Positions 1 through 36,400 of a DNA stretch of 36,400 bases are shown in pieces. The position numbers and the translations under genes are program-made. This DNA is from an uncultured Actinomycetes bacterium (GTDB taxonomy: Bacteria; Actinomycetota; Acidimicrobiia; Acidimicrobiales; RAAP-2), in NCBI GenBank assembly GCA_903918025.1, contig CAIXCS010000163.1, positions 1-36,400 of the forward strand, given 5' to 3'. Every line of letters begins with the position of its first letter. Position 1 is the stretch's first letter. The notes under the pieces were generated by a model that ran no database searches, had not been told where the DNA came from, and saw only the letters and a list, made by a program, of their open reading frames with translations.

Positions 1-624
1 GACCCTTGGGCAGAGCAACTCCACGGAGCGGCAGGTTCGACTGCTCCATTGTTCAGTGTCGGAACCTTCCTCGGTCTGAGCGACGGATCCAATCCGCATC
101 GCTGGTACTCCCCAAGTGACCTTCGTCGGGTTGTTCATGGTCTGGTGGCCATTCTCGGGAACGGGCGCTCTCAAGCATTTCGCTCGGCACTCGTCCGCGG
201 TGGTGACCACTTTCTTCAGGTGAGTCTTCGGACCTACAACCTGCGGATCGCACAGATTCAACGGGAGTTCGGTGGAACCCCTGTTGCCGCCTCGGAGTCC
301 ATCGTGATCCCCATGACGACAGCTCTTCACCTTCACCTCATCACGCCACGTCGACTGCTCCGTTCGGTGAGCGAAGGTGGAGAGCCAACTGCCGTTGACG
401 TCACCATGAGCACCGAGCAACTCACCCAGCACAAAGCCGCCGTGTACCTCTACAACCCACAGAACACCACGCCGCTCGTCAAGGCACAGTTGAACCTCGC
501 GCGGGCCTCACAGATTCCAGTTGTGCAATGGACGGAGACGCCGCCGCGCAACGAGTCATTCGCCATGTGGCAAACACGGCAACTCTCTAGCCTTCTTGCT
601 GCGCTGAAGGGAACCTTGTCATGA
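1..624 (+). CDS. Metal (Zn/Mn-type) ABC transporter substrate-binding protein, 5'-truncated by window edge
   Basis: Frame 1 is open from base 1 (DPWAEQLHGAAGSTAPLFSVGTF...), so the TTG at 49 is probably not the real start. NPHRWYSP and the VYLYNPQNTTP...IPVVQWTETPP tail match ZnuA-like solute-binding proteins. It overlaps the ABC ATPase gene directly downstream. Confidence 0.8.
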   Translation, partial: DPWAEQLHGAAGSTAPLFSVGTFLGLSDGSNPHRWYSPSDLRRVVHGLVAILGNGRSQAFRSALVRGGDHFLQVSLRTYNLRIAQIQREFGGTPVAASESIVIPMTTALHLHLITPRRLLRSVSEGGEPTAVDVTMSTEQLTQHKAAVYLYNPQNTTPLVKAQLNLARASQIPVVQWTETPPRNESFAMWQTRQLSSLLAALKGTLS

Positions 625-1478
625 CGCCAGATCACCCTGCGCTCCACTGGAGCGATGCCTCGGTCACCCTTGGTCAAAGGACGCTGTTCCGCCACGTCAA
701 TCTCACCATTCCGACCGGCTCATTTGTTGCCATCCTCGGCCCGAACGGTGTCGGAAAGTCAACGCTCATGAAGACCATCCTTGGCCTTCAGCACCTGTCT
801 GAAGGAAGTGTGTCGGTCTTCGGTGGTAGCCCGGAGGAAGCTCGACCCCTGATTGGGTATCTTCCGCAGCGCCATCACTTCGAATCGAGCGTCTCAATTA
901 GCGGCAGAGACCTGGTTCGACTTGGCCTCGACGGTGACCGGTGGGGAATGCCGCTTCCATTCGCCAACAAATTCTCTGCCTCCGCCCGGGCGAAGAGTGC
1001 CCAAGTTGCTGAAGTGCTTGAGCAGGTTGGTGCGACGTCATATGCGGATCGATCAGTCGGAGCATGCTCAGGTGGCGAGCAACAACGCCTGCTCATTGCG
1101 CAAGCCCTCGTTCGCAGACCGCAGTTACTCGTCCTTGACGAACCGCTTGACTCGCTCGACCTGCCGAACCAAGTAGCGGTGGCCGAATTGATCGCAACGA
1201 TTTCCAACGTTCATGGCGTCACCGTTCTGCTGGTCGCACATGACGTGAATCCAATCCTGTCCCACTTGGACCAAGTCGTCTACCTCGCCCACGGTGGCGT
1301 CTTGACGGGTTCACCGAAGGAGGTCATCACGAGCGAGAACCTCTCCGCTCTCTACGACACTCCAGTTGACGTCCTGACAACGTCAACTGGGCGGCTTGTC
1401 GTTGTTGGTCAACCAGATGCGCATGGTGGCCATCATCCTCACCTCGGCCACGGCAACCATCATGGACACGCGGGATGA
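621..1478 (+). CDS. Metal ABC transporter ATP-binding protein (ZnuC-like) with His-rich C-terminus
   Basis: Walker A GPNGVGKST, signature CSGGEQQR, Walker B LLVLDEP; C-terminal HGGHHPHLGHGNHHGHAG. Confidence 0.92.
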   Translation: MTPDHPALHWSDASVTLGQRTLFRHVNLTIPTGSFVAILGPNGVGKSTLMKTILGLQHLSEGSVSVFGGSPEEARPLIGYLPQRHHFESSVSISGRDLVRLGLDGDRWGMPLPFANKFSASARAKSAQVAEVLEQVGATSYADRSVGACSGGEQQRLLIAQALVRRPQLLVLDEPLDSLDLPNQVAVAELIATISNVHGVTVLLVAHDVNPILSHLDQVVYLAHGGVLTGSPKEVITSENLSALYDTPVDVLTTSTGRLVVVGQPDAHGGHHPHLGHGNHHGHAG

Positions 1479-2356
1479 GCAGTCCCGTCGTTTCGCTCAA
1501 CCCGTGGACGGACCTCTCGACCATGTGGTCCTATCCCTACCTCCGCAATGCCCTCATTGCTGGCTCAATCGTTGCCATCATCGCCGCCTCGGTTGGCTGG
1601 ATGATGGTCCAGAGGCGACAAAGCTTTCTTGGCCACACGCTTGCCGTCGTCTCGTTTCCCGGAGCGAGCCTGGCATTGCTCTTCGCGCTTCCTGCGAGTG
1701 TTGGCTACTACGGCGCAACGGTGATTGCCGCGCTCATCGCGAGACAGTCATCCGATGCACAGACTGCTGATGACCGGCAATCGAACGCCACGATCGGCAC
1801 GGTGCAGGCTGTCGCGCTCGCCACTGGACTGCTCGTCATCTCGCGCTCGTCTTCCTTCCTCACCTCAACGACGTCGCTGTTGTTCGGTTCGTTTCTCGGC
1901 ATTACGTCGAACGAGGTCCTGCTCATCGCAGTTGTTGGCGTCGTGACTGGAGTGGTGTTCATCGCAATAGCTCGGCCCCTTCTCCTCGCCACCTTCGACG
2001 CAACCGAAGCGACCGCAATGGGAATTCCAGTTGCCGCGCTCAACGTGGTCTTTGCCGTTCTCCTCGCCTGCGTGGTTGCAGCCACCAGCCAGATCACTGG
2101 AGCGCTGCTCGTCTTTGCGCTCTTGGTCATGCCCGGAGCGACAGCGCAGATCCTCACACCAAAGGTCTGGAAGGGATGTGCGATCTCCGTCGGCCTCGGC
2201 CTCGGCATTCTCTGGCTCGGCATTGGCCTTTCGTTCTACCTTCCTCGGCTTCCTCTCGGCTTTTGTGTCACCTCGGTCGGGTTCTTCGCCTATCTCGTTT
2301 CGCATGTTCTCGTCGCCCTACGCTCCCGTCCGCACCTTCAAGGAAACGTCGCATGA
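1475..2356 (+). CDS. Metal ABC transporter permease (ZnuB/ABC-3 family)
   Basis: Hydrophobic multi-TM protein; 4-bp ATGA overlap with the ATPase gene; ABC-3-like segments (VVAATSQITGALLVFALLVMPGATA). Confidence 0.9.
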   Translation: MSSPVVSLNPWTDLSTMWSYPYLRNALIAGSIVAIIAASVGWMMVQRRQSFLGHTLAVVSFPGASLALLFALPASVGYYGATVIAALIARQSSDAQTADDRQSNATIGTVQAVALATGLLVISRSSSFLTSTTSLLFGSFLGITSNEVLLIAVVGVVTGVVFIAIARPLLLATFDATEATAMGIPVAALNVVFAVLLACVVAATSQITGALLVFALLVMPGATAQILTPKVWKGCAISVGLGLGILWLGIGLSFYLPRLPLGFCVTSVGFFAYLVSHVLVALRSRPHLQGNVA

Positions 2357-3195
2357 CCGCCTCGTTGAGCACAACCCTGCTTGCGCCATTCATGGTCAAT
2401 GCCTTCATTGCGGGAACCGCCATTGCGCTGTTGACTGGGGCAGTCGGCTCGATGTTGGTTCTCCGAGTGGAACTCTTCACCGCTGACGCGCTCAGCCATG
2501 TCGCATTCACCGGCGCCATGGCGGCTCTCCTGCTCGGACTAGTAACGGGAGTTGGCCTCCTCATCGCCTGCATCAGCGCCGCAGTCGTCCTCGCCTTGCT
2601 TGGTCGTCGGATTGGGAGGAGTGACGCCGCCATTGGCACGTTCTTTGCCTGGATTCTTGGACTCGGAACGCTGCTGCTGTCGCTTGCGTCCACGTCGTCT
2701 TCGGGATCGACAGGGACATCCTCAATCACGGTGCTGTTCGGTTCACTCTTCTCGCTCTCCTCAACCGGCACGTGGCTCGCGGTCATTGGATCGACACTTG
2801 GCCTCATCGCCCTCGGCATTGTTCTCCGCCCCCTCATCTACTCGTCAATTGACGCCTCCATTGCGCAAGCGCGCGGTGTGCCGGTGGTCGGCGTCTCGAT
2901 TGCCTTTGCGGTGATCGTTGGCTGCGCCACGGCCCTGTCAGTTCAAGCAGTCGGAGCCCTGTTATTTGTTGGCCTTGTTGCCGCACCAGCGGGTGCAGCG
3001 ATGCGTGCGACGACCAACCCCTTTGCCACCACGGCCCTCTCCATGGGATTGTCCGTGGCGGCGGTCTGGACCGGACTGTTCCTTTCCGGCATGATCCCGT
3101 CGGTCCCGCCAAGTGCAGCCATCATTCTCGTTGCCGCAGCATTCTTCGGTACGGCAAAACTCAGTGAAAGTTTGGTAGCCCGACGTGCGCGTTGA
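2353..3195 (+). CDS. Second metal ABC transporter permease (ABC-3 family)
   Basis: The ORF is open from 2176, but ATG at 2353 (MTASLSTTLLAPFMVNAFIAGTA) overlaps the upstream stop and gives a typical ABC-3 permease N-terminus (LRVELFTADALSHVAFTGA). Confidence 0.9.
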   Translation: MTASLSTTLLAPFMVNAFIAGTAIALLTGAVGSMLVLRVELFTADALSHVAFTGAMAALLLGLVTGVGLLIACISAAVVLALLGRRIGRSDAAIGTFFAWILGLGTLLLSLASTSSSGSTGTSSITVLFGSLFSLSSTGTWLAVIGSTLGLIALGIVLRPLIYSSIDASIAQARGVPVVGVSIAFAVIVGCATALSVQAVGALLFVGLVAAPAGAAMRATTNPFATTALSMGLSVAAVWTGLFLSGMIPSVPPSAAIILVAAAFFGTAKLSESLVARRAR

Positions 3196-3634
3196 AGCGA
3201 CCCATGAGCAAGCGGCCCAGCGCCTTCAAGACGCCGGCTTTCGCTACACGACTGCTCGACGAAACGTCGTCCAGGCACTCTTCGGTGCAGGTCGTCCCGT
3301 GACGGTTCCTCAGTTGTTGTCCGCCGTTGATGGCGTGCCACAGTCCTCGGCCTATCGAACGCTGACCATTCTCGTTGACGTCGGTCTCGCGGTAAAGGTT
3401 TCAGGCAGTGATGACTACGACCGGTTCGAGCTGGCAGAAGGTGTCACGGGACATCACCATCACCTCTTCTGTGCGACGTGTGGAACCGTCACCGACCTCG
3501 AACCGTCAACTCGACTTGAACTTGCCTTGGATGAGGCAGCGCTTGCGGTGACGGCCATGGGCTACTCGGTCAGCGGGCACCGTTTCGATCTGGTCGGAAC
3601 GTGTCCAACGTGCACGGCGTTAACCGAAGAGTAA
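3185..3634 (+). CDS. Fur-family transcriptional regulator, probably zinc-responsive (Zur-like)
   Basis: GTG start; FRYTTARRNVVQALF, PQSSAYRTLTILVDVGL, GHHHHLFCATCGTVTDLE and CPTC motifs of the Fur family; follows the metal transporter genes. Confidence 0.9.
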   Translation: MRVEATHEQAAQRLQDAGFRYTTARRNVVQALFGAGRPVTVPQLLSAVDGVPQSSAYRTLTILVDVGLAVKVSGSDDYDRFELAEGVTGHHHHLFCATCGTVTDLEPSTRLELALDEAALAVTAMGYSVSGHRFDLVGTCPTCTALTEE

Positions 3635-4426
3635 GCCGTAGTTCGCTCCACGTCGCGTCTGATGTCCCCCATCGACCGCCAGGTGCTCCCCGGTGATCCA
3701 CGTTGACTCATCTGAGAGAAGGAATCGAACGGCGCGCGCAACGTCGTCGACCGTGCCAACTCGTGCCAAGGGCGTTTGCTCGAGGTAGTCATTGAGGAGT
3801 GCCCCGCCGGCAGTGATGAACTCCATGAGTTCATCATCAATGATCCCAGGACGAACGGAGTTCACCCGAATGCCTCGATCACCAAGCTCTTCAGCTGCAT
3901 ACGCTGTGAGTTGATCAATAGCTGCCTTGGAGATGCCGTATGCCGAGAGGTAGCGATGCGGGAAGTGCCCAGCGCCCGACGACATCAAGACAATGGAGCC
4001 GCCGCCGGTGCCTGCCATTGCCCGACCCCCGTGCTTCACACAGAGGAAGGACCCAAGAACATTCAAGTCAATCGTGGCTCGATAGGCCTCAAGATCGGAT
4101 TCAAGCATCGGCCCCATGTGGAGTGAGCCACCTGCACAGGCAAACAATCCGTCGAGTCGGCCGGTTGGTGCCGCTGCTTGAGCAACCGCTCGCTCGACCT
4201 CTGCTTCGACCGTGACGTCAGCGACCAGATACGTAACCGTTCCGCCACCTTGTGCTCGCGAGTTGAGCTGGTCAACCGCGTCGATGAGCTTTGACTCCGT
4301 CCGACCACAAATGGTCACGTGGGCGCCTTCGGCAATCAGGAGTGCGGCGGTGCCGAATCCAATGCCAGAGCCGCCGCCGGTAATGAGTACGGTCTTTCCG
4401 CTCAGGGTGTGGTGTTGTTCGCTCAT
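3620..4426 (-). CDS. SDR-family NAD(P)-dependent oxidoreductase
   Basis: TGGGSGIGFG cofactor motif, NVLG, YGISKAAIDQL active-site region, C-terminal AVDGGHQTRRG. Confidence 0.93.
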   Translation of the reverse strand: MSEQHHTLSGKTVLITGGGSGIGFGTAALLIAEGAHVTICGRTESKLIDAVDQLNSRAQGGGTVTYLVADVTVEAEVERAVAQAAAPTGRLDGLFACAGGSLHMGPMLESDLEAYRATIDLNVLGSFLCVKHGGRAMAGTGGGSIVLMSSGAGHFPHRYLSAYGISKAAIDQLTAYAAEELGDRGIRVNSVRPGIIDDELMEFITAGGALLNDYLEQTPLARVGTVDDVARAVRFLLSDESTWITGEHLAVDGGHQTRRGANYGLLFG

Positions 4427-5625
4427 ACGGGTCCAGCTCCAATTGAGGTCGTGGGTGTGAAGGTAACCGGCATGGACATGAGTCCCGAGACAAAACTCGC
4501 CGGTCGTTGTGCAAGTTCTGCATCCGTCTCGAGGGCAAGATCAGGAAGCCGCGTGAGCAGGGTCGAGACCATGCACCGAAGTTCAAGTCGGGCAAGTTGA
4601 TTCCCGAGGCAGTGATGCGCTCCAAAGCCGAACGCCATGTGGTCATTCGGGCTTCGAGACGTGTCGAAGGCATTCGGCTGCGAGAACACGAGTTCATCGC
4701 GATTCGCCGATGGGTAGAAGAGCAACACCTTGTCGCCGGCCTTCAACTGCGAGCCATGAAACTCCATGTCGTCAACGACCGTTCGGTTCATGTTCTTGAT
4801 CGGTGTCACCCACCGGAGCATCTCTTCAACCGCCAGTGGAATGTCTTGCGGAGAGGCTTCAAGTCGGGCCAACTGGTCAGGGTGTCGAAGGAGCGCTTCC
4901 ATCCCGCCACTAATGACATGTCGGGTCGTCTCATCACCACCAATCAGTAAGAGCAAGGTCTCGTAGATCAACGTGTCGAGATCGAGCGCCTCACCATCAA
5001 TGTCGGTGTTGGACAAGATCCCAATGAGGTCATCATCTCGACCAGTTGATCGGCGGTTTTCGACAACCTTGGTGATGTAGGCCTGATACTCAACAAAGGC
5101 TTGGAGCATCTTCTCGATGAGCCCTGGATCAGTCGAACCTTGAGCGACCAACATGTCGTCAGACCAGCGCAAGAGATCGCCTCGATCCTCAGGGGCAATT
5201 CCCAAGAGGTCACCAATCGCGATCATCGGCAGCGGCGCCGCAATCTCTTCGACAAGGTCACACGTTCCCCTCGAGGCAACGTCGTCGACAATTGCATCGC
5301 ACACCTGTTGGATTCGGGCTTCCATCGCTCTGACTCTGACGGGAGTGAACCCCGCGGAGACGCGGCGACGGCGAGCCACATGTTCAGGGGCATCAAAGTC
5401 AATCATCATGGGCAGCGGGCCGGTCTCAGGTCGCGAGCCACCCGCACTCGAGAACAACTCAGGATGCCGTGACGCCTCACGAATGTGGTCGTAGCGAAGC
5501 AGCCCCCAGAGATTCGACGCCTCGTCGAAGTACACCGGGTCGTTTGCACGAAGCCATGCGAATGCCCCATAGGGATCGTCGGCATAGAAGTTTCCATCAA
5601 GGAAGTTGATGTACGGCTTGGTCAT
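4423..5625 (-). CDS. Cytochrome P450
   Basis: I-helix LLLIGGDETTRHVISGG, ExxR region, heme loop FGFGAHHCLGNQLARLELR. Likely start is MTKPYINFLDG at 5625; the ORF is open to 5688. ATGA overlap with the SDR gene. Confidence 0.93.
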   Translation of the reverse strand: MTKPYINFLDGNFYADDPYGAFAWLRANDPVYFDEASNLWGLLRYDHIREASRHPELFSSAGGSRPETGPLPMMIDFDAPEHVARRRRVSAGFTPVRVRAMEARIQQVCDAIVDDVASRGTCDLVEEIAAPLPMIAIGDLLGIAPEDRGDLLRWSDDMLVAQGSTDPGLIEKMLQAFVEYQAYITKVVENRRSTGRDDDLIGILSNTDIDGEALDLDTLIYETLLLLIGGDETTRHVISGGMEALLRHPDQLARLEASPQDIPLAVEEMLRWVTPIKNMNRTVVDDMEFHGSQLKAGDKVLLFYPSANRDELVFSQPNAFDTSRSPNDHMAFGFGAHHCLGNQLARLELRCMVSTLLTRLPDLALETDAELAQRPASFVSGLMSMPVTFTPTTSIGAGPV

Positions 5626-5795
5626 GAAGGTGCATCTCCCCCTGCTGCGGAGACCCGCAGCGAGCAAAACAGTATCGGAGAGAACCACCCTGCTCCGTTG
5701 GCGTTGACCTGAAACTGGACACCACGGCGAACCGAAGACGACGGAATGCTCCGACCACCGACGAGTCGCCTACCCGAAGGTCATAGGCTCTTGCT

Positions 5796-6365
5796 ATGGC
5801 CGATCAGGCAACGTTCGCCGACGACGCAATGCAGTATCTCAACCAGTTGTTCTCGGTCGCCCAACGTCTGACTGGTAATCGGGCAGAAGCAGAGGATCTC
5901 GTCCAAGAGACCTACCTGAATGGGTTCCGGGCATACGGATCGTTCCAAGAAGGAACCAACCTCCGGGCGTGGCTCTTCAAAATCTTGCAGAACAACTATA
6001 AAAATGCCCTCCGCACCAAGAGCCGTCGGCCTGTGAAGTTCGAACCTCGCGATGACGAGGAAATCGAAGAGCACTACTTCATGAACCGAACGACACCAGA
6101 AGATGTTGCGCTCGATCGAATGACCGACACCATGGTGAAGAAGGCAGTCGATGAACTCCCCGAGGCGTTCCGCGAAGCCGTGCTTCTCGCCGATGTCGAG
6201 GGATTCAGCTACGCAGAAATTGCCGAGATCACCGAGGTTCCCATTGGAACGGTCATGTCGAGGATCCATCGGGGAAGAAAGTCGCTCCAAAAGACGTTGT
6301 ATGAGTACGCGGTCGAGCAAGGACTGATCGCGACACCCGCAAATCTGGGAGGGGGAACGCTATGA
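5796..6365 (+). CDS. ECF RNA polymerase sigma factor, SigR/SigH-like
   Basis: Region 2 AEDLVQETYLNGFRAYGSFQEGTNLRAWLFKILQN; region 4 EAVLLADVEGFSYAEIAEITEVPIGTVMSRIHRGR; coupled to a zinc anti-sigma gene. Confidence 0.93.
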   Translation: MADQATFADDAMQYLNQLFSVAQRLTGNRAEAEDLVQETYLNGFRAYGSFQEGTNLRAWLFKILQNNYKNALRTKSRRPVKFEPRDDEEIEEHYFMNRTTPEDVALDRMTDTMVKKAVDELPEAFREAVLLADVEGFSYAEIAEITEVPIGTVMSRIHRGRKSLQKTLYEYAVEQGLIATPANLGGGTL

Positions 6366-6607
6366 CGCAACCAATCGACTGTGGAACTGCCCTGCATGAG
6401 CTCTACGAGTTCCTCGATGGTGAGCTCACTGAAGAGAAGCGGTCCGCCATTGAAGAGCACCTCGACCACTGCGCTCCGTGTGACGGAGCTCGAAAGTTCG
6501 AGGGAGAACTCCGCATCGTCATCGCCGATCGATGTCAAGAAGAAGTCCCTGATGAACTTGTCGATCGAATTAAGGCAGCAATTCTCCTCGCAAAAGAGCA
6601 GGCATAA
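6362..6607 (+). CDS. Zinc-containing anti-sigma factor (RsrA/RshA-like)
   Basis: HLDHCAPC (HxxxCxxC, ZAS motif) in an 81-aa protein; ATGA overlap with the sigma factor gene. Confidence 0.9.
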   Translation: MTQPIDCGTALHELYEFLDGELTEEKRSAIEEHLDHCAPCDGARKFEGELRIVIADRCQEEVPDELVDRIKAAILLAKEQA

Positions 6608-6609
6608 CT

Positions 6610-7491
6610 CTGTCGGGACTCAAAGATCGAGCGGAGCAGTTCGCTCGTCCTCTCCTTGAGCGCACCAACTTCGGAAGCGGCACGCTCCATCTTTCGGTAT
6701 CGGGCGGACCTGATTCAACGGCCATGGCCGTTGTTGCACGCTTCCTCGACCAACCGCTTGTCCTTCATCACGTCGATCACGGCTTGAGAGAAGGGAGCGA
6801 CCGCGAAGCTCAACTCGTTGCGGACCTCGCCGCTCAACTCGACGCAGAGTTTGTCGCACACGCCATCAGCCTCGACGCTGGACCAAATCTTGAGGCTCGC
6901 GCTCGAGAAGCCCGCTTCTCTGTGCTGCCACGTGGCGTCGCCACCGGTCACACTGCAGACGATCGGGCAGCAACCATCATCATCAACCTCTTACGGGGCG
7001 CGGGTTCGCGTGGACTCTCAGCGCTCCGTGCAGGTCCGAACCACCCAATCTTGGATCTCCGGCGGGCAGAGACCGTAGGACTGTGCAAGCAACTCGACCT
7101 CACCTGTGTTGTCGATCCCACCAATAGCTCGACTGACGTTCTCCGCAATCAAGTACGAATGCAGCTCTTGCCGCGCATGGAAGATCTTGCAAACAGAGAC
7201 GTTGTTCAACTCTTGAACCGGTCCGCGACCCTCCTCGGCGAAGAAGATGCCTACCTCGACGAACTCGCCCTCACAGCAATTCCTGATGCGACGGACCTTC
7301 GTGTTTTGAGGAGCGCTCCGCCCGTGCTCGCTTCCCGTCGGCTCCGCCAATTGCTCGCAGTCAATGGCTATGCACCATCGGTGGCTGAACTTGACCGCGT
7401 GCTCCAAGTGGTGCAGGGCGAAGTCCTGGCCTGCGAAGTCGCGGGTGGGCGACGAGTGACCCGAGCCGCTCAACACCTCGTCGTTACCTGA
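6610..7491 (+). CDS. tilS: tRNA(Ile)-lysidine synthase
   Basis: LSVSGGPDSTAMAVVARF P-loop (SGGPDS at about 6700-6717), HHVDHGLREGSDREA, TGHTADDRAATIIINLLRGAG. The P-loop lies upstream of the first in-frame ATG (6724). Start given as CTG 6610, tentative. Confidence 0.85.
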   Translation: MSGLKDRAEQFARPLLERTNFGSGTLHLSVSGGPDSTAMAVVARFLDQPLVLHHVDHGLREGSDREAQLVADLAAQLDAEFVAHAISLDAGPNLEARAREARFSVLPRGVATGHTADDRAATIIINLLRGAGSRGLSALRAGPNHPILDLRRAETVGLCKQLDLTCVVDPTNSSTDVLRNQVRMQLLPRMEDLANRDVVQLLNRSATLLGEEDAYLDELALTAIPDATDLRVLRSAPPVLASRRLRQLLAVNGYAPSVAELDRVLQVVQGEVLACEVAGGRRVTRAAQHLVVT

Positions 7492-7514
7492 GACTGGCAC
7501 GGTAGAGTCGATTC

Positions 7515-8087
7515 GTGGACGACACTTCTTCCAATATCCCTCCTGCATGGGCTGCTGACGTCCTTGGCGATGTCGTGATCTCCGCCGAGGTACTGAACGC
7601 ACGAGTCCGGGAACTCGGCGCCGCAATTGCCGCGGACTACGCCGACGATCCGCCGCTCCTCGTTGGAGTGCTGAAGGGCGCCATGATGTTCATGACCGAC
7701 TTGGCAAGAGCGACTGAACTGGCTGTTGATATGGACTTCATGGCCGTGTCCTCGTATGGATCGGCAACCCAGTCTTCCGGGATTGTCCGAATCGTGAAGG
7801 ACTTGGAGGCCGATCTCACTGGACGCCATGTCCTTGTCGTTGAAGACATTGTCGACTCTGGACTGACGCTCAACTATCTCCGCAAGTACCTGCTTGCTCG
7901 GAGCCCAAAGAGTGTTGAAGTTTGCGCCCTCCTCTTGAAGGAAGGCGAACAGCGCGTCTCACTTGACCTCCGCTATGTCGGGTTCACCATTCCGCCGACC
8001 TTTGTCGTTGGCTATGGGCTCGATGTGGCCGAGAAGTATCGAAATCTCTCTGGAATCTTCACCTACGTCGGACCGGGATCGCACTAA
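7515..8087 (+). CDS. hpt: Hypoxanthine phosphoribosyltransferase
   Basis: GTG start; [36 protein letters not shown] motif, [16 protein letters not shown]. Confidence 0.93.
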
Positions 8088-8656
8088 TGGCCTTCGATTT
8101 GGAACGAGCAAAAGCGGCAGTCACCGAACTTCTGGCTGCAATTGGTGAAGACCCTGAACGTGAAGGGTTGCTCGAGACACCTCGACGTGTCGCCACGATG
8201 TACGAGGAGCTCCTCGCGGGGCTTACTCAAGATCCCTCGCTCCATCTTGGGGTGACCTTCGCCGAAGGCCATGACGAAATGGTGATGGTTCGAGATATTC
8301 CCTTCTCCTCCCTCTGTGAGCATCACCTCGTTCCCTTCATGGGGCGTGCACATGTCGCTTATATCCCTGGCGACGACGGACGGATCACTGGCTTGTCGAA
8401 ACTCGCTCGTGTCGTTGATGGGTACGCGCATCGCTTGCAAGTTCAAGAACGAATGACCGCCCAAATTGCTGACGATCTGGACCGGGTCCTCAACCCTCGT
8501 GGAGCGTTGGTCGTCATTGAAGCGGAGCACTTCTGCATGACCATGCGTGGTGTGAAGAAGCCTGGCGCTGTAACGGTGACCTCAGCGGTTCGGGGACTGT
8601 TCCGCACTGACCAGTCAGCCCGCGCCGAAGCACTCGCGTTCATTCACGGTCGCTGA
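8087..8656 (+). CDS. folE: GTP cyclohydrolase I
   Basis: [67 protein letters not shown]. Confidence 0.96.
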
Positions 8657-8677
8657 CGGGCGAGAGGCCTCTTCTTC

Positions 8678-9493
8678 GTGGCAAGACTTCCCTTTCACCG
8701 AGCCGGATCAGCACTCGTTATGGGGGTTTGCAATGTCTCCCCCGACTCATTCGCCGGTGATGGCCACGGCGCAGATCATCTTGAGGCAATTGCTCATGGC
8801 AACGAGCTCTTCGCAAGCGGCTGCTCCATTGTTGATGTCGGGGGAGTCTCGACCAGACCGGGTGCTTCGCCCGTTGAGGAAGAGGTTGAACTCGATCGAG
8901 TGCTCAAGGTTGTTCAAGCGCTCAGCACATCTGGACGAGTGTCAATCGACACCACGTCACGCGAAGTTGCTCGCAGAGCTGTTCAAGCAGGAGCCACCAT
9001 GCTCAACGATGTCAGCGGGAAACTCGGTGACCTCGCTGGAGAGCTCGGCATTGGCTACATCGGGATGCACTCTCGGGGAACTCCCGAGACCATGCAAGAC
9101 CTGACGGACTACGACGATGTGGTTGCGGAGGTCACGGCATCGATCCTGAGCTCATGTCGACGTGCGGCGGAATCTGGCGCAACCGACATCTACGGCGACC
9201 CCGGAATTGGCTTTGCCAAGACGTTTTCTCAGAATCGAGTCCTGCTCCGCGCCACGTCAGTACTTGCTGCTGATCTCGCCCGTGAAGGGTTCGGACTCCT
9301 GATTGGCGTATCGAAGAAAGGCTTCCTCGGCGAGGGCCTCCAAGGTCGGCGGTACCCTATTGGGGAACGTAGCGAGCAAAGTCTCGCTGCAGCGGTCTGG
9401 GCAATGGCCAACGGGGCAGCAATACTCCGCGTCCATGACGGCATCGATACGGTCCGAGCAGCGGTGCTGGTCGGCGAGATTGGAACGGTGTAA
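8678..9493 (+). CDS. folP: Dihydropteroate synthase
   Basis: MGVCNVSPDSFAGDG, GGVSTRPGA, SIDTTSREVARRAVQAGATMLNDVSG, DPGIGFAKT, GVSKKGFLG. Confidence 0.95.
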   Translation: MARLPFHRAGSALVMGVCNVSPDSFAGDGHGADHLEAIAHGNELFASGCSIVDVGGVSTRPGASPVEEEVELDRVLKVVQALSTSGRVSIDTTSREVARRAVQAGATMLNDVSGKLGDLAGELGIGYIGMHSRGTPETMQDLTDYDDVVAEVTASILSSCRRAAESGATDIYGDPGIGFAKTFSQNRVLLRATSVLAADLAREGFGLLIGVSKKGFLGEGLQGRRYPIGERSEQSLAAAVWAMANGAAILRVHDGIDTVRAAVLVGEIGTV

Positions 9494-10005
9494 TGCGAGG
9501 AAAATGGGCAGCGGGGATCGCTCCAAAGCACTTCACGTGGATCTTCAAGGACAGCCTCGCCGTCAGCGAGCGTCCTGGAGGCTTCACCGCAAACCATCGT
9601 CGAGTTCGACGCCAAGAGGAAATTATTTGGCTCGAAAGTCAGCACTTCACCAAGATTGTCAGTCTTCTCGGAACTCCTCACAACCTCGCCGCCTACGACG
9701 AACACAAGTTGGCTTCCTCGAGTTTTGACATTCCGCTCATTGGCGACCCCCACGAGGCACTCCTCGCGTGCTTTCTGGAGCTCAATCGATCACTCGGAGC
9801 TGGAGCAAAGATCCTGCTCCACCATGATGAACTCTCCGATGTAACCCTTGGCGTCGTTGCGGGCTACCTCGTGTGGTCGCACAAAGCAAGTTCAGGACCT
9901 CAAGCAATCGCGATCACTGAACGGCTCACCACGCGTCCCCTTGGTCCGGTCGCTCGGACGCTCGTTGCCGCCTCCCTTGAACTCGAGCCCGCTCCTTCAG
10001 CGTGA
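9493..10005 (+). CDS. Uncharacterised protein with possible dual-specificity-phosphatase-like fold lacking the catalytic Cys/Arg
   Basis: Intact 170-aa ORF coupled to folP (TAATG) and folB. KIVSLLGTPHNLAAYDEHKLASSSFDIPLIGDPHEALLACFLELNRSLGAGAKILLHHDELSDVTLGVVAGYLVW has DSP-like layout by eye, but HHDELSDVT stands where HCx5R would be. Confidence 0.55.
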   Translation: MRGKWAAGIAPKHFTWIFKDSLAVSERPGGFTANHRRVRRQEEIIWLESQHFTKIVSLLGTPHNLAAYDEHKLASSSFDIPLIGDPHEALLACFLELNRSLGAGAKILLHHDELSDVTLGVVAGYLVWSHKASSGPQAIAITERLTTRPLGPVARTLVAASLELEPAPSA

Positions 10006-10364
10006 CGGATCAAGTCCACGTCACTGGGCTCAAAGTCCTTGGCATCTGCGGATGCCTTCCTCACGAACGAGTTGAGGCTCAACCGTTTCGAGTGGATCTC
10101 TCTGTCAGTTTGGACCTCGATCGAGCCGCCCAGACGGACGACCTCAACGAAACCGTGAATTACGCACTGCTTGCTGACGCCGCAGCAGCGTTGGTTGCAA
10201 CCGGTGCCTGCTACCTGGTTGAAGCCTTGGCAGATCGAATTGGTCTGGCCTGTCTCGCCATTGATGCCCGAATCACCGAAGCAACCGTCACCGTGACGAA
10301 ACTCCAGCCTCCAATCCCCTATGACGTAGAGGGTGTCGGCGTGACGAGAACCTGCACCCGGTGA
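10002..10364 (+). CDS. folB: Dihydroneopterin aldolase
   Basis: VTGLKVLGICGCLPHERVEAQPFRVDLSVSLD, DDLNETVNYALL, VTVTKLQPPIPYDVEGVGV. Confidence 0.93.
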   Translation: MTDQVHVTGLKVLGICGCLPHERVEAQPFRVDLSVSLDLDRAAQTDDLNETVNYALLADAAAALVATGACYLVEALADRIGLACLAIDARITEATVTVTKLQPPIPYDVEGVGVTRTCTR

Positions 10365-10828
10365 ACGAAGCGGTCAGAGCGTTCCTGTCCTTTGGGTCAA
10401 ATCTTGGTGACCGCAAGGCCTATCTCTCGAGAGGCATTGAGACACTCGGTGAGGCCATAGCCGTCATCGCAATTTCCCCGCTCTATGAGACTGCCCCTGT
10501 TGGTGGGGTCCCACAAGACAATTTCCTGAATGTGGTGGTCGAAGTCGACACGACCTTGGAACCCGACGCGCTGCTCGATCGATGCCAGGACCTTGAACGC
10601 GACGCTGCACGCATCCGGGGGGTTCGCTTTGGTCCTCGAACCCTTGATGTTGATGTGCTCCTCTATGGCGGATCAGTCATTGCTACCGAGCGGCTCACGG
10701 TGCCACATCCGCGCATGTGGGAACGACGTTTTGTCCTTGCTCCACTCCGCGATCTCGCTCCAGAACTCGTACCAGCGGAGATCTTTCTTGCTGCCGAGGG
10801 TGAGGTCGTCAAAATCGGTATGCTCTAG
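10361..10828 (+). CDS. folK: 2-amino-4-hydroxy-6-hydroxymethyldihydropteridine diphosphokinase
   Basis: FLSFGSNLGDRKAYL, SPLYETAPVGGVPQDNFLN, RFGPRTLDVDVLLYG, LTVPHPRMWERRFVLAPL. Confidence 0.95.
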   Translation: MNEAVRAFLSFGSNLGDRKAYLSRGIETLGEAIAVIAISPLYETAPVGGVPQDNFLNVVVEVDTTLEPDALLDRCQDLERDAARIRGVRFGPRTLDVDVLLYGGSVIATERLTVPHPRMWERRFVLAPLRDLAPELVPAEIFLAAEGEVVKIGML

Positions 10829-10885
10829 CCACTGGAGATTCCGGGGACCGGCACCGAATGGGCTGGATCACCACGAGGAGCACAG

Positions 10886-11665
10886 ATGACCCGAGTACGA
10901 ATTGTTGGCGCAGGCCGTGCTGGCACCTCATTTGCCGCAGCCTTCACTGCTGTTGGGTTCGATGTCGAACCACTGCTCCAGCGCGGCGATGACCTCACAC
11001 GTGCAGCGGAAGGCGTCGACGTCGTGCTGATTGCGACTCCAGACGCTGCTATTGGTGTCGTGGCTGCTGCGATAGATCCGCAGCCGAACACCGTGATGCT
11101 GCACCTGTCTGGAGCCCAGACGCTCGCCTCATTGGCCAAGCATCCGCGCAGAGGTTCCATTCACCCCCTCCTCCCCCTGCCAAACGCCGAAATCGGTGCG
11201 GAGCGACTCCTCGGTGGAGCGACCTTTGCCGTTGCGGGCGACCCGGTAGCCCGAGAACTCGCCGAAGCCTTGGGTGGCCGTGTCGTCGATGTTGCCGATG
11301 ATGATCGTGCGACGTACCACGCTGCAGCTTGTGTGGCGGCCAATCACGTTGTTGGCTTACTTGGTCAAGTTGAGCGCCTTGCCCGGGGAATCGGCCTCGA
11401 TCTCGAGTGCTTCCTCGGGCTGACCCGAGCTGCTCTCGCAGACGTTTCGACGCTCGGACCACAACGAGCCTTGACCGGGCCGGCCGTTCGCGGTGACTGG
11501 GCAACGCTCGAGCGCCATCTCCTCGCCATCCCTGAAGAAGAGCGCCCTGCCTACGATGCTGGCGTCTCACTCGCCCTCCAACTCGCAACTGGGCTCCCAG
11601 GCCTCGGTTCAACCGTGGTCGTCGAGCCAGCGAGCGCTGTCGTGGCGGTCGACGCTGCTTCGTGA
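10886..11665 (+). CDS. Rossmann-fold oxidoreductase-like protein with DUF2520-type C-terminus
   Basis: VRIVGAGRAGTSFAAAF nucleotide-binding motif; HLSGAQTLASL, GSIHPLLPLPN, YHAAACVAANHVVGLLGQVERL; position just before panC as in other actinobacteria. Confidence 0.85.
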   Translation: MTRVRIVGAGRAGTSFAAAFTAVGFDVEPLLQRGDDLTRAAEGVDVVLIATPDAAIGVVAAAIDPQPNTVMLHLSGAQTLASLAKHPRRGSIHPLLPLPNAEIGAERLLGGATFAVAGDPVARELAEALGGRVVDVADDDRATYHAAACVAANHVVGLLGQVERLARGIGLDLECFLGLTRAALADVSTLGPQRALTGPAVRGDWATLERHLLAIPEEERPAYDAGVSLALQLATGLPGLGSTVVVEPASAVVAVDAAS

Positions 11666-12540
11666 AGACCCTCCTCACGTCGCTCAGTGAAGCGGCTGCT
11701 TGGTCAGCCGTTGCTCGTCGAGAAGGAAAACGAATTGGCCTCGTGCCGACAATGGGAGCGCTCCACGAGGGACACTGCTCGCTGATTGAACGGGCAGCGT
11801 TAGAGAACGACGTCGTCGTAGTCTCCATCTTCGTCAACCCACTGCAATTTGGGGACCCGAATGACCTTGATCGCTATCCCCGCTCGCTCGAAGCTGATTG
11901 CCTTCTTGCAGAGCGGAGCGGAGCGACCGTCATCGTGGCTCCAGAGGTTGCTGAGCTCTATCCAACGTGGCCGAATCCGCCAGAGACGTCGGTCACCGTT
12001 GGCCGACTCGGCACGCTCTTTGAAGGCGCCTCTCGCCCGGGACACTTCACCGGTGTTGCGACCATTGTCACCATGCTCCATCAGGCACTCCGCCCGATGA
12101 ACGCGTACTACGGCGAGAAGGACTTCCAGCAACTCACGATCCTGCGCCAAGTAGGTGCCGATCTTTGGTCGGGAGTTGCCGTGCGCGGCTGTCCCATTGT
12201 TCGCGAAGACGATGGACTCGCGATGTCGAGCCGCAATGTTCGACTCTCGAGTGAAGCCAGAATCGCTGCGCGGGTCCTGTCGAAGAGTCTCGCCGTTGCA
12301 GCCAATGCGGTTGAGCAGCATCCCGAAATCGCCGTTGCCGATCTCGAGGCTGTCGTCGTTGATGCGCTCGGTTTCGGAGGAGAACTGGTCGAGCCTGACT
12401 ACGCTGTCGTCGTCGACGCGTCGACGCTCGAGCGGTGGAGTGGTCGAATCATTCTCGGCCAGGTTCGCCTTCTGGTGGCGGCCGTTGTCGGCGGAGTTCG
12501 GCTCCTCGACAATTCCGATCTCACGCCACTGCCGTCCTGA
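11662..12540 (+). CDS. panC: Pantoate-beta-alanine ligase
   Basis: GLVPTMGALHEGHCSLIERA, VVVSIFVNPLQFGDPNDLDRYPR, YYGEKDFQQL, MSSRNVRLS. Confidence 0.96.
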   Translation: MKTLLTSLSEAAAWSAVARREGKRIGLVPTMGALHEGHCSLIERAALENDVVVVSIFVNPLQFGDPNDLDRYPRSLEADCLLAERSGATVIVAPEVAELYPTWPNPPETSVTVGRLGTLFEGASRPGHFTGVATIVTMLHQALRPMNAYYGEKDFQQLTILRQVGADLWSGVAVRGCPIVREDDGLAMSSRNVRLSSEARIAARVLSKSLAVAANAVEQHPEIAVADLEAVVVDALGFGGELVEPDYAVVVDASTLERWSGRIILGQVRLLVAAVVGGVRLLDNSDLTPLPS

Positions 12541-12557
12541 CAGAAGTGAGCGCATCT

Positions 12558-14168
12558 ATGCCAGCCGAAAAGAAGCACTTCGATGTCATCGTGCTCGGCA
12601 GCGGCGTGGCCGGTCTCTCCGCAGCAGTTCGTCTCGCGGGACCTACTGGCGGTGGCCTTTCCGTCTGCATTGTGACGAAGGGCGATCTTTCCCAATCAGC
12701 GACCGCATGGGCACAAGGTGGCGTCGCAGCGGTCCTTGGAGGCGATGAGGACTCAACTGACCTCCACCTCGCCGACACACTCGCCGCTGGTGCGGGGCTC
12801 TGTGATGTCGATGCGGTTCGAGTTCTCGTCGATGAGGGCCCCCTGTGCGTCCAAGAGCTCATCGCACTTGGCGCTGAGTTTGATCGTGAGATTTCGGGGA
12901 ACTTGAGCCTCGCCAGAGAAGGAGGCCACTCTCGGGCACGCGTCGTGCACGCGGGTGGTGCTGCGACGGGTCACGAGGTTGAACGCGCACTCGTCGATGC
13001 GATTCGCGCCTCGGCATCTGCAATCTACGAGCACGTCTTCGCCCTTGACCTGCTCGTTGAACATAACTCCTGCATTGGGGTCCGCGTGCTCGACCAAGGG
13101 GAAGTCCTTGAGTTGCGAGCCGACCAAACGATCCTCGCGACCGGAGGTGCCGGGCAGGTGTTTGCGGTGACAACCAATCCAAGCGAAGCAACAGGCGACG
13201 GGCTCGCCATGGCAATGAGAGCCAACGTTGCCGTCGCCGATGTGGAGTTCATGCAGTTCCACCCGACCGCCCTCCACCACCCAGCCATGCCTCGTCCACT
13301 GTTGTCCGAGGCGCTCCGCGGCCACGGAGCGATTCTCCGAGACCAAAAGGGCGAGCAATTCGTTGACGAATTAGCACCGCGTGATGTGGTGTCTCGAGCA
13401 ATGGCCGCAAGGATGGCAGAAGAAGGAAGCGACCATTTGTGGCTTGATGCAACAGGTCTCGAGCAGTTCTCTCGACGATTCCCAACGCTTGCTGCGTCGC
13501 TCAAGGCAATTGAACTCGACCCTTCGGTCTCTTGGATCCCCATCGCTCCGGCAGCGCATCATCTCGCTGGTGGCGTCATGACCGACCTCGACGGGGCGAC
13601 CTCACTCGACGGCCTCTCGGCTGCTGGCGAGGTGGCCTGTTCAGGAGTGCACGGAGCAAACCGCCTAGCTTCGAATTCTCTCCTCGAGGGAATGGTGTTC
13701 GGCGCACGAGTTGCTGATCGGATCCTCCACGGAGGACGGCATGCCGAGGCAACCGGCGTCATGGTGAGCCTTCTCGAACCCGAGGCGGCGGAGATTCCGG
13801 CGACAATCCTCCACCTCCCCGCCTCTACCCGTCCAGACACCCTCCAGGGAGACGGCGGGTTAGATGTTGCTGCCCTCCGAGAACGCTTGCAGCGAGCCAT
13901 GACCCATGGTGCCGGGGTCGTTCGAACTGAAGCGTCACTTCGAGGGGCGCAGGCAACGGTTGATCAGATCGACGCGGAACTTCGAGAGCATGGACGGCTT
14001 GAAGCCGCAACGGTGGAGTTGTGCAATCTCTTGACCGTTGCCCGAGGGCTCCTGATGGCGGCAATTTCTCGCACGGAGAGCAGGGGAAATCATGCTCGAG
14101 CTGAATTCTTCTCGTCCGATCCCTCGTGGCGGAGACGGCAGATTCTCCTTGAAGAGGATGAAGCGTGA
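12558..14168 (+). CDS. nadB: L-aspartate oxidase
   Basis: FDVIVLGSGVAGLSAAVRL FAD motif, SATAWAQGGVAAVL, EFMQFHPTALHH, HHLAGGVMTDLDG, GEVACSGVHGANRLASNSLLEGMVFG. ATG 12558 preferred over the open upstream extension. Confidence 0.95.
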   Translation: MPAEKKHFDVIVLGSGVAGLSAAVRLAGPTGGGLSVCIVTKGDLSQSATAWAQGGVAAVLGGDEDSTDLHLADTLAAGAGLCDVDAVRVLVDEGPLCVQELIALGAEFDREISGNLSLAREGGHSRARVVHAGGAATGHEVERALVDAIRASASAIYEHVFALDLLVEHNSCIGVRVLDQGEVLELRADQTILATGGAGQVFAVTTNPSEATGDGLAMAMRANVAVADVEFMQFHPTALHHPAMPRPLLSEALRGHGAILRDQKGEQFVDELAPRDVVSRAMAARMAEEGSDHLWLDATGLEQFSRRFPTLAASLKAIELDPSVSWIPIAPAAHHLAGGVMTDLDGATSLDGLSAAGEVACSGVHGANRLASNSLLEGMVFGARVADRILHGGRHAEATGVMVSLLEPEAAEIPATILHLPASTRPDTLQGDGGLDVAALRERLQRAMTHGAGVVRTEASLRGAQATVDQIDAELREHGRLEAATVELCNLLTVARGLLMAAISRTESRGNHARAEFFSSDPSWRRRQILLEEDEA

Positions 14169-15049
14169 TCGGTCCAGTGAGCCCCGAGGCGTTTCAGCAA
14201 GTGGTCGATGACGCAGTGCTCCGTGCACTTCGTGAAGACCTCGACGAGCGCGGCGACGTCACTGCCGCTCTCGTGAGCGAGGAAGCCATCGGGACCCTGC
14301 GGATTGTTGGCCGAGAAGACGGAGTCGTCGCCGGAGCGGCATGCGCCATCGCTGCATTCCAACTGGTCGATCCCACCCTGGCCATTGACTGGAACTGTCC
14401 AGACGGGACGGTCATTCAACCGGGGTCAGTGATCGCTGAGATTCACGGCTCGTTTCGTTCAATCCTGACGGCGGAGCGAACGGCGCTCAATTTTCTTGGC
14501 CACCTCTCGGGAGTAGCAACAACAACCGCACGGTTCGTTGGAGTCGTCACCTCGGCAAATCCACACTGCGTGGTGCTTGACACGAGGAAGACGACGCCGC
14601 TCTTACGCGTTCTTGAGAAAGCAGCAGTTGTGGCAGGGGGAGGCGCCAATCACCGGTTCGGTCTCTCTGATGCCATTCTGATCAAGGACAACCATCTAGG
14701 TGCCATGACCATCACTGAAGGCGTTGAACGGTCAAGAGTGCTCCACCCTTCGCTTCCGATTGAGGTCGAGTGCGACACGACCGACCAAGCACTTGAGGCA
14801 GTTGCGGCCGGGGCCGAAGCAGTACTGCTCGACAACATGGATGCAGAGGCCGTCGCACGCTCCGTCGCTGCGATTCGAGCAGCAGGCGGGATCTCGACTC
14901 GAATTGAAGTTTCAGGGGGCGTGAACCTCGTCACCGCCGCCGGACTTGCCGCAGCAGGTGCTGACTGCATTTCAATCGGTGCCTTGACCCATTCATCGGT
15001 GGTCATTGACTTTGGTCTTGATCTCGTCCGTGGGACCCCTACCAACTGA
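14165..15049 (+). CDS. nadC: Nicotinate-nucleotide diphosphorylase (carboxylating)
   Basis: ALREDLDERGDVTAALV, ERTALNFLGHLSGVATTTA, LDTRKTTPLLRVLEKAAVVAGGGANHRFGLSDAILIKDNH, EVECDTTDQALEA. Confidence 0.96.
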   Translation: MIGPVSPEAFQQVVDDAVLRALREDLDERGDVTAALVSEEAIGTLRIVGREDGVVAGAACAIAAFQLVDPTLAIDWNCPDGTVIQPGSVIAEIHGSFRSILTAERTALNFLGHLSGVATTTARFVGVVTSANPHCVVLDTRKTTPLLRVLEKAAVVAGGGANHRFGLSDAILIKDNHLGAMTITEGVERSRVLHPSLPIEVECDTTDQALEAVAAGAEAVLLDNMDAEAVARSVAAIRAAGGISTRIEVSGGVNLVTAAGLAAAGADCISIGALTHSSVVIDFGLDLVRGTPTN

Positions 15050-15062
15050 GGGAGAATGTCGC

Positions 15063-15908
15063 ATGCTCGTAAGCATTGATGTCGGCAATACCGAAACGGT
15101 CATCGGCCTCTACCGAGAGGACGGTGATGCAACGCTCCGTCCCGAGGGCGCCGTTGGCTACGGGCTCGCCTCGTCCAAAGAGGCCGAGCGAGGCCTCACC
15201 CACCACTGGCGCCTCTCAACCGTGCCGACGCGTACCCCAGATGAACATGCAGTCCTACTCGCCCAGCTGCTTGATCTTGAAGGGATGGAGCTTGATTCAA
15301 CCGCAACGGGCATTGCAATCTGCTCATCGGTTCCCTCCGTCACGACCTCGCTTCGCCGGATGGCTGACCGTTGGTTTCGAGAACTCCCGTGCCTTGTTGT
15401 TGGCCCAGGCGTAAAGACCGGGATGGCCGTCCGCTACGACAATCCGAAAGAAGTTGGCGCGGACAGGATCACTGATGCCGTTGGTGCCTTTGATCTCTAC
15501 GGCGGGCCAACGATCGTGGTTGACCTTGGAACGGCAACAACCATTGAAGTCATCAGTGCTGAGGGCGAGTACTTGGGTGGGGCAATCTCTCCCGGCGTTG
15601 CCATCAGCTTGGAAGCGCTCTACAGCCACGCTGCGGCACTTCGTTCAGTGGAGCTCGTGCAACCTCGGACCGTCATTGGCAGGTCAACCGCCGAATCCAT
15701 TCAATCCGGAGTCCTCTTTGGCTCTGCGGCGATGATCGACGGCATGTGTGCCCGGGTCGTCGAAGAGATTGGCGAGGCCACCGTTGTCGCAACTGGTGGT
15801 CTCTCGACGCTCATTGCTCCATTCTCCTCAGCCATTGACCATGTCGAACCATGGCTGACGCTTCATGGACTTCGCTGCATCTACGAGTACAACGAGCAGG
15901 GAGCCTGA
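15063..15908 (+). CDS. coaX: Type III pantothenate kinase
   Basis: LVSIDVGNTETVIGLY, GPGVKTGMAVRYDNPKEVGADRITDAVGAF, TIVVDLGTATTIEVISAEGEYLGGAISPGV. Confidence 0.95.
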   Translation: MLVSIDVGNTETVIGLYREDGDATLRPEGAVGYGLASSKEAERGLTHHWRLSTVPTRTPDEHAVLLAQLLDLEGMELDSTATGIAICSSVPSVTTSLRRMADRWFRELPCLVVGPGVKTGMAVRYDNPKEVGADRITDAVGAFDLYGGPTIVVDLGTATTIEVISAEGEYLGGAISPGVAISLEALYSHAAALRSVELVQPRTVIGRSTAESIQSGVLFGSAAMIDGMCARVVEEIGEATVVATGGLSTLIAPFSSAIDHVEPWLTLHGLRCIYEYNEQGA

Positions 15909-15909
15909 A

Positions 15910-17352
15910 GTGTCCATTCCGTATCGGTTTGACAAAGACACGAACGCCGGAGCGCTCGCTCAATCCTTCAACGACCTTGAGCCCGGTGCAGCTTCAGGGG
16001 TCATCGTCACCGTCGCAGGAAGAATCATGCTCAACCGGCCCCAGGGAAAGTTGAGTTTTGCCACGCTTCGCGACGAGACCGGCGAAGTCCAACTCTTTGG
16101 TCTGGCGTCTCGAACGACTGACTTTGAGGGACTCACCAAGGTCAACCTCGGCGACTGGGTAGGCGCCAAAGGAGAAGTAGTCCGGACGCGTCGAGGAGAA
16201 CTCTCTGTTCAAGTCGACGACTGGACGTTGCTCGCGGAAGCCCGTCGGAGTTTCGGCGACAAGTGGCGAGGAGTGTCTGATCACGATCTCAGGTATCGCC
16301 AACGCGAGGTGGACTTGTGGGCGAATCCACAGGTTCGGTCAACTCTGCAGGCTCGATCAAAGATCGTGCAGTCGATGCGCCAACGACTCTGGGCCGATGG
16401 GTACACCGAGGTCGAGACCCCAATCCTCCATCCAATTCCGGGCGGCGCAATTGCAAAGCCCTTTACGACGCACCACAACGCGCTCGACACCGAGTTCTAC
16501 CTTCGAATTGCGCCAGAGCTCTACTTGAAGCGCCTCGTCATTGGTGGATTTGAAAAGGTCTTTGAGATTGGTCGACTCTTTAGAAACGAAGGCATCAGCA
16601 CCCGTCACAATCCGGAATTCACCACGATCGAGCTCTACCGGGCCTACGCCGATTACGAGCAGATGATGGAACTCATTGAAGAGCTCGTCGCAGGTATCGC
16701 GATGGATGTGCTTGGAACGACCACGCTGACCTACCAAGACCGAGAGCTCGATCTCTCGACACCATGGCGGCGCGCAACAATCACGGAACTCATTGAGGAG
16801 GCGACCGGCAAGACCTTCACCGTCCACAGCGACCGGGCAGAACTCGTTGCCGCCCTTAACGAAGCAGGCGTAACGGCACAAGCGTCATGGGGAGAAGGTC
16901 GACTCCTCACCGAACTCTTCGAGGCAACTGCCGAGGCAGATCTCTGGCAGCCAACCTTCGTTCTTCACCATCCAAAAGAAGTTTCGCCACTCTCACGCAG
17001 CCACCGCGACGACCCGGCCATTACCGAACGTTTCGAAGCCTTCGTCGCTGGACGAGAACTCGTCAATGGGTTCTCTGAACTGGTTGATCCTGACGATCAG
17101 CGGTTGAGGTTTGAAGACCAGGCTGCCGCGCATGCTTCTGGCGATGACGAAGCAATGCTCGTTGACGAGGAGTATCTGCGGGCAATGGAGCACGGTCTTC
17201 CACCCACAGGTGGTCTCGGACTTGGCATTGATCGCCTCGTCATGCTGCTCACCAATACCGCCAATATTCGAGAGGTCATCGCCTTCCCGACGCTCAAGCC
17301 TGGACCGAATCAGCGCGCTGAGGTTGAAGCGCCCGAAAGCCCGTCCGAGTAG
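15910..17352 (+). CDS. lysS: Lysyl-tRNA synthetase, class II
   Basis: GRIMLNRPQGKLSFATLRDETGEVQLF OB fold; FEIGRLFRNEGISTRHNPEFTTIELYRAYADY motif 2; GLGLGIDRLVMLLT motif 3. GTG 15910 chosen as start. Confidence 0.94.
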   Translation: MSIPYRFDKDTNAGALAQSFNDLEPGAASGVIVTVAGRIMLNRPQGKLSFATLRDETGEVQLFGLASRTTDFEGLTKVNLGDWVGAKGEVVRTRRGELSVQVDDWTLLAEARRSFGDKWRGVSDHDLRYRQREVDLWANPQVRSTLQARSKIVQSMRQRLWADGYTEVETPILHPIPGGAIAKPFTTHHNALDTEFYLRIAPELYLKRLVIGGFEKVFEIGRLFRNEGISTRHNPEFTTIELYRAYADYEQMMELIEELVAGIAMDVLGTTTLTYQDRELDLSTPWRRATITELIEEATGKTFTVHSDRAELVAALNEAGVTAQASWGEGRLLTELFEATAEADLWQPTFVLHHPKEVSPLSRSHRDDPAITERFEAFVAGRELVNGFSELVDPDDQRLRFEDQAAAHASGDDEAMLVDEEYLRAMEHGLPPTGGLGLGIDRLVMLLTNTANIREVIAFPTLKPGPNQRAEVEAPESPSE

Positions 17353-17355
17353 CAG

Positions 17356-17389
17356 CTGCGAAAAGTCGCAGAGAAGCGCGAAGTCGCTT
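17356..17389. terminator. Two small tandem stem-loops between convergent genes; possible bidirectional terminator
   Basis: CTGCG-aaaagt-CGCAG (17356-17371) followed by AAGCG-cgaagt-CGCTT (17374-17389). Stems are only 5 bp and there is no clear T-tract. Confidence 0.3.
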
Positions 17390-18087
17390 CAGTCCGAGAG
17401 TCGCTCGAGCGACGCGACCTGCATCTCGCGTCGATCAACGAATCCCATCCGTTCATAGAGCGAGTGGGCACCCGGATTGGTTTCGGCGACATGCAAAAAC
17501 GACACCTCGCCCGCCTCACGCTCGAGAGCAACGAGATGACGAACGAGCGCCTCGGCCAGACCTTGTCCCCGAAAGGCCGGCAGCGTGCAGACCGCCGAAA
17601 TTTCTCTTGCGAAACCAACAGCAAATCTTTGGCCCGCCATGGCAACGAGGGTGCCCTCACGTCGAATCCCGAGGTAGGTGCCGAGTTCTACCGCTTTCGG
17701 AGCAAACGGACCTGGCTCGGTTTCAGAAACCAGCGCAAACATCTCCGGCGCATCATCTGAAGTAAGAACTACCGCTTCGTCACAAAAGCGCCCTTCAACG
17801 CCGGTTCCGAGCATCTGGTAGATCGAGCCACTGAAGGTCGTGACGAAACCCGGAGTCTCGGTCCCAAGATCAACGACTACCGCTACCGAGTCTCCAGGCT
17901 GGACGAGCGAAGCGAGGGAAAGAAATGCTGCAGGGTCACTTCGCTCACTGACCGCTGCAAACGGCGCGATCTCAGGTTGGAACCTGCAGATTTCATCATT
18001 TCCGAGTCGAAAGCGTCGGTGAGCTCCACGAAGCGAGAAGAGTGCTGGGTCATCAAGTGCCTGGACCTCAGTTGCCGTTAAGTCCAC
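17389..18087 (-). CDS. GNAT-family N-acetyltransferase
   Basis: ISAVCTLPAFRGQGLAEALVRHLVALERE acetyl-CoA motif; LHVAETNPGAHSLYERMGFVDRREMQV. Confidence 0.88.
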   Translation of the reverse strand: MDLTATEVQALDDPALFSLRGAHRRFRLGNDEICRFQPEIAPFAAVSERSDPAAFLSLASLVQPGDSVAVVVDLGTETPGFVTTFSGSIYQMLGTGVEGRFCDEAVVLTSDDAPEMFALVSETEPGPFAPKAVELGTYLGIRREGTLVAMAGQRFAVGFAREISAVCTLPAFRGQGLAEALVRHLVALEREAGEVSFLHVAETNPGAHSLYERMGFVDRREMQVASLERLSD

Positions 18088-18109
18088 GGACAGTGCTCAG
18101 CCGTGCTGC

Positions 18110-19090
18110 TCAGACGAGCGCTGGGAGATCGGAGAGCAAGAGTGCACCGAGGTTCACCATTCCTCTGGCCAGATCACTACTGGGAAGTGAAAGGGCGGCG
18201 ACACGAGCCTCATCGAGATAGCGATGTGCCTCTGCAACGGTTGCCGCAATGCCGGTCGACTGCTCGACCAATGAACGTGCCGCTTCACGCTCAACGTCAC
18301 TGAGTGGTGCACCGAGAATTGCGGCAAGCTCCGAACCAAGAACTGGATCCTGAAGAGCCACCAGCACGGGAAGGGTGTAGATCCCCTCAGCGAGATCCTG
18401 TCCTGCTGGCTTGCCGAGTTGGCCACTCGTTGCAGTGACGTCGAGCACATCGTCGCGCAGTTGGTACATCATCCCGAAGCTGTAGCCAAAAGTGGTGAGT
18501 GCTTCGGTCTGCTCGACCGAACGGCCAGCCGTGATCGCACCGACTCGACACGCAGTAGCCATAAGGGCTGCGGTCTTGCCACCAATCGCAACTCGGTAGT
18601 CCGCATCGGTGCGTTCTACCGAAAAGGCGGTTCGAACCTCGGACACTTGACCTTGGGTCAACAGCGCGAGCGTGTTGGCGATAACACTCGCCACCTCGGT
18701 GCCGAGATCGGCGGCGATGGCGGCTGATCTGGCGAGCAGGTAATCGCCGGCAACGATGGCGACCAGGTTTCCGTAGCGGGAGTTGACCGATTCAACGTTG
18801 CGGCGCATGACCGCTTCATCCATAACGTCATCGTGGTAGAGCGACGCAAGGTGAACGAGTTCGACCGATACCGCTCCCATGAGGTCGTCATCTGAAGCAG
18901 GCCATTCTCCAGAGGTCGCGGATGCGAGACCCAGCAGAGGTCGGAGGCGCTTGCCTCCTGCCTTAATGAGGTGTGTCGTGACCTCGTCAAGGAAGGCTTC
19001 GCCTGTTTCGACGCTGGTCGATAACAGCGGCTCAAGGCGCGCGAGATCGGCTTCAACCGAAGCAAGACCAAGTGCGTCAATCGGATTCAC
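18110..19090 (-). CDS. Polyprenyl (all-trans) diphosphate synthase
   Basis: GGKRLRPLL, LVHLASLYHDDVMDEAVMRRN (first DDxxD), GKTAALMATACRVGA, FGMMYQLRDDVLD (second Asp-rich motif). Confidence 0.93.
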   Translation of the reverse strand: MNPIDALGLASVEADLARLEPLLSTSVETGEAFLDEVTTHLIKAGGKRLRPLLGLASATSGEWPASDDDLMGAVSVELVHLASLYHDDVMDEAVMRRNVESVNSRYGNLVAIVAGDYLLARSAAIAADLGTEVASVIANTLALLTQGQVSEVRTAFSVERTDADYRVAIGGKTAALMATACRVGAITAGRSVEQTEALTTFGYSFGMMYQLRDDVLDVTATSGQLGKPAGQDLAEGIYTLPVLVALQDPVLGSELAAILGAPLSDVEREAARSLVEQSTGIAATVAEAHRYLDEARVAALSLPSSDLARGMVNLGALLLSDLPALV

Positions 19091-19219
19091 ACCACCACGA
19101 TAGGCGAGGTCGTCATGACCTCATCCGCTGAAGGGTGACTGAGGTGTCACCTTCGCGCGAGGGTTGCTTTCCACTACCCCCCGGTATGCTGAAGCAACGC
19201 AAGAGAAAGAGGGGCAGGC

Positions 19220-21736
19220 GTGTTCGAACGATTCACCGACCGTGCTCGAAGAGTTCTGGTTCTCGCACAAGAAGAAGCTCGTCTCCTGAATCACAGTTTC
19301 ATCGGGACGGAGCACATCCTGTTGGGCCTGATTCACGAAGGAGAAGGGGTCGCGGCCAAGGCGCTCGAATCGCTTGGCATCACCCTCGAAGCAGTGCGTG
19401 AAAAGGTCGAGGAGACCATTGGCATGTCGGGGAATCCCCCGAGTGGCTCGCCTCCGTTCACACCTCGAGCCAAAAAGGTTCTCGAACTCTCTCTCCGAGA
19501 AGCCTTGCAACTCGGTCACAGTTACATTGGCACCGAGCACATGCTGCTCGGCCTCGTTCGCGAAGGCGAAGGGGTAGCGGCACAGGTTCTCGTCTCGCTT
19601 GGTGGAGATTTGGCTGCCGTTCGCAAGCAGGTCATCGACATGATGTCCGGCTACCAGGGCAAGGACTCCGGTTCTTCAAGTACCCCAACCGCTCCAAGCG
19701 ATGCGTCGAGTGGCTCTGCGGTGCTCGACCAGTTTGGGCGCAACCTGACCCAACTTGCTCGCGACAAGAAGATCGATCCCCTCGTTGGTCGGGATAAGGA
19801 AATTGAGCGGGTCATGCAGGTCCTCTCACGCCGGACGAAGAACAACCCCGTACTCATTGGTGAGCCTGGAGTTGGCAAGACCGCCATTGTTGAGGGTCTC
19901 GCACTCAAGATCGTTGCTGGCGAAGTTCCAGAGACGCTTGCCGGCAAGCAGCTGTACACGCTCGACCTTGGTTCGCTGGTGGCCGGTTCGCGTTACCGCG
20001 GCGATTTCGAAGAGCGACTCAAGAAGGTGCTGAAGGAGATCCGCACACGCGGCGACATCATCTTGTTCATCGACGAGATTCACACCTTGGTTGGCGCAGG
20101 TGCTGCCGAAGGTGCCATCGATGCTGCGTCAATCCTGAAGCCGATGCTCGCTCGTGGCGAACTGCAGACCATCGGTGCGACGACCATCGACGAGTATCGC
20201 AAGTACGTCGAGAAGGACGCCGCGCTCGAGCGTCGATTCCAACCAGTCAAGGTTGACCAGCCGTCTGTTGCGCTGACGATCGACATCTTGAAGGGTCTTC
20301 GTGACCGCTACGAGGCACATCACTCCGTCACCATCACGGACCAAGCGCTCGTTGCCGCAGCCAACATGGCGGACCGGTACATCTCCGATCGTTTTCTTCC
20401 TGACAAGGCAATCGATCTGATTGATGAAGCGGGAGCGCGTCTGAGAATTCGTCGGATGGCGACGCCACCGGCCTACAAGAAGCTTGAAGAGGAGATCTCC
20501 CGTCTGCGTGCAGACAAAGAGACTGCTCTCGAGAAGAGCGCCTTTGAACAGGCCAAGAAGTTGGCCGACCAAGAGCAAGAGAAGCTCACACAGAAAGAAG
20601 CGCTCGAAGCCGACTGGAAAGCTGAAGGCGTCGAGTTGTTCGACGTTGTCGACGAAGAGACCATTGCTGAAGTGCTCGCCACCTGGACCGGCATCCCCGT
20701 CTACCGCCTCACTGAGGAAGAGACGTCGAAGTTGCTCCGCATGGAGGACGAACTCCACAAGCGAATCGTTGGACAAGAAGACGCCCTGAAAGCGCTCTCA
20801 CGGGCAATTCGCAGGACTCGTGCTGGCCTCAAGGACCCGAAACGACCTTCAGGTTCGTTCATCTTCCTTGGTCCAACCGGAGTTGGAAAGACGGAACTGG
20901 CAAAGGCTTTGGCCGAATTCCTGTTCGATGACGAAGGTGCACTTATCCAACTCGACATGTCCGAGTACATGGAGAAGCACACCGTGAGCCGACTCGTTGG
21001 TTCTCCTCCTGGATACGTTGGCTACGAAGAGGGTGGACAACTGACCGAGGCTGTTCGGCGCAAGCCGTTCTCGGTGGTGCTCTTCGACGAAGTGGAGAAG
21101 GCGCACCCTGATGTCTTCAACACCCTCCTCCAAATTCTTGAGGATGGTCGGTTGACCGACAGCCAAGGCCGAGTGGTCGACTTCAAGAACACGGTGCTCA
21201 TCATGACGTCAAACCTCGGCACCGCGGATCTCCGCAAGGCCAATCTTGGTTTCGCAACGTCGACGGCTGCCGTCTCCTATGAGCGGATGAAGGTCAAGGT
21301 GAACGAAGCGCTGAAGGCTCACTTCCGACCAGAGTTTCTCAACCGAATTGACGATGTCATCGTGTTCCACGAGTTGACCAAGGAACAGGTTGTGACCATT
21401 GCCGACCTGCTCCTTGCTCGGACTGCAGAGCAACTTTCGCTGCAGGGACTCGGTCTTGAGTTGACGCTCGAAGCCAAGGCACTCATTGCCGACAAGGGAT
21501 ACGACCCTGAACTTGGTGCTCGGCCACTCCGTCGTGCCATTCAGCAAATGGTTGAAGACCCACTCAGCGAGAAGTTGCTGTGGAAGGAATTCCGTGTGGG
21601 TCAGACGATTGTCGTTGACGTCGAGCCAGACCCAGATGGACTCGAGGGCGAGATGCGTCTCACCTTCGCAGCCATTGACGGGTTTGAGCCACCAGAGATG
21701 GAACTTGCTGGAACGAGCACGCTTTCCGAAGAGTAG
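19220..21736 (+). CDS. clpC: ATP-dependent Clp protease ATP-binding subunit ClpC
   Basis: Start is GTG at 19220. Clp N-domain repeats ([25 protein letters not shown] / [25 protein letters not shown]), two Walker A motifs ([18 protein letters not shown]), M-domain, [26 protein letters not shown]. Confidence 0.97.
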
Positions 21737-21760
21737 GACTCGAGCAGTACCACTAATTCA

Positions 21761-21794
21761 AACTGAGGCCAGCCCCTACGGGCTGGCCTCAGTT
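21761..21794 (+). terminator. Strong perfect hairpin downstream of clpC
   Basis: aactgaggccagccc-ctac-gggctggcctcagtt: perfect 15-bp stem with a 4-nt loop, 24 bp after the clpC stop; followed by ttctt rather than a long U-tract. Confidence 0.85.
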
Positions 21795-21854
21795 CTTCAC
21801 CGCAACCCATTCGTTCGTTGCGCGACTGCGACAACCCGTCTCTAGGCTCGATCT

Positions 21855-23189
21855 ATGGCCCGAACTGTTCCCTACACCTGCACGAGTTGCGCCGGAGTAG
21901 CTCCAAAGTGGTCTGGGCAGTGTCCGACGTGTGGTTCATGGAACACGCTCGTCGAGGCAATCGCCGGCAAGGCGAGCAGTCCCGTCCAGAGTCTCGCTTC
22001 GGTCTCTTTGGTTCATGGCTCACCGAGGCCAACCGGAGTCGAAGAGTTCGATCGCCTCTTTGGCGGTGGCCTCCTTCCGGGATCGGTCACACTGCTCTAC
22101 GGAGAGCCCGGTGCAGGAAAGTCAACGCTGCTCTCACAGGTAGCGATCGCTGCTTCTGCCCGCGGAACAATTGTCTTGCTCGTCTGTGCTGAAGAGTCAG
22201 CAGCGCAAGTCCGTCTTCGAACCGAGCGACTGGGCTTGCTTCCAAAGGAACTGCTCGTCATCGCCACCACGTCACTCGATGAAGCATTGACCGCTGCGGA
22301 GCAGTCCAATGCCGAACTCGTGGTGGTTGACTCCATCCAGGCACTGCGGGCTGACGATGTTGCTGGGCCGTCGGGCGCGATCAACCAATTGCGCACCTGC
22401 GCCGAGCGGTTAGTCGCGTTGGCAAAGCACCGAGGGCCAGCGATCATCATTGTTGGTCATGTCACCAAAGACGGTGAGGTTGCTGGACCGAGAAGCCTCG
22501 AACACATGGTCGATACTGTCGTGGCATTTGAAGGTGATCGTCACCAGACGCTTCGAATTGCTCGAGCGGTGAAACATCGATTCGGCACGACAGGAGAAGT
22601 TGGCCTGTTTGAAATGGGATCGTCAGGCCTCGCAGCGGTCGACGATCCTGGCCGACTCCTGCTTGACGAGCATGTCCACCACGTCGCTGGTTCGGCTCTT
22701 GCCATTGTCCTTGAAGGGCACCGCCCACTCATTACCGAGCTCCAAACACTCGTGGTGGATGCTCATGGTGGCGTAGCCCGGCGAACGGCTTCGGGCATAG
22801 ACCACGCTCGAATTTCTCTTCTCCTCGCAGTCCTTGAGGCGAGATGTGGGCTCTCGCTCGCCGGACTAGACGTCTTTGCCAGTGTGACCGGTGGCCTTCG
22901 AGCCACTGAGCCAGCGGTTGATTTGCCCTTGGCCCTTGCCCTCACCGCTGCAGTCTCAGAACGTTCCCTCCCAAAGGGGCTCGCTTCCTTTGGCGAAGTT
23001 GGGCTTGCGGGCGAACTTCGGCGGGTCCGTGGCGCCGAGCGGCGAATTGCCGAGGCGAGCAGACTTGGACTGCGCCATGTGATCGTGCCAGCCTCAACTC
23101 CTGAGGTTGAAACTTCCGTTCAACTCCACCGCGCAGCAACCGTCGACGAAGCCATCGACCTCGCTCGCAACGTCATCCCAGCGCATTAG
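21855..23189 (+). CDS. radA: DNA repair protein RadA
   Basis: N-terminal zinc motif CTSCAGVAPKWSGQCPTCGSWNT; Walker A GEPGAGKST; KNRFG-like KHRFGTTGEVGLFEM; Lon-like C-terminal domain. Confidence 0.96.
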   Translation: MARTVPYTCTSCAGVAPKWSGQCPTCGSWNTLVEAIAGKASSPVQSLASVSLVHGSPRPTGVEEFDRLFGGGLLPGSVTLLYGEPGAGKSTLLSQVAIAASARGTIVLLVCAEESAAQVRLRTERLGLLPKELLVIATTSLDEALTAAEQSNAELVVVDSIQALRADDVAGPSGAINQLRTCAERLVALAKHRGPAIIIVGHVTKDGEVAGPRSLEHMVDTVVAFEGDRHQTLRIARAVKHRFGTTGEVGLFEMGSSGLAAVDDPGRLLLDEHVHHVAGSALAIVLEGHRPLITELQTLVVDAHGGVARRTASGIDHARISLLLAVLEARCGLSLAGLDVFASVTGGLRATEPAVDLPLALALTAAVSERSLPKGLASFGEVGLAGELRRVRGAERRIAEASRLGLRHVIVPASTPEVETSVQLHRAATVDEAIDLARNVIPAH

Positions 23190-24440
23190 GCGTTCAGTCC
23201 TGCCAGCGGAACCGTTGATCGGTACACTCGCGCCATCACAAGCCCACACAGAGGAGCATGGTGACCGCGACAGAACTCCGCCCTCAAGGCTTCAGCGGCA
23301 TGCCAAGAGGACTTCGTGAGCTTGTTGCGTCACCGAAACGACGAGCTCTTTGGTCCATTGGCATCGTCTCCGCCCTCCTCCATCTCGCAACCATGGCAAG
23401 GGGAAGTGTCTTCTCCGGATCCGAGATCGTCGGCGACATCCACCTGCTGCCTTTCTCCGTGCTGCGGGACCATCCGCTCGCTGCCCTCACACATCTCCAT
23501 GCCCAACCACCACTCTTCAACCTTGCCACCGCCCTGTTGTTACCCCTCCCTCGTGGTGTTGCAGCAGTGCTCGTCAACGTGGTCTTTCTCGCTTGCACGG
23601 TCAGTGTTGCTCTCGCCGCCGCAGGCATGCTTCTCGATGCGTCGGTGCGAATTTGGCTCACCGTTACCGTTGTGGTGGTTGGAATCGTGCTTGATCCCGC
23701 GTTCATCCTCTACCAAACACACTGGAGCTATACCCTTCCAACGGCAGCACTCGCGTCGCTTTCCGGATAGGCAGCACTCAGGTTTGCTCTGCGAGGAACC
23801 CTTCGAAGCGGTCTCGCCTTCGGCGTTGTCGCGACCCTGCTCATCCTGACGAATAGCTCGTTCCAGATCTACACAGTCGCTCTGGCGACAATCCCTGTAC
23901 TCATTCGCCTTCGTGCTCATCGGCGGCTCTTGCTGCAAGTCTTCCTCGGACCACTGCTCGTTCTTGGCTGTTGGTATGGAGCGAACTTCATTTCCTACGG
24001 AACCTCCACCACCTCGTCGTGGCTTGGGATGAACCTCGCTCGCCAAACGACCATGTTCGACAATCGTGCCGACCTCCACGCGCTGGTGAACAGCAAGGTC
24101 CTCACCTCAGTCGCTCTCATTCTTCCGTTTCACCCCCTCGACGCCTACTCATCTCTGGGACCATTTCCACCAACCGGGATCCCAGGGCTCGACGTTACGT
24201 TCGCTGACGGACATCCCAACTTCAATAACTCCGCCTACCTCAAGATTTCGAAGGCCTACCTCCACAACGATCTGGCGTTCATTGTTCATCGTCCGAAGGC
24301 CTACCTCATCCATGTTGCGAGAAGTGTCGAGATGTGGAGTCTGCCTGCCGAGCAGTACCTCCCCGGATTTTCACCAAATCGGTTCTCCTTCAGTGGTTGG
24401 ACGGCGTTCTGACCTTTCCCCCAAGAACCGGACACATTGT

Positions 24441-25334
24441 TTATGCGGCTTGGATCTGACGCTGAGCGAATCGTAGTTCCCACTCGATCGGCGACATGTT
24501 GTTGATCGAACTGTGCAGACGCAACGTGTTGTAGTGGTTGATCCACGCGATTATGGCTCGCCGAGCTTCGGCTCGCGTCTCGAATCGAAAGCGACTGACC
24601 ATCTCGCGCTTGAGGGTCGACCAGAAACTCTCGGCAACGGCATTGTCGTGGCACGAGCCGGTGCGTCCAACGGACTGGACGATGCCGAATGACTCACAGA
24701 GCTCGCGGTAGTCGTGCGACATGTATTGCGCCCCACGGTCACCGTGAAAGACCATTCCCTTGACTTCACCACCGCGAGCGTTCACCGCCATGGTGAGAGC
24801 GTTCGACACGAGCTCGGTCGGCATTCGTTCGCCCATGTCGTAACCAACGCAGCGACGTGAGCCAATGTCGAGCACGCCGGCGAGGAACAGCCAGCCCTCG
24901 CCGGTGGGGATGTAGGTGATGTCCCCGCAGGTGCGCAGCCCCGGCTCGCCGACGGAGAAGTCACGATTGATGTGGTCCGGCAACGGCGGCGCCGAGACGT
25001 CGGGGATCGTCGTGCGGCACTTCTTGCGACGGGCGTCTTTGGCGTAGAGACCGTTCTCGCGCACGATGCGTTCGACGCGCTTGTGGTTGACGCAGCGCTC
25101 GCGACGCAGTTCGCCCGTCAGACGCGGGGATCCGTAGGTGTCATCGAGGGTGTCGTGAATCGCGATGATCTCGTTGACCAGGTAAGCCTCGTCGAGCTCG
25201 AACGCTGTTGGTCCGGACCCGTGGGTCTCGCGCCAGTCGTAGTAACTCGATGGCGGCACCTCAGCCACTCGACAACACAGTCGAATGGGGAATCCTTCGG
25301 CCTTCCGGGCCCTGATCCAACGGTATTTGGTCAC
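24441..25334 (-). CDS. IS3-family transposase OrfB (DDE catalytic domain)
   Basis: CGDITYIPTGEGWLFLAGVLD, GMVFHGDRGAQYMS, DNAVAESFWSTLKREM: intact D, D, E motifs. GTG at 25334 overlaps the OrfA stop. Confidence 0.95.
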   Translation of the reverse strand: MTKYRWIRARKAEGFPIRLCCRVAEVPPSSYYDWRETHGSGPTAFELDEAYLVNEIIAIHDTLDDTYGSPRLTGELRRERCVNHKRVERIVRENGLYAKDARRKKCRTTIPDVSAPPLPDHINRDFSVGEPGLRTCGDITYIPTGEGWLFLAGVLDIGSRRCVGYDMGERMPTELVSNALTMAVNARGGEVKGMVFHGDRGAQYMSHDYRELCESFGIVQSVGRTGSCHDNAVAESFWSTLKREMVSRFRFETRAEARRAIIAWINHYNTLRLHSSINNMSPIEWELRFAQRQIQAA

Positions 25335-25651
25335 CGATCGGACTCCTTCACCCAGAAGGCCGTTGCTTTTTTCAGCAGATCACGCTCCAGACGCAACTGC
25401 TTGTTCTCACGGTTCAGCCGCGCATTCTCGGCCCTCAGATCACTCGAAGTGCCCTCTTTCTCGCCGCGATCGATTCGTTCCTGGCGCACCCAGTTGCCGA
25501 GAGTCTGTTCAACGATCCCCAGTTCCCTGGCCACGTCCGCCACACTGCGACGCTGGTCAAGCACCAACGCCGCGGCGTCGCGACGGAACTCCTTCGGATA
25601 GCGACCTCGACGCCCAGGTGGACGTCCTGTCTCCATATTCATAACTGCCAT
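25331..25651 (-). CDS. IS3-family transposase OrfA (helix-turn-helix)
   Basis: GRYPKEFRRDAAALVLDQRRSVADVARELGIVEQTLGNWVRQER; leucine-zipper-like LRAENARLNRENKQLRLERDLLKKATAFWVKE. Confidence 0.94.
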   Translation of the reverse strand: MAVMNMETGRPPGRRGRYPKEFRRDAAALVLDQRRSVADVARELGIVEQTLGNWVRQERIDRGEKEGTSSDLRAENARLNRENKQLRLERDLLKKATAFWVKESDR

Positions 25652-26104
25652 GACTACCTCCTATGTGAGGTGTCCGGCAAGTGGGGGGAAGGTCATTCTA
25701 CGACAAGGTGGTCAACTTGCAGAAGACGCCTGACGTCTACGGAGCCGCCCAGATCATCTCTGACTCACGTCCAGGTCTCGGTTCGGTCTCACTAACGACT
25801 GTTGGGGAAACAGGGCTCGCCATCGTGGCGTTTCCTCTGCTCCTGCTCAAACGCAGTCGAAGAGACCCTGCGCTGTCGGCAGGGCTCGCATGGACGGCGA
25901 TCACGACGATCTCCGGCTTTGTGCTGACCTCGTTGATTGAGGCGGCAGAGAACAATCGTTTTCGCTTTGAACTCGGTTGCCTTCCCCTCGTCGCGGCGAC
26001 CTTGAGTCTCTGCTGGCTCCTCCAACGGACTCGGATTGGCATACACCTGCTCGAGCCAGAACCCGAGGAAAGCGCCATCACTGCCTAAACCCCGTCCCGA
26101 TCCT

Positions 26105-26165
26105 GTTGCCTCATGTCAAACCCTCCGCCAAGGGTGATTCGTTGCCTCACGTAAAACCCTCCGCC
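26105..26165. repeat. Two direct repeats, 36-bp period, at the left end of the second IS
   Basis: gttgcctcatgtcaaaccctccgcc (26105-26129) and gttgcctcacgtaaaaccctccgcc (26141-26165). Confidence 0.85.
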
Positions 26166-27367
26166 TAGGAGTAGTTGTTGAAGGACCGATTGATGGCCCT
26201 TGGCGGTGGTCCGGTCTTGGACAATGCCAGGCGCTCGAGCTGCGTGCAGAGCCGGTCGATCTCGCGTTGGATAGTTCCAGGGCTCAAGTTGTTGCGAGCT
26301 CGAGTGAGTGCGGCTTGTTGGGCCGGAGTAAGCACGTGTGCTGCGATCAGACGCTGATAGGGGCTCTGAGCCAGGTCGTGGCGTTTCGTGACCTTTGCAC
26401 CTTGTCGTGAACTCTCAAGCAGCTTTTGCTGCGTCAACAGCAAGTTGGTGTAGCCCTGGTCAATGGTCCATATCCGGTTGAGCAGTGCCAACTCGGCAGC
26501 CGTGTCAAAGCGCAAGTAGCCAACGAGCCCTCTGACGTGGGTCCAGTTCTTTTGCTCCACGTGGCATCCATCATTCTTGTTCCCAGGCCGTGACCTCGTG
26601 AAGGTGACCTTTCGAGCAATGCACCAGTTGAGAAAGTGCACGTTGATGAACTCAGAGCCATTGTCAGAGTCAATGCCAAGAATGGGAAAGGGAAAGGCGG
26701 TGCACGCATGCTCAATGGCTTGGACGACTCGCACTGCCGATTTGTTCGCAACTGAACGGTTGACCGTCCAACCCGTTGCAATATCAGTCATCGTCAAGGT
26801 GAAGCAGAACTCACCAAAAGAGTTCCCTCCTTCGTGACCAACGAGATCAATCTCAACAAAGCCGGGTTTGACGTCGTCCCACTCGGACCAGGTTCGGATT
26901 GGGATTTGCGTCTTGAGCAGCATTCCAGGCTTCGTGTGGCTCCTTCCCCTGAACCCTGCCAGGACTTTGGCACCTTCTAAGCGCCGGTCAATGGTCGCTG
27001 CGCTCATCTTGGTGAGGAGTTCCGCCTCATGATCAGAAAGGTCCAATTCACCGTCTCGACGCAGCAGCGGCACGAGCACGGGAAGCATTGGCGCCAACCT
27101 CTTGCCAGCGGGAGTTCGAGTGGCCCGCCAGCACAGTTCCAATGCGGAGATCACTCGAGAGGAGTACTTCGGCGTTCTTGATGCCCTCACTCGCACAATC
27201 TGGACGTTGCCAGCGCTTCGAAGCCTCGCTCGACAGTGATCCCGGCTCCACCCAGTGAGCTCAACTAAGTGATCCAAGATGGCTGACTTCTGAGACCGGG
27301 TGCCACGCTTGTAACTGATCGCCAACTTCTTCGTGACACTGCGTCGTTCACTCACTGAAAGCTCCAT
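26165..27367 (-). CDS. DDE/integrase-core transposase
   Basis: Intact 400-aa ORF: GFVEIDLVGHEGGNSFGEFCFTLTMTDIATGW, ILGIDSDNGSEFINVHFLNWC, SRPGNKNDGCHVEQKNWTHVRGLVGYLRFDT (D, D, E). Confidence 0.9.
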   Translation of the reverse strand: MELSVSERRSVTKKLAISYKRGTRSQKSAILDHLVELTGWSRDHCRARLRSAGNVQIVRVRASRTPKYSSRVISALELCWRATRTPAGKRLAPMLPVLVPLLRRDGELDLSDHEAELLTKMSAATIDRRLEGAKVLAGFRGRSHTKPGMLLKTQIPIRTWSEWDDVKPGFVEIDLVGHEGGNSFGEFCFTLTMTDIATGWTVNRSVANKSAVRVVQAIEHACTAFPFPILGIDSDNGSEFINVHFLNWCIARKVTFTRSRPGNKNDGCHVEQKNWTHVRGLVGYLRFDTAAELALLNRIWTIDQGYTNLLLTQQKLLESSRQGAKVTKRHDLAQSPYQRLIAAHVLTPAQQAALTRARNNLSPGTIQREIDRLCTQLERLALSKTGPPPRAINRSFNNYS

Positions 27368-27396
27368 AGATCAGGCGTAGTCGACCCGAGATCGAA

Positions 27397-27455
27397 GCGG
27401 TGATTCTTAGATGAGGCAACGATGCCGTCTACGCGGAGGTTTTAGGTGAGTCAAC
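27397..27455. repeat. Two related repeats at the right end of the second IS, inverted relative to the left end
   Basis: Minus strand reads gttgactcacctaaaacctccgcg (27455 inward) then gttgcctcatctaagaatcaccgc (27420-27397): 35-bp period, same motif as the left end. Confidence 0.7.
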
Positions 27456-27532
27456 TCGCTGCTCGATAGCGAGCAACCGCCCCCGGTAGCATGGCCACGT
27501 CCAACCAGGGGCGAGAACTGAGAAGGCAGGAG

Positions 27533-28702
27533 ATGTCCAACCAGGAACGTGGAGTGGACGCGATCGCCGAGTTGGCGACACTTGCCCAAATCTCGAAGGT
27601 CACCATCGTGGCGTGGCGCGACCTTGACGATCCCGAAGCCGGTGGTTCAGAGCTCCACGCACACCGCATTGCCGCGATCTGGGCCAAGGCGGGGATCGAC
27701 GTCGTCATGCGAACATCAATGGTGGCTGGGCAGCCGACGAGCATTGTCCGTGATGGGTACACCGTGGTCCGTCGTGGGGGACGGTATGCCGTCTTCCTCC
27801 AGGTCTTCATGGAAGGGTTGCGTCATCGCGCAAAGCCCGGAGAGGCCCTGATTGAGACGTGGAATGGGATGCCATTCTTCAGTCCTCTTTGGTATCGGGG
27901 TCCACGAATTGTTGTGCTGCATCACGTTCACGGTCCAATGTGGAAGATGTCGCTCTCACGTGGTTTGGCGCGAGTTGGCGAAGCGATCGAAAAGCTTCTT
28001 GCACCACCCATCTATCGATCGAGTGAGATCGTCACCCTTTCTGAGTCTTCGAAGATGGAAATCATTGAACAGATGCACCTGTCTGCGTCTCGGATTACCG
28101 TCGTCCCTCCAGGGATTGAACCTCGCTTTGTGCCTGGTAGCAGGGTCTCGTCAGACCCTCTCGTGGTCGCGGTTGGTCGACTTGTCCCGGTCAAGCAGTT
28201 CGATCTGTTGATCAAGGCACTCGTCGAAGTGAAGAAATCTGTGCCGAAGCTTCAGGCGGTTCTCGTAGGTGAGGGTTACCTTCGTCGAGAGCTCGAGATG
28301 TTGATCATCGAATGCGATGCCGACTCTTGGATCACGCTGCCAGGGCGCCTCGAGGACGATGAGGTGGTTTCGCTCTATCAGCGTGCCACTGTCGTTGCTT
28401 CCGCATCGCTTCGTGAAGGTTGGGGCATGACCCTGACCGAAGCAGCCGCGTGTGGAACGCCGTCAGTAGCCACCGACATTGCCGGGCACCGTGACGCAGT
28501 GGCTGACGGTGTTTCGGGAATCTTGGCGGCCGAAGGTCAACCCTTCATTGCCGCGCTCATTTCGGTCCTCTCAAACAACGAGGAGCGGCAAGAGCTCGCT
28601 GCTGGTGCGCTCAGCGTTGCTGCGGGATTCAACTGGGATCGGACGGCTGAACTGGCCTTCGGAGTCCTTGCATCGGAAGCTCTTCGCCGCGTGGCTCGTT
28701 GA
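27533..28702 (+). CDS. GT4-family glycosyltransferase
   Basis: VTIVAWRDLDDPEAGGSELHAHRIAAIWAKAG, VTLSESSKMEIIEQM, VVPPGIEPRFVPG, SLREGWGMTLTEAAACGTPSVATDIAGHRDAV. ATG 27533 has an upstream GGCAGGAG; an in-frame ATG at 27491 is also possible. Confidence 0.92.
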   Translation: MSNQERGVDAIAELATLAQISKVTIVAWRDLDDPEAGGSELHAHRIAAIWAKAGIDVVMRTSMVAGQPTSIVRDGYTVVRRGGRYAVFLQVFMEGLRHRAKPGEALIETWNGMPFFSPLWYRGPRIVVLHHVHGPMWKMSLSRGLARVGEAIEKLLAPPIYRSSEIVTLSESSKMEIIEQMHLSASRITVVPPGIEPRFVPGSRVSSDPLVVAVGRLVPVKQFDLLIKALVEVKKSVPKLQAVLVGEGYLRRELEMLIIECDADSWITLPGRLEDDEVVSLYQRATVVASASLREGWGMTLTEAAACGTPSVATDIAGHRDAVADGVSGILAAEGQPFIAALISVLSNNEERQELAAGALSVAAGFNWDRTAELAFGVLASEALRRVAR

Positions 28703-31700
28703 CATCAACGTCCTTGCGGAGAACGAGAAGAAGATTCCACGTGACGAACTCACGCAGGATCGGCACCTTGATGATCCATGCGGCCCAATCGGGGTAATAG
28801 CGAGGAAACGCCCAAACAAGACTTACGTCTTCGCGGGCCCGGACGAGCTTGAGGGCATCGGCCACGGTGACCTTGAACAGCGAAGTCCCGAAGAGGTTTC
28901 CAGGCGGGCGACCGTTCTTCTTTTCGTAGCGACGAGCTGCGTACTTGCCACCGAACAGGTGCCAGGGGGAAGTTTCATGACCACCCCATGGAGAACTCCA
29001 GACAGTGAACGAGCAGTAGATCGTTCCGTTCGGCTTGGTGATCCGCAGAGCCTCATCGAAGAAGGCGCTTGGGTCGGGAACGTGTTCGAGGACATTTGAT
29101 GAGAAGGCGACATCGATGGAATTGTCGGCGAAGGGGAGACGCATTCCGTCGCCTGCAATGGTGCGTTGTTGGTGGAGTCGTCCCTGCTTGACCGCATAGT
29201 CATGCCGCTCTTCAAAACTTGCAAATGGTTGATCGACAGGACGGACTTCGACCGGACGCGCCTCAGGCTCTACAAGAAGAACTCGGGCACCACGAGCTTC
29301 AAAGGCTTCGCTGAAGTACCCAGGACCTCCGCCAACGTCAACGATTGTTCGATTGAAGAGCGGCGTGAATACGGCTAATTGATTAGCGGTGTCCTCTGCC
29401 AAGGTCCGATAGAAGCGATCAGGGTCGGTTTGTTCAACTCTGAAGGCTTGGAACAACGCAATCGAACGTCGAATACCCGTTGGAATTGTTGTCGGTCGCT
29501 CTTCTACTTCGGCGTACTCGACACGCGGACCAGACTCTTCGTCGGGAGGAGTCTCCGATGCCTTTCGAGCTGCAAGGCCAGCAGCGGCCACCATGCCTAC
29601 TGCGGGAACTGCAGATGAAGTCGCCTCTGGAAGGAATGCGGTCTCTCCAAGGGCGAGAGAACTGTCTCTGGCAAGTTTTGTACTCAATCGTGGCGTCACG
29701 CCGGCGGCCTCCTCTGACTTCGTCAGAGGGTCCTCAGTGGACTCCTCTTCGGAGCCAGGAAGAGCGAGCCCATCACCATTGGTTGGCGAATCTGACTCGT
29801 CGTCTGAAGTCGACCAGTCATCGTCCGGATTCGAACGTTCTGTTGACCGACTTGCCGAGCGTTCAAGCGTCGCATCGACGAGCAAGATGGCGAGGCTGGC
29901 CCAAATGGCTCCATTGGCAAGGCCAAAATGCTGAGGCCAGAGGATATTCCATGGCCATTTGTGGGCTTGAAGAACCATCGATCCACCAGCGAGGAGAAGC
30001 CCTGCCGCTGCAGCGATGGCTGCCAGCAGACGGCCAACCTTCAACTTGAGAAGGAGTAGCGCGAGGACGCCAAGCGGAAGAATCGCGAACCACGAAGTGC
30101 AGAGCGTCGCGACCAGCACGACGATGACAGTGGTAACGATTGAGGGGCGTCCAATGACCTCGAGCCCAATCGAACGCGAGAACAGCTCGGGTGGGGTAGC
30201 AACTTGGTCATCGTCACCGACGGTGAACGTTCGTCGCCGACGTCGAGGAAGGATCGCAAGACCAAGCACCAGCACAAAGCCGAGCATCGAGGCGTACAGG
30301 GCCCAGTTCACGACTGATTGAGGGGTCCACGTCAGTTGAACCGAGTACTTCTTCCCAAGGGTGAAGGCAGGCAGATCCCATCCATTGGCAAATCCATCGA
30401 TCAATCGAGGAGCGTAGGGAACAGCCTTGCCATTGATCGAAAGATGCCAGCCAGGACTCAAGCTCTGCCCGAGCACCAAGGTGCCAGTGGCACCAGTGCC
30501 GACAAAGGTTCCCTTCAGTGCTGTCCGCGATTGCGAGGTGATGACCACATGGGTCGCCGGCGTTGAAGCAGGAAGTTGGAACTGCGAATTTGCCTGAGGA
30601 AGTGGTCCACCGCCACTCTGAGAGCCGAAGCCGGCGAGGTCCACCGTCACACCAATGGTGGGCGATTGCACGCTCTCGATCTGGTTGAGACCCTTGCCAA
30701 AAGACGCCGAAGGAGTGCATCCGGTGAATTTGAGACCCTTGCCGCCAATGAGGTCGGCTACAGATCCCGTCGCGGTCACCGGGACCGGTGTTCCGTTGAC
30801 GAAGAGCAAGTCAGAGCGACAGGGAACCGTGATGGTCTCTGGAGTTAACGGAGGTACGACCCCTGGAAGTCCAAGTTCTGCGATTCCAATTGGCAGCGAT
30901 GACGGCCCGAACTCAGAGAAGTCGAAGACCTTTGGTGCGGTCTTCTTCTTGATAGTCAACGTGAAGGTTTTGCCTGTCAATGTTGTTGGAAGGTCGACCG
31001 TCACTGCAGAGGTCGATCCGTTCTCATTTGAAGCTGGAGGAGGAAGTCCCGGCATCGGGACCGTGACGGTCTGCAGACCGTTGCTCAGTGAAATGACGGA
31101 GGGGAGTCCGTGATGGCCATCATTAATAATGTCCATATTGAGGTGATCGACCGAAATGGACTTCGAAAGGGTGACCGTCATCGACTGGCCGTTCTTTGTC
31201 GAAACATCCGGCACCCAAGCCGTCTCTGCCTTCCCGTCTATTGCAGACCATGACCCCGCGTTGACGTTTGAAGCGAGCCTGCTCGTCGAGTCCGTTCCAA
31301 TAACCGTCGGAGATGAACCGGCTGTACTTCCAGTTCTTCCAAGAAGAGCGTTGATGGTGGGATCCGTTGCATCTCTGCTGGCGCGGATAATGCCAGCAAC
31401 GGAGAACTCGCGAGCATTCGGGAGGTACACCATCCTCGAGAGTCCATGACGAGGGAGGACTAGTCGGTTCATCACGAGAACCATCGGATGGTCAATCGCA
31501 GCGGCTCCGACCTTATTGGTCAAGTCGATTGGCAATCGGAGGCTCTCGTGAATAGGCGTCAGGCCGGTCACGGCTATTTCGGCGAAGCCCACAGCGTTTG
31601 CTGTTGAGAAGTCCTTTAGTCCGGGCTCATTCGTGGCATCGATGGTGATCGTGAGGTGGCGAAACGACTTCATCGGGAAGGAAATGGTTTGGCCGACAGA

Positions 31701-34205
31701 TGCCTGACCCCGGACGGCAATTGACGACCGATTGAGCGTGACCTTCTTCGTGAAGCGATCAAGATGAATCGTGATCTTGGTTACATGCCGGTGCCCACTG
31801 TCCTCTACCGATGGTTGCAGCAGCGTGAGATGGTCAGCGGAAACTTTGTGGGAGATCGATAAGAGGATCGACTGTTTAGTTGCAGGTTGGTAAGCACCCT
31901 CGATCCAAGAGGTGGTCGGATCGCCGTCAAAAGCACTGGAGGGTTGATTCTCAGGAGTGTTGGTGATGGGGTTGCCATAGCTGGTCGCCGTCATCTGGGT
32001 GATGCCCGGATAGATCGCGACCGTTTGCAGGTCTGAAGAGCGATTGGTGAAGAGGGGAAGCGACTGTTGGGCAGGGTTCGGGACGAGCGGCACTTCAGTG
32101 GCCGTCATTGGATAGCCAAAGGTGCTGTCGAGTGTGCCCCAGGAGTCAAGTGACCGAACATTCGAATCAGTGAGGATCAGTGCTGCACCATTTCGAAGGG
32201 CAGATGAGAGCGCTGGAGACTTGGCAAGGACGGAACCCGAGTAGGTGATTGACGTGTCGGTTGGAACGAGGCCGAGAGCGGCCATCTGAACCAAGCCTTG
32301 TCCATCTCCAGCAACGAGCATGGGGTTCGAAGAACCCTCAACTCGGACCAATTTACGCGGGTGAGGGACGCCATAGACAAGGAGTGGAGCTGGATAAGGA
32401 GACCCTGGCGCAACGGCGAGGTCATCGGGACCGAAGACCTTCCGTTTGATTGCTGCAACATCTGCAGGGTTCCCAAACGACTTTGGATCTTCAAGACCCG
32501 TAGGTGTCGGGAGGAACTTGTTCAGGTACAAAATTTGAGGCTGATTGAGCCCGTATCGGTTCGTTGGCAAATTCGACTGCAGGAGCAAATCCCCAGAACC
32601 CATCAGTGAGGCGATGGGGGCCATGGACTCCGCCGGAATCGTTCCATTCTGAAGGTCTTCGTCGAGTGCCCGAAGAAGATTGACCGACCCTGGCTCTCCT
32701 TGGATAACCGCTTGACGGCCGACATAGGGGCGCTCGAGCAATGCGGGCCAAATCGGATCTGCCGTGGTTCCGAACGTGTAATAGGCAAAATCTTCTCCAG
32801 GAACGCCGAGAACGCTTGAACCACGATGATGCTGGTTGAGGTACGCCGCTGCATTCGTCACATACTTCGGCAGGGTCTGCGAGTGGCGAGCCATGTTGGT
32901 CGCGACAATTGAACCGTCAAAGAGGGGCGAGAGGTTGAGGGATGCGGCAATGACGGTCGCTCCGAGAAGAAGGAGCCCAAGTTGGCGATTTCGAACTCGA
33001 ACGGAGGAAACGAAAGCTCCGAGCAGCAAGGCGAGACCAAGGACCGCAATCGGAAGTACCCGATTCGACGATCGCATCGCCAAGCCAATGGTCGACGACT
33101 CGGCCGTCGTCTTCAGCGCCGAACCAAAAGGAGTTGGCTTGTTGAAGGGATACGCCGCGACTGCCAAGACCACACCGAGCACGACGAGCCAAGCGGCGAA
33201 GGCGCGGTATCGCCATTTGACGAAGAATCCAGCGAGAAGGCAGGCAGATGGGAGAGCAATGGAGAGCCCAATCGCCCAATAGGAAGAAACATAGGGTGCC
33301 GCAGCGGCTGTCCATGGCTCCGACGAATCTCTTCCGTAGAAGAACCAATAGCCAAGCCCTCTGAAGACTTCTGACGAAAGTGACGTCGAGGTGACCGTTG
33401 GGATGGTCTCGGTGTACTTCAGGATATTGATCCCGTACGTACCTTCGGCCCAAAGGCCCGCAATCCACCAAAGTGAGACAGCGGTGGTGAGGAGCCCAAG
33501 CTTTCCAACGACGCGAAGGGCGGTTCGCGCAGTGGTCTCATTCGTATTGAAGACGGCGTAGAGGAGGTAGAGCGCTGGCGCGAGGCCGACAAAGAGAATG
33601 GAGGTCGCGTTGACCCCACCGACGAAGGCAACACAGAGGGCGAAGAGTGCGGGATAGCGCCAACCTCCTCGGCGCACGCTCAGGATCGTGAAGGAGACCA
33701 TCCATCCAAGTGCCGCCCACGGCATGGTGATGGCAGAGATGCGGGTGATGTAGTCAATGACGAAGGGGGTGAACATGTAGATGAAGGCAGCCGCCAGAGC
33801 ACCACTTCTTCGAAATTGAAGAAGCCGACACAGAAAATACGCACCGGCCCCTGCGGCGAAGAAGAGGGTTCCCATCCAAATCCGCTGTGCAATCCAGTCG
33901 GGAACCCCAAGCTCACTCATGGTCCAGTAGTAAGGCCCCATTGGAAACAAGTAACCAATGTTCTGATGGGTGACCGTCCCGAGACCAACATCAGGGTTCC
34001 ACATTGACCATGCGCTTGACATGAGTTTTGATGGATTCAGATACAGATAGGCCTTGGTATCTGCCGACACCCAGCCCGGTCTCGCCAGCAGAGACGGGAC
34101 GTAGGCGAAGAGCGCCAGGACGAGGTAGGGGACCGATGTCCGAGGCAAGCGGCGACGCCGCTTGGCAGAAAGGGACGCTTGTCTATCGGTCTCTTGGGTG
34201 GTCAT
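28629..34205 (-). CDS. AftD-like alpha-(1->3)-arabinofuranosyltransferase (DUF3367-type) fused to a C-terminal SAM-dependent methyltransferase
   Basis: Single uninterrupted 1858-aa ORF. N-terminus SVPYLVLALFAYVPSLLARPGWVSADTKAYLYLNPSKLMSSAWSMWNPDVGLGTVTHQNIGYLFPMGPYYW is GT-C AftD-like. C-terminus FRVEQTDPDRFYRTLAEDTANQ...IVDVGGGPGYFSEAFEARGARVLLVEPE...LPFADNSIDVAFSSNVLEHVPDP is class I methyltransferase-like. Confidence 0.88.
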   Translation of the reverse strand: MTTQETDRQASLSAKRRRRLPRTSVPYLVLALFAYVPSLLARPGWVSADTKAYLYLNPSKLMSSAWSMWNPDVGLGTVTHQNIGYLFPMGPYYWTMSELGVPDWIAQRIWMGTLFFAAGAGAYFLCRLLQFRRSGALAAAFIYMFTPFVIDYITRISAITMPWAALGWMVSFTILSVRRGGWRYPALFALCVAFVGGVNATSILFVGLAPALYLLYAVFNTNETTARTALRVVGKLGLLTTAVSLWWIAGLWAEGTYGINILKYTETIPTVTSTSLSSEVFRGLGYWFFYGRDSSEPWTAAAAPYVSSYWAIGLSIALPSACLLAGFFVKWRYRAFAAWLVVLGVVLAVAAYPFNKPTPFGSALKTTAESSTIGLAMRSSNRVLPIAVLGLALLLGAFVSSVRVRNRQLGLLLLGATVIAASLNLSPLFDGSIVATNMARHSQTLPKYVTNAAAYLNQHHRGSSVLGVPGEDFAYYTFGTTADPIWPALLERPYVGRQAVIQGEPGSVNLLRALDEDLQNGTIPAESMAPIASLMGSGDLLLQSNLPTNRYGLNQPQILYLNKFLPTPTGLEDPKSFGNPADVAAIKRKVFGPDDLAVAPGSPYPAPLLVYGVPHPRKLVRVEGSSNPMLVAGDGQGLVQMAALGLVPTDTSITYSGSVLAKSPALSSALRNGAALILTDSNVRSLDSWGTLDSTFGYPMTATEVPLVPNPAQQSLPLFTNRSSDLQTVAIYPGITQMTATSYGNPITNTPENQPSSAFDGDPTTSWIEGAYQPATKQSILLSISHKVSADHLTLLQPSVEDSGHRHVTKITIHLDRFTKKVTLNRSSIAVRGQASVGQTISFPMKSFRHLTITIDATNEPGLKDFSTANAVGFAEIAVTGLTPIHESLRLPIDLTNKVGAAAIDHPMVLVMNRLVLPRHGLSRMVYLPNAREFSVAGIIRASRDATDPTINALLGRTGSTAGSSPTVIGTDSTSRLASNVNAGSWSAIDGKAETAWVPDVSTKNGQSMTVTLSKSISVDHLNMDIINDGHHGLPSVISLSNGLQTVTVPMPGLPPPASNENGSTSAVTVDLPTTLTGKTFTLTIKKKTAPKVFDFSEFGPSSLPIGIAELGLPGVVPPLTPETITVPCRSDLLFVNGTPVPVTATGSVADLIGGKGLKFTGCTPSASFGKGLNQIESVQSPTIGVTVDLAGFGSQSGGGPLPQANSQFQLPASTPATHVVITSQSRTALKGTFVGTGATGTLVLGQSLSPGWHLSINGKAVPYAPRLIDGFANGWDLPAFTLGKKYSVQLTWTPQSVVNWALYASMLGFVLVLGLAILPRRRRRTFTVGDDDQVATPPELFSRSIGLEVIGRPSIVTTVIVVLVATLCTSWFAILPLGVLALLLLKLKVGRLLAAIAAAAGLLLAGGSMVLQAHKWPWNILWPQHFGLANGAIWASLAILLVDATLERSASRSTERSNPDDDWSTSDDESDSPTNGDGLALPGSEEESTEDPLTKSEEAAGVTPRLSTKLARDSSLALGETAFLPEATSSAVPAVGMVAAAGLAARKASETPPDEESGPRVEYAEVEERPTTIPTGIRRSIALFQAFRVEQTDPDRFYRTLAEDTANQLAVFTPLFNRTIVDVGGGPGYFSEAFEARGARVLLVEPEARPVEVRPVDQPFASFEERHDYAVKQGRLHQQRTIAGDGMRLPFADNSIDVAFSSNVLEHVPDPSAFFDEALRITKPNGTIYCSFTVWSSPWGGHETSPWHLFGGKYAARRYEKKNGRPPGNLFGTSLFKVTVADALKLVRAREDVSLVWAFPRYYPDWAAWIIKVPILREFVTWNLLLVLRKDVDVNEPRGEELPMQGLRRPVQPSDPS

Positions 34206-34278
34206 AGGGTCCTAGTCACTTCTGGAGTTTATTCTCCTAGAGGTTGCCACGAATGGGGCGGCACGGGAGGCACGTTTG

Positions 34279-34905
34279 ATGTTTGCAGTTGGACTCAGTG
34301 GTGGAATTGGTTCAGGGAAGACAACCGTCGCCGATCTCTTGGTCGAATATGGCGCCGTTCTCATCGATGCAGACCAGGTGGCGCGTGACATCGTGGAGCC
34401 CGGAACGCCAGTTCTTGGAGCGTTGGTGGAGCGCTTTGGCGCAGCCATCCTCGATCCCGAGGGCCGTCTAGACCGTGCCTCGCTCGCCGCAGTAACCTTT
34501 GGTGATGCCGAAGCGTTGAAGTCGTTGAATGCACTGACCCATCCAGCCATTGGCCTTGCAATGGTTGAGCGCCGAGCCGCACTGGTGGAAGACGACGTTG
34601 TGGTGGTCTTTGCCGTGCCACTGCTCAGAGAAGAACACAAGGCGCTATTGCACTTTGACGTTGTTGTTGTCGTCGATTGCCCAACTGATCTGGCCCTTCA
34701 GCGTTTGGTTGAGGTACGTGGGATGGATCCAGTTGACGCCGAGCGCAGAATCGCCGCTCAAATTTCTCGCGAGGAGCGGACCAAACTCGCCGATCGAGTG
34801 TTGGACAACGGTGGCGATCTCCAAGCATTGATCGATCTGACCGCATCGCTTTGGACATGGATTGGCGAACAGCGCAGTGCGCGTGATCGGGACCTACGTG
34901 GCTGA
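34279..34905 (+). CDS. coaE: Dephospho-CoA kinase
   Basis: [70 protein letters not shown] 34279 preceded by GGGAGG. Confidence 0.95.
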
Positions 34906-36400
34906 GTTTGAGGTCGTATCGGTATTTGAGCCGGCCGGAGATCAACCAACAGCGATCCAGACCCTCGTCGATGCCATTGGATCAGGTGAGCGATATGTAG
35001 CGCTCGAAGGAATCACCGGTTCTGGCAAGACGGCAACGATTGCGTGGACCATTGCAGAACTGCAACGACCGACACTCATCATCGAGCCGAACAAGTCGCT
35101 CGCGGCGCAACTCTCTTCTGAATTGCGCGATCTCTTTCCGAACAATCGCGTTGAATTCTTTGTTTCGTATTACGACTACTACCAACCTGAGGCCTACCTA
35201 CCGACAACCGACACCTACATCGAGAAGGACTCCTCGATTAACGATGAGATCGATCGCCTTCGACACGCAGCGACCTCGTCGCTGTTGACGCGTCGAGACG
35301 TGATTGTTGTTGCCTCGGTGTCTTGCATTTACGGACTTGGCTCACCCTCGGAGTACGCCGACCGGATGCTTGGGCTGATTGTTGGGGAGGACTACGACCA
35401 AGCAATCTTGCTGCGTCGGTTGGTTGACCTTCAATACGACCGCAATGACGTCAACCTCATCCGCGGCACGTTCAGACGGAAAGGTGACACGGTCGAGATC
35501 CATCCTGCATTTGAAGAGCGAGCACTGCGGCTTGAGTTCTTCGGCGACACGCTTGAGCGGATCTCTACCTTTGATGCAATGACCGGCGAAGTTGGACCAC
35601 CGCTCGACGACGCGGTGCTCTTCGCCGCCACGCACTACGCAACCGGTGAAGAGACCATGCGTCGGGCGATTTTGACTATTGAGAACGAACTTCGAGAGCG
35701 ACTTCACGTTCTCACGACTGAAGGAAAGCTCCTCGAAGCGCAGCGGCTTCGGTCAAGAACTGAGTACGACCTCGAAATGCTTCAAGAAACCGGATCGTGC
35801 TCTGGAGTTGAGAACTACAGCCGTCACCTCGATGGTCGGAGCGCAGGCGAGCCTCCGTATACGTTGCTCGACTACTTTCCGGAAGATTTTCTCATCGTGA
35901 TCGATGAGAGCCATGTAGCGGTGCCACAAATACATGGGCAATACGCTGGTGACCGATCCCGCAAGATGAACCTGGTCGAGCATGGATTTCGACTTCCGAG
36001 TGCGTTGGATAATCGGCCGCTGACCTTCGACGAGTTCATGGCCCGAGCCCCTCAGGTGGTGTTCGTCTCAGCTACTCCAGGGCCGTATGAGACCGAGATC
36101 TCGTCAACCAAGGCTCAACAGGTCATTCGACCTACCGGCTTGCTCGATCCTCCGGTGACCGTGTTGCCGACGAAGGGTCAGGTGGACGACCTTATGGAAC
36201 GTGTTGACGCAACGATCAGCGTGGGAGATCGGGCGCTCGTCACCACGTTGACGAAGAAGATGGCCGAGGATCTCACTGACTACCTCCTTGACCGTGGGAT
36301 CAAGGTTCGCTACTTGCACTCCGATATTGACACCGTGACCCGAATTGAAGTCCTTCGTCAATTGCGGCTTGGTGACATTGACGTGGTTGTCGGCATCAAC
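34898..36400 (+). CDS. uvrB: UvrABC system protein B, 3'-truncated by window edge
   Basis: Not in the ORF track because it has no stop in the window. [24 protein letters not shown]...[104 protein letters not shown] 34898 chosen; 34877 and 34883 are also in-frame GTGs. Confidence 0.96.

Follow-up and report, generated by a model that had tools for sequence, protein, structure and literature searches.

An AftD-like glycosyltransferase and a methyltransferase share one reading frame

The window analyzed here is a stretch of 36,400 nucleotides from the genome of an uncultured member of the Acidimicrobiales. On its minus strand, positions 28629..34205 form a single open frame of 1858 amino acids with an ATG start. 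The original prediction, made from the letters of the DNA, described one uninterrupted frame carrying an AftD-type protein and a methyltransferase (MT), and a Pfam search indeed finds both. The GT-C_AftD domain occupies amino acids 37 to 703 (32097..34097, minus strand, as are all parts of this gene) and matches PF11847 with an E value of 1.5e-79 and a score of 271 bits, relative to a cut-off of 26. It is followed by a CBM_AftD carbohydrate-binding module at amino acids 752 to 881 (31563..31952; PF24607, E value 8.4e-8, 32.4 bits, cut-off 27), and thus the protein has both the GT-C_AftD domain and the CBM typical of AftD. A weak F5/8 type C-like (discoidin) module is present at amino acids 983 to 1033 (31107..31259; PF00754, 2e-5), where the score of 25.1 bits is below the cut-off of 28.2; the same fold family scores above its cut-off in orthologues from a second genus, termed g2.

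Amino acids 32 to 825 can be aligned by phmmer to the solved structure of Mycobacterium abscessus AftD (6w98/6wbx), and this alignment takes in the strongly conserved first extracytoplasmic loop. AftD (Rv0236c) is a GT-C α-arabinofuranosyltransferase, and the window protein shares with it the GT-C_AftD and CBM_AftD domains, the C-terminal helices, and a first loop of the form S-x-DTK ... GYLFPxG ... GVPxWxxQRxW.

Downstream of these modules, hydropathy and a low-confidence AlphaFold model of the C-terminal 574 amino acids (mean pLDDT 58.6, usable for a helix count only) predict five membrane helices at about amino acids 1295 to 1456 (29838..30323), rather than the single transmembrane segment originally proposed. 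This pattern agrees with the 11+5 arrangement of membrane helices given for AftD in PMC8698533. The loops that are predicted to face the cytoplasm are basic, in a positive-inside pattern, and on the basis of hydropathy and this low-confidence model the C-terminus, including the MT, would reside in the cytoplasm.

The acidic, low-complexity linker that was also proposed is present at amino acids 1457 to 1575 (29481..29837), where the alignment, dN/dS values, and pLDDT values below 50 across most of its length are consistent with a disordered and fast-evolving segment. Within it, a short Ala/Gly/Val-rich patch that recurs in several species is predicted to form a small helix. The remaining domain, at amino acids 1576 to 1835 (28701..29480), is a class I S-adenosylmethionine (SAM) MT of the MtrP type. 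Methyltransf_11 (PF08241) matches amino acids 1622 to 1731 with an E value of 1.2e-16. The SAM motif I region VDVGGGPGYFS (amino acids 1620 to 1630, 29316..29348) is identified by its conserved glycines, and the family motif VWSSPWGGHETSPWH (amino acids 1735 to 1749, 28959..29003) by residue conservation.

Two genes on the plus strand flank the fusion. A convergent GT4 glycosyltransferase gene (27491..28702; PF00534, 3.6e-33) overlaps the 3′ end of the fusion gene by 74 nt, and a partial uvrB gene (34862..36400; NCBIfam UvrB) marks the other side. Both arrangements are conserved, with the GT4 gene being the convergent neighbour of the AftD-like gene in most relatives and uvrB adjoining it in most of the family. 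Shortly ahead of the GT4 gene, at 24441-25334 and 26165-27367, lie two transposase-type genes with an integrase core (rve), the second of which is IS481-like.

The fusion is present in nine species

The fusion of an AftD-type protein with an MT is real. A survey of AftD homologues, as the original prediction had proposed, uncovered the full-length fusion in eight other species, or nine species counting that of the window. These include three congeners (G234, G223, and G022; 84-59% identity), one member of another genus (G213), and four members of genus g2 (G110, G193, G268, and G287). The congeners, like the other relatives from public collections, are represented by separate metagenome-assembled genomes (MAGs), which carry the labels Acidimicrobiaceae bacterium or uncultured actinobacterium. 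Three more species have the gene on broken contigs. In G241 the same gene is interrupted by contig ends whose sequences overlap exactly over 149 bp, and in the fragments from G214 and G226 the AftD part is still joined to the MT.

The linker retains only 23-46% identity across species and yet has no stop codon in frame 0, whereas the other frames contain up to eight stops in g1 species. Its dN/dS is 0.39-0.50. The lowest value for any part of the protein, 0.023, is that of the MT domain (window versus G234). Between the window and its congeners, dS is saturated, or exceeds 1 over the main domains. An internal start in the linker that could yield a free MT was considered and rejected, because the one GTG codon with an upstream purine-rich stretch is found only in the window and is not conserved in relatives.

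None of the papers searched describes an AftD-MT fusion in Acidimicrobiia. The observation is real and partly explained by known families; the component families are known, and the domain architecture that combines them is new.

The AftD half and the GT4 neighbour are paralogues of the mycobacterial proteins

Quick, midpoint-rooted trees were computed for the AftD and GT4 proteins. The AftD tree is deeply divided into two groups, one with mycobacterial AftD and most of the MT-adjacent copies of other families, and the other with the uvrB-linked copies, including the window fusion. By this tree, the AftD half is a paralogue rather than an orthologue of Rv0236c, contrary to the proposed match. 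We refer to it as AftD-like because of its placement in a separate, uvrB-linked clade. It is the product of the only PF11847 gene in the host genome and differs from AftD also in its C-terminal MT and in residing in a genome that has no match to Emb. Likewise, the window GT4 protein falls in a clade distinct from the Rv0225-type GT4 proteins, and hence the suggested resemblance to Rv0225 is that of a paralogue. Across the order, AftD-type and GT4 genes each form two old paralogue groups, uvrB-linked and MT-linked; in the window genome, the sole AftD-type gene is uvrB-linked and has the MT attached.

The methyltransferase domain is of the MtrP (Rv0224c) type

The identity of the C-terminal domain (METHYLTRANSFERASE) was settled by profile, locus, and reciprocal matches to the Rv0224c type. 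Among 396 genomes sampled from the phylum, 37 have a single strong match to an MT profile (in two pieces in G411). The mycobacterial Rv0224c-type gene was recognized by its locus in the closed genome G657, where the gene order is MT, GT4, MmpA, PorA/LmcA-type, acyltransferase (TmaT-type), AMP-ligase, phosphotriesterase, and then AftD. The MmpA gene in this series scores 656 bits with NF053599 (cut-off 210). The descriptions of the Rv0224c-Rv0236c locus of Corynebacterineae in PMC8698533 and PMC7775120 give the same order, and because of this locus order we infer that G657 is a mycobacterium. As originally proposed, the window MT resembles Rv0224c: the window domain and the G657 protein are each other's best match by a wide margin (209.5 bits for the window domain versus G657, with the next match at 44.7; 160+58 bits in the opposite direction, with the next at 25.4). 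They are 45-50% identical and have the family motif and the SAM motif in common.

The MT domain is modeled with a pLDDT of 93 as a class I MT fold, and in the window this fold is accompanied by an intact SAM motif (VDVGGGPGYF), which is not the case in g2. A fold search for a hint of substrate led to nothing more specific than class I MTs of the general small-molecule kind, with TM scores near 0.5. Like MtrP (NCgl2764/Rv0224c), the window MT has a GT4 neighbour. However, mycobacterial MtrP is free-standing near TmaT, LmcA, and MmpA, whereas the window MT forms part of an AftD-like GT-C protein, its genome has no match to MmpA, and the window flanks are GT4 and uvrB rather than a locus with MmpA, TmaT, and LmcA.

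Rv0224c/MtrP is conserved and predicted to be essential in M. tuberculosis, and we know of no substrate for it. The original prediction called the protein poorly characterized, which holds for its precise role, described as undefined in the accounts of MtrP in PMC8698533 and PMC10171966. Nevertheless, the protein has been studied: the same accounts report that the Corynebacterium glutamicum orthologue is required for the synthesis of acetyl-trehalose-corynomycolate (AcTMCM). MtrP is regarded as a putative methyltransferase that is necessary for trehalose-mycolate transport as well.

The fusion probably arose once, with an apparent later split and a possible loss

In the MT tree, every AftD-fused MT, together with the MTs of the split pair G074/G278, forms one clade with support of 100/98. 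By this tree the AftD-MT fusion arose once, with G203 and G221 (genus g139) as the exception that leaves either a loss of the MT or a second fusion. In the AftD tree, these two genomes lie inside the fused clade and have an AftD-like gene without any MT, and either event might explain them. Nearest outside the fused clade are G124 and G047, where AftD and MT are encoded by separate neighbouring genes (with a gap of 25 bp, or with an overlap), and next are G251 and G255, where the MT is several kb away.

Separate proteins, which the original prediction regarded as the sign of an artefact if present in close relatives, are found only in G074 and G278 and in the distant side-by-side genomes. The G074/G278 split looks like a secondary fission because both genomes fall within the fused clade. 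The AftD-like frame of G074 stops at TAG, and an in-frame ATG start codon occurs one codon later. The split sites in the fused frame map to L066:11430-11490 and around position 10849 of L152 (G074/G278). The position of g2 within the fused clade is tentative, an AU test on its relationship as sister to G213/G226 having given p 0.163.

The MT domain of genus g2 is a pseudo-methyltransferase still under selection

The loci of genus g2, fused or recently split (L061, L065, L067, L068, L066, and L152), have a destroyed SAM motif and an intact WGGxE-SPWH motif. All six members have lost the glycines at 1625, 1627, and 1629 as well as E1707 and H1708, residues that 95-100% of the 63 homologues examined have in common. 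The same six members retain W1736, G1741, G1742, and H1749, which are present in 100% of the 63 homologues, and they also keep E1744 and P1747. The g2 domains have dN/dS values of 0.06-0.13, indicative of purifying selection. By these sequence criteria, the fused domain of g2 is a pseudo-METHYLTRANSFERASE under purifying selection, and selection on it has therefore persisted beyond the loss of the SAM site, at least for a time. Thus, catalysis would not be required in g2, and a purely enzymatic reading in which the MT methylates arabinan cannot cover the whole clade. With this SAM-less domain, g2 offers a natural experiment on the importance of methylation as such.

GT4, MT, and AftD-type genes form a recurrent module

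Genes for GT4, MT, and AftD-type proteins are adjacent in several families and constitute a recurrent module across Actinomycetota. AftD-type genes are present in 35 of the 37 MT-bearing genomes, compared with 60 of 396 overall; these counts ignore shared ancestry, and only counts are given because relatedness inflates any p-value.

In addition, the same MT family is fused to GT4 in six genomes with complete genes, and their distribution on the tree corresponds to four or more changes of label. In G211 the MT forms the C-terminus of a 645-amino-acid protein encoded near an AftD-type gene (L077:5624-7561). The others, each adjoining an AftD-type gene or in its vicinity, are at L155:3666-5546 (G043), L161:6942-8927 (G088), L166:387-2411 (G065), L125:9165-11147 (G002), and L141:8232-10121 (G212). 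A further GT4-MT gene, in G231, is cut at a contig end. These proteins of related Acidimicrobiia resemble the window arrangement in that the same MT family is found beside an AftD-type gene, but the MT is joined to the cytosolic GT4 rather than to the GT-C protein.

The recurrent linkage and the two kinds of fusion (MT-AftD and GT4-MT) indicate that the GT4, MT, and AftD-like proteins share one pathway. Hence the proposal that the MT and AftD belong to one arabinan or envelope pathway gains from gene linkage well beyond the genus, whereas arabinan methylation as the role of the MT throughout the clade does not stand.

The host encodes a probable arabinose donor pathway

Host gene families were searched one at a time. 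Three adjacent genes for polyprenyl-phospho-arabinose, ubiA-dprE1-dprE2, are present in the host (G000:C161:639-3713; L185), a lineage without an Emb match. Their products are a UbiA-type phosphoribosyltransferase (337.7 bits, cut-off 207), DprE1 (547.7 bits, cut-off 500), and a DprE2-like reductase (215 bits, below the cut-off of 250). The decaprenyl-phospho-arabinose (DPA) donor pathway of AftD proteins is thereby represented, with the DprE2-like member below its cut-off, and because of these genes the arabinose donor is probably available in the host. By extension, Acidimicrobiia may have an arabinan-like glycan. Searches for Emb gave no matches in 21 genomes (positive control, C. glutamicum), and MmpA (NF053599) had no match in the host genome and none above the cut-off in the 21 genomes searched. 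MmpA is reported in PMC8698533 to be a distant homologue of AftD; we found no signal with the AftD profile or Pfam, and therefore this homology is not used as evidence. Three-component pentofuranose systems (PMC11127046) likewise combine lipid-phosphate pentofuranose genes with a GT-C protein bearing a CBM, although the window GT-C protein carries an MT as well.

A proposed relay from GT4 through the methyltransferase to the AftD-like protein

The sequence shows that the window encodes an AftD-like GT-C protein with a floppy linker and an MtrP-family MT, beside a GT4 gene and in a genome with the genes for making the arabinose donor. The explanation we favour, with somewhat better than even confidence, is a genuine two-enzyme fusion that acts in the building of a cell-envelope glycan through a relay from GT4 to the MT to the AftD-like part. 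Both termini would be cytoplasmic, with the GT-C site and the carbohydrate-binding modules outside; cytoplasmic termini would place the MT on the inner membrane face, where SAM is available. GT4 would make a lipid-linked sugar inside, and the MT would methylate this sugar or a different glycolipid that the GT-C protein has bound. Once the product had been flipped, a pentofuranose would be added on the outside by the AftD-like part, with polyprenyl-phospho-arabinose as the donor. The fusion would thereby hold the MT close to the protein by which its product is used. Most likely, then, what the cytosolic MT modifies is the product of GT4 or a lipid-linked sugar that is then handled by AftD on the other side.

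The presence of the fusion in nine species, the strong conservation of the MT, the recurrent GT4-MT-AftD adjacency, the GT4-MT fusions, the co-occurrence of MT and AftD-type genes, the host DPA pathway, the five C-terminal helices with their basic loops, and the binding of ACP to AftD on its cytoplasmic side (PMC12041299) argue for this relay. Against it stand the loss of the SAM site in g2, the AftD-like genes without an MT in g139, the lack of detectable similarity between MmpA and the AftD profile, and the finding in PMC8698533 that LM/LAM maturation is unchanged on loss of MtrP from C. glutamicum. The MT-AftD fusion, the GT4-MT fusions, and the near-obligate co-occurrence point to a GT4-MT-GT-C pathway, here without MmpA. 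The fusion also sheds light on a mycobacterial protein that is probably essential but has so far lacked an explanation, and it makes a testable prediction as to which proteins MtrP touches.

The main alternative, unlikely but to be taken seriously, is that the MT is a docking or regulatory module whose catalysis is retained in some lineages and is dispensable. The six g2 domains, which keep W1736, GG1741-1742, E1744, P1747, and H1749 under purifying selection without SAM-site residues, speak for this alternative, and the cytoplasmic face of AftD is known to bind a soluble partner, ACP (PMC12041299). However, the genus of the window has kept an intact SAM motif, and no other domain of its protein is as tightly constrained as the MT, as would be expected of an active enzyme, and the long g2 stem branch (1.05) may reflect relaxation on the way to a loss like that in g139. 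A more general version, which we hold to be about as unlikely, is that MtrP-family MTs are partner domains that dock on the cytoplasmic face of AftD-type proteins and control GT-C enzymes, with methylation being secondary. If so, mycobacterial MtrP would be a component of a GT4/GT-C assembly and not a mycolate-modifying enzyme.

It is decidedly improbable that the MT has a lipid or a trehalose-lipid-like molecule with no relation to arabinan as its substrate, as has been inferred for MtrP in Corynebacterium, and that the fusion only co-localizes or co-regulates the two activities. The phenotype data in PMC8698533, wherein MtrP, MmpA, and TmaT mutants share a trehalose-lipid defect, with trehalose corynomycolates affected by MtrP loss and LM/LAM spared, suit such a substrate. 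Nevertheless, the absence of MmpA matches from the host, and of any above the cut-off among the 21 relatives, argues against it, as does the fact that the partners found in common throughout the phylum are genes of the GT4 and AftD types.

Even less credible is a chance fusion without functional meaning that drift has preserved in one clade. A single origin, the split in G074/G278, and the possible loss in G203/G221 are compatible with drift, but the same MT is elsewhere fused to the neighbouring GT4 and adjoins AftD-type genes in distant families, and this recurrent linkage disfavours and partly refutes the chance reading. Finally, an assembly, sequencing, or annotation artefact in which two genes are read as one, for which the side-by-side split genes of G074, G278, G124, and G047 might be cited, is exceedingly improbable; the uninterrupted frame with its fast-evolving linker in independent MAGs of nine species and the G241 break, which is a contig end with overlap, led us to reject an assembly error. 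Separately, two other apparently giant MT frames were traced to an antisense overlap (G609) and to the GT4-MT fusion of G002.
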